Origin: Tahibacter aquaticus
Lineage (GTDB): Bacteria > Pseudomonadota > Gammaproteobacteria > Xanthomonadales > Rhodanobacteraceae
DNA length: 64,000 nt
Direction of reading: 5' to 3'
Assembly (NCBI RefSeq): GCF_004363655.1
Contig: NZ_SNZH01000001.1
Coordinates: 644,451 to 708,450, forward strand
Shown one piece after another: positions 1 to 64,000 of the stretch. The position numbers were made by a program, and so were the translations under genes. Under the pieces are notes generated by a model that worked only from the letters and a program-made list of their open reading frames with translations, was not told where the DNA came from and made no database searches. The stretch's first letter is position 1. Each line of letters opens with the position of its first letter.

Positions 1-1
1 C

Positions 2-118
2 GTCGATCCGGTCGCGCTGGAACGCGAATACAACCAGATCGTCGGCGTGGTCTGCGTCGGCCTGTTCGCTGCGCGCCCGGCCGATATCGTGCTGATCGGC
101 GATCAGTTGATGGCGTAG
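2..118 (+). CDS. rpiA: Ribose-5-phosphate isomerase A, C-terminal end (partial)
   Basis: Only the last 38 codons are in the window; the gene starts upstream of base 1. The visible tail contains [20 protein letters not shown], which closely matches the conserved C-terminal strand of RpiA (usually NxIPGVVTVGLFA.RPAD). RpiA interconverts ribose-5-phosphate and ribulose-5-phosphate in the non-oxidative pentose phosphate pathway in the cytosol. The reading frame ends at TAG 116-118. It converges on the next gene on the minus strand, and a palindromic repeat lies between them. The identification rests on this short tail only, so an RpiA paralogue cannot be excluded. Confidence 0.8.
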
Positions 119-149
119 TCGCCTGCCTGGTCTTGCGAGCGCACCATAG

Positions 150-177
150 GGTGCGATGAGCGCAAGCGAATTGCACC
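150..177. repeat. Short palindromic intergenic repeat, copy 1
   Basis: A 28-base imperfect palindrome: GGTGCGAT at the left pairs with ATTGCACC at the right, around GAGCGC/AGCG. A near-identical copy (two differences) sits at 5523-5550. Both copies are preceded by the same nonamer GGTCTTGCG (129-137 here), and both lie between convergent genes. This looks like a dispersed REP-type element and could form a hairpin that ends transcription from either side. Confidence 0.7.
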
Positions 178-265
178 GCAAGTGTCGACCTTGCAGTGTC
201 AACCGGAAAAACGGCGCAATTCGCAGCGCTCATTGCGCCCCACGGACGGCGACGGCGCAGAACGA

Positions 266-1315
266 TCAGGCTTTCCTGTCGATCTGCTTGATCATGCCGG
301 AGATGCCGCCCTGCAGGGCGTACACCTCAAAGCCCATCTTGGCCATGATAAACGCGGCCGCGGCACTGCGTTCGCCGGTATTGCAATAGACCACGTACTT
401 CTTGCCGCGGTCGTAGGTGCTGACGGTTTCACGAAAGGTATACAAAGGCGTATTGATCGCCCCCTTGATCGCGCGCTGTTCGAACTCTTCGGGCAGGCGC
501 ACATCCAGCACCACCGCGCCCTGGCGCGCAAAGATCGACGCCTTGCCCGGCGTGAGCCAGTCCACCGCCGGCGGCTTCATCACTTCGTCGAAGGCACGCT
601 TGGCCAGGCGCATGAGCTGGCCGTCCTTGATCATGCTGACGGTGGCATTGCGCACCGTGTTGGCGAGCAGCGCGTCCTCGCCGAAACTGTCGCCGCGCAC
701 CAGATAGGCGACGATGGAATCGCCGGTCTCCAGGCTCTTGGACACAGTCGCCGTCCCGTCCTTGATCACGTAGAAGAAATCGGCCGGCTCGCCCTCGCGC
801 ACGATCACTTCGCCATTGCGCACGTCGACCTGTTCGAAGCGCTGGAACATGCGCTCTATGCCCGCGGTCGGCAGCTTGTGCATCACGCGCGACTGCAGCA
901 GGCGGAACACCCAGCGGTTGGCCTCGGGCGAAGGGTCCCAGTGACGGAAATTCTCGGTGCGCGAGAGCTGGTCCCAGCAGATGATCTTTTCCATGTAGCG
1001 CCGGTCGATGCGCGCGACCGTGGCGCTGATCGAGGACACCGTGGCGGAAAATCGCCGCGGCTGGATGTCGCCCAGGGCATAGCGGCCCTGCAAGGTGGAC
1101 GCATCGGTTTCCTTGACCTTGCCGTCGGGGTATTCGCCGCGCACCCGGCCCGACAGCACGAAAATGGTGTGTTCGTCGGTTTCGCCGGCGGAAAACAGCG
1201 GCGCACCGCGCCCCAGTTCCTCGGTAGTGGCCTCGCGTGCCAGTTGCTCCAGGTTCTCCGGCCGCAGCGAATCCAGCGGATATAGCTTGGCCAGATCGGC
1301 GCTGTTGACGCTCAT
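266..1315 (-). CDS. Cyclic-nucleotide-binding domain protein with C-terminal rhodanese domain
   Basis: A 349-residue soluble protein. Residues about 10-125 and 140-260 each resemble a CRP-type cNMP-binding beta-barrel; the second carries a clear phosphate-binding-cassette-like stretch ([10 protein letters not shown]). Residues about 265-349 form a rhodanese domain with the active-site loop CNTGERSAA, whose cysteine is C311. There is no helix-turn-helix, so it is unlikely to act as a CRP-like DNA-binding regulator. Proteins of this architecture are thought to couple a nucleotide or redox signal to sulfur transfer, but no partner is visible here. The ATG at 1313-1315 gives a full first domain. 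It is divergent from valS, with a 162-base gap. Confidence 0.85.
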
Positions 1316-1477
1316 GCCCCACCCCTCGACTGTGCCTGCTGGCCGCAGTGTAGCCGCGCCCTGCGCAGCCAGGGAATACAGCCAGTTAGGCGCGCCGTCG
1401 CGCCGACGCTACAATCGGCCCATCCCTATCGCGCAACTGCCCTGACGCCTGCCGTCCGGGCCGAGGTCTTTCACGTC

Positions 1478-4258
1478 ATGGACAAGAGTTTCGAACCCGG
1501 CCAGATCGAATCGAAGTGGTATAGCCAGTGGGAAAGCAGCGGCTGGTTCAAGCCATCCGGCCAGGGCCAGCCCTACGCCATCCTGCTGCCGCCGCCGAAT
1601 GTGACCGGCACCCTGCACATGGGCCACGCCTTCCAGCACACGGTGATGGATACCCTGGTGCGCTACCACCGCATGCGCGGCTGCGACACCTTGTGGCAGC
1701 TGGGCACCGACCATGCCGGCATCGCTACCGAAATGGTGGTCACGCGCCTGCTCGCACCGGAAGGCAAGAGCCGCAGCGAGCTCGGCCGCGACGCCTTCAT
1801 CGAGCGCGTCTGGCAATGGAAGCAGCAGTCCGGCGACACCATCGAACGGCAGATGCGCCGCATGGGCGTGTCCGGCGACTGGAGCCGGACCATGTTCACC
1901 ATGGACGAGATTCCGTCCGAAGCGGTGCGCGAGACCTTCGTGCGCCTGTTCGAGCAGGGCCTGATCTACCGCGGCCAGAAGCTGGTCAACTGGGACCCGG
2001 TGCTGAAGACCGCGATCTCCGACCTGGAAGTGGTCAGCGAAGAAGAAGACGGCAAGCTCTGGTCGATCCGCTATCCGCTGGCCGACGGTTCCGGCTCGCT
2101 GGTGGTAGCGACGACGCGGCCGGAAACCATGCTCGGCGACGTCGCCGTGGCAGTGCATCCGCAGGACGAACGCTATGCGCACCTGATCGGCCGACACCTC
2201 GCCCTGCCGCTGAGCGAACGGCAGATTCCGATCATCGCCGACGACTACGTCGAGCGTGAATTCGGCACCGGCTGCGTCAAGATCACGCCGGCGCACGACT
2301 TCAACGACTACGCCATCGGCCAGCGCCACAGCCTGGAGCCGATCAACATCTTCACCGACGAGGCGAAGATCAACGCCAATGCACCGGCCAAGTACCAGGG
2401 CCTGGACCGCTACGACGCGCGCAAGGTGGTGCTGGCCGACCTGGATGCCGCCGGGCTGCTGGTCGAGGAAAAGAAGCACAAGCTGCAGGTGCCGCGCGGC
2501 GACCGCACCGGCCAGGTGATCGAGCCGTACCTGACCTGGCAGTGGTTCGTGAAGATGGACGGCCTGGCCGCACGCGGTCTGGAACTGGTGGAAAGCGGGA
2601 AAGTTCGCTTTGTACCGGAAAACTGGATCAACACCTACCGCCACTGGCTGGGCAATATCCAGGACTGGTGCATCAGCCGCCAGCTGTGGTGGGGCCACCG
2701 CATTCCGGCCTGGTACGACGAGGCTGGCAACAGCTATGTCGCACGCAGTGAGGAAGCGGCGCTGGCCCAGGCCGCGGCCCGCCACGGCGGTGCGAGCGTC
2801 GTGCTGCGGCGCGAGGACGACGTGCTGGAAACCTGGTTCTCCTCGGCGCTGTGGGCGCATTCCACGCTGGGCTGGCCGAACGAAGCGGCGATGGCCGAGC
2901 GCGGCTTCGCACGCTACCTGCCGACCTCGGTACTGGTGACCGGCTTCGACATCATCTTCTTCTGGGTCGCACGCATGATCATGCTGACCGACCATTTCAC
3001 CGGCGAGGTGCCGTTCAAGGACGTCTATATCACCGGCCTGGTGCGCGACAAGGACGGCCAGAAGATGTCCAAGTCCAAGGGCAACGTGCTCGATCCCATC
3101 GACCTGATCGACGGCATCTCGCTGCAGGATCTGCTGGAAAAACGCACCAGCGGCCTGATGAAACCGCAGGACGCGCCCAAGATCGAAAAGGCCACGCGCA
3201 AGGACTATCCCGACGGCATCGCCGCCTACGGCGCCGACGCGCTGCGCTTCACCTTCGCCTCGCTGGCCAGCCATGGCCGCGACATCAAGTTCGATCTCGA
3301 CCGCTGCGGCGGCTACAAGAATTTCTGCAACAAGCTGTGGAATGCCGCGCGCTTCGCCCTGATGAACTGCGAAGGCTTCCGCGTCGACACCGCTGCGCCG
3401 CTGGCGCTCAGGACCGAGGCGGAGCGCTGGATCCTGGCGCGCCTGCAGCATTGCCTGGGCGAAGTGGAAACCCAGTTCGCCGCCTATCGCTTCGACCTGG
3501 TTTCCCAGGCGCTGTACGAATTCACCTGGAACGAGTTCTGCGACTGGTTCCTGGAGCTGGCCAAACCAGCGCTCAACGGCGCCGATACGGCCGCCGCGGA
3601 TTCCACCCGCCATACTTTGCTGTACACGCTGGAAACCCTGCTGCGCGCCCTGCATCCGCTGATTCCCTTCATCACCGAGGAAATCTGGCAGAACGTGGCA
3701 CCCCAGCTCGGCATCGCCACGCCCAGCGTGTCGCTGCAGGCCTATCCGCGCGCAGCCGATATTGCTGCCGATGCGACGGCCGAAGCCGAGGTGGAGTGGC
3801 TCAAGGCAGTGGTGTCGCAGCTGCGCCGTATCCGCAGCGAAATGAACCTGGCGCCGGGCAAGGCGATTCCGCTGCTGTATGTCGGCGGCAATGCGGCCGA
3901 TCGTTCTCGCGCGGACAAGTTCGCTGCGCAGATCGGTTTCCTGGCTCGCGTCGAATCGCAGCGCTGGCTGCTGCCGGACGAGGCCGAGCCCGCGGCCTCG
4001 GCAGCCATCATCGGCGAACTGAAGCTGCTGATTCCGCTGGCCGGACTGATCGATCTCGGCGCGGAGAAAGTGCGCCTGGCCAAGGAAATCGCCCGCATCG
4101 AAGCCGAGATCGCCAAGTGCAACGGCAAGCTCGGCACGGCGACCTTCGTCGCCAATGCACCAGCGGCCGTGGTCGAACAGGAGCGCCAGCGCCTGGCCGA
4201 CTTCAGCAACCAGCTGAAGGGTCTGCGCGACCAGGCTACCAGCCTGGACGGCATTTGA
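1478..4258 (+). CDS. valS: Valyl-tRNA synthetase
   Basis: A 926-residue class I aminoacyl-tRNA synthetase that charges tRNA-Val with valine and edits mischarged threonine in the cytosol. The nucleotide-binding signature appears as HMGH at residues 47-50 (after PPPNVTGTL) and KMSKS at 529-533. The editing domain lies between them with the typical [17 protein letters not shown] stretch. The last 60 residues form the alpha-helical coiled-coil arm ([19 protein letters not shown]) that contacts tRNA in ValRS. Length is normal for the family. It stands alone, followed by a GC-rich hairpin. Confidence 0.98.
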
Positions 4259-4269
4259 GCCAAACCTGC

Positions 4270-4293
4270 CCGGCCGGCTTTACCGCCGGCCGG
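4270..4293 (+). terminator. GC-rich hairpin downstream of valS
   Basis: A perfect 9-base-pair stem (CCGGCCGGC / GCCGGCCGG) with a 6-base loop, 11 bases after the valS stop. No U-run follows, so it may be a weak or factor-assisted terminator rather than a strong intrinsic one. Confidence 0.5.
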
Positions 4294-4384
4294 TGCGAAT
4301 GCGGGATGCTGGCGCGTACGTACCCACACGCGCTAGGTTTCAAGCAAGACGACTAGACAGCGATACCGCCGGGAACGCTTTCGC

Positions 4385-5506
4385 ATGCCCTCATTCCTGT
4401 ACGAAGCCAAGGATCGCAACGGCCGAGCCCAATCAGGCCGCGTACAAGCGGAAACGCAGGCGGCAGCAAGCTACCGCCTGAAACTGCAAGGCTATAGCGA
4501 TGTGCGCTTTCATACCGAGCCGCAATCCGGCGCCCGCGCCGCGGCCGAAGGCCATCGCATCCCACCCGCTGTAAGCCCGGCGCAGGAGCTGCGCGCGCGG
4601 CACCATCGCAGCGGTTTCCCGGCGGCGCTGCTCGGCGCCTATGTCAGCAATGCGTTCCTCTGGTTGCCATTCTGCGGATGGGCCTTGTGGTCGCTCTACG
4701 TCGGCCCGCCGTTCGGCGTCGGCGCCCTGCTGAGTTTCGTGCTTGCCGGCCTGGCCCTGCTGTTTCCCCTCTGGGCGGCGCTGCCGGTTGCGCTGTACGC
4801 ACAACTGCTGCAGGCACGCAGCTGGGCGCGCTGGGACGAGGTACTCGCGATCAGCCAGCGCATCGAACGTCTCGGCCGCTGGCTGCCGCTGCAGTCGGTG
4901 CTGATCGATACGACGTTTTCCCGTGCCGCCGCCCTGGCGGCCAAGGGCGACATCACCGAGGCCATGGTGATCGCGAGCGAATACTCCACCCAGCTGCAGC
5001 CACGCTATGTCTATCTGAGCCGGCTCAACATGATCTACGCGGCAGCACGAGCCTGGAGCGACATGGGCAAGAACCAGGCCCTGGCTGTCTCGCTGTCGCA
5101 CCGCGGCACCAGCGAGATCATCGAGTACGCCACCACCCTGGTCTGGCGTCTGCACCAGCACGACGAGGCTGCCGTGCTGCTGGACGAAGTGCGCGACAAC
5201 GAAATGACACCACTGGCGCGCGCCTATTTCGACTACGCCAGCGGACTGGTGGCGCTGGCCCGCGGCCGCCATGCCGCTGCCGATACCTTGCTGACACAGG
5301 CCGCGACAGCGCTGGACAGCCAGCCTGGCAATGCGATGGTCGAGTCCATGCACGATTTCATCCAGGCACACCGCGTGCTCTGCCTGGGCGCCATGGGCAG
5401 GAAGCCCGAGGCCGCCCGTCTGCTGCGCCGCGTGCTGCCGCGGCTGAAGGCCTTCGGCGAGCTGGAACTGACCCGGCGCTGCGCCGCAGCCACGGTAGGA
5501 CACTGA
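4385..5506 (+). CDS. Membrane protein with GspF/PilC-like N-terminus and TPR-like cytoplasmic region
   Basis: A 373-residue protein not recognised as a named family. Residues 1-42 (FLYEAKDRNGRAQSGRVQAE and the following LKLQGYSDVRF) strongly resemble the short N-terminal segment of type II secretion/type IV pilus inner-membrane proteins GspF/PilC, but the T2SSF helical domains are absent. Two to three hydrophobic segments follow (about residues 78-140). Residues about 150-370 are alpha-helical, with repeated A/L-rich patterns (DKGDITEAM-like, HDEAAVLL, GRKPEAARLL) that suggest degenerate TPR units. It may be an inner-membrane scaffold. It is followed by a palindromic repeat and converges on the nuclease gene. 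The function is unknown. Confidence 0.75.
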   Translation: MPSFLYEAKDRNGRAQSGRVQAETQAAASYRLKLQGYSDVRFHTEPQSGARAAAEGHRIPPAVSPAQELRARHHRSGFPAALLGAYVSNAFLWLPFCGWALWSLYVGPPFGVGALLSFVLAGLALLFPLWAALPVALYAQLLQARSWARWDEVLAISQRIERLGRWLPLQSVLIDTTFSRAAALAAKGDITEAMVIASEYSTQLQPRYVYLSRLNMIYAAARAWSDMGKNQALAVSLSHRGTSEIIEYATTLVWRLHQHDEAAVLLDEVRDNEMTPLARAYFDYASGLVALARGRHAAADTLLTQAATALDSQPGNAMVESMHDFIQAHRVLCLGAMGRKPEAARLLRRVLPRLKAFGELELTRRCAAATVGH

Positions 5507-5522
5507 TACCGGTCTTGCGCAG

Positions 5523-5550
5523 GGTGCGATGAGCGCCAGCGAATGGCACC
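5523..5550. repeat. Short palindromic intergenic repeat, copy 2
   Basis: Same 28-base palindromic unit as at 150-177, with two substitutions, again preceded by GGTCTTGCG (5511-5519). It starts 16 bases after a stop codon in a convergent intergenic region, as copy 1 does. Confidence 0.7.
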
Positions 5551-5607
5551 GCGAGGCGATTGTGGGTGCCGGGATCGCGCGGGCATTCGATTCATTTCGC
5601 ACAAAAG

Positions 5608-5633
5608 CAGCGGGCCGCTTGCGCGGCCCGCTG
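5608..5633 (-). terminator. Intrinsic terminator of the endonuclease gene
   Basis: A perfect 11-base-pair stem (CAGCGGGCCGC / GCGGCCCGCTG) with a 4-base loop. On the minus strand it is followed by TTTTGTG. It lies 22 bases beyond the nuclease stop codon and may also stop plus-strand transcription from the preceding gene. Confidence 0.75.
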
Positions 5634-5655
5634 TATACATCACGGCAATTCTGGC

Positions 5656-7710
5656 TTACTGGAAACCGTTGGCGAAGATCACGTCCACGACGGTCGGGCA
5701 TTGCACGTTGTCGATCACGCAGCGCGCCCATTCCGGGTGGTCGATGAACGGGTTGCGGTTGCCCTGGAACGAGAACACGGCGTCGTTGCGCAGCACTTCG
5801 CGCGCGGTCGGCGGATCCTGGTCGTTCCAGTCCAGCAGTACCGACTTCAGGCCCATGTAGCCGATGCAGTTGGTGCAGGTGGTCGCGTCCTTGCCGACGA
5901 TCAGGGCGCGGTCGTCGGTCACTTCCAGGCGCGGCTCGCGCACGCCGCTGGCACCGGTACCGCCCTGGTAGCGCACCACCATGTAGAGCACGGCTCGGGC
6001 CATGTCGCCCTTGCGGAAATCCCATACCTGGAAGGTGCTGGCGTTGAAGAAGTTGCTGTTGCCCGTGCCGCTGCCGCCGACGCCGTGGTTGAGCGTGGTC
6101 GGACGCGCCGTGCAGCCGTTGCACAGACCGTAGGGGCTGTTGCCGCGGTCCGAGTTGTAGCCAACGTGCGAGGCATGCAGCATGTGGCCGTCGGTATGCG
6201 GCGGGTTGGGCCGGCCGCTGGAATCGGTCGGATTGGGGAAGCCGAGCGACTTGGGCCAGGTGTGCTCGCGGTTGTAGTTGGCCGCGCCGCTGGTCTGCTT
6301 CGGATAGGTTTCGTTCTTGTAGACGTCCCACACCTTGGTCGTATCGTCCGGATCTTCGTCGGCCTTGTTCATCACGGTATAGGTGTCGCCGTAGAAGAGC
6401 GACACGTGGTCCTTGATGCGGTTGTGCAGCCAGGCTTTCAGCGCCGGGCCGCTGGAGGTATCCACGCCGGCGTAGTAGTCGGCGGTGGAGGCCGCGGTCT
6501 GGAACACGATGACCACGTTCTGGGTCATGTCGTTGACGCTGCCGTCCTGGTCGTGCACCTTGCTGGCGAGCACGGTCAGCGTACATTGTTCCAGAATACC
6601 CAAGTCCACATCGGGATTGACCTGGAAAGCGCTGGGGCCGCCGCTGTACTGGGCCGTGTGCGCGCCGGTGTTGGCGCAGCTCAGGGTGAACCAGCCGCTG
6701 TCGACGCTAACCGGCTCGGTGAAGGTGACGCTGAGGTTGGATGCGCCCGGGAAGCTGCTTGCGCCGTTAGCTGGGTTGCTCGACGCAACGCCCGGCGGCA
6801 GGTCGCCGGCGGTGCTGAAGCTCATGCTGTAGTCGGCGGCCATCGCATCGACAGTGCCGTCCTGGTCGGTGACTTCCTCGGCAACCACGGTCAGCGTGCA
6901 CACTTCGCCGCTGGCGAAATCCGTATCCGGATTCAGCGTGCGCGTAGTACCGCTACCGGTGGTGACGGCTGAGTGGACGCCGCTGGTGCCGCAGCTCAGG
7001 GTGAACCACGAGGCCGTGGTATCGACCGCTTCGCTGAAGGTCACCGTGATGTCGACGTTGTTGGCCTGGCCAGTGGCTGCATTGGCCGGCGTGGTCGACA
7101 CCACCGTCGGCGCCACGTCCACGGCCGGGCCGAAACTCTGGTTGTTGTTGCAGGCGCCGAAGGTCTGCGTGGCGCTGCCCTGCCAGGCGAACTGGCCGTA
7201 GTCGCTGCCGCTGCCGCTGAGCTGCAGCGAAGTGCCCGGCGCAGTGCTGTTGGTTTCGCTCACGCCGATGTCGACGCTGCTCAGGCCCTGGGCCGGGCCG
7301 TCGGCGGCGGTGACCGCGCCTTCGTAGCTGAGGAACTGCACCACGGTACCGGCGCTGTCGACCAGGGCCATGCCGTCGTTGGCGCCATTCTGCACACCGT
7401 TGGAGGGATAGGTCAGCACCTTGATCTGCTTGCTGCCGCAGGTCGAGGAAGTGGCTTCGGACAGCAGGCGATTGGAATACATCGTGCCCGCGCTGGCAGT
7501 GCTGCCGTTGTACAGCACGACACGCCAGTTGCTCAGATCGGTGCCGACGGGCGCGACGACTTCGATGGCTTCGCCGACGTCGCCGGCGCTGGTGCTGTCG
7601 TCGTAATGCAATTCATTGATGAAAACGGCGGTATCGGCCATGGCTGCGGAAGCGGCGACGGACAGCAACGCGAACACGGCGCTGGATAGCGCGCGGGAGC
7701 GGAACGACAT
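5656..7710 (-). CDS. Secreted endonuclease I family protein with lamin-tail and Ig-like domains
   Basis: A 684-residue exported nuclease. The ATG at 7708-7710 was chosen because it gives a clean signal peptide (MSFRSRALSSAVFALLSVAA, cleavage after AMA) and has a GGGG-type ribosome-binding site; the open frame continues upstream without sense. The mature part begins with a lamin-tail-domain-like segment (INELHYDDSTSAGDVGEAIE). Two tandem Big_5/SbsA-type Ig repeats of about 100 residues follow (each with NPAN..., CTLTV, DQDG). The last 230 residues are an endonuclease I domain with the His-Me finger motif YNREHTWPKS and the Asp/His segment DGHMLHASHVG. It ends exactly in VDVIFANGFQ, the terminal motif shared with other exported proteins in this window. 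It probably degrades extracellular nucleic acid. Confidence 0.9.
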   Translation of the reverse strand: MSFRSRALSSAVFALLSVAASAAMADTAVFINELHYDDSTSAGDVGEAIEVVAPVGTDLSNWRVVLYNGSTASAGTMYSNRLLSEATSSTCGSKQIKVLTYPSNGVQNGANDGMALVDSAGTVVQFLSYEGAVTAADGPAQGLSSVDIGVSETNSTAPGTSLQLSGSGSDYGQFAWQGSATQTFGACNNNQSFGPAVDVAPTVVSTTPANAATGQANNVDITVTFSEAVDTTASWFTLSCGTSGVHSAVTTGSGTTRTLNPDTDFASGEVCTLTVVAEEVTDQDGTVDAMAADYSMSFSTAGDLPPGVASSNPANGASSFPGASNLSVTFTEPVSVDSGWFTLSCANTGAHTAQYSGGPSAFQVNPDVDLGILEQCTLTVLASKVHDQDGSVNDMTQNVVIVFQTAASTADYYAGVDTSSGPALKAWLHNRIKDHVSLFYGDTYTVMNKADEDPDDTTKVWDVYKNETYPKQTSGAANYNREHTWPKSLGFPNPTDSSGRPNPPHTDGHMLHASHVGYNSDRGNSPYGLCNGCTARPTTLNHGVGGSGTGNSNFFNASTFQVWDFRKGDMARAVLYMVVRYQGGTGASGVREPRLEVTDDRALIVGKDATTCTNCIGYMGLKSVLLDWNDQDPPTAREVLRNDAVFSFQGNRNPFIDHPEWARCVIDNVQCPTVVDVIFANGFQ

Positions 7711-8072
7711 CGAGAAAATCCCCTGGTCTGAAGACGGAACCGCGCATCCGGCGCAGGTCCGACGGGCTACAACCGGAATGGCTTCCGGTCTGGTTACGGT
7801 GGGCTCGGGCGAGCCCCAGTGCGCGACCGCCGTGGTCGTGCGCCCGGCCCGGCCGCGTATCCACAGCGGTGCCGGCACTCCCAGGCGGCCATGGCCTGGG
7901 CATCGGCGGACTATATCGAGCTTCTGTTACAACTGCACGGTCGCCTGCGCAAACGCCGCCGCTGCGCGCAGCAGCGGCGGAATCGGCCCGCCCGTGGCGC
8001 CTGCCGCACTGGTCGTGCCGGCGCCAGCGGCGAGGATGCAAAACCACACGCAACCCAGAGCGGAAACCATCG
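7711..8072. other. Divergent intergenic region, 362 bases
   Basis: Lies between the divergently transcribed nuclease and GST genes and must hold both promoters. No convincing sigma-70 hexamers, operator or repeat could be picked out by eye. The open frames crossing it lack family resemblance. Confidence 0.5.
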
Positions 8073-8699
8073 ATGAGCGCAGCGCTGAAACTGTATTCCT
8101 TTGCCCCGTTCGACCGCGCTGCACGCGTGCGCTGGACGGCGCTGGAACTGGGCCTGAGCCTTGAAGAAGTTGCCCTGAGCTATGGCGGCGGCGATCACAA
8201 GGAACCGGCCTACCGGGCGATGAACCCGTTCTGCCACGTGCCGGTGGTGCAGATGCCCGAACACTGCATGTACGAGTCGGTCGCGATCTGCCAGTACCTG
8301 GCGGAGAAACACCCGCAGTCCGGCCTGGTGCCTGCGCTGGATTCGCCGCTGCGCGCGAGCTGGCTGAGCTGGCTGTTCTTCTGCGCATCGGATCTGGATG
8401 CGCAGGGCTTCCATGTATTCAACTACGCCATGCTGCGTCCCGATGCAGCCAAGCGCGAGGCCGCGCTGCGCCTGATGACACCGGCGCTGGACGTGCTGGA
8501 AGCGCACCTGGCCCAACACGAATACCTCGTTGGCGACAGCTTCTCGCTGCCCGACATCCTGCTCGGCCATGCACTGGTACTGCTGAGCCTGTCCAAGGCG
8601 CTGGAACCGTATGCGCAATTGCGACGCTATCGCGACGTGCTGGCGCAGCGGCCGGCAGCCCAGGCCAGCGGTCTGTTCGCCATACTGCAGCGCGCCTAG
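8073..8699 (+). CDS. Glutathione S-transferase family protein
   Basis: A 208-residue cytosolic protein. Residues 1-80 form the thioredoxin-like N-terminal domain (LKLYSFAPFDRAARVRWTAL, then NPFCHVPVVQ and ESVAICQYLAEKHP with the conserved cis-Pro and ES glutathione-binding pair). Residues 90-200 form the helical C-terminal domain with the N-capping pattern SLPDILLGHAL. The catalytic Ser/Tyr position is occupied by S6-F7 rather than a textbook residue, so the substrate is unclear. The ATG at 8073 was chosen because it places the beta-1 strand at the N-terminus. Likely role: conjugation or reduction of electrophiles with glutathione. Confidence 0.85.
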   Translation: MSAALKLYSFAPFDRAARVRWTALELGLSLEEVALSYGGGDHKEPAYRAMNPFCHVPVVQMPEHCMYESVAICQYLAEKHPQSGLVPALDSPLRASWLSWLFFCASDLDAQGFHVFNYAMLRPDAAKREAALRLMTPALDVLEAHLAQHEYLVGDSFSLPDILLGHALVLLSLSKALEPYAQLRRYRDVLAQRPAAQASGLFAILQRA

Positions 8700-8788
8700 T
8701 TGGTGAGCGCAGCAGAGCAAGATGCGGATAGTGAGCGGCGGCGGCGGCGCGCAGACTGGGCCCATCGTCACTGCTGGAATCTGCCGCC

Positions 8789-9646
8789 ATGAGCTTCAGC
8801 CACTCCGATCCGATTGCCCTTGCGCATGAGCTGATCAGCAGCGCCGAGGACGCGCCAAACCTGCACAGCCTGGCGCAGGAAGTCGGTCTTTCGCCCAGCC
8901 ATCTGCAGCGGCGCTTCCGCGCGCGCTACGGCATGAGCCCGGCCGAATTCGCCGCCAGCCGGCGCCTGGGCCGGCTCAAGCATGCACTGCGCGACAGCGC
9001 CTCGGTCACCGATGCGGTCTATGCGGCGGGCTTTGGCTCGGGCAGCCGCGTCTACGAAAAAAGCGACACCCTGCTCGGTATGACGCCGGCCGACTATCGC
9101 CGCGGCGGGGCCGGCACTACCTTGCGCTATACCACCCTGGCCACGCCGCTGGGCGAGCTGCTAGTCGCCGCTACTGAACGCGGCGTCTGCGCGATCCTGC
9201 TGGGCCAGAGCGAAACCGAGTTGCTGGCCGAGCTCACGCGCGAATTTCCTGCAGCGCAGAGCGAACGCGTCGATGCGGGCCGCGACGAGTGGCTGGGCCG
9301 GGTGATTGCCGAAGTGCATGCGAATCTGGGCTGGAGCAAGGCGAGCACGGCACCGCTGCCGCCGTTCGATCTGCGCGCGACCGCATTCCAGTGGCGCGTA
9401 TGGCAAGCACTCACGCGCATTCCTGCCGGCGAAACGCGCAGCTACGGCGCCGTGGCCCAGGCCATAGGCGCGCCGCGCGCCGCGCGCGCGGTGGCGCGGG
9501 CCTGTGCCAGCAACCGCCTCGCCATCATGGTGCCCTGCCATCGTGTGGTGCGCGAAGACGGCAGCCTCGGCGGCTATCGCTGGGGCATGGCGCGCAAGCG
9601 CCGACTGCTCGCCCGGGAAACCGAAGTGGCCCCGCAGGGCAAATAG
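8789..9646 (+). CDS. ada: Ada-like AraC-type regulator fused to O6-alkylguanine-DNA alkyltransferase
   Basis: A 285-residue protein with an AraC-type helix-turn-helix pair (residues about 10-105, ending in GMTPADYRR) followed by a methylguanine-DNA methyltransferase domain (about 115-275) with the suicide cysteine C250 in PCHRV. E. coli Ada has in addition an N-terminal zinc/Cys phosphotriester sensor, which is missing here. Activation by methyl transfer to that cysteine is therefore not possible. It may instead sense O6-alkylguanine through C250, or serve mainly as a repair enzyme with DNA binding. The dedicated Ogt and AlkA genes lie about 22 kb away (31816-33260) and are plausible regulon members. 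Confidence 0.9.
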   Translation: MSFSHSDPIALAHELISSAEDAPNLHSLAQEVGLSPSHLQRRFRARYGMSPAEFAASRRLGRLKHALRDSASVTDAVYAAGFGSGSRVYEKSDTLLGMTPADYRRGGAGTTLRYTTLATPLGELLVAATERGVCAILLGQSETELLAELTREFPAAQSERVDAGRDEWLGRVIAEVHANLGWSKASTAPLPPFDLRATAFQWRVWQALTRIPAGETRSYGAVAQAIGAPRAARAVARACASNRLAIMVPCHRVVREDGSLGGYRWGMARKRRLLARETEVAPQGK

Positions 9647-9725
9647 ACAGTGGTCCTGTGTGGTATAGCAGCCGGCGCGTAGCATGCCGTCCTGGTGACC
9701 GGGGGGCCGAACACCGTAGAGGCCA

Positions 9726-10628
9726 ATGAGCGAGCAATCATCCGTTCCCGCCGCCGCGCCGCGTTTCTCGCCGCGCGTGCTGGTGCCGCTGGCCCTGTTC
9801 TCCCTGTATATCGTCTGGGGCTCGACCTACCTCGCCATCCGCATTGGCCTGGAAAGCTTCCCGCCGTTCACCATGGCCGCGCTGCGCTTCCTCATCACCG
9901 GCGCGGTGCTATATGCCTTTCTGCGTTGGCGCGGAGTAAACAATCCCACTTTGCTGCAATGGCGAAATTGCGCCGTCACCGGCACCTTGCTGCTGGGCTT
10001 CGGCAACGGCCTGGTGTGCTGGGCACAGCAGAGCGTGTCGTCCGGGCTGGCTGCCGTCGCAGTGGCCAGCATGCCGCTGTTCGCCGCCGTGTTCGGCACC
10101 TTCTTCGGCCAGTGGCCGCGGCGGCTGGAACTGATCGGCCTGCTGGTCGGCTTTGCCGGCGTGATCCTGCTGAATCTCGGCGGCGATTTGGCCGGCTCGC
10201 GCCTGGGCGCACTGGCCCTGCTTGCGGCAGCCGCCAGCTGGGCCTTCGGTTCGCTCTGGTCCAAACGCCAGGACATGCCCGAGCCGATGATGAATACCGC
10301 CGCGCAGATGCTGACCGGCGGCGCCGCGCTGACCGTGCTGGCCCTGCTCAACGGCCAGGGCATACCGGCCGAACCGAGCCTGCGCGCCGGCCTGGCGCTG
10401 GCCTATCTGGCCGTCTTCGGTTCCATCATCGGCTTCAGCGCCTACCTGTACCTGCTGCGCACGGTGCGGCCGGCGCTGGCGACCAGCTATGCCTACGTCA
10501 ATCCGCCCGTCGCCGTGCTGTTCGGCGCGCTGCTCGCAGGCGAACGCGTACATGCGCTGGACATCGTCGGCATGGCGGTGATTCTCGGCGGTGTCGCCAT
10601 CATCACGCTGGCGCGCGACAAGAGCTGA
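9726..10628 (+). CDS. yedA: EamA/DMT family exporter, YedA type
   Basis: A 300-residue inner-membrane protein with about ten transmembrane helices arranged as two EamA repeats. The opening (YIVWGSTYLAIRIGLESFPP) and the second-repeat end (TSYAYVNPPVAVLFGALLAG) are the hallmarks of the YedA branch of the drug/metabolite transporter family. Members export small metabolites, including amino acids or drugs; the substrate here cannot be told. It follows the Ada-like gene by 79 bases on the same strand and converges on a methyltransferase gene. Confidence 0.88.
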   Translation: MSEQSSVPAAAPRFSPRVLVPLALFSLYIVWGSTYLAIRIGLESFPPFTMAALRFLITGAVLYAFLRWRGVNNPTLLQWRNCAVTGTLLLGFGNGLVCWAQQSVSSGLAAVAVASMPLFAAVFGTFFGQWPRRLELIGLLVGFAGVILLNLGGDLAGSRLGALALLAAAASWAFGSLWSKRQDMPEPMMNTAAQMLTGGAALTVLALLNGQGIPAEPSLRAGLALAYLAVFGSIIGFSAYLYLLRTVRPALATSYAYVNPPVAVLFGALLAGERVHALDIVGMAVILGGVAIITLARDKS

Positions 10629-10657
10629 GCTTCAGCCCTTGCCCGTGCCGCACCGGT

Positions 10658-11167
10658 TCAACGCCGCGTCAGCACAGCGTGCAGTTCAAGGACAGTATTG
10701 AGGTTGTGCTTGCGCGCAAAATTCTGTTCGCCCTGGGGCAGGCGCGACACTTCCGGCGCCGGCAGGCCACCGAACTCGACATCGAAATCGCAGGCGATGT
10801 TGTAGTGCTCCACGCCCATGCTCGTGCGCGCGGCGGCGTTGAAATACAGGTACGACTGTTCGGCGATCGGCGGCCATTTGTGCGTAGGGTCCTGGATCGC
10901 GCCAACCCAGCTCCAGTACGGCGTGATGATCAGCGCCTTGGCGCCGGGCTGCATGACGCGGTACAGCTCGACCATGAAACGGATGCGCTCCGGCCCATCC
11001 AGGTGTTCGAGAAAATGCGCACAGTGCACTTCATCCACGCTGCCGTCGGCGAACGGCCAGGGCATTACGTTCAGGTCGTGCACCACGTCGGCACCACAAT
11101 CCGGCGAAGAATCCACGCCGGTAAATCCTTCACGCTTGCGGCTACCGCAACCCAGATCCAGTTTCAT
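10658..11167 (-). CDS. Class I SAM-dependent methyltransferase
   Basis: A 169-residue Rossmann-fold methyltransferase. The ATG at 11165-11167 follows a GGAGCAGGG ribosome-binding site and starts directly at motif I (LDLGCGSRKREGFTGVDSSP). The pattern continues with DLNVMPWPFADGSVDEVHCAHFLEH in the motif II/III region (type 11). This class methylates diverse small molecules; no substrate can be inferred. It lies downstream of the ABC efflux operon on the same strand but 165 bases away, so co-transcription is uncertain. Confidence 0.85.
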   Translation of the reverse strand: MKLDLGCGSRKREGFTGVDSSPDCGADVVHDLNVMPWPFADGSVDEVHCAHFLEHLDGPERIRFMVELYRVMQPGAKALIITPYWSWVGAIQDPTHKWPPIAEQSYLYFNAAARTSMGVEHYNIACDFDVEFGGLPAPEVSRLPQGEQNFARKHNLNTVLELHAVLTRR

Positions 11168-11331
11168 CCCTGCTCCGAAGCAAAAAATTCGCGGCGGCAA
11201 CGCTAAGCGATGCGCAGGGTGCTTGCGTAAAAATCCCGTTTCGCCATGCCGGAAATGCGACGCCCGCCGCGAAGTTGCATTCGGGCGGGCGTCATTGGGC
11301 AGAGTCCGGCACTGTTGCCGGCCAACCGGCG

Positions 11332-12534
11332 TCAGCTTTCGCGCAAGGCCGTCGTGATCGGAATGCGGGCGGCGCGGGCAGCAGGCAGCAGGCCGCCGCA
11401 GAAGCCGATCACCAACGCAATGATCAGCCCGGTGCCGACCAGTTGCGGCGTCACCTTGAAGCTGAACACGACCTGGGTAAAGTTCGCCCCCAGCGTGGAC
11501 AAGCTGACATTATTGAAAAGTACATAAGCGATCATCGCGCCGATAAAACCGCCGACCAGGGCCAGGAACACCGCTTCGATCATTATCGACACCAGCACCG
11601 GCAGCGAGCCGAAGCCAATGGCGCGCAACGTGGCGATTTCCCGCGCCCGAGTCGCCACCGCGGCATACATCGTATTCAGCGCGGCGAAGATCGCGCCCAG
11701 CCCCATGATGACGACGACAAAGCCGGCCAGCACGCCGATGGTGGCGCGGAACTGCTTGGTCTGCGCGCTGAAGTACTCCTGCTGCGTGGTCACGTCGCTG
11801 GCCAGGCGCGGGTCGGCGGCCAGTGCGGCCTTGAGCTTGTCCAGCGCATCCGGGCCGTCCAGCACCGCCAGTATCGAGCTGAAGCCGCTGCGGCCGAACG
11901 AGGTCTGCGCCGTACCCGCATCGACCCACAGCTCGCTTTCGCAGGCGTCGCCGGATTCGAACACGCCGACGACGGTCCAGTCCGAACCGCGCATGCGCAC
12001 GACCTTGCCCACTTCGGCGCCCTGGAACTGCTGGATCACGCCACGGCCGACAACGATTTCGCGCAGGCCCGGCTGGAACTTGCGCCCTTCGATGATCTTG
12101 AGCTTGGGCCGCATGGCGAAGGAAGACTCCTCCACGCCACGCAGGGTGACGTTGACGCCCGTCTGGCGTTTGCCCGCTGCAGCCTGCGGCTCGTCTTTCT
12201 TCGGCAGTTCGGAAATGATCACGAGTTCCGTCGCGGTTTCCGGCTTGCCGTCGGCGCCTTTGCGAATGCCCGGCGCCTGCGTGATCAGCGTGGCCACTTC
12301 GCGCGACATGGCCGAATTCAGTTCCGAATTGCTGGAACCGCCGCGCAGCACCAGGGCGAGATCGCTGCGGCCAGCCGCGACCAGGGTGCTGCTGAAACCC
12401 TCGGCCATGGCCAGCAGCGCGGTGAATACGGCCACCACGCCGGCAAGGCCGACGACGATGACCAGCGAAGCGCCCCAGCGTTCCGGAATACTTTTGATAT
12501 TGATGCCGGTGATGGCAGTTATTTGGCTGAACAT
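11332..12534 (-). CDS. MacB/FtsX-type ABC transporter permease (second permease of operon)
   Basis: A 400-residue inner-membrane permease with the MacB topology: one N-terminal transmembrane helix (about residues 22-45), a long periplasmic domain (about 50-270) and three C-terminal helices in the FtsX domain (about 280-390). The C-terminal signature (ATRAREIATLRAIGFG and LLPAARAARIPITTALRES) is typical. It is separated from the first permease by only 12 bases, so both belong to one operon with the ATPase and adaptor genes. The two permeases probably form a heterodimer. Confidence 0.9.
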   Translation of the reverse strand: MFSQITAITGINIKSIPERWGASLVIVVGLAGVVAVFTALLAMAEGFSSTLVAAGRSDLALVLRGGSSNSELNSAMSREVATLITQAPGIRKGADGKPETATELVIISELPKKDEPQAAAGKRQTGVNVTLRGVEESSFAMRPKLKIIEGRKFQPGLREIVVGRGVIQQFQGAEVGKVVRMRGSDWTVVGVFESGDACESELWVDAGTAQTSFGRSGFSSILAVLDGPDALDKLKAALAADPRLASDVTTQQEYFSAQTKQFRATIGVLAGFVVVIMGLGAIFAALNTMYAAVATRAREIATLRAIGFGSLPVLVSIMIEAVFLALVGGFIGAMIAYVLFNNVSLSTLGANFTQVVFSFKVTPQLVGTGLIIALVIGFCGGLLPAARAARIPITTALRES

Positions 12535-12546
12535 GAGTGCGTTCCT

Positions 12547-13704
12547 TTAGCGACCGGCAAGGGCGTCGACGATCTTCAGGCGCTGCGCGCGCAAGGCGGG
12601 CAGCAGGCCGACCGCAAGACTGAGCACGATGATGGCAATCAGGCCCGCAACCCAGACCGGGCCGCTGACCGTCAACGGCATCACGGCGCCGGCGAATTTC
12701 TTGATCACGATGCCGAGACCGGTGGCAATGCTCAGGCCGATCAGGCCACCGAGCGCGCACAGGGCAATCGATTCGGCCAGCACGAAGCCGAGCACGCTGC
12801 CGTCGGAGAAGCCCAGCGTCTTGAGCACGGCCAGTTCGGGTACGCGCTCACGCATGCTCTGCGCCATGGTGTTGCCCACCACAAGCAGCAGGGTGAAGAA
12901 CACCGCGAACAGGATCCAGCGCACCATCAGGCCGATGTCGCCGATCTGCTTGACGAAGCCCAGCGACCAGTCCTTCTCGGTCTGGGTCTTGGTTTCGTCG
13001 GGCGAGTTCTCGTACTTGGCGTCGATCGTGTCGGCCACTTGCTGGGCCGCATCGGAATTGGCCAGCTTCAGCACGTAGATGCCGGCGGCGCCGCTGCCGA
13101 ACTGGTTGGCTTCGTTGAAGTAGTCGAAGTTGATCAGCACCTGGTTGGTCTGGTTCTGCCACTGCTCGTCCTTGCCGTCGAAGATGCCGACAATGTCGAA
13201 GCCCCAGGTCTTGCTGCCGTCTTTCTTCGGAAAGATGTTGGAATTCAGTGGCAGCTTGTCGCCGACTTTCCAGCCGTACTGGTTGGCCAGCAGGCGGCCG
13301 ACGATGGCCCCGGTGCGCGTATCGGCGAACGCCTTCCATTGCGCGTCCGGCATGATGTATTCCGGGTAGACGGCATGGATGCGCGCCGGCTCGACGGCGA
13401 AAGCGAATATCTGCGTGTTCTCGCCGATAACGCCGCCGAACCACTGCTGGTACATCACTTTGTCCACACCGGGAACAGCTTCCAGTTCCGGCAGGATGCG
13501 CAGCGGCAACGACTGGGTGAACGACACGCGAGCCTGCGTCACCAGGCGCGTGGCACCGACGAAATCGGCGCCGGCATTGAACACGACGTTGACGGCCTGC
13601 AACAGGCCGAACAACAGGAAGGCCATGATCACCGAGAGCAGGGTGAGGATGGTGCGGGTCTTCTTGCGAAACAAATTCGCAAGGACGAATCCGGTCTTGG
13701 TCAT
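12547..13704 (-). CDS. MacB/FtsX-type ABC transporter permease (first permease of operon)
   Basis: A 385-residue permease with the same architecture as its downstream neighbour: an N-terminal helix (LLSVIMAFLLFGLLQAVNVV), a periplasmic MacB-like domain and a C-terminal FtsX domain with three helices. It ends in the conserved LLPALRAQRLKIVDAL. The conserved cytoplasmic loop reads RERVPELAVLKTLGFSD. It starts 17 bases after the ATPase stop. Together with the other permease, ATPase and adaptor it resembles DevBCA/MacAB mechanotransmission exporters, which push molecules from periplasm or inner membrane outward. Confidence 0.9.
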   Translation of the reverse strand: MTKTGFVLANLFRKKTRTILTLLSVIMAFLLFGLLQAVNVVFNAGADFVGATRLVTQARVSFTQSLPLRILPELEAVPGVDKVMYQQWFGGVIGENTQIFAFAVEPARIHAVYPEYIMPDAQWKAFADTRTGAIVGRLLANQYGWKVGDKLPLNSNIFPKKDGSKTWGFDIVGIFDGKDEQWQNQTNQVLINFDYFNEANQFGSGAAGIYVLKLANSDAAQQVADTIDAKYENSPDETKTQTEKDWSLGFVKQIGDIGLMVRWILFAVFFTLLLVVGNTMAQSMRERVPELAVLKTLGFSDGSVLGFVLAESIALCALGGLIGLSIATGLGIVIKKFAGAVMPLTVSGPVWVAGLIAIIVLSLAVGLLPALRAQRLKIVDALAGR

Positions 13705-13721
13705 GGGTTGGCTCCTGGCGC

Positions 13722-14408
<687 letters not shown>

Positions 14409-14478
14409 GGGGTGCTCCGGATACGGAAAACGGTGAGAAGACGAGGGGGAAACGAAAGGGACTGCACTGCCGCGTCGA

Positions 14479-15702
14479 TCAAGGGGACGGCGTTTCGACC
14501 TTGTCGCCGGATTTCGCACCTTCGGGCGGCGCCAGCGCAACGCGCTCGCCGGCGCTGATGCCGCTGAGCACCTGGCGCGAGGTGGACATGGTCTGGCCCA
14601 GGGTGACCTTGCGTTCCTCCAGGCGACCGTCCTTGACCACGTAGGCGAGCGACCCCTGGTCGCCCTGCCGGATCGCTTCGGCCGGCACGAGTACGCCGGG
14701 CAGCGGCTTGGCCTCGGCCTGGGCATCGGGCTTGGCATCGGTCTTGAACGCGACGCGCGCGCCCATGTCGGGGACGATGCGTGCATCCTTGGCGTCCATG
14801 CCGATGCGCACCTTGACCGTGGCCTTGCTGCGGTCAGCGGTAGGAATGATGGCGATGACCTTGCCCGGGATTTTCCAGTCCGGATAGGCGTTCAAGGTGC
14901 TTTCCACCGGCTGGCCCGGCTGCACCCGGCCGATGTAGGACTCGTTCACGTCGACTTCGATTTCCAGCGAATTCATGTCGACGATGGTGCCGATGCCGGT
15001 GCGGGTGAAGCCGCCGCCGGCCGACATGGGCGAGACGATTTCGCCGGGCTGCGCCGCCTTCACCGTGACCATGCCGGAAAACGGTGCCTTGACCACCGTG
15101 TTGTCGAGATTGACCTGGGCCATGGCGACGCCGCTGTCGGCCACGGCGATCTGGCGTTCCTGCGCAACGATGCGGGCGCGCAGCGCGGCTACGTCGGTCG
15201 CGGCATTTTCGCTGGCCTGCTGGCTGGTGAGCTTGCGGGCGACCAGATCCTGCTGGCGCTTCAGGTCGCGCTCGGCGCGAACCAGTTGCACCTTGTGCTC
15301 GGCCAGCTGGGCCTTGGCCGCATCGAGCTGGGTGCGCGACTGGTCGAGCTGGGCCTGCGCATCGACCGGGTCCAGCCGCGCCAGCACCTGGCCCTCTTCG
15401 ACGCGCTGGCCTTCTTCGATAAGCACTTCGGCGACACGGCCGGTAACCTTGGAAGAAACCGTGGCCTGGCGCCGTGCGGTGACATAACCGCTGGCGTCCA
15501 GTACCGAGGCATTGGCGCTGGCGACCGCAGTAACCGGCTGCGCCACGGCCGTCTTGAGCACCCAGGTGGTGCCGCGGCCCAGTACCAACCAGACCGCCGC
15601 GCCGATCACGCCCAGCGCAATCAAACCGATAAGAATCCAGCGGCCCTTGCCGGACGGCGCCGGTTCCGCCGCGCTGCGATCGATGCGCAGCCGATTGAGC
15701 AT
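14479..15702 (-). CDS. HlyD/MacA-type periplasmic adaptor of ABC efflux system
   Basis: A 407-residue membrane fusion protein: an N-terminal transmembrane anchor (GRWILIGLIALGVIGAAVWL), a split biotinyl-lipoyl domain (GRVAEVLIEEGQRVEEGQVL ... APFSGMV), a long coiled-coil hairpin (about residues 110-190) and beta-barrel plus membrane-proximal domains. It links the inner-membrane transporter to an outer-membrane channel, which is not encoded nearby. First gene of the operon. The start is uncertain: ATG at 15700-15702 is used here, but the in-frame GTG at 15715-15717 has a better-placed GGTGGA and would add five residues. Confidence 0.9.
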   Translation of the reverse strand: MLNRLRIDRSAAEPAPSGKGRWILIGLIALGVIGAAVWLVLGRGTTWVLKTAVAQPVTAVASANASVLDASGYVTARRQATVSSKVTGRVAEVLIEEGQRVEEGQVLARLDPVDAQAQLDQSRTQLDAAKAQLAEHKVQLVRAERDLKRQQDLVARKLTSQQASENAATDVAALRARIVAQERQIAVADSGVAMAQVNLDNTVVKAPFSGMVTVKAAQPGEIVSPMSAGGGFTRTGIGTIVDMNSLEIEVDVNESYIGRVQPGQPVESTLNAYPDWKIPGKVIAIIPTADRSKATVKVRIGMDAKDARIVPDMGARVAFKTDAKPDAQAEAKPLPGVLVPAEAIRQGDQGSLAYVVKDGRLEERKVTLGQTMSTSRQVLSGISAGERVALAPPEGAKSGDKVETPSP

Positions 15703-15852
15703 TTCCGTGTTGTCCACGATTCCACCATGTGCTGCGGGAAGGCGCTGCACGCGAGCGGGGCTGTCCGCTCGCCGCAACGACGAAGTGTGCCATAGACTGC
15801 GCGAACGACTGCGCCGCCAAAAGAGCGGTCGATCAGGATTTGGAGGTGACAG

Positions 15853-16275
15853 GTGTCAGACCACTCCGCAGCGGCCGGCTATTCCGGCAAACCCTTGTCG
15901 CAGAAATTAGGACTGAAGGCGGGCTTGCGCCTGCGCCTGTATCAGGTGCCGGACAATTACGCCGAATTGACTGCGTTCGATCTGGCCAGCTGCCGCGTGC
16001 TCGCGCGCGCTGGCGAGTTTGATTTCGGCCATGCCTTCGTGCGCTCGCGCGCAGAGCTGGCCCAGGCGCTGCAAACGCTGGACGGCCACCTGCACGACAA
16101 AGGCATGCTGTGGATTTCCTGGCCGAAGAAGGCCTCGAAAATTCCCTGTGACATGAGCGAGGACAGCGTGCGTGAACTGGCCCTGCCGCGCGGCCTGGTC
16201 GATACCAAGGTCTGCGCCGTCGATGCGATCTGGAGTGGACTGAAGCTGGTACGCCGGCTCAGCGAACGCGGCTGA
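15853..16275 (+). CDS. DUF3052 family protein
   Basis: A 140-residue soluble protein. The segments LSQKLGLKAGLRLRLYQVPD, LHDKGMLWISWPKK and LVDTKVCAVDAIWSGLKL are the conserved blocks of the DUF3052 family, whose role is not established. The start is a GTG at 15853 preceded by a strong GGAGG at 15842-15846. It is divergent from the ABC efflux operon and convergent with rsgA (gap of 21 bases). Confidence 0.88.
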   Translation: MSDHSAAAGYSGKPLSQKLGLKAGLRLRLYQVPDNYAELTAFDLASCRVLARAGEFDFGHAFVRSRAELAQALQTLDGHLHDKGMLWISWPKKASKIPCDMSEDSVRELALPRGLVDTKVCAVDAIWSGLKLVRRLSERG

Positions 16276-16296
16276 CGTCGCGCCGCGGCCCCGGGC

Positions 16297-17373
16297 TCAG
16301 CGGCCGCTGTATTTTTCGCTGGGACGCTTGCCCAGCGCCTTGTTCGGTGTCTTGGCTTCGCTTTTTCGCTTGAGCTGCGCTTCCAGGTTGCTGGCCTGGG
16401 TCTGCAGTTCATCGCGCAATTTTTGATAACTGGCAAAACGCTCTTCATCCAGTTCACCGCTTTGCAACGCGGCGCGCACGGCACAGCCGGGCTCGGACTG
16501 GTGCGCGCAATCGCCGAAGCGGCATTGCATGGCCAGGCTGTCGATGTCGGCAAACTGGCCGGCCTGCAGGTCTTCCTCGCCGGTAAGCTTGAGTTCGCGC
16601 ATGCCCGGCGTGTCGATCAGGCAGCCGCCCTGGGGCAGCGCAATCAGCGCGCGGAAGGTCGTGGTATGACGGCCACGACTGTCGTTCTGGCGCACGCTGT
16701 TGGTCGCCATGCGCTGTACCCCGAGCAGGGTATTGGTCAGGGTCGACTTGCCCACGCCGGACGAGCCGACCACGACCGCGGTGCGGCCAGGGCCGAGATA
16801 ACGGTGCAGCACGGCAACGCTCTGCGCGTCCTTGGCATTGACCGGATGCACGATGATGTCGGGCGGCAATACCTCGGCCACATCGGTCATCACGGCGTCG
16901 ATGTCTTCATGGCTGTCCGCCTTGGTCAGCACGACGACGCATTGCGCGCCGGACGCCTGGATCAGGGCGAGGTAGCGTTCCAGCCGGCGCGGATTGAAAT
17001 CGCCGTCCAGCCCCATCAGCACCAGCACGCTGTCGACATTGGTAGCGATGAGCTGGCGCTGGTAGCGCTCGCCGGCGGCGGCGCGCGACAGGGTTGCATG
17101 GCGTGGCAGCAGTACTTCGATCAGCGGTGGCTTGCCGGGTTTCAGCAGGACGAAATCGCCGACGGCGGGGCGCTCGGTCGGATCGAGGCTACGCTTGAGA
17201 AAGCGCGGCGCCGGCTGCACGGTAAACTCATTTTCGCCGTCGTGGACAACGTAGCCGTTACGGTGCTGGATGATGACGCGGGCCGGCAGGTAGTCGGCGG
17301 CGTCATCGGGCAGGTTGATCGCATCGCTCCAGCCGACGATGGCCAGGCGTGCCAGGGTTTCAGGGGTGAGCAT
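16297..17373 (-). CDS. rsgA: Ribosome small-subunit-dependent GTPase A
   Basis: A 358-residue circularly permuted GTPase that checks late maturation of the 30S subunit. An N-terminal OB-fold (about 25-100) precedes the GTPase domain in the permuted order G4 (TKAD), G1 (GSSGVGKST), G2/G3 (RGRHTT, DTPGMREL). The C-terminal zinc site (CRFGDCAHQSEPGCAV) is complete, and a basic tail follows. The length and all motifs match RsgA/YjeQ. Confidence 0.96.
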   Translation of the reverse strand: MLTPETLARLAIVGWSDAINLPDDAADYLPARVIIQHRNGYVVHDGENEFTVQPAPRFLKRSLDPTERPAVGDFVLLKPGKPPLIEVLLPRHATLSRAAAGERYQRQLIATNVDSVLVLMGLDGDFNPRRLERYLALIQASGAQCVVVLTKADSHEDIDAVMTDVAEVLPPDIIVHPVNAKDAQSVAVLHRYLGPGRTAVVVGSSGVGKSTLTNTLLGVQRMATNSVRQNDSRGRHTTTFRALIALPQGGCLIDTPGMRELKLTGEEDLQAGQFADIDSLAMQCRFGDCAHQSEPGCAVRAALQSGELDEERFASYQKLRDELQTQASNLEAQLKRKSEAKTPNKALGKRPSEKYSGR

Positions 17374-17454
17374 GCGCGGATTGTAGCGGTGTTCGCTGCC
17401 GCGCCGGACAGCGGCTTGCGGCAGCGAACACGGATACGCCTGGCGATACAGCTA

Positions 17455-18555
17455 TCAGCGCTTGGCCACCGTCTCGGGAACTTCCGCTGCACGCAGCGTC
17501 TGCACTTCGGCACCTTCGCTCAGTGCGCTCTGGCCGGCGACCACCACGTCGGCGCCCGGACTCAGGCCCTGCAACACCTGCACCTTGTTGCCGGCTTCGT
17601 AGCCGAGGTTGACCGTGACGCGCTGAGCCTTGTTGTCGCGGATCACGTAGACGCTGGTATCGCGATCGCCGCTGAGCAGGGCGGTCTTGGGTATCAGGAT
17701 CGCGGCGGCGACATTGTCATAGGTGACGTCCAGTCGCGAGAACAGGCCCGGGCGCAGCTTGCCGCTGCTGTTGTCGACGGCGACGACGATGTCGACCGTG
17801 CCGCTGGCCGCGTCGACCACCGGACTGACGCGCTCGACTTCGGCGGCGAAGGTCTGCTCGGGCAAGGCATCCGCCCGGTAGCTGACCAGTTGGCCCGGCT
17901 TGAGCGCGGCGCTGGCGCGTTCGGGCACGCGCAGGCGGGCTTTCAGCTCGCGGAAATCGGCCATCTCGAACGCGACCTCATTCATCTTGAGCAACTGGCC
18001 CTGCTTGACCCAGCGCCGCGTAATCACACCGTCGAACGGCGCGACAACCGCGCATTTGGACAGGCTCAGCCGCGCCATGTCGACTTCGGCCTTGCGCGTG
18101 GCCAGGTCGGATTTGTTCTGTTCGTAGGCGTTGCGTGCAATCAGCTGGCGCTGGAACAGGTTCTCGTTGCGTGCGTCCTGGTGCTTGAGGCGCTCCAGCT
18201 CGGCCTCAGCCTGGCGCAACAGCACGCTGTGGCGTTCCGCATCGAGCTTGGCCAGCACCTGGCCTTTGCGCACGAACTGGCCTTCCTCGGCCCCCAGCGA
18301 CAACACCACGCCGCCGATTTCGCTGACGACCTTGGCTTCGCGTTCGGCCTCCAACGTCGCCGTACCGGCATAGCTGGCGCTGATATCGCCCTGGGCAACC
18401 GTGGCCACCTCGACCGGAATCACCTCGGCCTTGGGCTTCTCCGCCTCGGCCACGGGCTTGGACTGGGCTTCGGCCTTGCCGGCACAGCCGGTCAGCAACG
18501 GCGTCGCTGCAGCGGCCGAGAGCAGGAGCAAGGAGGCAAACACGGAGGTTTTCAT
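17455..18555 (-). CDS. RND-type efflux periplasmic adaptor lipoprotein (orphan)
   Basis: A 366-residue membrane fusion protein with a lipoprotein signal peptide (lipobox LLTG-C24). It shows a lipoyl half-motif (VVLSLGAEEGQFVRKGQVLA), an alpha-hairpin, the second half (CAVVAPFDGVITRRWVKQGQ) and beta-barrel domains, as in AcrA/MexA-type adaptors. No RND pump or outer-membrane factor gene is adjacent: rsgA lies downstream and alaA is divergent. It must therefore work with a pump encoded elsewhere, or is a relic. A perfect 22-base palindrome 20 bases upstream of the start suggests repressor control. Confidence 0.88.
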   Translation of the reverse strand: MKTSVFASLLLLSAAAATPLLTGCAGKAEAQSKPVAEAEKPKAEVIPVEVATVAQGDISASYAGTATLEAEREAKVVSEIGGVVLSLGAEEGQFVRKGQVLAKLDAERHSVLLRQAEAELERLKHQDARNENLFQRQLIARNAYEQNKSDLATRKAEVDMARLSLSKCAVVAPFDGVITRRWVKQGQLLKMNEVAFEMADFRELKARLRVPERASAALKPGQLVSYRADALPEQTFAAEVERVSPVVDAASGTVDIVVAVDNSSGKLRPGLFSRLDVTYDNVAAAILIPKTALLSGDRDTSVYVIRDNKAQRVTVNLGYEAGNKVQVLQGLSPGADVVVAGQSALSEGAEVQTLRAAEVPETVAKR

Positions 18556-18574
18556 GAGGATCTCTATCGAGATA

Positions 18575-18596
18575 GTGTTGTAGCAGACTACAACAC
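18575..18596. promoter_or_regulatory. Perfect palindrome upstream of the RND adaptor gene (candidate operator)
   Basis: Two 9-base arms, GTGTTGTAG and CTACAACAC, separated by CAGA, 20 bases upstream of the adaptor start codon. Perfect symmetry, arm length and position fit a TetR/AcrR-type operator overlapping the promoter or 5' leader. No regulator gene is adjacent. A hairpin in the leader RNA is an alternative reading. Confidence 0.65.
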
Positions 18597-18861
18597 CAAC
18601 ACTGGTGGGTCAAGCGCATCCTACGGAGTCACCCGGGTCGTCACATCTGCCGGTCGGACCAGTGACTTTCAGCTGAAACGCAGGGTTCGGCGATCTAGAT
18701 GCAGTCTGGCGCCAAAAAGTTGCGCCCCTGTGCCGGTTTTCCACCAGCGTCCGACGCAACGCAGCAAATAGCCCGCCATTTGCCACGAAAGTTACCCATG
18801 GTTGTTTGGACATTCGCCAATCTGCCGCTAGGATGCGGCGACCCGACCAGGACCTACCGCA

Positions 18862-20109
18862 ATGCCGCAGCGCACAGTGCCCGTCAGTTCCCGTCTCGGC
18901 GACGTTCGTTACGAGATCCGCGGGGCCCTGTCACGCCGCGCCCGCGAGCTCGAGGCCGAAGGCCGCCAGATCATCCGCCTGAATATCGGCAACCCCGGCC
19001 TGTTCGGCTTCAGCGTACCGGCACATGTGCGTGCCGCGGTGGAATCGCACCTGGACCGCAGCGAAGCCTATTGTCACCAGCAAGGCCTGCAGCCGGCCCG
19101 CGAAGCAATTGCTGAACGCGAGCAGGCGCGCGGCGCATTCGGCGCCCATGCGGATAACGTCTTCATCGGCAACGGCGTGTCGGAACTGATCGACCTCACC
19201 CTGCGCGCCCTGCTCAACAGCGGCGAGGAAGTGCTGCTGCCCAGTCCCGACTACCCGCTGTGGAGCGCCGCCACCGTGCTCAACGGCGGCCGTCCGCGCT
19301 ATTACCCCTGTCCAGCCAGCCGTGGCCATCTGCCCGACCCGGACGAGATCGAAGCCCTGATCACGCCGCGCACGCGCGCCCTGGTCCTGGTCAACCCGAA
19401 CAATCCGACCGGCGCGACCTATCCGCGCGAACTGCTGCAGGCACTGGTGCAGGTGGCCGAACGGCACCGGCTACTGCTGCTGTCGGACGAGATCTACGAC
19501 AACATTCTTTACGACGGCGCCGAGTTTCATCCGCTGGCCGCGCTGGCCGGCGAGACGCCATGCATCACCTATAGCGGCCTGTCCAAGATGTATCGCGCCT
19601 GCGGCTACCGGGTAGGCTGGATCAGCCTGTCCGGCACACCGTCGCGGCTGACCGAATTCCGCACCGCGCTCGACCTGCTGTCAGCGCTGCGCCTGTGTGC
19701 GAATGTGCCGACCCAGTGGGGCATCGCTCCCGCGCTGGACGGGCCGGACACCATGGCTGAACTGGTTGGCCCCGGCGGACGCCTGCACGCGACGCGCCAG
19801 GCCATGCTCGACGGGGTCGCACAGAGCGAATTCCTCGATGTGGTGGCACCGCAGGGCGCGCTGTATGCGTTCCCGGCCGTACGTACCGAACAGATGGATG
19901 CGTTCGACGACGAAGATTTCGCCCTCGACCTGCTGCAAAGCGAAAGCGTGCTGGTGGTGCCGGGTACCGGCTTCAACATCCGCGAACGCAACCATTTCCG
20001 CCTGACCCTGCTGCCGCAGGCCGACGAAATGGCCGAGGTCTTCCTGCGCATCGAGCGCTGCCTGCAGCGCCAGGCCGCGCGCTCCGGGCGCGCCCGCCAT
20101 GTGGCCTGA
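18862..20109 (+). CDS. alaA: Alanine aminotransferase AlaA-type
   Basis: A 415-residue fold-type I PLP aminotransferase with very close resemblance to E. coli AlaA (YfbQ): YEIRGALSRRARELEAEGRQ, LNIGNPGLFGF, NVFIGNGVSELI, VNPNNPTGATYPRELL, LSDEIYDNILYDGAEFHPLA. The PLP lysine is K242 in YSGLSKMYR. It probably makes alanine from pyruvate and glutamate in the cytosol. Its last 11 bases overlap the start of the SGNH hydrolase gene, so the two are co-transcribed. Confidence 0.93.
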   Translation: MPQRTVPVSSRLGDVRYEIRGALSRRARELEAEGRQIIRLNIGNPGLFGFSVPAHVRAAVESHLDRSEAYCHQQGLQPAREAIAEREQARGAFGAHADNVFIGNGVSELIDLTLRALLNSGEEVLLPSPDYPLWSAATVLNGGRPRYYPCPASRGHLPDPDEIEALITPRTRALVLVNPNNPTGATYPRELLQALVQVAERHRLLLLSDEIYDNILYDGAEFHPLAALAGETPCITYSGLSKMYRACGYRVGWISLSGTPSRLTEFRTALDLLSALRLCANVPTQWGIAPALDGPDTMAELVGPGGRLHATRQAMLDGVAQSEFLDVVAPQGALYAFPAVRTEQMDAFDDEDFALDLLQSESVLVVPGTGFNIRERNHFRLTLLPQADEMAEVFLRIERCLQRQAARSGRARHVA

Positions 20110-20773
20110 GCTGTTGCTGGCCGGCGTACTCGCCGGCCAGACCGTGCAGATTCATGCCGGCAGCCTGCGTTTTCTCGCCCTGGGCGACTCGTATTCAGTC
20201 GGCGAAGGCGTGGCCGCGGCGCAGTGCTGGCCGCGCCAGCTGGCCCAGCGCCTGCGCGCCGACGGTGTCGACCTCGGCGATCCGCAGATCGTCGCCACTA
20301 CCGGCTGGACCACCGACGAGCTGTCCGCCGGCATGGATGCGGCGACGCTGGTGCCACCGTACGATCTTGTCACTTTGTCCATTGGTGTAAATAACCAATA
20401 CCGCGGCCGCGACACTGACAACTACCGGCGTGAATTCGCTGCATTGCTGCAGCGAGCCATTGCGCTGGCCGGCCTGCGCCCGCAGCGCGTGGTCGTGGTG
20501 TCGATTCCGGACTGGGGCGCAACCGCATTCGGCCAGGGCTCTGGCCGCGACACCGCCATGATCGCCGCCGAACTGGATGCGTTCAACGCGATCAACCGCG
20601 ACGAAGCGCGCCGGCACAACGTGGCCTGGGCCGACGTCAGCGCCATTTCGCGCCGCGCCGGCAGCCAGGCCAGACAACTGGCCGAGGACGGCCTGCACCC
20701 GTCGGGCGCGCAATACACGGCCTGGCTGAGCCAGATCCAGCCGCTGGCGCAGACCGCGCTGTCATCGCCCTGA
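20099..20773 (+). CDS. SGNH/GDSL hydrolase
   Basis: A 224-residue esterase/lipase-fold enzyme. Block I is GDSYSVGEG with nucleophile S31, block III is GVNNQYRG (Asn of the oxyanion hole), and block V is DGLHPSG with the catalytic Asp/His pair. The first 20 residues are mildly hydrophobic (MWPELLLAGVLAGQTVQIHA), and whether they act as an export signal is unclear. It overlaps the end of alaA by 11 bases, suggesting translational coupling. Likely an esterase or acyl hydrolase of unknown substrate. Confidence 0.88.
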   Translation: MWPELLLAGVLAGQTVQIHAGSLRFLALGDSYSVGEGVAAAQCWPRQLAQRLRADGVDLGDPQIVATTGWTTDELSAGMDAATLVPPYDLVTLSIGVNNQYRGRDTDNYRREFAALLQRAIALAGLRPQRVVVVSIPDWGATAFGQGSGRDTAMIAAELDAFNAINRDEARRHNVAWADVSAISRRAGSQARQLAEDGLHPSGAQYTAWLSQIQPLAQTALSSP

Positions 20774-20833
20774 CCCACGGCGGCAACGCCGCGGAGACAT
20801 TCCACCCATAGCCTTTGCACGGCTTGGCTACCG

Positions 20834-21673
20834 GTGTGTGCCGTGGACCGCCTGCGTTTCCGCAGCATCTTCATTTCCGATGTGCATCTGGGCACGCGCG
20901 ACTGCCGTGCCGATTTCCTGCTCGATTTCCTGCGCTCGACACGCTGCGAACACCTGTATCTGGTCGGCGATATCATCGACCTGGAAGCGATGGAACAGAC
21001 GCCTTACTGGCCGTCCCGGCACAGCGAGGTGCTGGCCGAGTTTCTCGATATTGCCGCCCAGGGCACGGCCGTCACGTATATCCCGGGCAATCACGACTGT
21101 CGTTTCCGCGGCATGGCCGGCCAGCGCATCGGCGCCATCGAGGTGGCGCTGGATGCGATCCACACCACCGCCGACGGCAAGCGCCTGCGTGTCAGTCACG
21201 GCGACGAGTTCGATCCGGAACACCAGGGCAAAACCTGGCTGGTCTGGTTCGGCGACTACGCGCATCGCTTCATACGCCTGGCCAACCGCGGCCTGAATGC
21301 CCTGCGCCGGCGCCTGCGCCTGCCCTATTTCGCCCTGACCATCCTGGCCAAGTCGCGCATTGCCAAGGCGCTGGCGTATATCCGCAACTACGAAATCCTT
21401 GCCACCAGCCGCGCCCGCGAGCTAGGCCTGGACGGGCAGATTTGTGGTCATATCCACTTTGGCGCCATGCGCGAACACGACGGCGTGCTGTACCTCAACG
21501 ACGGCGACTGGGTCGAGCACTGCACCGCCCTGGTCGAGCATATGGACGGTACGCTGGAGCTGCTGCACTGGAGCGAGCGCCGTGCCGCGCTGATGCGCGC
21601 TGGTGCGGGTGAGCGCAAGCCGCAGGTACAGCCGATTCCGGCCTGGGCGCAGGTGCTCAACGCCCGCGCCTGA
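20834..21673 (+). CDS. LpxH-like metallophosphoesterase (UDP-2,3-diacylglucosamine diphosphatase family)
   Basis: A 279-residue calcineurin-type phosphoesterase. Metal-binding motifs in order are SDVHLG, GDIIDL, PGNHD, SHGDEFD and CGHIHFG. The spacing and the lid-like helical insert (YAHRFIRLANRGLNALRRRL) match the LpxH family that cleaves UDP-2,3-diacylglucosamine in lipid A synthesis. It is longer than E. coli LpxH (about 240) and belongs to the extended branch, which may act on another substrate. It starts with GTG at 20834; the in-frame GTG at 20843 is an alternative. It follows the SGNH gene by 60 bases. Confidence 0.85.
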   Translation: MCAVDRLRFRSIFISDVHLGTRDCRADFLLDFLRSTRCEHLYLVGDIIDLEAMEQTPYWPSRHSEVLAEFLDIAAQGTAVTYIPGNHDCRFRGMAGQRIGAIEVALDAIHTTADGKRLRVSHGDEFDPEHQGKTWLVWFGDYAHRFIRLANRGLNALRRRLRLPYFALTILAKSRIAKALAYIRNYEILATSRARELGLDGQICGHIHFGAMREHDGVLYLNDGDWVEHCTALVEHMDGTLELLHWSERRAALMRAGAGERKPQVQPIPAWAQVLNARA

Positions 21674-21677
21674 GCCG

Positions 21678-21707
21678 CGGGCGGATCGACCCAAGCCGAT
21701 CCGCCCG
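21678..21707. terminator. Hairpin between convergent genes
   Basis: A perfect 11-base-pair stem (CGGGCGGATCG / CGATCCGCCCG) with an 8-base loop, placed between two convergent stop codons. It lacks a U-run and probably acts in both directions as a weak terminator. Confidence 0.5.
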
Positions 21708-21715
21708 TCTGCGGT

Positions 21716-24049
21716 CTACAGGATTTCCGTCACCGTCACCGCCACGGTAGCCGTCACTTCATGGCCGTGGTCGTCGGTGATGGTGTAGCGGATGTAGCCC
21801 AGGCCGTTGGTGCCGTGCACGTGCTGGAAGCGGATGCTGCCGTCGGGGTTGATGGTCAGCGTGGCCTGGTGCGGGCCGAGGTTTTCCACTGCGATCACGC
21901 GCAAGGTGTCGCCGTCCGGATCGCTGTCGTTGGCCAGCACGGGGAAATCCGCGCCGCCGCCCTTGATGACGCCGAAAGCGTCGTCGCGCGCCAGCGGCGG
22001 CCGGTTGCCACCGCCGCCGTCGCCGACCGTCACGCTGACCGTCGCCGTCGCACTGCCGCCGCGGCCGTCGCTGACCGTATAGCTGAAGCTGTCGACGCCT
22101 TCGAAGCCCGCCACCGGCGTGTAGGTGACGCTGCCGTTGCTGTTGCGCACCACCGTGCCGTGCGCCGGCGTGCCGACGGCGCCGATGCTCAGGCTGTCGC
22201 CGTCCGGATCGCTGTCGTTGCCCAGTACGTTGACCGTCACCGGCGTCGCCGCGGCCGTGCGCGCGCTGTCGTTGACCGCGACCGGAGGACGGTTGCCCGC
22301 GTCGCCGATGGTCACCGTCACCGTGGCCGTATCGCTGCCGCCATAGCCGTCGCTGATGCTGTAGGTGAAGGTATCCGTGCCGACATAGCCTGCTGCCGGC
22401 GTATAGGTGACGCCGGCGCTGCTGAAGCTGGCGGTGCCATGCGCCGGTGGCGTGATGCCAGTGACACTGAGCGCGTCGTTTTCCGGATCGGTATCGTTGG
22501 CCAGTACGGCAATCGGCGTGGCCGCCGCGTCGCGGGCGACGGTGATGCTGTCGTCGTTCGCGTTCGGAGCGGTATTGGCGAACTGGCGCGGGCCCAGCGC
22601 CGTGGCGGTGGAACTGCGCTCGAAGCGGTAAACGTCGACCGTGCGCTTGTGCTGGGCCGGATTGCGCAGCGCGCGTTCGATCCAGGCGGCGGGTGCCGCC
22701 ACCGGCTCACGCTTCCATTCCACTTTCGATTCCGCGGCTGGCGCCGGTGCCGGTGCCGGTGTGGTGGATTCCTCGACGGTGAGGAATTCGATGTCGACAC
22801 GGCGGTTCTTCTGCCGGTTCGCCGGCGTGTCGTTGGGGAAGCTCGGATTGAGTTCGCCCTCGCCGCGCGTGTCGATCTGCTCGGCCGGCACGCCGCGCGA
22901 CAGCAGATAGGCCTTGGCACTGGCGGCGCGGCGTTCGGACAGGCCCTGGTTGTAGGCCACGCTGCCGACGCTGTCGGTATGCCCGGTGATCAGGATGCGG
23001 CTGACGCGGCTGTTGCCGTTGAGACGCGCCAGCAGCTCGTCCAGCGCGGCGCGGGCATCGGCACGCAGGTCGTCCTGGTCGAAATTGAAGAAGGCGTCGC
23101 CGTCCAGCTTCACCTCGTTGCGCACCAGCGTCGGCGCTGCACTGGCGGCTGCCGCCGCCGGTGCGGGCGCCGGCGCCACCACTTCGACCAGGCGATACGG
23201 TTCGCGCGGACGGTAGCTCTGGCCGAACTCATAGCGCAGGCTGAGCCAGCCGCGCGTGTCGTTCTTGTCGAGCTCGAAGTCACCGGATTTCTTCAGTTGC
23301 TCGCCGTCCAGCGACAGGCTCCAGCCGGTATTGCGGAAATACTTGTCCACGCCCAGCGACAGGGTGAGCTGGTCGGAGTTGTATTTGCCGCGCTCGTAGT
23401 CGAGACCGCCGCGCAGGCGCCAGAGCGAGTTGTCGAAATACTGGCCCAGACGCACGCCGATGCCATGTTCGTACGGATGCTCGAACGCGTCGGTGACCAC
23501 CGTCGTGGTCTGCAGCTGAGTATACGAATGACCATTTTCCACACCACTCAATGTGGCCGTGCTCACGTCGGTGTCGCTACCGACGAAGCGGCTGCCGCTG
23601 ATCGCGCCCGACAGATAGCCATCGACGAAGAAATCGTTCTTCTGGTAGCCCACGCCCAGAGTTGCCTTGCGATCGTTCCAGATGTTCTGGTCGACGGCGA
23701 CGAAGGCCTTGGCCACACGCACCGAATCGGGGTTGTCGATGGTGTCCTGGCGGGTCTTGCCGCCGAGCAGCCAGTGGTAGTCGAACTGCACGCCGCCGGC
23801 GCCGTGCTCGGCCAGCCAGAGCTGGCCTATCCAGGCCGAGTCGCCGTCGAAGCCGAAGATGCCCAGCGCCTCGCCGTTGATATCGCCGTCTTCGTTCACG
23901 CCGAGACTGACGCGGGCATTGGCGCCGACATAGGTCAGCGGAATGCTCGGATCGTTGACCGCCGGTTTGGGCGTGGCGCCGTTCTCCTGCGCATGGGCGG
24001 TAGCGGACAAGGCAAGGGCAATGCTCAGGGCGAGCAGCGAGCGGCGCAT
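21716..24049 (-). CDS. OmpA-family outer-membrane protein with C-terminal cadherin-like repeats
   Basis: A 777-residue exported protein. Residues 1-20 are a signal peptide ending in ATAHAQ. Residues about 40-285 have the alternating pattern of an outer-membrane beta-barrel and resemble inverse-autotransporter-type barrels (SLRYEFGQSYRPREPY). After an Ala/Pro-rich linker, residues about 315-425 form an OmpA peptidoglycan-binding domain (FFNFDQDDLRADARAALDEL, ITGHTDSVGS, NRRVDIEF). The last 280 residues hold three cadherin-like/Big repeats, each with LANDSDPDGD-type calcium-site motifs. Placing adhesin-like repeats after the periplasmic OmpA domain is unusual (see findings). It may tether the cell wall and bind something on its far side. 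Confidence 0.88.
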   Translation of the reverse strand: MRRSLLALSIALALSATAHAQENGATPKPAVNDPSIPLTYVGANARVSLGVNEDGDINGEALGIFGFDGDSAWIGQLWLAEHGAGGVQFDYHWLLGGKTRQDTIDNPDSVRVAKAFVAVDQNIWNDRKATLGVGYQKNDFFVDGYLSGAISGSRFVGSDTDVSTATLSGVENGHSYTQLQTTTVVTDAFEHPYEHGIGVRLGQYFDNSLWRLRGGLDYERGKYNSDQLTLSLGVDKYFRNTGWSLSLDGEQLKKSGDFELDKNDTRGWLSLRYEFGQSYRPREPYRLVEVVAPAPAPAAAAASAAPTLVRNEVKLDGDAFFNFDQDDLRADARAALDELLARLNGNSRVSRILITGHTDSVGSVAYNQGLSERRAASAKAYLLSRGVPAEQIDTRGEGELNPSFPNDTPANRQKNRRVDIEFLTVEESTTPAPAPAPAAESKVEWKREPVAAPAAWIERALRNPAQHKRTVDVYRFERSSTATALGPRQFANTAPNANDDSITVARDAAATPIAVLANDTDPENDALSVTGITPPAHGTASFSSAGVTYTPAAGYVGTDTFTYSISDGYGGSDTATVTVTIGDAGNRPPVAVNDSARTAAATPVTVNVLGNDSDPDGDSLSIGAVGTPAHGTVVRNSNGSVTYTPVAGFEGVDSFSYTVSDGRGGSATATVSVTVGDGGGGNRPPLARDDAFGVIKGGGADFPVLANDSDPDGDTLRVIAVENLGPHQATLTINPDGSIRFQHVHGTNGLGYIRYTITDDHGHEVTATVAVTVTEIL

Positions 24050-24373
24050 ACGATTTCTCCAGGTTCCATGGATTCAGGGCAAAGCAGAGCGGCGCGATTA
24101 TTACCCAAGCGTTGCAGCGCAAATATCCGGAGAAGTCACAAGGAAACGTGAAAAAACCCGGATTGCGATCGGCTTCGTGCTGTCCAGCCACCACCGTATG
24201 TGTTTTTTTGACGCAGCACTAGGGAAAAACCCCCGGCAGATCGGGCTTTCAGACGCGGCCGGGCGCTGCCAGGCGACGCCACAACGGTGCTTGCGACACT
24301 CTTGCCGCCGCGCCGCGGCGCCCGCATATCCCCGGCGCTATCATTCGCTCCTGACTCTGACTCCCGGACTGCC
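24050..24373. other. Divergent intergenic region, 324 bases
   Basis: Lies between the OmpA-like gene and the glutaredoxin fusion gene and must contain two promoters. It is somewhat less GC-rich near 24095-24180 than the flanking genes. No repeat, operator or RNA structure was recognised. Confidence 0.45.
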
Positions 24374-25297
24374 ATGAATCTCGATCCCGCCACCCGCTCC
24401 CGCATCGATGCCGTGCTCGGCAGCAACCGCATCGTGCTGTTCATGAAAGGCACCCGCAACGCGCCGCGCTGCGGCTTTTCCGCCGGCACGGTCGGCATTC
24501 TCAACGGCCTGATCGACGACTACCTCAGCGTCGACGTACTGGCCGATGCGGAAATCCGCGAAGGCATCAAGGCCTATGGCAACTGGCCGACCATTCCGCA
24601 GCTCTACGTCGACGGCGAACTGATCGGCGGCGCCGATATCGTCGCCGGCATGGCAAACTCCGGCGAGCTGCACGAGCTGCTAGGCCTGGCCAAGCCCGAC
24701 CGCACACCGCCGACCATCACCATTACCGACTCCGCCGCCGAAGCCATGCGCGCCGGCCTGGCCGACAACGCCGGCGCCGCCCTGCACCTGACCATCGACG
24801 GCCGCTTCCAGGCACAGTTTTTCCTCGGCGAAGCCCAGGGCAGCGAAATCCGCGCCAGCGCGAACGGCATCGACATCCTGATGGACGTGGCCACGGCCCA
24901 GCGCGCCCGCGGCATCGTCATCGACTGGGTCGACTCGGTACAGGGCAGCGGCCTGTCCATCACCAATCCGAACGCGCCTGCCGCGGTGCAGTCGCTGGAT
25001 GTGCAAGGCCTGAAAGCACGCCTGGACGCCGGCAGCATCCGCGTGATCGACGTACGCCCGGCCGCCGACCGTGCGCTGGCGCCGTTTCCCGCCGCGCAAA
25101 TTCTGGACGAAGACAGCCTGCCGCAGCTGGCGGCACTGCCCAAGGACGAACCGCTGGCCTTCCTTTGCCATCATGGCAATTCCAGCCGCAGCGCCGCCGA
25201 GCATTTCCGCGGCCTGGGCTTCCGCCAGGTATTCAATGTGGAAGGCGGCATCGACGCCTGGTCGCGCCAGATCGACAGCTCGGTTCCACGCTACTGA
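24374..25297 (+). CDS. Monothiol glutaredoxin fused to a cysteine-less A-type-carrier-like domain and a rhodanese domain
   Basis: A 307-residue cytosolic fusion. Residues 1-105 are a monothiol glutaredoxin of the GrxD class with active site C33-GFS and the WP.IPQLYVDGELIGGADIV cluster-binding region. Residues about 112-212 resemble the HesB/IscA/ErpA fold (ITITDSAAEAMRAGL..., DVATAQRARGIVIDWVDSVQ, GLSITNPNA), but none of the three iron-sulfur cysteines is present. Residues about 215-307 form a rhodanese with active cysteine C265 in CHHGNSS. The combination suggests a role in iron-sulfur or sulfur trafficking. The ATG at 24374 starts exactly at the glutaredoxin domain. A strong terminator follows. 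Confidence 0.9.
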   Translation: MNLDPATRSRIDAVLGSNRIVLFMKGTRNAPRCGFSAGTVGILNGLIDDYLSVDVLADAEIREGIKAYGNWPTIPQLYVDGELIGGADIVAGMANSGELHELLGLAKPDRTPPTITITDSAAEAMRAGLADNAGAALHLTIDGRFQAQFFLGEAQGSEIRASANGIDILMDVATAQRARGIVIDWVDSVQGSGLSITNPNAPAAVQSLDVQGLKARLDAGSIRVIDVRPAADRALAPFPAAQILDEDSLPQLAALPKDEPLAFLCHHGNSSRSAAEHFRGLGFRQVFNVEGGIDAWSRQIDSSVPRY

Positions 25298-25302
25298 GCA
25301 AT

Positions 25303-25350
25303 GCCGCCACCGCCGCGGCTTGATGCCGCGGCCGTCGAGGCGGCTTTTTT
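25303..25350 (+). terminator. Intrinsic terminator of the glutaredoxin fusion gene
   Basis: Outer arms GCCGCC / GGCGGC enclose an inner perfect stem GCCGCGGC / GCCGCGGC with loop TTGAT. The structure ends in a run of six T (25345-25350). Confidence 0.8.
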
Positions 25351-25537
25351 CGAACGGTTCCGGAAGGCTTTGTAGCAAAACTTTCATCTGTTGCAATGAA
25401 CGGCAATCGCCAGCGGAGATACGCCAGCGTCGGCACGGCAGATGCATAAGCCGCTGCTATACTCGGCCGCACTTCACGGAAATGGCGACGGCATCACAGT
25501 CGCCCCGTGGTTACCTGCGGCAACAGGGAGACACTCG

Positions 25538-25870
25538 ATGCGCGCAGCGGTAGTCGCGATCGCAATGGCGGTCTTGCTTACGGGGTGTGGCGGCGGCCGC
25601 GAGATGGCCGCGGCCAGGGCCTGCGAATCGGCGGTCAAGCAGAAGCTGGCCGGCCGCACCTTCGATCTGAACCTGAACGATATGGCCGCCACGGCCAAGG
25701 CCGAAGGCGGCGACATTCTCTATCTCGCCTCGACCGTGGTGTTCGACAAGGGTCTGACCAGCGAATACAAGCAGACCATGGACTGCAAGGTCCGCTTCGA
25801 GGCCGACAAGGAACCCTCGGTCATCCTGCTCCAGTTCAACTGGAGCATGGACGCCATCAAGAAGAACTGA
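25538..25870 (+). CDS. Small putative lipoprotein, unknown function
   Basis: A 110-residue protein. The ATG at 25538 follows AGGGAG and yields a lipoprotein signal (MRAAVVAIAMAVLLTGC) with lipobox LLTG-C and a Gly-rich linker. The mature part is a compact alpha/beta sequence with two further cysteines and a repeated Lys/Asp pattern; no family was recognised. It is a single-gene unit convergent with AMP nucleosidase. It is likely anchored to the inner or outer membrane facing the periplasm. Confidence 0.75.
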   Translation: MRAAVVAIAMAVLLTGCGGGREMAAARACESAVKQKLAGRTFDLNLNDMAATAKAEGGDILYLASTVVFDKGLTSEYKQTMDCKVRFEADKEPSVILLQFNWSMDAIKKN

Positions 25871-25876
25871 AAAACA

Positions 25877-25897
25877 AAAGCCCCCGACGGGGCCTTT
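25877..25897 (-). terminator. Intrinsic terminator of amn
   Basis: The hairpin GGCCCC / GGGGGC around GTC reads on the minus strand into CTTTTGTTTTT, 50 bases past the amn stop. It lies 7 bases after the lipoprotein stop and may serve both genes. Confidence 0.7.
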
Positions 25898-25946
25898 GCC
25901 TGTCTTCAATGCATGCCGCGCACCCGGTGATCGCACCGCATTGCCG

Positions 25947-26717
25947 CTAGAACCGCAGATGCTTGACCGACTGCCCTTCGTCGCGGATTTCCTTCAGCGC
26001 GTCGATGCCGATGCGGATCTGCGCCTCGACGAATTCGCCGGTGACCTTGCGGTCGCTTTCCTCGGTCTTCACGCCTTCGGGAATCATCGGCTGGTCCGAC
26101 ACCAGCAGCAGCGCGCCGGTGGGGATCTTGTTGGCGAAGCCGACGCTGAACACCGTCGCCGTTTCCATGTCGATGGCCATGCAGCGCGTGCGCCGCAGGT
26201 ACGACTTGAACGCGTCGTCGTGTTCCCAGACGCGGCGGTTGGTGGTGTAGACGGTGCCGGTCCAGTAGTCACGGCCGTGGTCGCGCACGGTGGAGGAAAC
26301 CGCACGCTGCAGCGTGAACGCCGGCAGGGCCGGCACTTCGGGCGGGAAATAGTCGTTGGAAGTACCTTCGCCGCGCAGCGCGGCGATGGGCAGGATCAGG
26401 TCGCCCAGCTGGTTCTTCTTCTTCAGGCCACCACATTTGCCCAGGAACAGAACGGCCTTGGGCATGATCGCCGAGAGCAGATCCATGATGGTGGCGGCGG
26501 TAGGGCTGCCCATGCCGAAATTGATGATGCTCAGCCCGTCGGCATGGGCGCTGGGCATGGCCTTGTCGCGACCGCGAACTTCTACACCATGCCACTGTGC
26601 AAACAATTCCACATAATTGCTGAAGTTGGTCAGCAGGATGTACTTGCCGAACTCCTCCAGCGCTACTCCGGTATAACGCGGCAGCCAGTTGCTGACGATT
26701 TCGTTCTTGTCTTTCAT
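25947..26717 (-). CDS. amn: AMP nucleosidase (short form)
   Basis: A 256-residue member of the purine-nucleoside phosphorylase superfamily. The segments NWLPRYTGVALEEFGKYILL and TNFSNYVELFAQWHGV at the N-terminus, and the ribose-binding AIDMETATVFSVGFANKIP, are typical of the short AMP nucleosidases that hydrolyse AMP to adenine and ribose-5-phosphate. The ATG at 26715-26717 was chosen because it starts at the conserved MKDKNEIVSNW with GGGGA upstream. It lacks the extra N-terminal regulatory domain of E. coli Amn (about 480 residues). Confidence 0.88.
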   Translation of the reverse strand: MKDKNEIVSNWLPRYTGVALEEFGKYILLTNFSNYVELFAQWHGVEVRGRDKAMPSAHADGLSIINFGMGSPTAATIMDLLSAIMPKAVLFLGKCGGLKKKNQLGDLILPIAALRGEGTSNDYFPPEVPALPAFTLQRAVSSTVRDHGRDYWTGTVYTTNRRVWEHDDAFKSYLRRTRCMAIDMETATVFSVGFANKIPTGALLLVSDQPMIPEGVKTEESDRKVTGEFVEAQIRIGIDALKEIRDEGQSVKHLRF

Positions 26718-26940
26718 GCTTTCCCCGGTTTTTCCCGCGTGGCAGGACAGGGTTACCGGCGACGCCACGCCGGCGATGTTCTAGTTATAAGCCCGTGGAT
26801 TCTAGCAGGGAGCAGGCGCTGCGGAAACGAAAGAAAACGCATGACGCCCCGCTACCCGCCCGCGCATCGCCCAGGGCTGAGGCACAAGCGCCGCCAGCCG
26901 CGCCATAATCGGCAGGCGCGAACCACAGGGCGGAGCTGCA

Positions 26941-27801
26941 ATGGCGTCGGGCGCAATCGAAGTCCATCGGCACGATTCCGCCCTGGGGCAGTGGCAGGTC
27001 GCGCTGCGCCAGCCGCATGCCGCCCTGCGCGCCCACGTCGCCCAGCTTTGGCATGGCGCCGGCCAGGTCAGCTACCAGCGCGACCGCATCCTGCCGCAGG
27101 CGCGCAGCTACCTGCTGATCAACCTCGGACCACCGCAGTACATGTTCCTGCCCGGTCCTCCGGAGATTCGCGTCGTCTTCGATGACATCTGGTTCTCGGG
27201 CCTGTACGAGGGTCCGATCGAATGCGCCGCGCCGCAGGGCAGCGTACTGCTCGGCGTCGCGTTCAGCGCTGGCGGCGCGGCCAGCCTGCTGCCCTGGCCG
27301 CAGGCGGAACTGGCCAATCGCACCGGCCCGCTGCAGGATCTGCTCGGCCCCAGGGCCCGGCAGCTGCGCCAGCGCCTGCTGGAAACGCCGTCTGTTGCGC
27401 AGCGCCTCGATCTGGTCGAAGACTGGCTATTGGCGGCCTGCATCAGCGGCCGCAACGTACATCCGCTGGTGCATTGGGCCCTGGCCCGCCTCGCCGACAG
27501 CGCCGGCCGCGTACGCGCCGAAGCCTTGGCACGCGACGCCGGCTGCAGCCGCAAGCACCTGACGACCTTGCTCAGCCGCTCCGTCGGCCTGCCGCCGAAA
27601 TCGCTCGCCCGGGTACTGCGTTTCCAGCACGTACTGGGCCGGCTGGGCAGGCAGGCGCCCGACTGGGCGCAGCTGGCCGCCGACGGCGGCTATTACGACC
27701 AGTCGCACCTGATCCGCGATTTCCAGCAGTTTTCCGGCCTCACTCCTGCCGCCTTCCTGCGTAGCGCCCAGCCCGATCCGGGCAGCGTCGTGGTGAGGTG
27801 A
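26941..27801 (+). CDS. AraC family transcriptional regulator
   Basis: A 286-residue regulator with an N-terminal cupin-like domain (residues about 20-150; LRQPHAALRAHVAQLWHG, SYLLINLGPPQYM) and a C-terminal AraC double helix-turn-helix (about 185-280; AEALARDAGCSRKHLTTLLS and the family tail YYDQSHLIRDFQQFSGLTP). The N-terminal domain matches the type found with DUF6597 regulators. Its target is not known; the DUF1761 gene downstream (72 bases, same strand) is one candidate. Confidence 0.87.
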   Translation: MASGAIEVHRHDSALGQWQVALRQPHAALRAHVAQLWHGAGQVSYQRDRILPQARSYLLINLGPPQYMFLPGPPEIRVVFDDIWFSGLYEGPIECAAPQGSVLLGVAFSAGGAASLLPWPQAELANRTGPLQDLLGPRARQLRQRLLETPSVAQRLDLVEDWLLAACISGRNVHPLVHWALARLADSAGRVRAEALARDAGCSRKHLTTLLSRSVGLPPKSLARVLRFQHVLGRLGRQAPDWAQLAADGGYYDQSHLIRDFQQFSGLTPAAFLRSAQPDPGSVVVR

Positions 27802-27872
27802 CATTTTTCCAATACGCAACGGCAACAGCCCGATAGCGTAGACCCACCCCACCACTGCAGAGGAGTCGTGCG

Positions 27873-28271
27873 ATGCCGCAAGTCAACTACTGGGCCGTGA
27901 TCGCCGCCGCTGTCGCCGGCTTCGTGCTGGGCGGCCTATGGTATTCGCCGCTGCTGTTCGGCAAGGCCTGGCAGCGCGAAGTGGGCCTGAGCGACGAACA
28001 GCTCGCCCGCGGCAACATGGCGCGCATTTTCGGCCTGAGCTTCGTGCTCAGCCTGCTCGCCGCCTGGATGTTCGCGATATTCCTGGGGCCACGCCCGCCG
28101 ATGGCGTTCGGCCTGGGCGCAGGATTTACCGCCGGCCTGTTCTGGGTCGCTTCCAGCTTCGGCACCAACTATCTGTTTGCGCGGCGCAGCCTCAAGCTGT
28201 TCCTGATCGACGGCGGCTACCATTCGCTGCAGTTCACCCTGATCGGGCTGATCCTCGCACTCTGGCACTAA
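27873..28271 (+). CDS. DUF1761 membrane protein
   Basis: A 132-residue inner-membrane protein with four hydrophobic segments. The start (NYWAVIAAAVAGFVLGGLWY) and SPLLFGKAWQREVGLSDEQL are hallmarks of DUF1761. Function is unknown for the family. It lies directly downstream of the AraC regulator on the same strand. Confidence 0.88.
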   Translation: MPQVNYWAVIAAAVAGFVLGGLWYSPLLFGKAWQREVGLSDEQLARGNMARIFGLSFVLSLLAAWMFAIFLGPRPPMAFGLGAGFTAGLFWVASSFGTNYLFARRSLKLFLIDGGYHSLQFTLIGLILALWH

Positions 28272-28440
28272 ACGGGATGCGTGCTTGCGCCACAGGCTGG
28301 GTGGCGCAGCACGGCAGCCAGTGCGGCAACGCCGCTGGCGTCTGCAACGCTCTTGCTGGCGTCAATCCACCTGGCGCGACACGGCCTCGCACCGCAGTAT
28401 CGGCGCGGCCGTTTCGTCTCCACTGACCGCCGAGGATTGC

Positions 28441-29070
28441 ATGCACGTCACCTGGTACTTCGATTTCATCTCGCCGTTCGCCTGGCTGCAGCTGCGCAAG
28501 GTGCTGGCCCTGCGCGAACGCATGGCGGTGCAGCCGGTGCCGATTCTGTTCGCCGCCGTATTGGACAAGCTCGGCCAGCTCGGCCCGGCGGAAATTCCGG
28601 GCAAGCGCGATTTCACTTACCGCTACGTCCACTGGCAGGCGCAGCGCCAGGGGCTGCCGCTGCGCTTTCCGCCGGCGCATCCGTTCAATCCGCTGCCGGT
28701 ACTGCGTCTGTGCGTCGCCGCAGGCAACAGCTGGGAAGCGGTTGAAAAAATCTTTGTGCACATTTGGCAGGAGGGCAAGGCCGCCGACTCCGTCGACGCG
28801 CTGCGCGACCTCGGCCGGCAGCTGGGCCTGGACGATCTGGACACGGCCCTGGGCAGCGACGCGGTCAAGCAGGCCGTGCGCGCCAACACCGACGCCGCGC
28901 TCGCTGCCGGCGTATTCGGCGTGCCCACGCTGCGCCTGGACGAGCAGTTATTCTGGGGCGACGACGCCACCGGCATGGCGCTGGACTACCTGGCCGACCC
29001 GAACTGCTTCAATGCCGGCGAATACGCCAGAATTTCCACATTGCCACAAGCCGTACAACGCCGGCGCTAA
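28441..29070 (+). CDS. 2-hydroxychromene-2-carboxylate isomerase/DsbA-like protein
   Basis: A 209-residue thioredoxin-fold protein of the kappa-GST/HCCA isomerase family. The opening VTWYFDFISPFAWLQL has the SPF motif in place of the CxxC of DsbA, and the cis-proline region reads GVFGVPTLRLDEQLFWGDD. Family members use glutathione to isomerise aromatic catabolic intermediates. No naphthalene or aromatic-degradation genes are nearby, so the true substrate is unclear. The ATG at 28441 places the first beta-strand at the N-terminus. Confidence 0.87.
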   Translation: MHVTWYFDFISPFAWLQLRKVLALRERMAVQPVPILFAAVLDKLGQLGPAEIPGKRDFTYRYVHWQAQRQGLPLRFPPAHPFNPLPVLRLCVAAGNSWEAVEKIFVHIWQEGKAADSVDALRDLGRQLGLDDLDTALGSDAVKQAVRANTDAALAAGVFGVPTLRLDEQLFWGDDATGMALDYLADPNCFNAGEYARISTLPQAVQRRR

Positions 29071-29080
29071 TACAAAGCGA

Positions 29081-29260
29081 CGCAGGTTGGGGTAAGCCGC
29101 CAGGCGCACCCCACCATCGCGGCATATGAACCAGCGAAGCCCATGCCGAACGAATGTTCCTGCCGCCCGGACACAAGCAAAAGCGTTCCTTCGGCCCAGG
29201 CTTTTTGTTGCGGCATTAGCACGATGTTCGGGTGCGCCTGGCGGCTTACTCCAACCTGCG
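29081..29260. repeat. Pair of inverted 32-base repeats (REP/BIME-like)
   Basis: The left arm 29081-29112 (CGCAGGTTGGGGTAAGCCGC...) is the reverse complement of the right arm 29229-29260 with only two differences. The arms are separated by 116 bases without a gene. Together they sit between the HCCA-isomerase-like gene and the end of the threonine aldolase gene (convergent). Translated on either strand the arm gives a short GCAWRLTPT peptide of the kind often miscalled as a small ORF. The layout resembles paired REP elements. Confidence 0.75.
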
Positions 29261-29327
29261 CCGCTGCGTCATGTCGCATATCGCGCCGCTTGCGCAGGGC
29301 GCGACGACCAACGCGACATGCGCCGAA

Positions 29328-30362
29328 TCACGCCAGCTCCACCCGCAGCGCCGCCAGCGCCCGTTCGACCGCCGCCGCATCCACGTCCAGATGCGTCACC
29401 GCGCGGACGGTACGCGGGCCCATCTCGCCCATGCGCACGCCGCGCGCGAGCAGGCGGCTGCACAGCGCCGGCGCATCCAGCCCCTCGCGCGCGATGTCGA
29501 AATACACCAGGTTGGTCTGAACGCCGGCCAGGTCGATGCGCAGGCCCTCGATGGCGGCAATGCCTTGCGCCAGGGCCTGGGCATTGGCGTGATCGTCGGC
29601 CAGGCGCTGCACATGCTGGTCCAGCGCGTAGTCGCAGGCGGCGGCAATGATGCCGCTCTGGCGCATCGCACCGCCCCAGCGCAGCTTCAGGCGCAACGCT
29701 TCGTGGATAAAGCCTGCGCTACCCGCCAGTACGGCACCACCGGGCGTGCCCAGTCCCTTGGAGAAATCGATCCAGACCGAGTCGTAGCCGCGCGCATAGT
29801 CGGCCGCGGATACGCCGCTGGCGACAACGGCATTGAGCAACCGCGCCCCGTCCATGTGCGTAAGCAGGCCGTGGCCGTGGGCGATTGCGGCAATTTCGTC
29901 CAGCTGCGCCAGCGGCCAGATCGTGCCGCCGCCGAGATTGGCGGTCTGCTCCACTTCGACCAGGCGCTGGCGCGGGGCGTAAGGCCGGTCCGGACGCAGT
30001 GCCGCCTGCAGCTGGGCGGCGCTGAAACGGCCGCGGTCGCCGGGCAGACTGTGCAGCATCACGCCGGCCAGGGCAGCAGGGCCGCCGCCTTCGAAACCGA
30101 ACAGATGGCAGCTGGCATCGCAGATCACCTCGTCGCCAGGACGGCAGTGCACGGCGAGTGCGATTTCATTGCACATGGTGCCCGAAGGCAGATAGATCGC
30201 TGCTTCCTTGCCGAGCAGGTTGGCACAGCGCTCGACCAGGCGATTGACGCTGGGGTCTTCGCCCGCGCGTTCGTCGCCGACCTCGGCATTGGCCATCACC
30301 TGGCGCATGGCGGCCGTAGGCCGGGTCTTGGTATCGCTGAAGAAATCGACAAAGGCAGACAT
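29328..30362 (-). CDS. ltaE: Low-specificity L-threonine aldolase
   Basis: A 344-residue fold-type I PLP enzyme that cleaves L-threonine or allo-threonine to glycine and acetaldehyde in the cytosol. Features are DFFSDTKTRPTAAMRQVMAN at the N-terminus, EDPSVNRLVERCANLLGKEA, LPSGTMCNEIAL, HMDGARLLNA, and the PLP lysine in DFSKGLGTPGG. The ATG at 30360-30362 was chosen because it begins at the family start; the frame is open far upstream without family resemblance. Length fits the 330-350 usual for LtaE. Confidence 0.93.
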   Translation of the reverse strand: MSAFVDFFSDTKTRPTAAMRQVMANAEVGDERAGEDPSVNRLVERCANLLGKEAAIYLPSGTMCNEIALAVHCRPGDEVICDASCHLFGFEGGGPAALAGVMLHSLPGDRGRFSAAQLQAALRPDRPYAPRQRLVEVEQTANLGGGTIWPLAQLDEIAAIAHGHGLLTHMDGARLLNAVVASGVSAADYARGYDSVWIDFSKGLGTPGGAVLAGSAGFIHEALRLKLRWGGAMRQSGIIAAACDYALDQHVQRLADDHANAQALAQGIAAIEGLRIDLAGVQTNLVYFDIAREGLDAPALCSRLLARGVRMGEMGPRTVRAVTHLDVDAAAVERALAALRVELA

Positions 30363-30449
30363 GCATGGCTCCGGCGGCAAAGAAGCCAAGCATTGCGACA
30401 GCGGCCGCAGTATCGCAAGCGGTACGGCGGCGTAGAATCGGTCCCCATC

Positions 30450-31106
30450 ATGAAACCCCTGCCCTATTGCCTGATCGTCCTGGCCGGCTGCGCCCTCGCC
30501 CAGTCCGGCGCCGCTGCTACCAATACCGGCTACCGCTGCACTGGCGCCAACGGCAGCGTGTCGTTCCAGGACAAGCCCTGCGCCGGCGGCCAGCAGAGCA
30601 AACCGTTCGAATACGACCGTACTGCAGCACCGCCCGGCGAAGGCGCCGCGCCGGCCGAGCCGGCACCGATTGAAGAAAGCCCGCCGCTGCAGAAACCGGC
30701 CATCTCCGCCGTACCGCCGCCGCGGCCACCGCCGCCGATCCTGTTCCGCTGCGTACGCGCCGACAACGAAAAGGTCTACTACAGCGAAACCGGCCAGACC
30801 CAGTCCTACCAAGTGCCGGCCGGCGTCGTCGGCTTGCCCGGCAGCCGGCTGGGCGACCAGGTACGCATGTCTGCGCCGGAGTCCAACCGTCCTGCGGTCG
30901 CAGCGCCGGGCGGCGCGGCCAGCATCGCCACCGCCTTCGTTACCGTGCAGGACCGCTGCGAGCAGCTCACCCCGGCCGAAGCCTGCCGCGCGCTGCGCGC
31001 GCAATTGGAAGAAAACCTCGACAAGCAGCGTCGTGCCGACAAGAGCGAGCGGCCGGGCCTGGAGGCCGAAGCCATCGCGCTGGTCGACAAACAGGCCGGC
31101 TGCTGA
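30450..31106 (+). CDS. DUF4124-domain periplasmic protein
   Basis: A 218-residue exported protein with a signal peptide (MKPLPYCLIVLAGCALAQSG). The mature N-terminus holds a DUF4124 motif (YRCTGANGSVSFQDKPCAGG), and a second, weaker copy appears at about residue 93 (FRCVRADNEKVYYSETG) after a Pro-rich linker. A helical C-terminal part contains CEQLTPAEACRALR. Such proteins are common in Xanthomonadales; their role is not known. It is divergent from ltaE and is followed by the DnaA-box-rich repeat region. Confidence 0.83.
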   Translation: MKPLPYCLIVLAGCALAQSGAAATNTGYRCTGANGSVSFQDKPCAGGQQSKPFEYDRTAAPPGEGAAPAEPAPIEESPPLQKPAISAVPPPRPPPPILFRCVRADNEKVYYSETGQTQSYQVPAGVVGLPGSRLGDQVRMSAPESNRPAVAAPGGAASIATAFVTVQDRCEQLTPAEACRALRAQLEENLDKQRRADKSERPGLEAEAIALVDKQAGC

Positions 31107-31197
31107 CGCGAATTCGCGCAAAGCGGGCCGACGCCAGCACTGGCGCGGCCCGCAGCGATTTGTCCACAGGCTTGTACGCGCACTTGTCCCCAGCAGC

Positions 31198-31206
31198 TGT
31201 GGATAA
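31198..31206 (-). promoter_or_regulatory. Perfect DnaA-box match
   Basis: TGTGGATAA on the plus strand, the reverse complement of TTATCCACA. It lies 11 bases before the A/T-only stretch, the arrangement seen at origin unwinding elements. Confidence 0.6.
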
Positions 31207-31217
31207 CAGCTTGCGGG

Positions 31218-31237
31218 ATAATATAAATAAATATTTT
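31218..31237. other. Pure A/T 20-mer within the DnaA-box cluster
   Basis: Twenty consecutive A/T bases (ATAATATAAATAAATATTTT). This is exceptional in DNA of this base composition, and it lies next to a perfect DnaA box. It is a candidate DNA unwinding element; a promoter -10 region is the simpler alternative. Confidence 0.55.
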
Positions 31238-31517
31238 GCAGCTTCGTACACCGGCACGAGAAGCAACTGAGCATTTTTTGCGCAATCCGTGCCGGCCCCG
31301 CACCAGCGCTGGCGCTGCGCCTACTGTGCACAGACTTGACCACACAGTTGTCCACAGGCGCTGTGGATAGCGCCCTGGCTGCTGGCGAAATACTACGCAA
31401 AGCGGGCGAGAACCAGCTGTCGCAAGGGCTGCAGCGATTCATCCACAGGCTTGTCCCAGGGGATTTCCACAGCTGCTGTGGACGAAGCAGTGCGCTTGCC
31501 GCCGCCGTGAAAAATGC

Positions 31518-31526
31518 TTATCCACA
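31518..31526 (+). promoter_or_regulatory. Perfect DnaA-box match
   Basis: TTATCCACA on the plus strand, between two of the imperfect repeat units. Confidence 0.6.
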
Positions 31527-31815
31527 GCGTCGGCGAAAGCCGGCGCCGGCCAGCGCCCTGGCGAAAAATTCAGCAAAGCGGGCAAGAGCAAGCCAGCGCA
31601 AGGGCTGCAGCGTTTCATCCACAGGCTTGTTCCGGCAGATGTCCACAAGCGCTGTGGATGAAAAGATCCAGCGCGCAGCACCGCCGCAGCGCGCTGGCGA
31701 AAAACTACGCAAAGCGTGCCGCAGCGAGCCGCGGCAAGGCCTGCAGCATTTCATCCACAGGCTTGTTACGGGGGGTTTCCACAGGCCCTGTGGATGAAAG
31801 CGGCGAAGGGCTATC

Positions 31816-32325
31816 TCAACACAGCTGCAGCGGCGGCCGCGGCGCGTGGCGACGCTCGTGATCGATCAGCCAGCGCTTGATCGGCAGCCCGCCGCCGAAG
31901 CCGGTCAGGCTGCCGTTGCTGCCGATGACGCGGTGGCAGGGCACGACGATCGGCAGCGGATTCGCGCCATTGGCCGCGCCGACGGCGCGACTGGCAGCGG
32001 GCCGGCCGATGCGCAGCGCGAGTTCGCCGTAGCTGATCGTCTCGGCGCTGGGAATTTCGCACAGCGCATTCCAGACCTGGTGCTGGAACGGCGTGCCCTG
32101 GGCATCGCGCGGGAAGTCGAACGCCGTGCGCAGGCCGTCGAAATAATCGCGCAACTGCTGCGCCGCCCGGGCGAACAGCTGGCTGTCGCGGTCCAGGCCG
32201 GTCTCGGGCATGTTCGCCCGGCCGTTGCGCGGAAACTCGATGCGCCGTACGCCCTGCACACTGCCCAGCAACAGCAGCGGCCCTATCGGCGTTTCGACGA
32301 TGTCATAGACCAGCATGCTGTCCAT
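31816..32325 (-). CDS. ogt: Methylated-DNA-[protein]-cysteine S-methyltransferase
   Basis: A 169-residue suicide repair enzyme that transfers the alkyl group from O6-alkylguanine to its own cysteine C130 (VVPCHRV). An N-terminal ribonuclease-like domain (ETPIGPLLLLGSVQGVRRIE) is followed by the DNA-binding domain (GTPFQHQVWNALCEIPSAET, GSNGSLTGFGGGLPIKRWLI). It starts at ATG 32323-32325; a second ATG three codons on is possible. It begins 32 bases after alkA stops on the same strand, so alkA-ogt form a DNA-alkylation repair operon. Confidence 0.95.
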   Translation of the reverse strand: MDSMLVYDIVETPIGPLLLLGSVQGVRRIEFPRNGRANMPETGLDRDSQLFARAAQQLRDYFDGLRTAFDFPRDAQGTPFQHQVWNALCEIPSAETISYGELALRIGRPAASRAVGAANGANPLPIVVPCHRVIGSNGSLTGFGGGLPIKRWLIDHERRHAPRPPLQLC

Positions 32326-32357
32326 GCCTTCGCTGCCACCTGCCTTGCGCGCGTCCA

Positions 32358-33260
32358 CTATCCTGCCGAGCGCCACAGCAGCAGTACCGCATAGGCGCGG
32401 TAAGGCCGCCAGGCCTGGCTCTGCTGTTCCAGCTCGCGCGCAGTCAAGGTGGTGCCCGGCTGCAGCACCTTGCGCAGCACGATGTCCGCGGCGGGAAACG
32501 CATCCATTTCGCGCAGCGCGCGCATGGCCATGTAGTGCGCGGTCCAGTCGCCGATGCCGCGCAATGCGGTGCAGCGTGCGACGAAACGCGCGAGAGGCTG
32601 GCTGCGCTCGAAATCCAGTTCGCCGGCGCTGACTGCCGCGGCCAGGCCTTGCAAGGTCGCAATGCGTGCGCCGGTCAGGCCCAGGCCGTCGAGATTGGCC
32701 GTGGCCAGCACATCGGCGGGCGGAAACAGGCTGTGGCAGGGCTCGTCCGCGCCGGCGCCGGGAATGCGCTGCGCATGCCGCGCCACCAGGCGGGCGGCCA
32801 GGGTGCGCGCCGCGGCAACAGTGATCTGCTGGCCCAGCACGGCGCGCACGCCGAGTTCGAACCCGTCCCAGCAGCCCGGTACGCGAATATCGCCATGCTG
32901 CGCCAGCAGCGCCGCCAGGCGCGGATCGCGCCCCAGTACACGGCGCAGGCGCGCTTGCGGCGCATCCAGGTCGAACAGCTCGCGCACGCGCGGCGCGGCG
33001 AACGCCACAGCGCTGCGATCGGCATGGCAGCACTCCAGCCAGCCCTGGCGCAGGTCGACCTGCAGCCAGCCCGGCTCGCCGTTGTATACAAAGCTACGCC
33101 GGTAGCCATCCTCGCCGACCGCTTCCACGCCGGGAATCGCGCGGCGCGCATAGAACGCCAGCACTGCGTCGACGGGATAGCGGCGCGGCAGGGCAAGGTC
33201 GATGCGTGCAGTCGGCGGGGGCATGGCCGCAGCATGGCCGGACGCTGTCATGCGCGCCAT
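32358..33260 (-). CDS. alkA: DNA-3-methyladenine glycosylase II (AlkA)
   Basis: A 300-residue base-excision repair glycosylase. Residues about 18-120 match the AlkA N-terminal domain (LALPRRYPVDAVLAFYARRA). The HhH-GPD fold follows with LGQQITVAAARTLAARLV, the hairpin LRGIGDWTAHYMAMRAL and the catalytic Asp (about D259) in FPAADIVLRK. It ends in WRPYRAYAVLLLWR as in E. coli AlkA. It removes alkylated purines and pyrimidines. An internal ATG (residue 13) is an alternative start. First gene of the alkA-ogt pair and a likely target of an Ada response. Confidence 0.95.
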   Translation of the reverse strand: MARMTASGHAAAMPPPTARIDLALPRRYPVDAVLAFYARRAIPGVEAVGEDGYRRSFVYNGEPGWLQVDLRQGWLECCHADRSAVAFAAPRVRELFDLDAPQARLRRVLGRDPRLAALLAQHGDIRVPGCWDGFELGVRAVLGQQITVAAARTLAARLVARHAQRIPGAGADEPCHSLFPPADVLATANLDGLGLTGARIATLQGLAAAVSAGELDFERSQPLARFVARCTALRGIGDWTAHYMAMRALREMDAFPAADIVLRKVLQPGTTLTARELEQQSQAWRPYRAYAVLLLWRSAG

Positions 33261-33293
33261 CCGTTTGTTGTACGGCAGCGGCGATGCATCGGC

Positions 33294-34073
33294 CTAGAAA
33301 CCGTAGCGCAGGAAGCCGCCATCGACCGCGATGCACTCGCCGCTGATATAGCTCGCCGCCGGCAGGCAGAGGAAAGCCACCGCCGCAGCGACTTCCTCGG
33401 GTTCGCCGATGCGCTGCAAGGGCGTGCGCTCCAGCACTTCTTCCAGATAGTCGGCATCCGCCAGGGCCGGCTCGGAGCGCTGCGTGCGGATATACCAGGG
33501 CGCCACCGCATTGACGCGGATGCCGTCGCCGGCCCATTCGCAGGCCAGGTTGCGCGTGAGCTGCAGCAATGCCGCCTTGGTCATGCCATACGGCGAGCCG
33601 GTGCGCACATGGGTCAGGCCGGACACCGAACCGATATTGACGATGGCCGCGGCACCGTGCCCGGCCAGCTGCGCATGCGCCAGCCGGCACAGCTCGAAGG
33701 CGCTGATCACATTGGTCTCGATCAGAAAGCGGTATTCGTCTTCGGCATATTCCAGCGTCGGCTTGCGGATATTGGTGCCGACGTTGTTGACCAGCAGCGA
33801 CAGGCTGAGCTGCTGGTCGGCAATCCAGTCGAACAATTCCAGGCGCTGTTCGCGCTGCGCCATGTCGCCGGCGAAGGCGTCGATCTCGCAGTCGGGAAAT
33901 TCCTCGTTCAGTTCGCCGCGTACCCGCTCCAGGTGCACGCCGTCGCGGGCAACCAGCAGCAGGTCGGCGCCGAGCAGCGCCAGCTCGCGCGCGCAGGCCA
34001 GGCCTATGCCCTTGCTGGCGCCGGTGACCAGGGCCGTGCGCCCGTCCAGGCGCCAGCGTGATGCGTTCGTCAT
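33294..34073 (-). CDS. SDR family oxidoreductase (tropinone-reductase-like)
   Basis: A 259-residue classical short-chain dehydrogenase. It shows TGASKGIG (cofactor loop), NNVG, the catalytic Ser and YGMTK pair (NIGSVSGLTHVRTGSPYGMTK), and the C-terminal GECIAVDGGFLRYGF. An Arg after the second strand (LLLVARDG) suggests NADP preference. The substrate is unknown. The ATG at 34071-34073 was preferred over the upstream GTG because it starts near the usual N-terminus. It ends 33 bases before alkA on the same strand and may be co-transcribed. Confidence 0.88.
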   Translation of the reverse strand: MTNASRWRLDGRTALVTGASKGIGLACARELALLGADLLLVARDGVHLERVRGELNEEFPDCEIDAFAGDMAQREQRLELFDWIADQQLSLSLLVNNVGTNIRKPTLEYAEDEYRFLIETNVISAFELCRLAHAQLAGHGAAAIVNIGSVSGLTHVRTGSPYGMTKAALLQLTRNLACEWAGDGIRVNAVAPWYIRTQRSEPALADADYLEEVLERTPLQRIGEPEEVAAAVAFLCLPAASYISGECIAVDGGFLRYGF

Positions 34074-34150
34074 TGCCGCGGTATCCGCCTTGTTGCGCAC
34101 TGCGCCGGGGCGCAGACTTTAGCGCAGCCCCGCCAACCGAGTACCGCCCG

Positions 34151-34348
34151 ATGCGCTTCGCCCTGCCGTTTTCCCTGCTGTTCCTGGCCGCCTGTTCCAG
34201 CGCGCCGCCACCGCCGCCGGCCAAGCCACAGCCGACCGTGATCGATTCCCAGCTCAAGGCCATGGACAAGGCACGCGGCACCGCCGGTACCTTGGAACAG
34301 GGCAAGCAAAACACCGACGACGCGCTGAAGAAAGCCGAAGGCGAATAG
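34151..34348 (+). CDS. Small lipoprotein, unknown function
   Basis: A 65-residue protein with a lipoprotein signal (MRFALPFSLLFLAAC, lipobox LAA-C) followed by a poly-proline linker (SSAPPPPPAKPQP) and a charged helical tail with AMDKARGTAGTLEQGKQNTD. The helix pattern resembles small Xanthomonadales lipoproteins of unknown role. It starts at ATG 34151. It is divergent from the SDR gene and precedes ypfJ by 84 bases. Confidence 0.72.
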   Translation: MRFALPFSLLFLAACSSAPPPPPAKPQPTVIDSQLKAMDKARGTAGTLEQGKQNTDDALKKAEGE

Positions 34349-34432
34349 CCCTCGTCAACATTCGCCACTGACCGAATCGTCACCGGCGATTCGGTTACCA
34401 TCCCGACGCCCCGCCCAGCCTGGAGATGCACA

Positions 34433-35296
34433 ATGCTTTGGCAGAAAGGTCGACGCAGCGACAATGTCGTTTCCTCCAGTGGCGGCGGCGCCCGCCGTCT
34501 CGGCGGTGCCGGCGGCATGGGCCTGGGCGGCATCGTCATCGTCTGCCTGATCAGCTGGGCGCTGGGCAAGAATCCGCTGGAAGTGCTGTCCCTGCTGATG
34601 CAGGACGGTGGCGGACCGGCGCAGACCCAGATCGAAAGTGCACCGCCGTCGACCCAGACCACCGAATTCGTCCGCGCCATTCTGGGCAGCACCGAAGACG
34701 TATGGAACCGTGTCTATGCCCAGGCTGGCGGCCAGTACAAGCAACCCCGCCTGGTGCTGTTCCAGGGCGGCGTGAACTCCGCCTGCGGCATGGCGAACTC
34801 TGCCGTAGGCCCGTTCTACTGCCCCGGCGACCAGCAGGTCTATCTCGACACCAGCTTCTTCGACGAGCTGTCGAACCGCTTCCAGGCCGCCGGCGATTTC
34901 GCCCGCGCCTATGTCATCGCACACGAAGTCGGCCATCACGTGCAGAACCTCATGGGCGTGATGCGCAAGAGCGAACAGCTGCAGCGCCAGGGCGTGCCGA
35001 TGGAAGGCGCCACGGGCCTGTCGGTACGGCAGGAACTGCAGGCTGACTGCTTTGCCGGCGTCTGGGCCAACCAGGCCCAGGCCCAGCTGCAATGGCTGGA
35101 AAAAGGCGACGTGGAGTCGGCCCTGGCTGCGGCCACCGCGATCGGCGACGACAAGCTGCAGAAACAGTCGCGCGGCTACGTCGTACCCGATTCCTTCACC
35201 CACGGCAGCTCGGCCCAGCGCGTGCGCTGGTTTCGTCTGGGGCTGGAGCGCGGCGACATCAACGTCTGCGACACCTTCGGCACGCAGCAGCTGTAA
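34433..35296 (+). CDS. ypfJ: YpfJ-type neutral zinc metallopeptidase
   Basis: A 287-residue protein of the YpfJ/PF04228 family. The N-terminus is typical (MLWQKGRRSDNV, Gly-rich, then one transmembrane helix GIVIVCLISWALG). The peptidase-like domain has HEVGHH (H164-E165...H168) and the downstream ELQADCFAGVWANQ, which supplies the third ligand region. It ends with DINVCDTFGTQQL. It is probably anchored in the inner membrane facing the periplasm. Proteolytic activity is inferred from the motif only. Confidence 0.93.
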   Translation: MLWQKGRRSDNVVSSSGGGARRLGGAGGMGLGGIVIVCLISWALGKNPLEVLSLLMQDGGGPAQTQIESAPPSTQTTEFVRAILGSTEDVWNRVYAQAGGQYKQPRLVLFQGGVNSACGMANSAVGPFYCPGDQQVYLDTSFFDELSNRFQAAGDFARAYVIAHEVGHHVQNLMGVMRKSEQLQRQGVPMEGATGLSVRQELQADCFAGVWANQAQAQLQWLEKGDVESALAAATAIGDDKLQKQSRGYVVPDSFTHGSSAQRVRWFRLGLERGDINVCDTFGTQQL

Positions 35297-35324
35297 TTCG
35301 AAAAAGTTCCAACACGCAAAAAAC

Positions 35325-35351
35325 GGAGAAAGCCGCATCGCGGCTTTCTCC
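35325..35351 (-). terminator. Perfect hairpin terminator
   Basis: A 12-base-pair stem (GGAGAAAGCCGC / GCGGCTTTCTCC) with a 3-base loop. On the minus strand it is followed by GTTTTTTGC, so it works best for leftward transcripts. It is 28 bases past the ypfJ stop and may also end that message. Confidence 0.7.
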
Positions 35352-35480
35352 AACGGTCTACGGCTACCGCCTCAATCGGGTTGTTCGCGGCAAGAGCCCG
35401 CACCGCCAGCCATGGCGTGTGCAGTGTGGTCGACAGCTACACCATCGTCCGCGCAGGCATGGGTAGATGCAGGCGCGGCC

Positions 35481-35510
35481 GCCGGCAACCGGGGGGCGTT
35501 GGTTGCCGGC
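35481..35510. terminator. Second hairpin in the ypfJ-yhhN convergent gap
   Basis: A perfect 10-base-pair stem GCCGGCAACC / GGTTGCCGGC around GGGGGGCGTT, lying 57 bases before the stop of the YhhN gene. No U-run. It could be a terminator or a short palindromic repeat. Confidence 0.5.
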
Positions 35511-35567
35511 CAGCGATGCAGCGGTGCAGGCTCGTAGAGGGATTACGCAGTTTGCCGGACGAAACTG

Positions 35568-36248
35568 TCAGCGTGGTGCCGTGCCGCTTCCGCACACCGA
35601 ACGCGCGATCAGAAACTGCGCGTGCCAGTAGCTCGCCAGCACCCGCACCGGCGCATACGGCAACGGCGTGTGAAAGCGGTCGATCGCGAGCAAGGCATCG
35701 GAAACCACAAAACTCAGGCCGCCGACCGCGGCCAGCAGCGCGCCGGCATGCGCCTGCCGCGTCGCCATCGCTGCCGCCTGGGCCGCCATTACCGCCAGTA
35801 CGACGACGTAGACCACTACCGGCAGGCGCAAGGGATCGGGCAGTTTCGGCCACAACACGGCCAGCACCAGCCCGGCAATCAGTGCATAGGCCAGATAAGG
35901 CCAGCGCCAGGGCTGCAGCGGCCGGTGCCGGGTCAGCGCATACAGATAGGCCAGATGGGCAAGCAGAAAACTGCCCAGGCCGAAGACGAAAAAGTCCTGC
36001 GGCAGCATCAGCCAGATATCGCCCAGGGTCGACAGCAGCAGGCCGGCCAGAATGGCCTGGCGATAGGCCGGCAGGGGCTGGCTTGCCTGCCAGGCCATGG
36101 CCGCGATCAGCAAGGTCGTCAGCGGCTTGCACAGGTAATGCAGCCAGTGCAGATCCGCGTCCATACTGCCCGCGATCGCCAGCACGGCGCTGGCGCCTGT
36201 CGGCAGCAGCCACTTCCACGGCAGGCCGGTGTCACTGTCCCTGGACAT
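35568..36248 (-). CDS. YhhN/TMEM86 family membrane protein (lysoplasmalogenase-like)
   Basis: A 226-residue inner-membrane protein with about seven to eight hydrophobic helices. The family motifs STLGDIWLMLP and GGLSFVVSDALLAIDRF, with their conserved Asp residues, identify the YhhN/TMEM86 group, members of which hydrolyse lysoplasmalogen in animals. The bacterial substrate is not settled. The ATG at 36246-36248 follows a strong GAGGAGA. The frame upstream of it has no family resemblance. Confidence 0.88.
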   Translation of the reverse strand: MSRDSDTGLPWKWLLPTGASAVLAIAGSMDADLHWLHYLCKPLTTLLIAAMAWQASQPLPAYRQAILAGLLLSTLGDIWLMLPQDFFVFGLGSFLLAHLAYLYALTRHRPLQPWRWPYLAYALIAGLVLAVLWPKLPDPLRLPVVVYVVVLAVMAAQAAAMATRQAHAGALLAAVGGLSFVVSDALLAIDRFHTPLPYAPVRVLASYWHAQFLIARSVCGSGTAPR

Positions 36249-36427
36249 GCTGCGTTCTCCTCTGCGAGCGGCCCGCAGCGTAGCCAAGCCTTGCGCCGGG
36301 GTAAATGCGCCGCGGCCGCGGCCGTTGCGCGGATCTGTGAAACCGCGCAAGCGCTGACGGCTTTGGCCGCGTTACATCGTCTGTAGTCCCGATACACCCC
36401 GCCCACCGCCCTCGTCACGGAGCCTGT

Positions 36428-37552
36428 ATGCACCTGCGCATCGCCCTGCCTCTGCTGCTCGCCCTTGCCGGCCCTGCCGCCGCCGACGACACCGTGTTCG
36501 CCGGCGGCTTCCAGCGGGCCTGGGTAGCCGGCTACCACGTCGGCTATCAGCGCGACCTGTATCCGAATGCAGAAATCGATTTTTCTACCATTACCCACCT
36601 GATGGTCGGCCGCCTCACACCGAACGCGAACGGCACGGTGAATACGCATTTCGACATCGATGCAAGCAACGGCCCGATCTGGGCCCGCGCTGCGGCGACG
36701 GCAGCGCATGCGGGCGGCGCCAAGGCGATACTCATGGTCGGCGGTGCGGGCGAATACCAGGGCTGGGTCGGCGCGGCGGCACCCGCCAACCGGCAGACCT
36801 TCGTCAGCAACCTGCTCGCCGCGATGGACGACCTCGGCTACGACGGCCTGGATCTCGACTGGGAGCCGATCCAGACCAGCGACCAGCCCAACTTCATCGC
36901 CCTGGCCCAGGCTTTGCGCACGCAGCGGCCGGGCATGCTGCTGACCGTGCCGGTGGGCTGGGTCAACGCCAATTTCAGCGCGACGCCCGATCCGTTCTTC
37001 GCCAGCATCGCGCCGCTGTTCGACCAGATCAACGTGATGACCTACGACATGGCCGGCGCCTGGGAAGGCTGGCAAAGCTGGCACAGCTCGGCCCTGGCCG
37101 GCAACGGCGGCAACACGCCCAGCTCGGTCGAATCCAGTGCCGAGTTCTACCGGCGCTCCGGCGTGCCGCGCGCGCGCCTGGGCATAGGCATTCCGTTCTA
37201 CGGCACCTGCTGGCGCAACGTGAACGGCCCGCGCCTGTTCGGCGGCACCGTCGTGGCCAGCGACAACCTGCTCAGCTACCGCAACATCATGACCAGCTAC
37301 TACAGCGCCGGCGTGCGCCAATGGGACGCCGCCGCGTCGATGGGCTACCTGGGCTCCAGCGCGCCGATAGGCCCGCAGCAGTGCAATTTCCTTTCCTACG
37401 ACGACGAGCAGTCCATCGCCGCCAAGGGCGCCTGGCTGCGCCGCAACGGGCTGGGCGGCACCATCATCTGGACCATAGGCCAGGGGCATATTCCTACCCT
37501 GCCTGCCGGCCAGCGCGATCCTCTGCTGCAGGCGATCAAGGCGGCGTTCTAG
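36428..37552 (+). CDS. Secreted GH18 glycoside hydrolase (chitinase-like) with N-terminal VFAGGFQ motif
   Basis: A 374-residue exported glycosidase. The signal peptide (residues 1-19) ends in PAAA. The mature protein begins DDTVFAGGFQ, a close copy of the C-terminal motif of other exported proteins here. The GH18 domain follows, with the catalytic DxxDxDxE as D139-G-L-D142-L-D144-W-E146, the upstream LMVGGAGEY strand and the downstream INVMTYDMAGAWEG. All catalytic residues are intact, so hydrolysis of chitin or related beta-1,4-GlcNAc polymers is likely. It is convergent with the beta-propeller gene. Confidence 0.9.
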   Translation: MHLRIALPLLLALAGPAAADDTVFAGGFQRAWVAGYHVGYQRDLYPNAEIDFSTITHLMVGRLTPNANGTVNTHFDIDASNGPIWARAAATAAHAGGAKAILMVGGAGEYQGWVGAAAPANRQTFVSNLLAAMDDLGYDGLDLDWEPIQTSDQPNFIALAQALRTQRPGMLLTVPVGWVNANFSATPDPFFASIAPLFDQINVMTYDMAGAWEGWQSWHSSALAGNGGNTPSSVESSAEFYRRSGVPRARLGIGIPFYGTCWRNVNGPRLFGGTVVASDNLLSYRNIMTSYYSAGVRQWDAAASMGYLGSSAPIGPQQCNFLSYDDEQSIAAKGAWLRRNGLGGTIIWTIGQGHIPTLPAGQRDPLLQAIKAAF

Positions 37553-37615
37553 GCGGCGTGGCGCATAGCCCGCGATTTGCCCGGCACCCTCGCAACATTA
37601 CGTAATTATCCACAA

Positions 37616-37645
37616 TGCCAAGGCGGCCTTGCCGCCGCCTTGGCA
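37616..37645. terminator. Bidirectional hairpin between GH18 and beta-propeller genes
   Basis: A perfect 12-base-pair stem TGCCAAGGCGGC / GCCGCCTTGGCA with loop CTTGCC, between two convergent stop codons. No U-run. A perfect TTATCCACA lies just before it at 37606-37614. Confidence 0.6.
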
Positions 37646-37659
37646 CTCGCCGCGCTGCG

Positions 37660-40464
37660 CTACTGGAACCCGTCGGCGAACAACGTGTCCACCCACAGCG
37701 ACAACGCCGTGTTGTTGTTGCTGTCGCTTTCCAGCAGGCTTTCCGGCCCGAACACGACGCCACGCAACTGCGCCGCAGCCGCCTCGGGCCAGGCCGATGC
37801 GCGCACGCGCCCGCTGAGCTGCAACTGCGCCCCGGGCGCGGCGTCGAAGCGCAGCACCCATTGGCCGTAGCGCGTATCAAGGCTGCAGTTGCTGATGCCG
37901 CTGCCGCTGCAGGCCAGGTACGAGTGCGTGCCGTGCCAGGGCGAATCCACGATCAGGCTTGCGCCGGCAATCGCGGTATCGCCGCTGTAGTCCACACGCA
38001 CGTCCACATCCAGCAGCGCACCGGCGGCGAAATTCGGCGGCAGCGGCGCGATGCTCAAGCGCAAGTCGCCACGCTGCAGGACACTGAAATCGCGCAACGC
38101 ATCGCGTCGTGTCGCTACCTGCGGCGCACGCAGGGCTACGCCGCCGGCCAGGATCTTGCCCTGATACAGCGTGAAATCGCTGTCCCAGGCGGTGGTGGGA
38201 AACAGCGCATGCGCGCCTTTGACGCTGTAAAACTGCGCACCCAGCGAGTGGCCGCTGGCCAGATCGAAACGTTCGAGGAAAACGACAGACAACGGTCCGT
38301 TGTGCCGATTGCGCAACATCCAGACCGCCGTGGCCGAATCGTCCAGGCGCAAGCGACTTGCGGAGTCCAGCCATCCCGGCTGAAATGCCGGGCCATTCCA
38401 CTCATAACGCAGACCACTGCCGTCGGCCTTGACGCGCAACAGGCGCGCCGACGTCGATTCATTCCCACCATTGCCGTTGAAAATCACGGCTGTGAGCGCC
38501 ACCAATACATCGCCGTCGGCCAGCGGTACCAGGTCGGCGGCATGCAGATAGCCTGGCATCTGCTGATAAACGAACTGCCAGACCACCTCGCCGTTCGCCG
38601 CATCGCGCTTGGTCAGCGTCAGGCCTGGGCCCGAAAGTTCGTTGCCGATGGAAAACACCGCATCTCGCGCCGGCGACACTGCCAGTTCGGTTGTGCGCTC
38701 GCTCGTCGCGCCGGACCAGCGCGCTACGCCAGTCGCTGCATCGATGCGCTGCGGCGGAATTTGCAGCGCATCGTAAGGACCGTATTCGGCTACGACCAGA
38801 TCGTCCTGCAACGCGGCGACCGTAAGATACTCCGGCGTCCAGGCTTCATCGGACTGGGCCAAGGTACGCCGCCACGCCTCGCTGCCGTCTGTGGCATCCA
38901 GACGCCAGACTTCGTGCTGCACGGTATTCATGCCGTTCCTCTCCGACAGGCCGAGCAAATCGCCGCCAGCCGTACCGAAGATGCGCGAGGCAGTGCCGTA
39001 GCTGTCTCCGACGGGCACAGCGTGTGTCCACTGCTCGGTGCCGCTGCTCCTGTCGAGGCTGCGCACCCGGGATGCATTCTGGTTGCTCTCCGCCAGGGCA
39101 AGACTTGCCGGCGTGGCGACGAGATCGCCCAGCAAAAAACCCGTTGCGTTGTTCTCCCACAGTATATTTCCCCCATCAGCCGACAGACGGCGAACCCGCG
39201 TATCGCGCAGGTATGTCGCGCTTGCGACGAATACATCGCCGCCGTCGCTCAGCTGCTGTCCGCCGCTTACGGCGCGCGTGACCTTGGGCAGCGCGCTGGA
39301 AGACAGCAGGCTGCCGTTACTGAGCAGGTACCTGTTCAGACGGAAGCCATCGGCAATCGCATCGTCGGCAATCGCCACAGCGCTGCCGACGGCGCTGCCC
39401 AGCAACAGCGGCCGGTAGGCCATCTCGGCTGGATACGGCGCCTGCCAGCGCTTCTCGCCGCTGGCGCCGGACCAGCGCTGCCACTCGGCGCCGACCATGT
39501 AGTAAAGATCGCTTTCGTCGCTGCCGAGCATGCGGCCGTCGCTGGCATAGCGCCTCCACATCGTCTCGCCCGTGTCCGCGCGCAATCGCGCAAATGACGA
39601 GGAATCGCTGCGACAGACCGGATCGCCGTGCACAAAGAACACCTCGCCATTCAGGCAGGACTGGCGCCACAACAGTTCGCCGTCGGCAGCACGGAAAACC
39701 CATAGCGCTTGCCAGTCGCTCACATAGACCTTGCCGCCGCGATAGTGCAGCGCCGTCTCTTCGAGAAACGCATGACTGACGCTCCAGACCACGTTGCCCG
39801 CCGAATCCAGGCGTTTGAGCACACCGGGACTGAGCAGGCCGGCACCGCGATGCGACACATACGTTTCGCTGTCGCTACCTGCCGCAATGGCGACCTCCGG
39901 ATACGACAGGTCGCTGTTGCAAATCACCGCCTGCGTGCTCAATGCGCGCTGCCAGTAAACCGTACCGCTGCCCTCGTCCAATGCACTGACATAAGGTCTG
40001 CGATCCGCGCAGCCGATCACCACCACGGTGGCGCCAGCGGAAACTGCCCGATCGGCCGGTACGCTCACATTCCAGACCGGCCTGCCGTCCGAAGCCAACT
40101 GCGCAACCTGACTGCGCGCGCTGGTGCGGTAGAGCAGGGTTGCCCCTCCTTGCGCAGAAGCCATCACGTCACGTACTACGGCCCAGTCCGGCGTCGACAG
40201 CGAGGTGCGCCAACGCAGGCTGCCGTCCTCACGCAGGCGCGTGGCCGACAAATTGTCGGGTTGTGGCAGGAACATCACCGTCTCGCCCGTGTCGGTCGCG
40301 CGCATCGAATCCCAGGCGATATAGCCGCTCCGGTCGAAAATGCCACCGTGGTAATCCCAATCGCGCTGCCAGGGCGTAGCCGCCGTCGCCTGCAGCGGCA
40401 GCCAGGCTGCCAGGCCGATGGCGATACACCCGCCTATGCCAGTAATCCGCATGAGTTGTCGCAT
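37660..40464 (-). CDS. Large secreted PQQ-type beta-propeller protein with C-terminal FADGFQ motif
   Basis: A 934-residue exported protein. A signal peptide (residues 1-29, ending ATAATPW) is followed by about 750 residues of PQQ/WD40-like blades with recurring Gly-rich turns and Trp-containing strands, as in BamB-type propellers (for example GTVYWQRALS, GEVVWQFVYQQ, GVARWSGA). The last 130 residues form a separate beta-sandwich module with two conserved cysteines (LACSGSGISNCSLDTRYGQ) and RFDAAPGAQLQLSGRV. The protein ends in VDTLFADGFQ. The C-terminal module recurs as a remnant at 43965-44321. No catalytic function is evident; binding or surface display is likely. Confidence 0.82.
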   Translation of the reverse strand: MRQLMRITGIGGCIAIGLAAWLPLQATAATPWQRDWDYHGGIFDRSGYIAWDSMRATDTGETVMFLPQPDNLSATRLREDGSLRWRTSLSTPDWAVVRDVMASAQGGATLLYRTSARSQVAQLASDGRPVWNVSVPADRAVSAGATVVVIGCADRRPYVSALDEGSGTVYWQRALSTQAVICNSDLSYPEVAIAAGSDSETYVSHRGAGLLSPGVLKRLDSAGNVVWSVSHAFLEETALHYRGGKVYVSDWQALWVFRAADGELLWRQSCLNGEVFFVHGDPVCRSDSSSFARLRADTGETMWRRYASDGRMLGSDESDLYYMVGAEWQRWSGASGEKRWQAPYPAEMAYRPLLLGSAVGSAVAIADDAIADGFRLNRYLLSNGSLLSSSALPKVTRAVSGGQQLSDGGDVFVASATYLRDTRVRRLSADGGNILWENNATGFLLGDLVATPASLALAESNQNASRVRSLDRSSGTEQWTHAVPVGDSYGTASRIFGTAGGDLLGLSERNGMNTVQHEVWRLDATDGSEAWRRTLAQSDEAWTPEYLTVAALQDDLVVAEYGPYDALQIPPQRIDAATGVARWSGATSERTTELAVSPARDAVFSIGNELSGPGLTLTKRDAANGEVVWQFVYQQMPGYLHAADLVPLADGDVLVALTAVIFNGNGGNESTSARLLRVKADGSGLRYEWNGPAFQPGWLDSASRLRLDDSATAVWMLRNRHNGPLSVVFLERFDLASGHSLGAQFYSVKGAHALFPTTAWDSDFTLYQGKILAGGVALRAPQVATRRDALRDFSVLQRGDLRLSIAPLPPNFAAGALLDVDVRVDYSGDTAIAGASLIVDSPWHGTHSYLACSGSGISNCSLDTRYGQWVLRFDAAPGAQLQLSGRVRASAWPEAAAAQLRGVVFGPESLLESDSNNNTALSLWVDTLFADGFQ

Positions 40465-40712
40465 GTCTTTCTCTCCACTGGGGCCAATGTCAGATCCCGA
40501 GAAATCGTTCGATCCAGTCGGTCATCCGCAATCCGGCGCCCCCGATGATCAACACTGTCGACGGGTGATCCGATAGGCACGCGGGCCCGGGTTTGATCTT
40601 CGTTTCACAGCCGCACGTCAGGCTGAAACTCCCTGCCGAACGAGTCGCCCGGATTTGGCCGATGCCAGGACGATGGCTGGCAAGCCACGCCCGCTTGGCC
40701 GAAGCTAGGCCA

Positions 40713-41411
40713 ATGAATCGCCCCATGCTCCAGCGCCTGCACATCCTGGTGATCGAGGACAACCTCGCCCTGCGCAGCAGCCTCGCCGGCCTGCTGCAGG
40801 CCCATGGGCACCGGGCAGACTTCGCCGCCGACGGCCGCAGCGGCTTGGCCCTGGCGCTGGCCGAGCCACCGGATGTGCTGGTACTGGATCTGAACCTGCC
40901 GGGCCTGGACGGCCTCAGCGTGTGCCGCCGCCTGCGTGAGCAGTCGGACCGGCACGTACCGGTGCTGATGCTGACCGCACGCGACAGCCTGCACGACAAG
41001 CTACAAGGCTTCGACGCCGGTGCCGACGACTATCTGGTCAAACCCTTCGCCGGCGAGGAATTGCTGGCGCGCTGCCTGGCCCTGTCGCAGCGCCATCGTG
41101 CCGGCACCGGGCACCTGCTGCGCATCGGTTCGCTCTGCCTGGACCGGCGCAGCGGCGAAGCGCAGCGTCACGGCCGTCGCCTCGAATTGCTGCAGATGCC
41201 GCGGCGCATCCTGCAGGAGCTGGCCGAAGCCTGGCCACGCACGCTCAGCCGCAGCGAACTGATGCAGCGCCTCTGGGGCGACGACCCGCCGCAGTCCGAT
41301 CCCCTTCGCTCACATCTGTATTTATTGCGCCAGGAACTGGACAAGCCGTTCCCCGTAGCCATGCTCAAGACCGTACACGGCGTCGGCTTCAAGCTGGTCA
41401 GCGACGAATGA
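40713..41411 (+). CDS. Two-component response regulator (OmpR/PhoB type)
   Basis: A 232-residue regulator. The receiver domain (residues 8-120) carries the acidic pair in VIED, phospho-acceptor D59 in VLVLDLNLPG, the Thr in LMLTARD and the Lys in DYLVKPF. The C-terminal winged helix is shortened but clear (RRILQELAEAWPRTLSRSEL, RSHLYLLRQELDKPF, VHGVGFKLV). The ATG at 40713 starts just before the first beta-strand. It overlaps the kinase gene by four bases (ATGA), so both are translated together. The target genes are unknown; the neighbouring exported-protein genes are candidates. Confidence 0.93.
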   Translation: MNRPMLQRLHILVIEDNLALRSSLAGLLQAHGHRADFAADGRSGLALALAEPPDVLVLDLNLPGLDGLSVCRRLREQSDRHVPVLMLTARDSLHDKLQGFDAGADDYLVKPFAGEELLARCLALSQRHRAGTGHLLRIGSLCLDRRSGEAQRHGRRLELLQMPRRILQELAEAWPRTLSRSELMQRLWGDDPPQSDPLRSHLYLLRQELDKPFPVAMLKTVHGVGFKLVSDE

Positions 41412-42715
41412 ATCGCACCGACACCGCGCGGCCGCGGCTGCGCCGCCGCCTGATGCTGGCCTTTGCCGCATTCACTGCGCTCACCACCGGTGTCTTCGGC
41501 CTCTACGCGATGACCTTCATGTACGTGGCCGAAGACGCCTTCTTCGCCACCACGCTGCAACAGGAAGCCGACCGGCTGCACCGGATGCAGGCGCGCGACG
41601 GCCGCTGGCCTGCGCCGCAAGCGCCCTTCATGCAGGTGTATACCGATGCGGCCGCGCTGCCCGACGGCATCGGCGCGGTACTCGCACAGCAACCGCAGCG
41701 GCGCGAATTCGCCGCACCGCAAGGTCGCCACTATCACCTGTTGCCACTGGCCGCAGCCGACGGCGCACCGGCCTGGCTGCTGGCCGAGGTCAGCGCGCAA
41801 TTGGTGGTGCGACCGATGCGTGTGCGCCTGCTGGTGCTGCTCGCCGCCTCCACTGCAACGCTGCTGCTGATCGGACTGGTGCTGGGCTGGTGGCTGGCAC
41901 GGCGCACGACCGCGCCGTTGACGCGGCTGGTCGCGCTGGTGGAGAACACCGCCGTGGATCGCCTGCCGCGCGATCTGGCGCGGGGGTTTGCCGACGACGA
42001 TGTCGGCGTGCTGGCGCGTGCGCTGGATGCACTGGCCGAACGCATGCATGCCTTCGTGCTGCGCGAACGCGAATTCACCCGCGACGCCAGTCACGAACTG
42101 CGCACGCCGCTCACGGTGATCCGCGCCGCGGCAGAACGGCTGCAGAGCGAAGCCCGGCTGTCGCCGGCGGGCCGGCAGCAACTGAGCCATCTGCACCAGT
42201 CGGCCCTGCAGCTGCAACAGACCGTGATCGCCCTGCTCACGCTGGCGCGCGAAGAAGATGTCGCGGCGTTCGCGCCGACGGCTGCACAGGTTGCCGTGCT
42301 GCCGCTGCTGGAACAGGTGGTGATCGAACAGGCGCCCTTGCTGGACGGCAAGCCGGTCGAGGTGGATGTACAGCTGGCGCGCGACACCTGCAGCAGTGTG
42401 CCGGCGGCACTGCTGCATATCCTGCTGTCGAACCTCGTCGGCAACGCCTTCGCCCATGCCACCGCCGGCACGATCGACATCGGCGCAAGCGACGGCCGCC
42501 TGCGCATCGCCAATCGTATCGATGACACGGACCAGGCAACTTTGCCGCATTTGCAGCAGGCCTATGCCAAACGCGAAGGCAGCGCCGGTTTCGGCCTGGG
42601 CCTGGTCATCGTGCGCCGCCTCAGCGATCGCTGCGGACTGGACCTGCGCATCGACTGGACCGGGGCGCACGCGGTGGCGAGCTTTCTGCTGCAGCCGGCG
42701 CGGTCGCAGGCCTGA
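41408..42715 (+). CDS. Sensor histidine kinase
   Basis: A 435-residue inner-membrane kinase paired with the preceding regulator. Transmembrane helices at about 15-40 and 140-162 flank a 100-residue periplasmic sensor. A HAMP linker (LARRTTAPLTRLVALVENTA) follows. The HisKA domain has H229 in RDASHELRTPLT. The ATPase domain has a short N-box (NLVGNAFAHA) and G-box GFGLGLVIVRR. It is like the HisKA kinases of QseC/PhoR type. The signal is unknown. Confidence 0.92.
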   Translation: MNRTDTARPRLRRRLMLAFAAFTALTTGVFGLYAMTFMYVAEDAFFATTLQQEADRLHRMQARDGRWPAPQAPFMQVYTDAAALPDGIGAVLAQQPQRREFAAPQGRHYHLLPLAAADGAPAWLLAEVSAQLVVRPMRVRLLVLLAASTATLLLIGLVLGWWLARRTTAPLTRLVALVENTAVDRLPRDLARGFADDDVGVLARALDALAERMHAFVLREREFTRDASHELRTPLTVIRAAAERLQSEARLSPAGRQQLSHLHQSALQLQQTVIALLTLAREEDVAAFAPTAAQVAVLPLLEQVVIEQAPLLDGKPVEVDVQLARDTCSSVPAALLHILLSNLVGNAFAHATAGTIDIGASDGRLRIANRIDDTDQATLPHLQQAYAKREGSAGFGLGLVIVRRLSDRCGLDLRIDWTGAHAVASFLLQPARSQA

Positions 42716-42760
42716 ACCGTTCGGCGCTGCCCTGCCCTGTCGGCTGCGGGCGAGCGCGCA

Positions 42761-43861
42761 TCAGCGCCAATCCGCATCGTCGGGCCGCGACAGGGCCGCA
42801 TCGGCGTCGTCCGCCAGCAGCGCCTGGGCACGCTGCTGCGACTGTGCCGCAGCCCTGGCCGCGACCTCGGGCCAGCTCGCCGGCAACGGCTGCCACGGCC
42901 CGGGGCCCAGCACTTCCGCAACAAGGTCGCCCGCTTCCAGACCGTAGGCGTCGCGCAATGCCGCGTAGCCGCCGTCCGCTCTTTCCGCCTGGCGCAGCAG
43001 TTCGGCATAACGCGGATAGTTGTCGACGCTGAGCAGCCGCGTCAGGCGTTCGGCCAGGTCGTAGGACAGCAGGTTGCCGTCGTCGGGGCGGCCGAAGGAA
43101 TGGCCGGTCCAGAATTCCTGCAGGGTCTGCCCGTTCCAGAACGCCGCATGCTTTTCGGCCATCTCGCGCGGCGAATACAGGTTGCGCCGCGGGTCGGCCA
43201 GATGCGGTACAAGATACTTTTCCATATTGACGGCGGCGCCCTCGTCCAGCCAGCGCGGAAGGTCCAGATGCGCCAGCAGCGCATGGGTATGCTCGTGCAC
43301 GAGGACCGGTTCCATCTCGGCGACGTTTTCGGCCTCGAACACGAAATGGCCGTAGCCCGCATCGACGAACATGCCCGAGGACATGGCGAACACGCCTTCG
43401 CTCGGGTAGTAATGGTCGATATAGGCGTAGTACTCGTCCGGGTTGTCGAACAGCAGCACAGCCTCGGGACCGTAGCCGCTGCTGCCGGCGACACCCGGCA
43501 GCGCCTGCAGGATGCGCCGGTGCACGCGTTCGGCGAAATCCAGCGTGACCGTGCATTCGCGCAACGACAGCGGCGCGAGCAGCGCGAAATGTTCCGAATG
43601 GCTGACGCGGTAGTCGTCCTCGCCCAGCGCCTGCGCCAGCCGGCGCAGCCAGGCGTCGACCGCGCTGCGCCAGAACGCGTGCAAGGCAGCGGCGTCGCCT
43701 GGCGGCGGCGCCAGTTGCGCCACGGCTTCCCAGTCGGGAATCGGCAGCCGGGTCCCGGCCGCCCAGCAGTCCTCGGGCAAGTCCAGTGCAACGGGCGGAC
43801 TGGCCGGTACCGACGCAGCAGCCGCTTTACGGCCCAACAGTGACCTGATCAGTCCGATCAC
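42761..43861 (-). CDS. Gluzincin-like protein with HEHTH motif, function unknown
   Basis: A 366-residue protein. The GTG at 43859-43861 was chosen because it follows GGAGG at eight bases; an earlier in-frame GTG (43876) lacks a site. The N-terminus is basic and hydrophobic (MIGLIRSLLGRK) but not a clear signal peptide. Around residues 185-215 it shows VLVHEHTHALLAHLDLPRWL followed by DEG, the HExxH plus Glu pattern of Peptidase_MA-type gluzincins. The rest is helical and has no recognised domain. It may be a zinc peptidase; substrate and location are unknown. Confidence 0.75.
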   Translation of the reverse strand: MIGLIRSLLGRKAAAASVPASPPVALDLPEDCWAAGTRLPIPDWEAVAQLAPPPGDAAALHAFWRSAVDAWLRRLAQALGEDDYRVSHSEHFALLAPLSLRECTVTLDFAERVHRRILQALPGVAGSSGYGPEAVLLFDNPDEYYAYIDHYYPSEGVFAMSSGMFVDAGYGHFVFEAENVAEMEPVLVHEHTHALLAHLDLPRWLDEGAAVNMEKYLVPHLADPRRNLYSPREMAEKHAAFWNGQTLQEFWTGHSFGRPDDGNLLSYDLAERLTRLLSVDNYPRYAELLRQAERADGGYAALRDAYGLEAGDLVAEVLGPGPWQPLPASWPEVAARAAAQSQQRAQALLADDADAALSRPDDADWR

Positions 43862-43964
43862 GGCGAAAACCTCCACAAGTGTCCAACACGCGAACGGCTG
43901 CCTTGCTGCCCGCCGCGACCGACCACCTTCCGGGTCACCGCGGCCGCTGGCTTTGCACTGCGCC

Positions 43965-44321
43965 TCAGTCGAAGGCGTCGGCGAAAATCACGCCGTTGGC
44001 CGCAATACTCTGGAAATTGTTCATGAAATTACTTTCCAGCAAATGTACGGATGCTTGCACCAGTCCACGTACGATCAGCGTGTCGGCGGCCGGAGCGGCC
44101 AGCGCGCGTACGCGGCCGCTCAGGCTCAGCTGCGCACCGGGCGCGGCGTCGAAGCGCGCGACGATCTGGCCATGGCGGGTATCCAGTTCGCAGCGGCTGA
44201 TGCCCGGGCCGTCGCAGATCAGTTCGCTGTCGCTGCCCTGCCAGGGCAGATCCAGCAGCAAGGTCGCATCGACGATATCGCCGTCGCCGCTGTAGCTCAC
44301 GCCGACGGTGAACGGCAGCAT
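43965..44321 (-). pseudogene. Remnant of a beta-sandwich module ending in IFADAFD
   Basis: An open frame of 118 codons clearly homologous to the C-terminal module of the large beta-propeller (37660-40464). Shared segments include VSYSGDGDI versus VDYSGDTAI, GISRCELDTRHGQ versus GISNCSLDTRYGQ, and RFDAAPGAQLSLSGRVRA. It ends in ANGVIFADAFD, a variant of the FADGFQ motif. It has no signal peptide in frame, and a stop lies in frame at 44373-44375. In another frame an ATG at 44374-44376 begins a short MKRTQFAAWHSCLLALG, suggesting a frameshifted signal sequence. It is most likely the decayed end of a second exported protein, though a functional small protein cannot be ruled out. Confidence 0.6.
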
Positions 44322-44565
44322 GTCGTCCGAGTGCGAGCAGGCAGCTATGCCACGCCGCGAATTGCGTTCTCTTCATGCTAGCCCCTGAAAGATGGCGCGT
44401 TTCCGTCGCCCTTGCGATCTAACGCAATTCGGCGGCGCTGCTGATCACGGCCATTCATACCATCCCGCGATTATCGCCTGCAGCGACGCCTGCGCCGCTG
44501 TGTCGCTGCCGTGCGACGCGGTATCCACGGCCGCCGGCACAGGCATCGGCGATCTGCCCCGGTAC

Positions 44566-45762
44566 TCAGGCGGCGCGGCGTTGCAAAGCGGGCAGTGCCG
44601 GAAATGCGAGCGCCACCGCGACCGCGCCCAGGCCTACCGCACAGGAACCGACAAACAGCCAGGCATAGCCATCGAAGGTATCGAACAGCCAGCCGCCGGC
44701 CAGTGGCCCCAGCGACATGCCCAAACTCGACAGCAGCATCGCTGCACCCAGCACCGTGCCGAGATGGCGCTGGCCGAAGTATTCGCGCGCCAGTACGGCA
44801 TACAGCGGCATCACGCCGCCGTATGCCGTGCCGAATACCAGCGCCAGCAGGTAGAACTCGCCCAATTCGTCGACCAGCAGATATGCGCCTATGGCCACAG
44901 CCTGCAGCAGCAAGCCGGCGACCAGCACGCGCTTGACCCCGACCCGGTCGGCCAGCACGCCCAGTAGCAGGCGGCCGCCCAGGCCAGCCAGTCCCTCGAC
45001 GCTGTAGATGCTGACCGCGGCCATCGGCGAGATGCCGCAGACCATGGCATAGCTGACCATGTGAAAGATCGGTCCGGAATGCGCCGCGCAGCAGGCGAAA
45101 AAGGTCAGACCGAGGATCAGGAACTGCGGCGAACGGAACGCCTGCGCCAGGCTCATGGCCGGGCCGTCAGCCGCAGCGGCCGCACCCACGGCCAAGGCCG
45201 GCGGCGGCGGGCGCACCAGCAGCGCCGCCGGCAGCAGCAGCGCCCAGGCGACAAGGCCAATGCCCAGCATTGCCGTGCGCCAGTCATAGGCCGCAATCAG
45301 CCAGCTCGCGAACGGCGAGACCGTCAGCGGCGCCATGCCCATGCCGGCGGAAACCAGCGACACTGCCAGGCTGCGGTGACGCTCGAACCAGGCCGTCGTC
45401 GTCGCCATCATCGGCGCAAGGAAGGCGCTGGTGGCAAGCCCGACGAGAACACCGTAGATCAGCTGGAACTGCGCCAGCGAGGCCGCCCGGCTGGCCAGCA
45501 CCAGGGCAAGGCCCAGCAACAGCGACCCGGCCAGCACCACCGCGCGTGTGCCGAAGCGGTCGCTGGCCGCCCCCCAGCCGAAAGCACCGGCGCCCATGCA
45601 CAGGAAATTCAGCGTCATGGCGCTGGAAATGCCCGTGCGCGACCAGCCGGTTGCCTTCGCCATCGGGTCCAGGAACACGGCCAGCGAGAACATCGCGCCA
45701 ATGGCTACACATCCCATCAGCGCGCCGGCGGCGACGATGACCCAGCGATAAGAGGAATTCAT
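44566..45762 (-). CDS. MFS transporter
   Basis: A 398-residue inner-membrane protein with twelve hydrophobic segments of the major facilitator superfamily. The loop 2-3 motif appears as GWGAASDRFGTRAVVLAG, and the second-half counterpart as GGRLLLGVLADRVGVKRVLV. Overall resemblance is to the monocarboxylate/oxalate-formate-antiporter-like group (TGWSRTGISSAMTLNFLCMG). The substrate is probably a carboxylate but is not determinable from sequence alone. Monocistronic, divergent from a methyltransferase. Confidence 0.9.
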   Translation of the reverse strand: MNSSYRWVIVAAGALMGCVAIGAMFSLAVFLDPMAKATGWSRTGISSAMTLNFLCMGAGAFGWGAASDRFGTRAVVLAGSLLLGLALVLASRAASLAQFQLIYGVLVGLATSAFLAPMMATTTAWFERHRSLAVSLVSAGMGMAPLTVSPFASWLIAAYDWRTAMLGIGLVAWALLLPAALLVRPPPPALAVGAAAAADGPAMSLAQAFRSPQFLILGLTFFACCAAHSGPIFHMVSYAMVCGISPMAAVSIYSVEGLAGLGGRLLLGVLADRVGVKRVLVAGLLLQAVAIGAYLLVDELGEFYLLALVFGTAYGGVMPLYAVLAREYFGQRHLGTVLGAAMLLSSLGMSLGPLAGGWLFDTFDGYAWLFVGSCAVGLGAVAVALAFPALPALQRRAA

Positions 45763-46111
45763 GGACGTCCTGGCCTCAAAGAACGGCGGCTGCCGGCAGC
45801 TCTGCGTCGAAGCAGCGCGGGTGAAATCGACAGGCTGCCGCGAGCACGCCCGCTGTTTGGACCGGACCGCAGCAACCGGAGGCGCTAGCCGTCGCTGGCC
45901 GGCGGCCTGTAGCGGACAAATCCAGAACGGGCTCGATTTACCCGCTGCTGGACACTAGTTCCATTTTACCTACTGCCGCAAATGAGGCAGGCGCGACAAT
46001 CGGCTCGCATCGCCGCCGCCGCAGGCCCAGTCCGGACGGAAATACCGCGCGCCGAGGCGTAGCAGGGGCAAGGCATACTGCACGCACAGTCACCGCGGAG
46101 CCTTCTTCGCC
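45763..46111. other. Divergent intergenic region, 349 bases
   Basis: Lies between the MFS and methyltransferase genes. It should hold both promoters; no operator, repeat or RNA was recognised. Confidence 0.4.
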
Positions 46112-46909
46112 ATGAACGCACCACACCCTGTCCACCCTGCCGCAGCCCGCGGCTATGCCGAGGCCGCCGATACCTACCGCCGCGGCCGCCCTGACTATCC
46201 GGCGGCGGCACTGCCCTGGCTGCAGCAGCAACTGGGCCTGGGCGCGCAATCGCTGGCGCTGGACCTGGGCGCCGGTACCGGCAAGTTCCTGCCCAGCCTG
46301 CTCGCCAGCGGCAGCCGCGTCGTCGCGGTAGAACCGGTATCGCAGATGCTGCAAAAACTGCACGCGGCGTTTCCGGCGGTACAGGCCCTGATCGGCAGCG
46401 CGCAGGCCATTCCGCTGGCCGATGCCAGGCTCGATGCCGTGGTCTGTGCGCAGTCCTTTCACTGGTTCGCCACGGCACAGGCCTTGCGCGAGATCCACCG
46501 CGTGCTCAGGCCCGGTGGCCGCCTTGGCCTGATCTGGAACATGCGCGACAGCCGCGTGCCCTGGGTCGCACGGCTTGCCGCCATCGTCGATCGCCACGAA
46601 GACGACACGCCACGTTTCCGCAGCGGCCAGTGGCGCCGCCTGTTTCCCTGCGACGGCTTCGGCCCCCTGCAGGAGCAGCAGTTCGACCATGTACACAGCG
46701 GACCGGCCGAAGACGTCATCGTCGGCCGCGTGCTGTCGACCAGCTTCATCGCAGCACTGCCGGCTGCAACGCAGGCCGAAGTGGCGGCCGAGGTGCGCCA
46801 GCTTATCGCCGACGAACCGGCCCTGGCCGGCAGAGAGACAGTCAGCGTGCCGTATACGACCCTGGCCTGCTGCTGCGAAAAGCTGGCTGCCCGCGACGAT
46901 TTCGCCTGA
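46112..46909 (+). CDS. Class I SAM-dependent methyltransferase
   Basis: A 265-residue Rossmann methyltransferase of the type 11 group. Key parts are ARGYAEAADTYRRGRPDYPA at the N-terminus, motif I LALDLGAGTGKFLPSLLASG, the acidic residue in VVAVEPVSQML, and AVVCAQSFHWFATAQALREI in the motif II/III region. The RGRPDYP start and the SFHWF segment resemble the bacterial UbiE/SmtA-like methyltransferases of unassigned substrate. Single gene. Confidence 0.9.
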   Translation: MNAPHPVHPAAARGYAEAADTYRRGRPDYPAAALPWLQQQLGLGAQSLALDLGAGTGKFLPSLLASGSRVVAVEPVSQMLQKLHAAFPAVQALIGSAQAIPLADARLDAVVCAQSFHWFATAQALREIHRVLRPGGRLGLIWNMRDSRVPWVARLAAIVDRHEDDTPRFRSGQWRRLFPCDGFGPLQEQQFDHVHSGPAEDVIVGRVLSTSFIAALPAATQAEVAAEVRQLIADEPALAGRETVSVPYTTLACCCEKLAARDDFA

Positions 46910-47419
46910 CCCGCCAGAAAAGCAAGGAAAACCGAAAAATTCTGGATAAATAGAATAGTCCGCCGACACAGCACTCGGCGCCCCCAAGGCCAGGCCTGCC
47001 GTGCGCTGATGGATTTCCCTCTTTCCTGATGGATTTCGCGATTCTGTCTGGCGCGTTGCGCTGCTGCACGCCGACGGCTCGATTCGGGCGAAGCACGGTG
47101 GTGCTGCGCCCCAGACCAGACGGCGCCGTTTACTCGCCAGGGAAATCGGAGCGCTCTACGCCTCCGAGGGGGGCGGCCACGGGGTAGCGTTCGCATGAAT
47201 GTTGTCGGCGCTTGCACTCGCCCGCCTGCGCCAAGCCAGCGACGCTCATCGGGTGCATCGCATATTCACTGCCCTGCGGGTGGGCGTTCTCCGCACGGAG
47301 TGGAAGCCCCGTACGCAGCGGACCGTACGGCCGCGCACGCGTTTTGCGGGGGAACAGCCCGCTTGCGCGGATAAGTCCGCGCCTTATGGGCTAACGCACA
47401 CGGACCGGCGGGAAACCGC
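46910..47419. other. Intergenic region, 510 bases, no gene recognised
   Basis: Lies between the convergent methyltransferase and nrdJb genes. It contains a short tandem copy of CTGATGGATTTC (47010 and 47028 areas) and several GC-rich inverted stretches around 47290-47400, but no open frame with family resemblance and no clear terminator. It may hold decayed sequence. Confidence 0.45.
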
Positions 47420-48229
47420 CTATCCACATTTGGAATAGCCGCAATTGAGGCAAGTTGCACAGCCGTCCATAAGGATGGTCGCGACTGTATTGCACTTGTG
47501 GCACAAGGTGGCGCCGGCCGGGAAGGCGGCGCTGTCGGCGGCATCGGCAGGGGCCAGCGCTCCGCCGAGGTCGTTGCCGATGCTGGTCTTGCGCGCAGCC
47601 GCGTCGGCAGCAACGGCGCTCAGGCGGGCCTCAGCGTTTTTTTTTGCGCCCTGCTCGTACGCTGCGCGCTTCTCGGCAATCAGCGCACGCTGTTCGGGGC
47701 TGAGGTCGGGGTCGTGCAGCAGGCCGATCATCTTCAGGTGCTGCTCGATCACGGCGCCCATCTCGGCCACGATGGACGGCATGTAGACACCGCCGGCCTT
47801 GAAATAGCCGCCACGCGGGTCGAACACGGCCTTGAGTTCTTCCACCAGGAAGGTGACGTCGCCGCCCTTGCGGAATACCGCAGACATGATGCGGGTCAAC
47901 GCCACGATCCACTGGAAGTGGTCCATGTTCTTGGAGTTGATGAAGATCTCGAACGGCCGGCGCGATTCGTGCGGCGTTCCCTGGTTGAGCACGATGTCGT
48001 TGATGGTCACGTACAGGGCGTGCTCGAACAGCGGCGACTTGATCTTGTAGGTGGCACCGATCAGCGTGTCGGGACGCTCCACCTTCTCGTGCATCTGGAT
48101 GACTTCGGCCAGCGCCGGTTCCGCCGCGAGGATCGCGGCCGGTGCCAGGCTGGTGCTGACCAGGGCCGCCTTGTCGCTGGGTTTCTCGACGCTGTAGCCC
48201 TTGATCTTCTTGCCGATCTTGATCGTCAT
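47420..48229 (-). CDS. nrdJb: Class II ribonucleotide reductase, C-terminal subunit NrdJb
   Basis: A 269-residue protein with a TSCPD domain (residues about 65-165; YVTINDIVLNQGTPHESRRP, FEIFINSKNMDHFQWIVALT) and a C-terminal tail carrying the redox cysteines (CHKCNTVATILMDGCATCLN followed by CGYSKCG). In NrdJ enzymes this tail shuttles electrons to the active site. In Pseudomonas aeruginosa the class II enzyme is likewise split into NrdJa and NrdJb. The ATG at 48227-48229 gives the common MTIKIGKKIKGY start. It lies downstream of nrdJa but separated by a histone-like gene. Confidence 0.9.
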   Translation of the reverse strand: MTIKIGKKIKGYSVEKPSDKAALVSTSLAPAAILAAEPALAEVIQMHEKVERPDTLIGATYKIKSPLFEHALYVTINDIVLNQGTPHESRRPFEIFINSKNMDHFQWIVALTRIMSAVFRKGGDVTFLVEELKAVFDPRGGYFKAGGVYMPSIVAEMGAVIEQHLKMIGLLHDPDLSPEQRALIAEKRAAYEQGAKKNAEARLSAVAADAAARKTSIGNDLGGALAPADAADSAAFPAGATLCHKCNTVATILMDGCATCLNCGYSKCG

Positions 48230-48663
48230 GACACGCTTCCCGCCGGCGCACGCGGCCGCGCCGTGGCCATCGAAGCCTCGAAGTCGAACTACGCGCGCGA
48301 GGCGGGGGGCGCAGTTGCGGCAAGCGTCCTGCAGCCGATGCAGGCCGCAGGTCGAACCGGTGCCGCCCGGCTCGCCGATGGGTTTCGCGACGGCGCGAGG
48401 CCACCGCAAAGGATCTCCGCGCCGGCGTACCGACGCGGAGTGGAAACAAGGCTGTAGCGCGTTGCCGCGCGTACTTGGCAGTGGGACTTGATAGTGCAAT
48501 GCGGCGTGGGAGCGGGACAGTCCTGCGCACAGGCGCATGCAACCGTCTTCGCCACCCAACCCGCTTCGCACCGCCAGTGAATGCCTCGACGCAGCCTCGC
48601 CATCGCGACACCACTTCCGTCCGGCCCCCTTAGCCAGGGTTGCGCCGGACGGAAGCCTGGTTC
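48230..48663. other. Intergenic region between the histone-like gene and nrdJb, 434 bases
   Basis: Contains the hairpin at 48614-48655 next to the histone-like stop and otherwise GC-rich sequence without a recognised gene. Its length suggests that nrdJb has its own promoter here rather than relying only on read-through. Confidence 0.45.
48614..48655 (-). terminator. Hairpin after the histone H1-like gene
   Basis: A perfect 12-base-pair stem CTTCCGTCCGGC / GCCGGACGGAAG with an 18-base loop, 9 bases beyond the stop codon. There is no U-run on the minus strand, so it may attenuate rather than block read-through into nrdJb. Confidence 0.55.
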
Positions 48664-49272
48664 TTACCGGCGCTTGGCCGTCTTCTTCGCCGCGGCTTTC
48701 TTGGCCGGGGCTTTCTTTGCTGCGACTTTCTTCGCCGGCGCCTTCTTCGCTGGCGCCTTCTTCACCGCAACCTTCTTGCCGGCTGCCTTGGCGACTTTCC
48801 TGGCGGCGGGCTTGGCAGCCTTCTTGCCTGCCGCTTTCTTGGCCGGCGCTTTCTTCGCTACGACCTTCTTGCCGGCTGCCTTCTTCGCCGGTGCCTTCTT
48901 GGCCGCCGACTTGGTGGCTGCCACTTTCTTGCTCGCCTTGGCGACGACTTTCTTCGCCGCCTTCTTCGCTACGGCAACTTTCTTCTCGACTTTCTTCGCC
49001 GCCTTCTTCGCTGCCGGCTTGGCCTTGCTCACCGCTTTCTTGGCGCTGGCAACCACATCGGCCACCTTCTTCTGCGCGGCGTCCTTGACGGCCTTGACGC
49101 GCTTCACGGCGGCCTTGGCACGTGTGGTCACGGCGTCCTTGGCGTCGCTGGCCGCTGCGCTGACCGAGGCGACGGCGGCTTCGGTCTTCTCCGCTACGGC
49201 TTCGCCTACGCTCTGCGCCGTCTCTTTGACCGACTCAACTACATTGCTCAGTGTTTCACCTACGGTATGCAT
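48664..49272 (-). CDS. Histone H1-like / AlgP-like Lys-Ala-Pro-rich nucleoid protein
   Basis: A 202-residue strongly basic protein. Residues 1-90 form an Ala/Val/Lys-rich amphipathic helical region (VGEAVAEKTEAAVASVSAAA). Residues 90-202 are made of KKAPAKKAA/KKVAVAKKAA repeats, ending KKTAKRR. This is the layout of AlgP/HctB-type histone-like proteins that bind DNA without sequence preference. The start ATG (49270-49272) has GGAGGG upstream. Its position between nrdJa and nrdJb is notable. Repeat number is likely variable between strains. Confidence 0.85.
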   Translation of the reverse strand: MHTVGETLSNVVESVKETAQSVGEAVAEKTEAAVASVSAAASDAKDAVTTRAKAAVKRVKAVKDAAQKKVADVVASAKKAVSKAKPAAKKAAKKVEKKVAVAKKAAKKVVAKASKKVAATKSAAKKAPAKKAAGKKVVAKKAPAKKAAGKKAAKPAARKVAKAAGKKVAVKKAPAKKAPAKKVAAKKAPAKKAAAKKTAKRR

Positions 49273-49349
49273 AGAACCCTCCAGCTCCTCGTACGGGTTA
49301 GTCAGACGATGGGTGTTGCGGAGTGGACATTACTCCATTCCGCGCCCAC

Positions 49350-52300
49350 TCAAAACTTGCCGTAGTAACCCTCTTTGAGCGCGTCGAACAAATTCGCCGC
49401 CGTGTGCGTCTCGCCGTCGTACTCGATCTCTTCGTTGCCCTTCACCTCGACCGTGCTGCCGTCTTCGAGTTCGAAGCGGTAGATGGTGTTTTCCAGGTCG
49501 GCTTCCTTCACCAGCACACCCTGGAATGCCGCAGGATTGAAGCGGAACGTGGTGCAGCCCTTGAGCCCCTGGGCATGAGCATAGGTGTAGATGTTCTTGA
49601 AGTCTTCGTACGGGTAGTCGGTGGGCACGTTGGCCGTCTTGGAGATGGACGAGTCGACCCACTTCTGCGCGGCTGCCTGGATGTCCACATGTTCGGTCGG
49701 GCTGATGTCGTCGGCCGCGACGAAGTAATCGGGCAGTTTTTCCTCGGGCTTGTCCGACAGCGGCATGGCGCGCGCGTTGATCAGCTCGCGGTAGGCGAGC
49801 AGCTCGTAGCTGAACACCTCGACTTTTTCCTTACTCTTCTTGCCTTCGCGGATCACGTTGCGCGAATAGTGGTGGGCGAAGGACGGCTCGATGCCGTTGG
49901 ACGCGTTGTTGGCCAGCGACAGCGAGATCGTGCCGGTCGGCGCGATCGAGGTGTGGTGGGTGAAGCGCGAGCCGTGCTCAGCCAGGGCCTTGACCAGTTC
50001 CGGTGCAACCTCGGCCACGCGCTGCATATAGCGGCTGTAGCGCGCATGCAGTACGCGGCCAGCAATGGTATCGCCGGGCTTCCAGCCGTCCTGCACCATT
50101 TCCGGACGCTGCCGCAGCATTGCCGCGGTGACCGGGAACTCCTGCAGCAGCAGCGGCGCCGGCCCTTTCTCCTGCGCCAGGGCCAGGCCGACTTCCCAGC
50201 CGGCAAGCGCCATCTCGCGGCTGACGTCTTCGGTGAAGGCGCAGGCTTCCTTGGTGCCATAGCGCAGCTTGAGCATGGTCAGGGTCGAGCCCAGGCCGAG
50301 ATAGCCCATGCCGTGACGGCGCTTGGACAGAATCTCGTGGCGCTGCTGCTCCAGCGGCAGGCCGTTGATCTCGACCACGTTGTCGAGCATGCGCGTGAAC
50401 ACGCGCACGACTTCGCGGTATTCGTCCCAGTCGAAGCGCGCCTTGGGCCCGAACGGATCGCGCACGAACATGGTCAGGTTGACCGAGCCGAGCAGGCAGC
50501 TGCCGTAGGGGGGTAGCGGCTGCTCGCCGCAATTGTGTGCGTGCAGGCCGTTGGCATCGAAAGTGTTGATGCCGGGCACCTGCACATCGTAGACCGCTTC
50601 TTCGCCCGCCTGCTCTATGGCCGCCACGGTAGCGAAATAGCGCTCGCGATTCGGCTGGCGCCGGTAGGCGGCAATCAGCTGGCGCAGCTTTGCCGACTTG
50701 TCGCTGTCGGCAAAGCCGACCAGCTGTGCGTAGCGCTGCACATTTTCCCCAGCGATGACCAGCTCGTGCTGTGCCTGGGTCGCGTAGTACGCGCTACCGC
50801 CCTTGCCGTCGGGCAGCAGCGCGCTGGCGGCGGCACGGCGTTCAGCATAGACGGTGCTGTTGATGCCCAGGCGCAGCAGCATGCGCTGCACTGCATCCAG
50901 GCGCGCGCGATCGGACTGGGTCAGGCGCACGGACACACCCTTGAGCTGGCTGCCCTGCACGCTGCCGTCGGCATCGAACACGCCGCGCAGGAAGCCGCGA
51001 TAGGCGTCGCTGCTGCCCTGTTCCAGCGCCGGCGTGATCGCCTTGTCGCCGACACGCATGCCAAGGCTGAACGCAAGGTCACGCAGACTGGCCGACTTCA
51101 GCTGCCATTCGCCGCGCTCGGCCACAACCGACCAGCCGGCAAAATCGCTGCGATGCGGCAAGGACTGCGCAGCGCGTGCGGCTTCGTCCATCAGCGCACG
51201 GATGCCAGCACGCACACCGACGCCGTCGCCGTTGGCCACTGCCTGTACCGACCAGGCGCTGAGCACCGCCGTCTCCTGCTTGAGCGTGCCGTCGCCGACG
51301 AGCAGGCCGAGCAGGTAGCCGCGATCGAAATCGAGCGCGCCGTCCCAGTGGGCGTTGGCGCGGTGGTCGTTCAGCAGCACACGGTCGCCGGCCTGCAGCT
51401 GGCCCGCTTCGCACCATTGGGTCTCGGTGACCCAGCGCGTTGCCTTGCTAACGCGGCGCACGCGATGGTCGGCGGTCAGGCGCAGGCTGTGCCCTTCCCG
51501 CGTGCGCAATGCCACCACCGGCTTGTGCGCGGTGAGGAAGAAACCCTGCGCGCCGCTGGCATGGTCGACGCCGTCTACGCGGGCGCGGAACGGCTGGCCG
51601 ATCAGCTGCACCACCTGGCGCGGCCCCTGGTCGGTCTGCACCCAGGTATCGGCCGTCACGCAGGGATTCGTAGCGCGGATGTTCTCGCACCACCAGTTGT
51701 TGTTCATCTCGTTGACGCGGTCGATCAGGATGAAGCCCGGCTCGGCGTAGTCGTACGTCGAGACCATGATCATGTCCCACAGGTGACGCGCGCGGATATG
51801 GCCGTACACCTTGCAGGCGACCAGACCGTCGTCGCGCGTCACGTAGTTTTTGCTGACCGGCCAGTCGCGCCAGAGCACCTGGGCAGGGTTGTCCAGGTCG
51901 ACCTCGTCGCGCTCCTTGATGTTGACCGGGAATAGCAGCGGCCAGTCCGCATCGTCGTGCACGGCCTGCATGAAGCCGTCGGTGATCAGCAGGCTGAGAT
52001 TGAACTGGCGCAGGCGACCGTCTTCGCGCTTGGCGCGGACGAAATCCTTCACGTCAGGATGACCGACGTCGAAGGTGCCCATCTGCGCGCCGCGGCGGCC
52101 ACCGGCGGACGATACGGTGAAACACATCTTGTCGTAGATGTCCATGAAGGACATCGGCCCTGACGTGTACGCACCCGCACCGGATACGTAGGCGCCGCGC
52201 GGACGCAGGGTGGAGAATTCGTAGCCGATGCCGCAGCCCGCCTTCAGGGTCAGGCCGGCTTCGTGTACTTTTTGCAAAATGCCGTCCATCGAATCTTCGA

Positions 52301-52628
52301 TGGTGCCCGACACGGTGCAGTTGATGGTCGAGGTCGCCGGCTTGTGCTGCAGCGCGCCGGCATTGGAGGTGATGCGGCCGGCGGGAATCGCGCCGCGGCG
52401 CAGCGCCCAGACAAAGCGCTCGTTCCAGTACTGCTGTTTCTCGGTGCTGGACTCGACCTCGGCCAGGGCCTTGGCGATGCGCTGGTAGCTGTGATCGATC
52501 GACAGGTCGACCGGTTCGCCCTGTTTGGTCTTCAGGCGGTATTTCTTGTCCCAGATGTCCTGGGAGGCCGGCTGCAGGGGAATACTGGCCGCGCCACGCG
52601 CGATGTCTTCCAGGCGCACAATGCTCAT
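49350..52628 (-). CDS. nrdJa: Class II (adenosylcobalamin-dependent) ribonucleotide reductase NrdJa, intein-interrupted
   Basis: A 1092-codon precursor that should splice to a 715-residue B12-dependent reductase making deoxyribonucleotides with or without oxygen. Host blocks include ARGAASIPLQPASQDIWDKK, GRITSNAGA, TVSSAGGRRGAQMGTFDVGH and CGEQPLPPYGSCLLGSVNLT. The radical motif N-P-C-G-E is cut by an intein between P and C. The redox tail is absent and supplied by NrdJb. The ATG at 52626-52628 (MSIVRLED) with GGGAGGA upstream is preferred over the GTG at 52664. It is divergent from degQ across a structured 439-base region. Confidence 0.94.
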   Translation of the reverse strand: MSIVRLEDIARGAASIPLQPASQDIWDKKYRLKTKQGEPVDLSIDHSYQRIAKALAEVESSTEKQQYWNERFVWALRRGAIPAGRITSNAGALQHKPATSTINCTVSGTIEDSMDGILQKVHEAGLTLKAGCGIGYEFSTLRPRGAYVSGAGAYTSGPMSFMDIYDKMCFTVSSAGGRRGAQMGTFDVGHPDVKDFVRAKREDGRLRQFNLSLLITDGFMQAVHDDADWPLLFPVNIKERDEVDLDNPAQVLWRDWPVSKNYVTRDDGLVACKVYGHIRARHLWDMIMVSTYDYAEPGFILIDRVNEMNNNWWCENIRATNPCVTADTWVQTDQGPRQVVQLIGQPFRARVDGVDHASGAQGFFLTAHKPVVALRTREGHSLRLTADHRVRRVSKATRWVTETQWCEAGQLQAGDRVLLNDHRANAHWDGALDFDRGYLLGLLVGDGTLKQETAVLSAWSVQAVANGDGVGVRAGIRALMDEAARAAQSLPHRSDFAGWSVVAERGEWQLKSASLRDLAFSLGMRVGDKAITPALEQGSSDAYRGFLRGVFDADGSVQGSQLKGVSVRLTQSDRARLDAVQRMLLRLGINSTVYAERRAAASALLPDGKGGSAYYATQAQHELVIAGENVQRYAQLVGFADSDKSAKLRQLIAAYRRQPNRERYFATVAAIEQAGEEAVYDVQVPGINTFDANGLHAHNCGEQPLPPYGSCLLGSVNLTMFVRDPFGPKARFDWDEYREVVRVFTRMLDNVVEINGLPLEQQRHEILSKRRHGMGYLGLGSTLTMLKLRYGTKEACAFTEDVSREMALAGWEVGLALAQEKGPAPLLLQEFPVTAAMLRQRPEMVQDGWKPGDTIAGRVLHARYSRYMQRVAEVAPELVKALAEHGSRFTHHTSIAPTGTISLSLANNASNGIEPSFAHHYSRNVIREGKKSKEKVEVFSYELLAYRELINARAMPLSDKPEEKLPDYFVAADDISPTEHVDIQAAAQKWVDSSISKTANVPTDYPYEDFKNIYTYAHAQGLKGCTTFRFNPAAFQGVLVKEADLENTIYRFELEDGSTVEVKGNEEIEYDGETHTAANLFDALKEGYYGKF
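50532..51662 (-). mobile_element. LAGLIDADG homing-endonuclease intein in NrdJa
   Basis: A 377-residue in-frame intein (precursor residues 323-699). It begins with Cys (CVTADTWVQTDQG, block A), has block B HSLRLTADHRV, two dodecapeptide motifs of the LAGLIDADG type (GYLLGLLVGDGTL and FLRGVFDADGSV), and ends with block F/G VYDVQVPGINTFDANG...HAHN. The +1 residue is Cys. Splicing nucleophiles C1, C+1, the penultimate His and the terminal Asn are all present. Both acidic catalytic positions of the endonuclease appear intact, so it may still be able to home. Confidence 0.95.
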
Positions 52629-53067
52629 CTTGCTCTCGTCCTCCCGAGTCCTTTTTACCGGCACCGATCACTGTCGGTTCGGACGCTCGCTGCGCACCGG
52701 TGACCAGCCTGCCGCCGACAGGATGGCCGTGGGCCGTGCGACGGTATTTCCGTCCACGCGCCACTGCCGGTTCATCACGTTTGTTGATGCATCAGCAGCA
52801 GTCCGCTGCTTATGCCTGTGGCTGGTTGACCCCAAACTCTGGGGCTACCCCCCGGTGACCAGCCACAACATGTTGTGATTGCGAGCGGCGGCAAACGTAC
52901 GCCTGGGGTTGCGCGCTGTCAATCTGGGGAATCACGCATTGCGCATCCGGTTCATTCTGTTTGCAGTTGCTCACATCTGCCGCCCGAATCTGAATACGTC
53001 GATTGAAAGCGGAAACCTCAGGCCCTACCCGGTTGTCCATGTCGCGAATTTTTCTCCAGGAGCATCC
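52629..53067. promoter_or_regulatory. Divergent nrdJa-degQ regulatory region
   Basis: Contains a long hairpin at 52817-52867 with outer arms TGTGGCTGGT / ACCAGCCACA and an inner CCCCA/TGGGG stem, and a perfect palindrome CACAACATGTTGTG at 52864-52877. The palindrome has CACAA/TTGTG half-sites like those of NrdR boxes. A direct repeat CCGGTGACCAGCC lies near 52698 and 52853. No cobalamin-riboswitch B12 box was seen. The palindrome is about 236 bases from the nrdJa start and 190 from degQ. Confidence 0.6.
52864..52877. promoter_or_regulatory. Perfect 14-base palindrome, candidate NrdR-type site
   Basis: CACAACATGTTGTG. Half-sites CACAA and TTGTG match the NrdR pattern, though the centre CATG differs from the usual AT-rich core and no second box at a helical spacing was found. 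It could instead be an operator for another repressor of degQ or nrdJa. Confidence 0.5.
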
Positions 53068-54459
53068 ATGTCCGCGTTGAGCCGCATCGTGCTGGCCACT
53101 GCCGTCGTCCTGGGCGCAAGCGCCAGCGTCGGCCTGGGTTTGAGCCTCAATCGTCCCGCCCAGGCGGCCCTGCCCGCCGTCATCGACGGCCAGGCGCTGC
53201 CTTCGCTGGCGCCGATGATCGAACGAGTTACCCCAGCGGTCGTGAACATCTCGTCCAAGACACATACGCGGGTGCGCGATCCGCTGCTGGACGACCCGTT
53301 TTTCCGCCGCTTCTTCGGCGTACCCAACATGCCGCAGGAACGTGTAGAGCAGTCGCTGGGCTCGGGCGTCATCGTCGATGCGGCCAAGGGCTATGTGCTC
53401 ACCAACAACCATGTCGTACAGGGCGCCGACGACATCAGCGTCACCCTCAGCGACGGCCGAGCGCTCAAGGCCAAGCTGGTCGGCACCGATCCCGATACCG
53501 ACGTCGCCGTCATCCAGATTCCCGCCGACAACCTCAAGGCCGTCGCCCTGGCCGACAGCACGCGCCTGCGCGTCGGCGATTTCGTCGTGGCGGTAGGCAA
53601 CCCCTTCGGCCTGGGCCAGACCGTTACCTCCGGCATCGTCTCCGCGCTCGGCCGCACCGGCCTGCGCGGCCTGGGCTACCAGAACTTCATCCAGACCGAC
53701 GCGTCGATCAATCCGGGCAATTCCGGCGGTGCGCTGGTCAACCTCAGCGGCGAGCTGGTCGGCATCAATACGGCGATCTTTTCGCCGTCCGGCGGCAACG
53801 TCGGCATCGGCTTCGCGATTCCCTCGACCCTGGCCGGCGACGTGATGCAGCAACTGGTCAAGACCGGCACGGTCAAACGCGGCTCGCTCGGCATACAGAC
53901 GCAGAACATTACGCCGGATATTGCGCAGATGCTCGGCGTGCCGGCGGGCAAGGGCGCCGTGGTCACGCGCGTGCAGGGCGATTCCGCCGCCGAAGCCGCC
54001 GGCCTGCGCCCCGGCGACGTGATTCTTGCGATCAACGGCAAGCCGGTCGGCAACGAACAGGGCCTGCACAACGCCGAAGGACTGCTGCCGATCGGCAGCG
54101 ACATCGCGCTGAAGCTGCAGCGCGACGGGCGCGAAATCACCGCCACGGCCAAGCTGACCGGGCGCGAAACCGCCAGCGTCGACGGCCAGAACCTCGACCC
54201 GCGCCTGGGTGGCGCGCAATTCGTCGACCTGGGCGAACGCCAGCGCCAGCGCGGCCTGCGCGGCGCCCTGGTGGGGCGTGTAAACGAAGGCAGCCGAGCC
54301 GAATCCAACAACCTGCGCAACGGCGACATCGTGGTGGCGGTGAACCAGATCGATATTCGCAATGTGGACGATTTGAAAATTCTGACCAAGCGGCAATCGC
54401 GGCAATTGCTGTTGACGGTGATCCGCGGACAGAGTGCGTTTTCGGTGCTGTGCGAGTGA
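53068..54459 (+). CDS. degQ: Do-family periplasmic serine protease/chaperone (DegQ type)
   Basis: A 463-residue exported protease. The ATG at 53068 follows AGGAG and gives a signal peptide or anchor (VLATAVVLGASASVGLGLSL). The trypsin-like domain has H115 (LTNNHVV), D145 (DTDVAV) and S219 (PGNSGGAL). Two PDZ domains follow (about 275-360 and 385-460; GIQTQNITPDIAQMLGVPAG, GALVGRVNEGSRAESNNLRN). The LA-loop is short, as in DegQ rather than E. coli DegP. It degrades or refolds damaged envelope proteins in the periplasm. Confidence 0.94.
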   Translation: MSALSRIVLATAVVLGASASVGLGLSLNRPAQAALPAVIDGQALPSLAPMIERVTPAVVNISSKTHTRVRDPLLDDPFFRRFFGVPNMPQERVEQSLGSGVIVDAAKGYVLTNNHVVQGADDISVTLSDGRALKAKLVGTDPDTDVAVIQIPADNLKAVALADSTRLRVGDFVVAVGNPFGLGQTVTSGIVSALGRTGLRGLGYQNFIQTDASINPGNSGGALVNLSGELVGINTAIFSPSGGNVGIGFAIPSTLAGDVMQQLVKTGTVKRGSLGIQTQNITPDIAQMLGVPAGKGAVVTRVQGDSAAEAAGLRPGDVILAINGKPVGNEQGLHNAEGLLPIGSDIALKLQRDGREITATAKLTGRETASVDGQNLDPRLGGAQFVDLGERQRQRGLRGALVGRVNEGSRAESNNLRNGDIVVAVNQIDIRNVDDLKILTKRQSRQLLLTVIRGQSAFSVLCE

Positions 54460-54975
54460 GCTTCGGCAAGCGGCAGGCTACCAGCAGCGAGCGGTTTCGC
54501 TGGCGGGGCGAAAAACCTGGGCTGAGCCTTGCAGGGGACTGCCCTCTCACCCAATCCTCTCCGGCCCGTTGGGCGTTCGAAGGCGACAGAGCCCATGGCT
54601 CTGTACGTCGCCTTCTCCACCCCATGCAAGCGTGGAGGAGAGAGCCACAGCCACAGCTGTAGCCCTGCCTGGCTTGCTTTGGCGCCCTCTCCCGCCAGCT
54701 TCGCTGGCGGGAGAGGGCTAGGGTGAGGGGCAGCCGCCCAAATCTTCTTCATGATCGGATTGTCGGCGCCAAGACCAAGCGCAGCCGCCTACATTACCGG
54801 GCTCAGGAATACTGGGCACCGTCCGCCGTCGCGACGAACACGCCGAAATTCCTGCACCGGCCCTCACAAAAATCTCTTTTCGTGACGCCTATCAACAGGC
54901 GAACCGCCTCGCCCCACCAAGCCGCAAACACGCGTGGTATCGTGGCGCAGTTCAGCACCCTGTCAGGTTTCTCCC
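54460..54975. repeat. Intergenic mosaic repeat (CCCTCTCCC-type) downstream of degQ
   Basis: A 516-base gap without a gene. CCCTCTCACCCAATCCTCTCC-like sequence at 54542-54562 pairs as an imperfect inverted repeat with GGAGAGGGCTAGGGTGAGGG at about 54711-54730. Inside is a perfect 15-base-pair hairpin at 54685-54717 (CCCTCTCCCGCCAGC, loop TTC). Another hairpin around AGAGCC/GGCTCT lies near 54588-54604. Such GAGAGGG/GGGTGAGGG sequences are familiar as dispersed elements in Xanthomonas-group genomes. It may terminate degQ. Confidence 0.7.
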
Positions 54976-56283
54976 GTGACCCATACCCCGTTCCGCCGCG
55001 CCTTGCCGCGCGCGCTTTTCCTGTTGTCTTCCGCGCTCTGGCTGGCGCCTTCGTCGGCGGCCGAACCGGCCAAGCCCGCAACGCCCGCGCCTGCGACAAG
55101 CAAGCCCGCGGCAGCCCCGGCAAGCACTGCCAAACCGGCCGCCGCCGCTGCAACGCCGGCTGCCAAGCCCGCTGCCGCAGCGCCGGCCGCGGCGAAACCC
55201 GCCGCTGCCAAACCGACCGCTGCAAAGCCTGCTGCGGCAGCCAAGCCCAGTACAGCGAATGCCAACCTGGTCTGGCGCGGCGATATCGCCAGCTCGCGCG
55301 GCTTCATGAACGAGCTGGCCAAGCAGTACGAGCGCGAGAAGAAGGTCAAGATCCAGATCACGCCCTTCAGCACCATCTCGGGCATCGATGCGGCCATGCA
55401 GGGCACGGCAGATTTCGCCGGCAGCCTGCGCCCGGCCCACGGCAAGCGGCCGGAGGAATCCGGCCTGACCTTCATCCCGGTGGCCTGGGACGGTCTGGTG
55501 ATGATCACTTCGCCGGCCAATCCGGTTTCGAGCATCAGCATCAAGGACATCTGGCGCGTCTACTACGGCCGGGCCGACAACTGGAAACTGCTGGGCGGCA
55601 ACGACAAGGGCATCAACATGTATGCCGTGGCCGGCCCACTGGACGGCGTCGAATACGCACTGCGCTGGCTCATCTTCAAGAACGGCGACCAGCGCGTCGC
55701 CGTGCCGCGCCTGTACCTGAACACGTCGAAGCTGGAAGAGGGCGTGACGCTGGACCCGGCCGCCCTGGCCGTCAGTACCCTGTCCAATACCGCGGGCAAC
55801 CCCAAGTTGAAATTGCTCAATGTGGAAGGCGTGGTGCCTTCCACGGCCAGCGTACGCGACGGCAGCTATCCGCTCTACACGCCGGTTTATGTGGTGCTGC
55901 GCGAAGACAGCAAGAACGCCGCCGCCGTGAAAGACTTCGTCGCCTGGCTGGACACGCCGGCCGCCAAGACCGCCCTGCTCAAGCGCCAGCTGCTGCCCTA
56001 CAGCGACGGCCTGACCCTCAAGGACGGCGACGAGAAGCGCCTGGCCATGATCGAAACCAAGGTCAACGAAACGCCGATCTCCGCACCGGCCGCCACGGCC
56101 GCCGCACTGAGCCGCGTGGCACCGACCTCGACCCTGACCCAGGAAGCAAAGGCCGAAGCGGCCGATTCGCGCAGCAAGAAGGCGAAGTCGAAGAAGGAAG
56201 AAAAGGCCGAGAAAGCCGCGGCCGACAAGGCCAAGGCCGACGCCAGCGCGGCCGCCACGCCCAAGGAAACCAGCGGCGGCTGA
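54976..56283 (+). CDS. PstS-like substrate-binding protein with Ala/Pro/Lys-rich linker
   Basis: A 435-residue exported protein. The GTG at 54976 precedes a basic, hydrophobic signal peptide (FRRALPRALFLLSSALWLAP). Residues about 28-92 are low complexity (repeated KPAAAKP). Residues about 95-360 form a phosphate-type periplasmic binding fold (VWRGDIASSRGFMNELAKQY, GTADFAGSLRPAH, WDGLVMITSPANPVSSISIK, IWRVYYGRADNW). The tail is Lys/Ala/Glu-rich. No ABC permease or ATPase is adjacent. It may bind phosphate or another anion, or act as a periplasmic scaffold; the linker suggests tethering to the wall. Confidence 0.8.
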   Translation: MTHTPFRRALPRALFLLSSALWLAPSSAAEPAKPATPAPATSKPAAAPASTAKPAAAAATPAAKPAAAAPAAAKPAAAKPTAAKPAAAAKPSTANANLVWRGDIASSRGFMNELAKQYEREKKVKIQITPFSTISGIDAAMQGTADFAGSLRPAHGKRPEESGLTFIPVAWDGLVMITSPANPVSSISIKDIWRVYYGRADNWKLLGGNDKGINMYAVAGPLDGVEYALRWLIFKNGDQRVAVPRLYLNTSKLEEGVTLDPAALAVSTLSNTAGNPKLKLLNVEGVVPSTASVRDGSYPLYTPVYVVLREDSKNAAAVKDFVAWLDTPAAKTALLKRQLLPYSDGLTLKDGDEKRLAMIETKVNETPISAPAATAAALSRVAPTSTLTQEAKAEAADSRSKKAKSKKEEKAEKAAADKAKADASAAATPKETSGG

Positions 56284-56290
56284 GCGTCGA

Positions 56291-56983
56291 ATGCAGATCA
56301 AAGCGATAAGCCTGGACCTGGACGACACGCTGTGGCCCATCGCGCCCATCGTGCAGCGCGCCGAACTGCGCCTGCACGAATGGCTGTGCAGTCATTGCCC
56401 GCCCGTGGCGGCGGCGTTTCCGGTGCCGCAGATGCGCGAGCTGCGCGACCGCATCGCCCTGGAAAACCCGCACCTTGCGCATGACTACACGGCCCAGCGC
56501 AAGCTCAGCCTGACCGCCGCACTGCAGCCCCATGGCTATGGCGAAGACACTATCGACGCCGCCTTTGCCGCCTTCTACACGGCACGCAATGAAGTGGAAC
56601 TGTATACAGACGCCCTGCCCGCGCTGCAGCGCCTGGCCGCGCGCCTGCCGCTGATCAGCCTGTCCAACGGCAATGCCGACCTGGGCCGCATCGGCTTGCG
56701 CCATCTGTTCGCCGACTGCATCACCGCGCGGGAGTTCGGCCAGGCCAAGCCGGCGCCGGAAATCTTCCACGAAGCCTGCCGCCGCCTCGGCCTGGCCCCC
56801 GAATCCGTGCTGCATGTGGGCGACGATCCGCTGCTGGACGTCTGCGGCGCCCGCGCCGCCGGCATGCCCAGTGCGTGGGTGAACCGCCACGGCGCGGCAT
56901 GGTCGCAGCCGCTGCGCGCCGACATCGAAGTGCGCGATCTGACCGAGCTGGCCGATTGGCTGGATCTCAAACTCGCCGCCTGA
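56291..56983 (+). CDS. HAD-superfamily hydrolase (YigB-like)
   Basis: A 230-residue cytosolic phosphatase of HAD subfamily IA. Motif I is LDLDDTLWP, motif II LISLSNGNAD, motif III includes the Lys in FGQAKPAPEIF, and motif IV HVGDDPLLDVCGARAAGM. The cap and start (KAISLDLDDTLWPIAPI) resemble YigB, an FMN phosphatase. The substrate remains to be shown. It starts only 7 bases after the PstS-like gene stops, so both are in one operon, with the aminopeptidase next. Confidence 0.87.
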   Translation: MQIKAISLDLDDTLWPIAPIVQRAELRLHEWLCSHCPPVAAAFPVPQMRELRDRIALENPHLAHDYTAQRKLSLTAALQPHGYGEDTIDAAFAAFYTARNEVELYTDALPALQRLAARLPLISLSNGNADLGRIGLRHLFADCITAREFGQAKPAPEIFHEACRRLGLAPESVLHVGDDPLLDVCGARAAGMPSAWVNRHGAAWSQPLRADIEVRDLTELADWLDLKLAA

Positions 56984-57035
56984 GCGGCATGCCGAATTGC
57001 CGGCGCGGCAGCCTGGCCGCGCACGAAGGAGCCCC

Positions 57036-58400
57036 ATGCAAGGACTGATCGAACTGCGCCGCAACAGCCGCACCATCGAGCTGATTGCGCTCACCGCGGA
57101 CAAGCTCGATGCGCAGCTCAAGAGCCTCGGCGCGAAAGCCCGGCGCTGGGCCGACGCGCAAGGCTTCAAGGCCGACAGCGGCAGCGTGCTGAGCCTGCCC
57201 GGCGACGATGGCAGCGTGCGCTGCGTACTGGCCGGCATCGGCCGCGGCGACGATATCTACGCCCTGGCCAGCCTGCCGCAACGACTGCCTGCCGGCGACT
57301 ATCGCCTCGCTGGCGATGGGGTCGATCTCGAACGCATCGCCCTGGGCTGGGCGCTGGGCAGCTACCAGTTCAGCCGCTACAAGAAGCCGCGACGCGCACC
57401 GGCACAGCTGGCGCTCGACGCCGGCACGCTGGCCGCGCTGCGCCCGCTGGTGGAAGCCGCGACGCGGGTGCGCGACCTGATCAACACACCGACCGAAGAC
57501 ATGGGTCCGGCCGAGCTCTGCGCCGCGATGCGCGAACTGGGCAAGGGCCATGGCGCCAAGTACCGCGAATGGGTCGGCGATGCGCTGCTGAAGAACAATT
57601 TCCCGACCATCCACGCCGTCGGCCGCGCCAGTCACCGGCCGCCGCGCCTGGCCGAACTGAGCTGGGGCAAGAAAGGCCCGCACGTCGTCATCGTCGGCAA
57701 GGGCGTCTGTTTCGATACCGGCGGCCTGGACCTGAAACCCGCCGATGGCATGCGCTGGATGAAAAAGGACATGGGCGGCGCGGCCCACGCAATCGCCCTG
57801 GCCGGACTGGTGATGCAGGCCAAGCTCAACCTGCGCCTGACCCTGCTGATTCCGGCGGTGGAAAACGCCGTGTCCGGCAACGCCTTCCGGCCGGGCGAAG
57901 TCATCGTCACACGCTCGGGTATCAGTGTGGAAATCGACAATACCGACGCCGAAGGGCGCCTGGTGCTGTGCGATGCGCTGACCTATGCCGGCGAACTCAA
58001 GCCCGACCTGATCCTCGATTTCGCCACACTGACCGGCGCAGCGCGCATCGCCCTGGGGCCGGATCTGCCCGCGCTGTTCAGCAACGGCGAGAACCTGGCG
58101 AGGGAACTGCTGGAGGCCTGCCAGCATTGGCAGGATCCGCTATGGCGCATGCCGCTATGGCGCCCCTACCTGACCATGCTCGACTCCTATGTCGCCGACA
58201 TGGCCAACTCCGGCGCCTCGCGCCACGCCGGCGCGGTCACCGCGGCGCTGTACCTGGAACGCTTCGTCCCGGACAACGTGCCCTGGGCGCATCTGGACGT
58301 GTATTCCTGGAACGACGGCGACCGCCCGGGCAAACCGCGCGGCGGCGAAGCGCAGGGCCTGCGTGGCTATTTCGAGTTTCTCAAGCGGCGCTACGGCTGA
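57036..58400 (+). CDS. M17 leucyl aminopeptidase family protein
   Basis: A 454-residue cytosolic metallo-aminopeptidase. The C-terminal catalytic domain has the metal-binding Lys/Asp segment GKGVCFDTGGLDLKP, the Asp in MKKDMGGAAH, and the family signature NTDAEGRLVL, so both zinc sites look intact. The ATG at 57036 follows GAAGGAG and gives the typical N-terminal domain length. It hydrolyses N-terminal residues from peptides. It is the third gene of a short operon with the HAD and PstS-like genes. A strong terminator follows. Confidence 0.92.
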   Translation: MQGLIELRRNSRTIELIALTADKLDAQLKSLGAKARRWADAQGFKADSGSVLSLPGDDGSVRCVLAGIGRGDDIYALASLPQRLPAGDYRLAGDGVDLERIALGWALGSYQFSRYKKPRRAPAQLALDAGTLAALRPLVEAATRVRDLINTPTEDMGPAELCAAMRELGKGHGAKYREWVGDALLKNNFPTIHAVGRASHRPPRLAELSWGKKGPHVVIVGKGVCFDTGGLDLKPADGMRWMKKDMGGAAHAIALAGLVMQAKLNLRLTLLIPAVENAVSGNAFRPGEVIVTRSGISVEIDNTDAEGRLVLCDALTYAGELKPDLILDFATLTGAARIALGPDLPALFSNGENLARELLEACQHWQDPLWRMPLWRPYLTMLDSYVADMANSGASRHAGAVTAALYLERFVPDNVPWAHLDVYSWNDGDRPGKPRGGEAQGLRGYFEFLKRRYG

Positions 58401-58465
58401 CGGGCGAACTGCAGGACAGACGTTGCTGCCGGCTGGCGCACCGCCTTGCCGGCGCGCGCTTCGCT

Positions 58466-58506
58466 AGCAATAAAAAACGGCGCCGATGGCGCCGTTTTTT
58501 ATTGCT
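58466..58506. terminator. Strong bidirectional intrinsic terminator
   Basis: A perfect 19-base-pair stem whose left arm begins AGCAATAAAAAACGGCGCC, with loop GAT and U-runs on both strands. It lies between the convergent aminopeptidase and prc genes. Confidence 0.92.
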
Positions 58507-58550
58507 GCCGGCCTGCGTGCAGAATTCCACTACTGCACAAGGCCGCCTGG

Positions 58551-60746
58551 TCAATCCACGCTGATATGCGTACCCGGCTGCGGCAGCACCTGCTGCGCCA
58601 GCTTGGTGTCGGCGCGGATCAGGCCGACTTCGTCGGCGAGGATGCGCGCGGCCTCGTCCAGGGCCACGTCCTTGCGTTCCTTGGCGGCCTTCTCGCGCTC
58701 GACCTGGCTCTTGATGCTGCGCTCGTCCGCCTGCAGGCCGTCGTCGCTGCTTGGCGCCTGCACATCGGTTTCGCTGTCGTCGTTGGCACTGGCGACGGTG
58801 ACGCCACTCTTGCTCGCCTCGTCCAGTGCAGCGCGCTCGGCATCGCGGGTTTTCTTGCGCACTTCCTGCTCGTCGCGTTCCTTGCGCCGTTCCGCCTCGT
58901 TCAGGGAAACGGTCTTTTCGGCGCGCAGGCGTTTGATCTCGGCCTGGTCTTCGGCGTAGTACTGCCATTCCTTCGACTTGGTCACGCGCGCTTCGTGGCG
59001 CGTGGCCAGCGTCGGCAGGATGGGCTTGAGATCGGCCACGGCTTCGTACGAGGCCGGTGTGATCGAACTCCAGGGCAGCGCGTTCGGGTAGCTGGATTCG
59101 CCGAACTCCTTGGCCTCGCCGCCGTCCGGGAAAGCAATGTCCGGCACGACGCCGCGCAGCTGGGTGGTGCCGCCATTGATGCGGAAGAACTGCGCGCTGG
59201 TCATTTTCAGCTCGCCGAACTTCGGCTTCTCGTTCTGTGCGGCGTTGTCCAGATCGACCAGCATCTGCACCGTGCCCTTGCCGAAGGTGGGCTCGCCGAT
59301 GATCAGGCCGCGGCCGTAGTCCTGGATCGCCGCGGCGAAGATTTCCGACGCCGAGGCCGAGCCGCGGTTGACCATCACCGCGAGCGGGCCATCCCAGGTC
59401 ATGCCGGACTGGCGATCGTCTTCGGTCTCGACACGGCCCTGGGCGCTGCGCACCTGCACTACCGGGCCCTTGTCGATGAACAGGCCGGTCAGTTCGGTCG
59501 CTTCGCTCAGCGAGCCGCCGCCGTTGTTGCGCAGGTCGATGACTACGCCGTCGACTTTCTCGGCCTTCAGTTCGGCCAGCAGCTTGGCAGTGTCGCGCGT
59601 GGCGCTCTTGTAGTCCTTGTCGCCGCGGCGGCGGGCATCGAAATCGAGATAGAAAGTGGGCAGCTGGATCACGCCGACGCGGCGCGTGGCGCTGCCTTCC
59701 TTGACCTCGATGATCTGCTTCTTCGCCGCCTGTTCCTCGATGCTGACCTTCTTGCGCACCAGCGACAGCATCTGGTGCTTGGCGTCAGGGCCGCCGTCGG
59801 CCGGCAGCACTTCCAGGCGCACCACCGTGTCTTTCTGGCCGCGAATCTGCTCGACCACGTCGTCCAGGCGCCAGCCGATCACGTCGGCGATGGCACCGTT
59901 GTCGCCCTGGCCAACGCCGAGGATGCGGTCGCCGACCTTGAGCTTGCCCGACAGTGCCGCCGGGCCGCCCGGCACGATTTCGCGGATCGCCGTGTATTCC
60001 TCTTCGCGCTGCAGTACCGCGCCGATGCCTTCCAGCGACAGCTTCATCGAAATATCGAAGTTCTCGCTGGCGCGCGGGCCGAGGTAGTTGGTATGCGGCT
60101 CGATCGAGGTCGCGTACGCGTTCATGAAAGTCTGGAACACGTCTTCGCTGTTGATCTGGGCAACGCGGTCGCCGAAGCCGATATAGCGCTTGTCCAGCGT
60201 CTTGCGGATTTCGTCGTCCTTCTTGCCGGCCAGCTTCAGGCGCAGCACATCGTTCTTCACGCGCTTGCGCCACAGATCGTCCAGCTCGGCCGTGGAACCG
60301 GCCCACTGGGCTTTTTCGCGATCGTAGGCGTAGCTTTCCTGGGCATTCAGATCGAACGGCTTTTTCAGCAGTTCGCGCGAATAGCTGGTGCGTTCGGCCA
60401 CTCGCTGCAGGTAGAGATTGAATACCGCGAACGGCATCGACAGGTCTTTGTTGAAGATCGCGTCGTCGAGCTGGTCGCGTGCGACGCTGAATTTGTCGAC
60501 GTCGGACTTGAGGAAAAACAATTTCTCGCCGTCGAGCGAATCGAAATACGCGTCGAACATCTTGGCCGACATGGCGTCGTCCAGCGGCACGGCCTTGTAG
60601 TGGAACCGGGTCAGGAAGCGCGAGGCCCAGATGGCCGCTTCGGCCTGGTCCTCGACGGGCTTCAGCAGCGGACCGGACTGTCCGCTCGGCTTGGCCAGGG
60701 CCAGGCCGGAGGCCAGAAGAGCGAGGACGATAAGGGTCTTGCGCAT
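58551..60746 (-). CDS. prc: Tail-specific carboxy-terminal processing protease Prc
   Basis: A 731-residue periplasmic serine protease. The ATG at 60744-60746 follows GGAGA and gives a signal peptide (MRKTLIVLALLASGLALAKP). A helical N-terminal region precedes a PDZ domain (GIGAVLQREEEYTAIREIVP). The S41 protease core has the Ser in NRGSASASEIFAAAI and the Lys in FGKGTVQ of the catalytic dyad. The Prc C-terminal domain follows, with a charged Lys/Glu-rich end. It trims or degrades envelope proteins and peptidoglycan hydrolases. Length and order match E. coli Prc/Tsp (682) with a slightly longer tail. Confidence 0.94.
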   Translation of the reverse strand: MRKTLIVLALLASGLALAKPSGQSGPLLKPVEDQAEAAIWASRFLTRFHYKAVPLDDAMSAKMFDAYFDSLDGEKLFFLKSDVDKFSVARDQLDDAIFNKDLSMPFAVFNLYLQRVAERTSYSRELLKKPFDLNAQESYAYDREKAQWAGSTAELDDLWRKRVKNDVLRLKLAGKKDDEIRKTLDKRYIGFGDRVAQINSEDVFQTFMNAYATSIEPHTNYLGPRASENFDISMKLSLEGIGAVLQREEEYTAIREIVPGGPAALSGKLKVGDRILGVGQGDNGAIADVIGWRLDDVVEQIRGQKDTVVRLEVLPADGGPDAKHQMLSLVRKKVSIEEQAAKKQIIEVKEGSATRRVGVIQLPTFYLDFDARRRGDKDYKSATRDTAKLLAELKAEKVDGVVIDLRNNGGGSLSEATELTGLFIDKGPVVQVRSAQGRVETEDDRQSGMTWDGPLAVMVNRGSASASEIFAAAIQDYGRGLIIGEPTFGKGTVQMLVDLDNAAQNEKPKFGELKMTSAQFFRINGGTTQLRGVVPDIAFPDGGEAKEFGESSYPNALPWSSITPASYEAVADLKPILPTLATRHEARVTKSKEWQYYAEDQAEIKRLRAEKTVSLNEAERRKERDEQEVRKKTRDAERAALDEASKSGVTVASANDDSETDVQAPSSDDGLQADERSIKSQVEREKAAKERKDVALDEAARILADEVGLIRADTKLAQQVLPQPGTHISVD

Positions 60747-61224
60747 GTAGGTCTCCAGCAGAAACAGCTGCTTTGCATGAGGCGAACGGTCTGGCCGCGG
60801 TGCCGTTGTCTTGCCCTTCGGGCCTGGGACGATTCTATATCGCGATCCCGGCCCTTCCGGCGCAAATTGGGGCTTTTCAGCGCGTTTTTCCAGCATTCCG
60901 GCGGCCAGTCTGTCACGCCGCCCGGTAAAGTTTCGAAAAAGCCGGCACCAGTCAGCGGGAAATGCCACAGAACCCGACCGGCAGACGCTTCATGGCCGAG
61001 TCCGCCTGTGTCGACCAGCGGGCAGTTCTGCCCACCGCCACCACGCGTTCCCGCCTGCAGGCACAGGGTATGGCGGCAGGCGGAAAGTTCCGCATGACCT
61101 ATGGCCTATGCGGCCGGCAGCCGCGTGTACTGGTGAACAAATTGACAATCGGCGCAACGCCGCGACGGCATGTTCGCGCCGTCGCCGCTGCCGCCGGATT
61201 TGTCCATGCCCTATGCAGCCGCTA
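60747..61224. other. Intergenic region upstream of prc, 478 bases
   Basis: Lies between the prc start and the lipA stop, both on the minus strand, and should hold the prc promoter and the end of the lip operon. No strong hairpin, repeat or gene was recognised. Confidence 0.4.
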
Positions 61225-62196
61225 TCAGATACCCGCCGCGTGGGCCATTTCGTCGGCGTGGTAGGACGAGCGCACCATCGGGCCGGAGGCCACGTGCTGG
61301 AAGCCCATCGCATAACCGGAGACTTCCAGCGCCTTGAATTCCTCCGGCGTCCAGTAGCGGATGACCGGATGGTGGTGCGGTGTCGGCTGCAGGTACTGGC
61401 CGATGGTGATCATGTCGACGTCGTGCGCGCGCAGGTCGCGCATGGCACCTTCGACCTGTTCGAAATTCTCGCCCAGGCCGAGCATGATGCCGGACTTGGT
61501 CGGCACTTCCGGATGCTGCGCCTTGAAGCGCTTGAGCAGGTCCAGCGACCAGTCGTAGTCGGCGCCCGGGCGCACTTCGCGATACAGCTCGCGCACGGTT
61601 TCCAGATTGTGGTTGAACACGTCCGGCGGCGACACCTGGAGAATTTCCAGCGCGCGTTCCATGCGGCCCTTGCCGCGGAAATCGGGCGTGAGGATTTCGA
61701 TCTGGATGGTCGGGCTCTGCTCGCGCACCAGGCGTATGCAGTCGGCGAAATGCTGGGCACCGCCGTCGCGCAGATCGTCGCGGTCGACCGAGGTGATCAC
61801 CACGTAGCGCAGGCCCATGTCGCGGATGGTGTCGGCCAGGTGCCTGGGTTCGGACGGATCCGGCGGCTTGGGCCGGCCGTGGGCGACATCGCAGAAGGAA
61901 CAGCGGCGCGTGCAGACCTCGCCCAGGATCATGAACGTGGCCGTGCCCTTGCCGAAGCATTCGTGGATGTTCGGGCAGGACGCTTCCTCGCACACGGTGA
62001 CCAGGCGGTTTTCGCGCAGCTTGGCCTTCAGCTTTGCCACCGCATTGCCCGGCGGAATGCGCACGCGGATCCAGTCCGGCTTGCGCAGCTTGGGCGCCTG
62101 GTCGAAAACCGCGCGATTGCGCGCGATCTTGTCTTCGCCCAGCTGTTTTTCGCCGACGACGACGATGGGGATGGCCTTGGAGATCGAAGTGTCCAT
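61225..62196 (-). CDS. lipA: Lipoyl synthase
   Basis: A 323-residue radical-SAM enzyme that inserts two sulfurs into octanoyl groups on lipoyl domains. The auxiliary cluster ligands are C69, C74 and C80 ([12 protein letters not shown]), and the radical-SAM cysteines are C95, C99 and C102 (CTRRCSFC). The C-terminal SSYHADEM carries the conserved Ser ligand. Five bases separate it from lipB, so the pair is translated from one message. Cytosolic; needed for pyruvate and 2-oxoglutarate dehydrogenases. Confidence 0.98.
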
Positions 62197-62201
62197 GCAA
62201 T

Positions 62202-62882
62202 TCAGGCAAGGGCGGCGGCAACAGGCGCCGCAGGGATGACGGGATCGGCTGGATGCGGCTGCAATCCCAGGTGCCGGGCGAGTTCCTCGACCAGTGTGGA
62301 TTGCAGTACCGCCAGGCTGGCCGGGCCGCCCAAGTCTAGCACCTGGGTCACGGCCAAACCCTTATAACCACAGGGGTTGATGCGATGGAACGGTTCCAGG
62401 TCCATGGCCGCGTTGAAGGCCAGGCCGTGGAAGGAACAGCCGCGGCGCACGCGCAGCCCCAGCGCCGCGACCTTGGCCTCGTTGACGTAGACACCCGGCG
62501 CGCCTTCGCGTCGCTGTGCTTCGATATTCCAGTGCGCCAGGGTGTCGATGATGGATTGTTCTATGCGCAGCACCAGCTCGCGCACGCCGATGCCAAGGCG
62601 GCGCAGGTCAACCAGGGTATAGGCCATGATCTGGCCCGGGCCGTGATAGGTGACCTGGCCGCCGCGGTCGACCGGAATGACCGGAATGTCGCCGGCAGCC
62701 AGCACGTGCTCGGCCTTGCCGGCCTGGCCCTGGGTGAATACCGGCTCGTGCTGTAGCAGCCAGAACTCGTCGGTGGTGGCGGCGCTGCGCGCGTCGGTGA
62801 ACGCCTGCATGGCGCGCCAGACGGGCTCATACGGCCACAGGCCGGGCAGCTCGCGCACCAGTACCGGCAGTTTCTCGCTCAT
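62202..62882 (-). CDS. lipB: Octanoyltransferase
   Basis: A 226-residue enzyme that moves octanoate from acyl-carrier protein to lipoyl domains, giving the substrate for LipA. The motif [20 protein letters not shown] is complete, with K137 ([12 protein letters not shown]) and the acyl-accepting C171 in [10 protein letters not shown]. It lies between lipA and ybeD, as in other gammaproteobacteria, with 11 bases to ybeD. Confidence 0.97.
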
Positions 62883-62893
62883 CGGCAGGCCTG

Positions 62894-63184
62894 TTACAGC
62901 GTCCAGCGCACGTCCGGATCGGCGCGCAGCACGGCATGGGCGGCGTCGTATTTTTCCCGGTCGGGGCAGGTGAAGCTCAAGGTGACGGAGACGTAGTTGC
63001 CTTCCCGCGACGGGCGCGAGCGGACCGAGCCTTCCAGTACGTTCAGGCCCAGGCCGGCGATGAGCAGCGGCATGCGCTCATCCAGGCCGGTGCCGGCATT
63101 GCCGACGGCGGTGATTTCGAACAGGCCCGGGAATTGAAAGCCTTGTTGCGGCGATTCGGGCTGGATGTCATCCAGATTGCGCAT
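62894..63184 (-). CDS. ybeD: YbeD/DUF493 family protein
   Basis: A 96-residue small ferredoxin-fold protein. [20 protein letters not shown], the central [20 protein letters not shown] and the final DPDVRWTL match DUF493/YbeD. Its function is unclear; the gene is found between the D-Ala carboxypeptidase and lipB genes in many gammaproteobacteria. The ATG at 63182-63184 overlaps the carboxypeptidase stop by one base (TGATG), indicating coupled translation. Confidence 0.92.
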
Positions 63185-64000
63185 CACTTGGTATCCGGTT
63201 GCTTGGAGGGTTGGATCGCCTCGTCGCTCTTGAACCACAGCAGGATGCCGTCGCCGAGGCGGTGCATGAAACCGCCTTCAGGGTACTCCTGCAGCGCAAC
63301 GATGGGCCGTTCGAGCAAAGGCTTGCCGTCCAGCGAGATGCGCAGCGTACCGACGCTCTGGCCCTTGCTGAACGGAGCGACGAAACGGCCCGGCACATCC
63401 ATGGCGGCCTTGAGGTCGCCATAGCGGCCGCGCGGCAGGGTCACCAGCACGTCTTCGCTCACGCCGAGCTGGATGGTGTCGGCCTGGCCTTTCCACAAGG
63501 TCGGCTCGGCCACCGGCTTGTCGGCGCTGTAGAGCTTGTGCGTCTCGTAGAAACGGAAGCCGTAGTTGAGCAGTTCCTGGGTCATGTCGGCGCGGACTTT
63601 CTCGCCCTTGGTGCCCATCACCACGGTGATCAGGCGTTCGTCGTCGCGCTTGGCCGAGGCGGTCAGGCAATAGCCGGCGGCGGAATGGTGGCCAGTCTTG
63701 ATGCCGTCGACCGAGGCGTCGCGCCAGAGCAGCGCATTGCGGTTGTGCTGCTTGATGCCGTTCCACTCGAACTCCTTGATCGCGTAGATCTTGTAGTCCT
63801 CGGGAAAATCGCGGATCAGCGCGCGCGACAGGCTGGCGATGTCGTGTGCCGTGGTGTAGTGGTCGGGCGCCGACAGGCCGCTGGCGTTGACGAAATGCGT
63901 GTCCTTGAGGCCCAGGCGCTTGGCATATTCGTTCATGAGGTCGGCAAACACCGCCTCGGAGCCGGCCAGGTGCTCGGCCAGGGCAATGGCCGAGTCGTTG
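63184..64000 (-). CDS. dacC: D-alanyl-D-alanine carboxypeptidase (PBP5/6 type), partial
   Basis: The C-terminal 271 residues of a gene whose start lies beyond the window end. The visible part begins at NDSAIALAEHLAGSEAVFAD, just after the SxN motif region, and includes DGIKTGHHSAAGYCL with the KTG motif. It continues into the PBP5 C-terminal beta domain (TLWKGQADTIQLGV, LLERPIVALQEYPEGG) and ends LWFKSDEAIQPSKQPDTK. The amphipathic anchor typical of PBP5 is short or absent. It trims D-Ala from peptidoglycan stem peptides in the periplasm. First visible gene of the dac-ybeD-lipB-lipA cluster. Confidence 0.93.
   Translation of the reverse strand, partial: NDSAIALAEHLAGSEAVFADLMNEYAKRLGLKDTHFVNASGLSAPDHYTTAHDIASLSRALIRDFPEDYKIYAIKEFEWNGIKQHNRNALLWRDASVDGIKTGHHSAAGYCLTASAKRDDERLITVVMGTKGEKVRADMTQELLNYGFRFYETHKLYSADKPVAEPTLWKGQADTIQLGVSEDVLVTLPRGRYGDLKAAMDVPGRFVAPFSKGQSVGTLRISLDGKPLLERPIVALQEYPEGGFMHRLGDGILLWFKSDEAIQPSKQPDTK

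Follow-up and report, generated by a model that had tools for sequence, protein, structure and literature searches.

Many unrelated exported proteins of Tahibacter aquaticus and its relatives, within a single order of bacteria from soil and water, dozens of them per genome, carry at or near the C terminus a soluble nine-residue tag with the consensus D-x-[IL]-F-x-[DN]-G-F-[EDQ], which occurs together with exosortase H and with a second type II secretion system, here referred to as T2SS-A. On balance, and judged from sequence comparison, the tag is probably a portable C-terminal export signal that is read by T2SS-A, perhaps via the PDZ domain of GspC.

Motif Copies in the Window

The window (the whole stretch of 64,000 nucleotides that was analysed) contains four peptides to which a first-pass annotation had drawn attention, and all four were confirmed by translation (Table 1). 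The annotation had described the motif as terminal each time, which holds for the three C-terminal copies (endonuclease I, the beta-propeller protein and a module remnant), where it forms the exact protein end; the strands, on which the annotation was silent, are given in the table. The shared peptide is real, although its extent is corrected here to nine residues starting at D, and the copy in the remnant is, by its residues, a weaker form of the motif. The carriers had also been called unrelated. This stands for endonuclease I, where the tail is the sole part in common with the other two proteins, but the remnant and the end of the beta-propeller protein have the whole module in common and are thus related by descent; a Pfam search with the remnant gave no match.

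The fourth peptide, TVFAGGFQ in the N-terminal part of the GH18 protein, has G at the position where tags have D or N, and a pattern relaxed to allow G or S at that position and A at the next matched 21 times in the genome when reversed, so this copy is probably a chance look-alike and is dropped as a tag. Only one other N-terminal look-alike (L062) was seen among 40 non-stop contexts that were read.

Table 1. Motif copies in the window and the genes that contain them (window positions).
Feature	Position	Strand	Evidence
Exported endonuclease I (LTD, Big_5 and Endonuclease_1 domains), tag carrier	5656..7710	-	Translation; Pfam Endonuclease_1, E 8.7e-35; orthologs with and without tag
Endonuclease I tag DVIFANGFQ, stop adjoins	5659..5685	-	Translation; genome site C1:650106-650126
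Exported PQQ-type beta-propeller protein with C-terminal module and tag	37660..40464	-	Translation; Pfam PQQ_2, E 1.2e-25
Beta-propeller tag DTLFADGFQ, stop adjoins	37663..37689	-	Translation; genome site C1:682110-682130
Remnant: C-terminal module akin to the beta-propeller protein end, no in-frame signal peptide	43965..44321	-	Translation; flanking sequence
Degenerate tag GVIFADAFD of the remnant, before stop	43968..43994	-	Translation; genome site C1:688415-688435
GH18 protein, VFAGGFQ after signal peptide; probably chance look-alike	36494..36514 (gene 36428-37552)	+	Translation; reversed control

Limits of the Motif and Carrier Proteins

Across the 7.27 Mb genome the pattern F-x-[DN]-[GA]-F-[QEDH] adjoining a stop codon was found at 28 sites (including L026 and L027, which are near-identical contig ends), each of which terminates an open frame, against 0 sites for the reversed pattern; the motif is therefore commoner at termini than expected. 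A wider pattern with the stop requirement lifted gave 116 matches in one 3.7 Mb genome. In an alignment of 198 tagged frames conservation begins and ends at the motif, comprising nine columns only, and the ten preceding residues are unconserved. The frame stops at the motif in 158 of the 198 and runs 1-11 residues further in the other 40. Beyond the window the terminal position is thus less strict than had been claimed, with 1-12 trailing residues where there are any and a few good internal copies (L065, L075, and L086). The final residue is E, D or Q in 198/198 frames, as the search pattern demanded. With at most 12 further residues, tag frames have no membrane segment or basic tail after the motif, in agreement with the first-pass annotation.

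The 92 tagged proteins analysed give matches to 72 Pfam families, with some overlap between families, and some endonuclease orthologs end before the motif, so that it is not part of one conserved domain; together with the enrichment at stops over the reversed control, this spread supports the earlier suggestion that the pattern reflects a recognition tag and not common descent. Surface-type enzymes and beta-rich proteins make up most of the carriers, and 17 of the 92 are choice-of-anchor Q proteins. An enrichment among proteins with signal peptides, for which a test had been proposed, was also found, a signal-peptide-like start being detected by a crude rule in 46/61 tagged proteins versus 85/302 neighbouring frames. 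Endonuclease orthologs from genomes that lack exosortase H end at the domain, without the tag, in all seven readable cases, and untagged endonuclease homologs are also present in some tag-bearing genomes (L393, L409, and L411). The IPTL-CTERM model TIGR04174 gave no match in the window proteins; in the 92 tagged proteins, where 63 families were found, it is missing from the 25 families with the most matches. A description of the tag was not recognized among the literature matches listed, and six spellings of the motif gave no match. Genes neighbouring tagged genes repeatedly encode a kinase-like protein (8 loci) or a sigma-factor-like protein (6 loci).

Co-occurrence with Exosortase H and T2SS-A

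Within the order the tag is near all-or-none across genomes; genomes lacking exosortase H, like the rest of the class, have hardly any copies of it. The first-pass annotation had proposed to look for a co-occurring machinery, and two were found: exosortase H and a second T2SS. Exosortase H (TIGR04177, which resolved the weak and patchy matches to Pfam PF09721) is present in 27/27 tag-rich genera. A sample of 200 genomes of the order, in which presence of the enzyme was taken from lists naming all matches but not all misses, comprises 70 with exosortase H and tag, 3 with tag only, 62 with exosortase H only (fewer than three tags per genome) and 65 with neither; when G504, which was counted as positive on a 35-residue match under the cut-off, is dropped, these become 69, 4, 62, and 65.

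Such a distribution could suggest that the tag is itself a substrate signal of exosortase H, one that is devoid of a transmembrane segment, with the tail cut or transferred on the periplasmic side of the inner membrane; T2SS-A would then follow only since both are old in the order. Only three of the 200 genomes have the tag and no detected enzyme, all of them 77-85% complete, and a signal exchange is observed between homologous enzymes, the same protein families bearing at the end either the nine-residue tag or the known transmembrane IPTL-CTERM signal. This reading is nevertheless rather unlikely. The tag has none of the membrane segment and basic tail of the known signal; it is missing from 62 of the 132 exosortase H genomes of the order sample, where IPTL-CTERM is kept; and two lineages retain exosortase H with both the tag and T2SS-A missing. 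All tag-rich genera have the enzyme, but IPTL-CTERM is already one of its signals, and it is often present where the tag is not. By sequence reading, 20 exosortase H neighbourhoods consist mostly of housekeeping genes (aroB, aroK, an epimerase-like gene, and pdxH), and no dedicated partner was found in them.

T2SS-A fits better still, tracking the tag more closely than exosortase H does. In 60 genomes typed for its secretin, which had been selected on their number of tags and on whether they have exosortase H, and which include only ten tag-poor ones with exosortase H (9 of the 62 in the order sample plus G061 from the family sample), T2SS-A was present in 30/30 tag-rich genomes, 4/10 tag-poor genomes with exosortase H and 0/20 genomes lacking the enzyme. 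The four tag-poor genomes with T2SS-A have 2-3 motif matches and the six lacking it have 0-1; T2SS-A is accompanied by few tags in the f180 genomes. G443, with nine motif matches in a tag-poor family, is predicted to have T2SS-A, and G032 and G111, which have exosortase H and no tag, are predicted to lack it. On a tree of the other (non-T2SS-A) secretin, the tag changes four times, each time with T2SS-A, and exosortase H changes twice. Among the 60 typed genomes none had T2SS-A but lacked exosortase H, which makes the two inseparable in that direction.

Proposed Export Route and Alternatives

In the proposed route, an N-terminal signal peptide would take the tagged protein over the inner membrane, the protein would fold in the periplasm with its nine-residue tail exposed, and T2SS-A would recognize the tail and carry the protein over the outer membrane. 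Within T2SS-A, the likeliest reader would be a component located in the periplasm, perhaps GspC through its PDZ domain; exosortase H and the transmembrane IPTL-CTERM signal would constitute a sister route in the same cells, serving surface enzymes of the same types. From the co-occurrence we infer all three elements: export of the tagged proteins by T2SS-A, recognition of the tail itself, and the PDZ domain as its reader. The strictest form of the proposal, in which the linear tail would send any folded periplasmic protein through T2SS-A and would be read by the GspC PDZ domain, is plausible but should be held tentatively. A GspC with a PDZ domain was found at 4/4 T2SS-A loci scanned, and tblastn detected GspC at 9/9 T2SS-A loci versus 0/11 T2SS-B loci; pseudopilins were not seen at the T2SS-A locus within the 20 kb windows read. 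A classical PDZ ligand has a hydrophobic residue at a free C terminus, whereas the last residue of the tag is E, D or Q, as set by the search pattern, and 1-12 residues may come after it.

The tail could instead act after export, the protein leaving by T2SS-A or another route that does not read the tail, which then binds a surface or matrix receptor. Tandem tags (L116 and L178) are what binding would predict and the predominance of surface-type enzymes and beta-rich proteins suits such a role, but no receptor was found, an IPTL-CTERM family common to the tag-bearing genomes being absent among the 49 proteins considered, and docking alone does not explain the joint loss with T2SS-A; this alternative is unlikely. 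A role as a structural end-cap is very improbable; in this reading a short beta-hairpin at the [DN]-G turn would have arisen convergently in secreted beta-rich proteins, with no reader. The [DN]-G pair often forms turns, and beta-rich proteins are numerous among the carriers, but the near absence of the motif from exosortase H-less genomes and the rest of the class, the orthologous endonucleases that manage without it and the unconserved residues beside it all argue against this. That the peptide is encoded by accident in a DNA repeat located at the ends of genes is scarcely credible, since, although the peptide is common to the ends of many genes, codons vary while the tag residues stay constant and conservation does not extend upstream.

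Comparison with Known Sorting Systems

To our knowledge, T2SS substrates are generally regarded as lacking any shared linear signal. A 2025 paper likewise describes a linear universal T2SS signal as still lacking (PMC12369372). Cargo choice by the T2SS is an open question, and a sequence-readable tag that is lost together with one T2SS would open it to testing. If the export reading is true, it would suggest where many unannotated proteins in Tahibacter, Dokdonella, Marinicella, and their relatives are located; even with exosortase H or a surface receptor as reader, the tag would represent a class of sorting signal that lacks the usual membrane segment.

In type IX secretion, proteins exported by Sec are directed to a machine in the outer membrane by a signal at the C terminus, and these C-terminal domains, found in Bacteroidota, are folded and comprise roughly 70-80 residues. 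The role in outer-membrane targeting would be alike, although a folded domain is far longer than a nine-residue tag. The tripartite signals PEP-CTERM, IPTL-CTERM, and GlyGly-CTERM share with the tag their C-terminal place on unrelated exported proteins, but in them the motif is followed by a membrane-spanning segment and then a basic tail, both of which the tag lacks. IPTL-CTERM with exosortase H is found in the same genomes and on the same families and, unlike the tag, persists in exosortase H genomes that are tag-free.

The GlyGly-CTERM/rhombosortase/T2SS system of Vibrio resembles the proposed tag in placing a sorting signal at the C terminus of surface enzymes that the T2SS exports, and the GlyGly-CTERM protein VesB needs the PDZ domain of a GspC homolog; GlyGly-CTERM is, however, a processed transmembrane helix, unlike the soluble tag, and the PDZ-dependent information of VesB lies in an Ig fold rather than a linear tail (PMC12369372). 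In PelI, a loop of nine residues serves as a specific signal and interacts with both GspC and GspD, but the PelI and Pel3 loop signals of Dickeya and Pectobacterium are internal, belong to one enzyme family and form part of a composite signal (PMC7949064), whereas the tag is a tail on unrelated proteins.

Position and conservation of the tag

In the 7.27 Mb genome of Tahibacter aquaticus, the pattern F-x-[DN]-[GA]-F-[QEDH]-stop occurs at 28 sites and at none in the reversed control; all 28 stop-adjacent sites close open frames, two of these being near-identical contig ends. Without the stop, a wider pattern gives 143 sites against 21 in the reversed control (100 places listed), and of 40 listed sites that were read, each with [DN]-G and no adjacent stop, 26 have 1–11 residues between motif and stop, while 14 are internal copies, N-terminal copies or chance matches. 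A nine-residue pattern, also searched without the stop, is found at 71 sites in this genome and at 116 in a relative whose genome is 3.7 Mb long, the reversed controls giving none. The loci read contain 203 distinct motifs and one reversed motif; 196 of the 203 lie at most 15 residues from a stop, a ratio biased upward by the many loci chosen for having a stop-adjacent tag. At 18 of 30 loci picked without any stop requirement, mostly from genomes with few motif copies (tag-poor), the motif lies at most 15 residues from the stop of a frame that is open for 100 residues or more.

Across 198 non-redundant tagged frames, conservation is confined to the nine columns of D-x-[IL]-F-x-[DN]-G-F-[EDQ], of which D, I and E are inflated because the scan that supplied 118 loci demanded those residues; the ten columns before the motif show no conservation. 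The motifs at the 28 own-genome ends, for which D was not required, begin with D in 17 cases, with E in four and with another residue in seven. The frame ends at the motif in 158 of the 198 and carries 1–11 more residues in 40. Tandem tags close two proteins (L116, L178), and at three loci (L065, L075, L086) good motif copies lie inside longer proteins, which would fit read-through of a tag or its fusion to another domain.

Translation of the window recovered all four peptides reported in the first-pass annotation, three of the genes being on the minus strand. The peptide of the GH18 protein, counted there as a tag copy, is probably a chance match because it lacks the D/N, and no further terminal copies were found in the window under the pattern used. 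The remnant locus (43965-44377) retains a C-terminal module and a degenerate tag; directly upstream is the apparent beginning of a signal peptide, which suggests loss of the greater part of a longer gene.

Tag-like peptides in the window
Feature	Position	Strand	Peptide	Placement
Endonuclease I	5656-7710	minus	DVIFANGFQ	C-terminal end, directly before stop
Beta-propeller protein	37660-40464	minus	DTLFADGFQ	C-terminal end, directly before stop
Remnant	43965-44321	minus	GVIFADAFD	C-terminal end, directly before stop
GH18 protein	36428-37552	plus	VFAGGFQ	After signal peptide

Tagged proteins and their homologs

A crude rule finds a signal-peptide-like start in 46 of the 61 tagged frames that are complete and in 85 of 302 frames beside them (49 of 174 when only those of at least 250 residues are counted), in line with the proposed enrichment among exported proteins; a looser rule, for which there was no control set, passes 91 of 114 tagged frames. 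A Pfam/NCBIfam scan covering 92 of the 107 complete frames of at least 150 residues (the longest were omitted for size) placed them in 72 Pfam families, some mutually overlapping, the commonest having nine members. Among NCBIfam models, choice-of-anchor Q is matched by 17 of the 92, families named as myxosortase-dependent and rhombosortase-dependent have four matches each, and none of the top 25 of the 63 matched families is a model of the tag. A Ser/Thr-kinase-like protein (eight loci) and a sigma-factor-like protein (six loci), both named from a reading of their sequences, recur beside tagged genes (L210, L178 and others).

Tagged homologs exist for 18 of 49 non-redundant proteins bearing IPTL-CTERM, a known transmembrane C-terminal signal. 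For five of the 18, of a nuclease-like and a beta-helix type, the alignment reaches to within 24 residues of both trimmed ends, the last 45 residues having been removed beforehand from the IPTL proteins and the motif from the tagged ones. Endonuclease I homologs are present in 27 of 50 genomes searched. In genomes without exosortase H (TIGR04177), seven of nine endonuclease loci were readable and all seven stop at the domain, untagged. The 21 loci in exosortase H genomes comprise seven that are tagged, two with a near-form (L389, L390), three with untagged frame ends (L409, L411 and L393, the last with a stop inside the match) and nine missed by the filter, in three of which (L410, L412 and L413) alignment shows a tail. 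The S-for-G variant seen in L410 and L412, D-x-F-x-[DN]-S-F-E, is common in one genome, G391.

Co-occurrence with exosortase H and a second type II secretion system

Strict counts of the tag are uneven across 200 genomes of the order (0–57), are 3–41 in 27 of 117 family genomes and 0–1 in the remaining 90, and do not exceed 4 in 274 genomes of the class (own genome excluded), where reversed controls reach 5. Among the matches listed, carriers include Tahibacter, Dokdonella, Marinicella, Pseudofulvimonas and Pseudomarimonas, and the few assigned to other groups may be mislabelled assemblies.

Exosortase H was matched in 132 of the 200 order genomes (131 above the cut-off) and 31 of the 117 family genomes. 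At a cut of three tags, 70 order genomes have both, three the tag alone (these are 77–85% complete), 62 exosortase H alone and 65 neither. In the family sample these four counts are 27, 0, 4 and 86. Per genus, at a cut of five tags, they are 27, 0, 20 and 22 (p = 9e-7, such p-values being too small because related genomes are not independent), exosortase H being present in 27 of 27 tag-rich genera. Of 56 genomes, 47 have IPTL-CTERM above its cut-off, and these include tag-rich as well as tag-poor ones; the six without exosortase H reach only E 0.16–0.88. This distribution agrees with the role of exosortase H as the enzyme that serves IPTL-CTERM.

A second type II secretion system (T2SS) also co-occurs with the tag. 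All 30 tag-rich genomes among 60 searched encode two GspD secretins of at least 430 bits, some in pieces, and in the secretin tree one of each pair falls in a 34-row clade with support 1.0, designated T2SS-A (T2SS-B being the other system). The T2SS-A secretin is present in 30 of 30 tag-rich genomes, four of 10 tag-poor exosortase H genomes and 0 of 20 genomes without exosortase H, two of the last (G128, G405) being scored negative for want of a full secretin. In two genomes that lack exosortase H (G408, G441), the second secretin is a long branch outside the clade but adjoining it. The four tag-poor T2SS-A genomes belong to one genus of f180 and have 2–3 motif matches each; the six without T2SS-A have 0–1. 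On the tree of the other secretin, a stand-in for the species tree with weakly supported deep forks, the tag changes state four times and exosortase H twice, and the tag pattern is identical to that of T2SS-A in its rows; G405, which lacks a secretin match, exosortase H and the tag, is a further case.

The T2SS-A locus contains gspC, gspD and gspE, then in some genomes gspF and an FtsEX-like pair, and appears on our reading to be preceded by rho, trxA and rhlB. A PDZ domain ends T2SS-A GspC in all four scanned, and tblastn with this protein gave a hit at nine of nine T2SS-A loci and at none of the 11 for T2SS-B, one of which is truncated at the end of its contig. The T2SS-B genes seem to form a complete operon of considerable length; the T2SS-A pseudopilins were not located in the 20 kb regions read around its locus. 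In T. aquaticus itself (L417; G000:C18, 51.3–56 kb), ∼4.7 kb containing a permease-like open frame separates T2SS-A gspE from gspF.

Candidate readers of the tail

The tail may be read by T2SS-A, by exosortase H or by a receptor at the cell surface. Reading by T2SS-A would be the simplest account: exosortase H has been kept, with both T2SS-A and the tag lacking, in part of genus g9 and in most of f178. In Vibrio cholerae, VesB, which is a GlyGly-CTERM protein, is the only known substrate with a full requirement for the PDZ domain of the GspC homolog, although its information lies in an Ig fold (PMC12369372). In Dickeya, a nine-residue loop of PelI serves as a specific signal and interacts with GspC and GspD (PMC7949064). 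A soluble tail found on proteins of unrelated kinds would solve the same problem in a new way.
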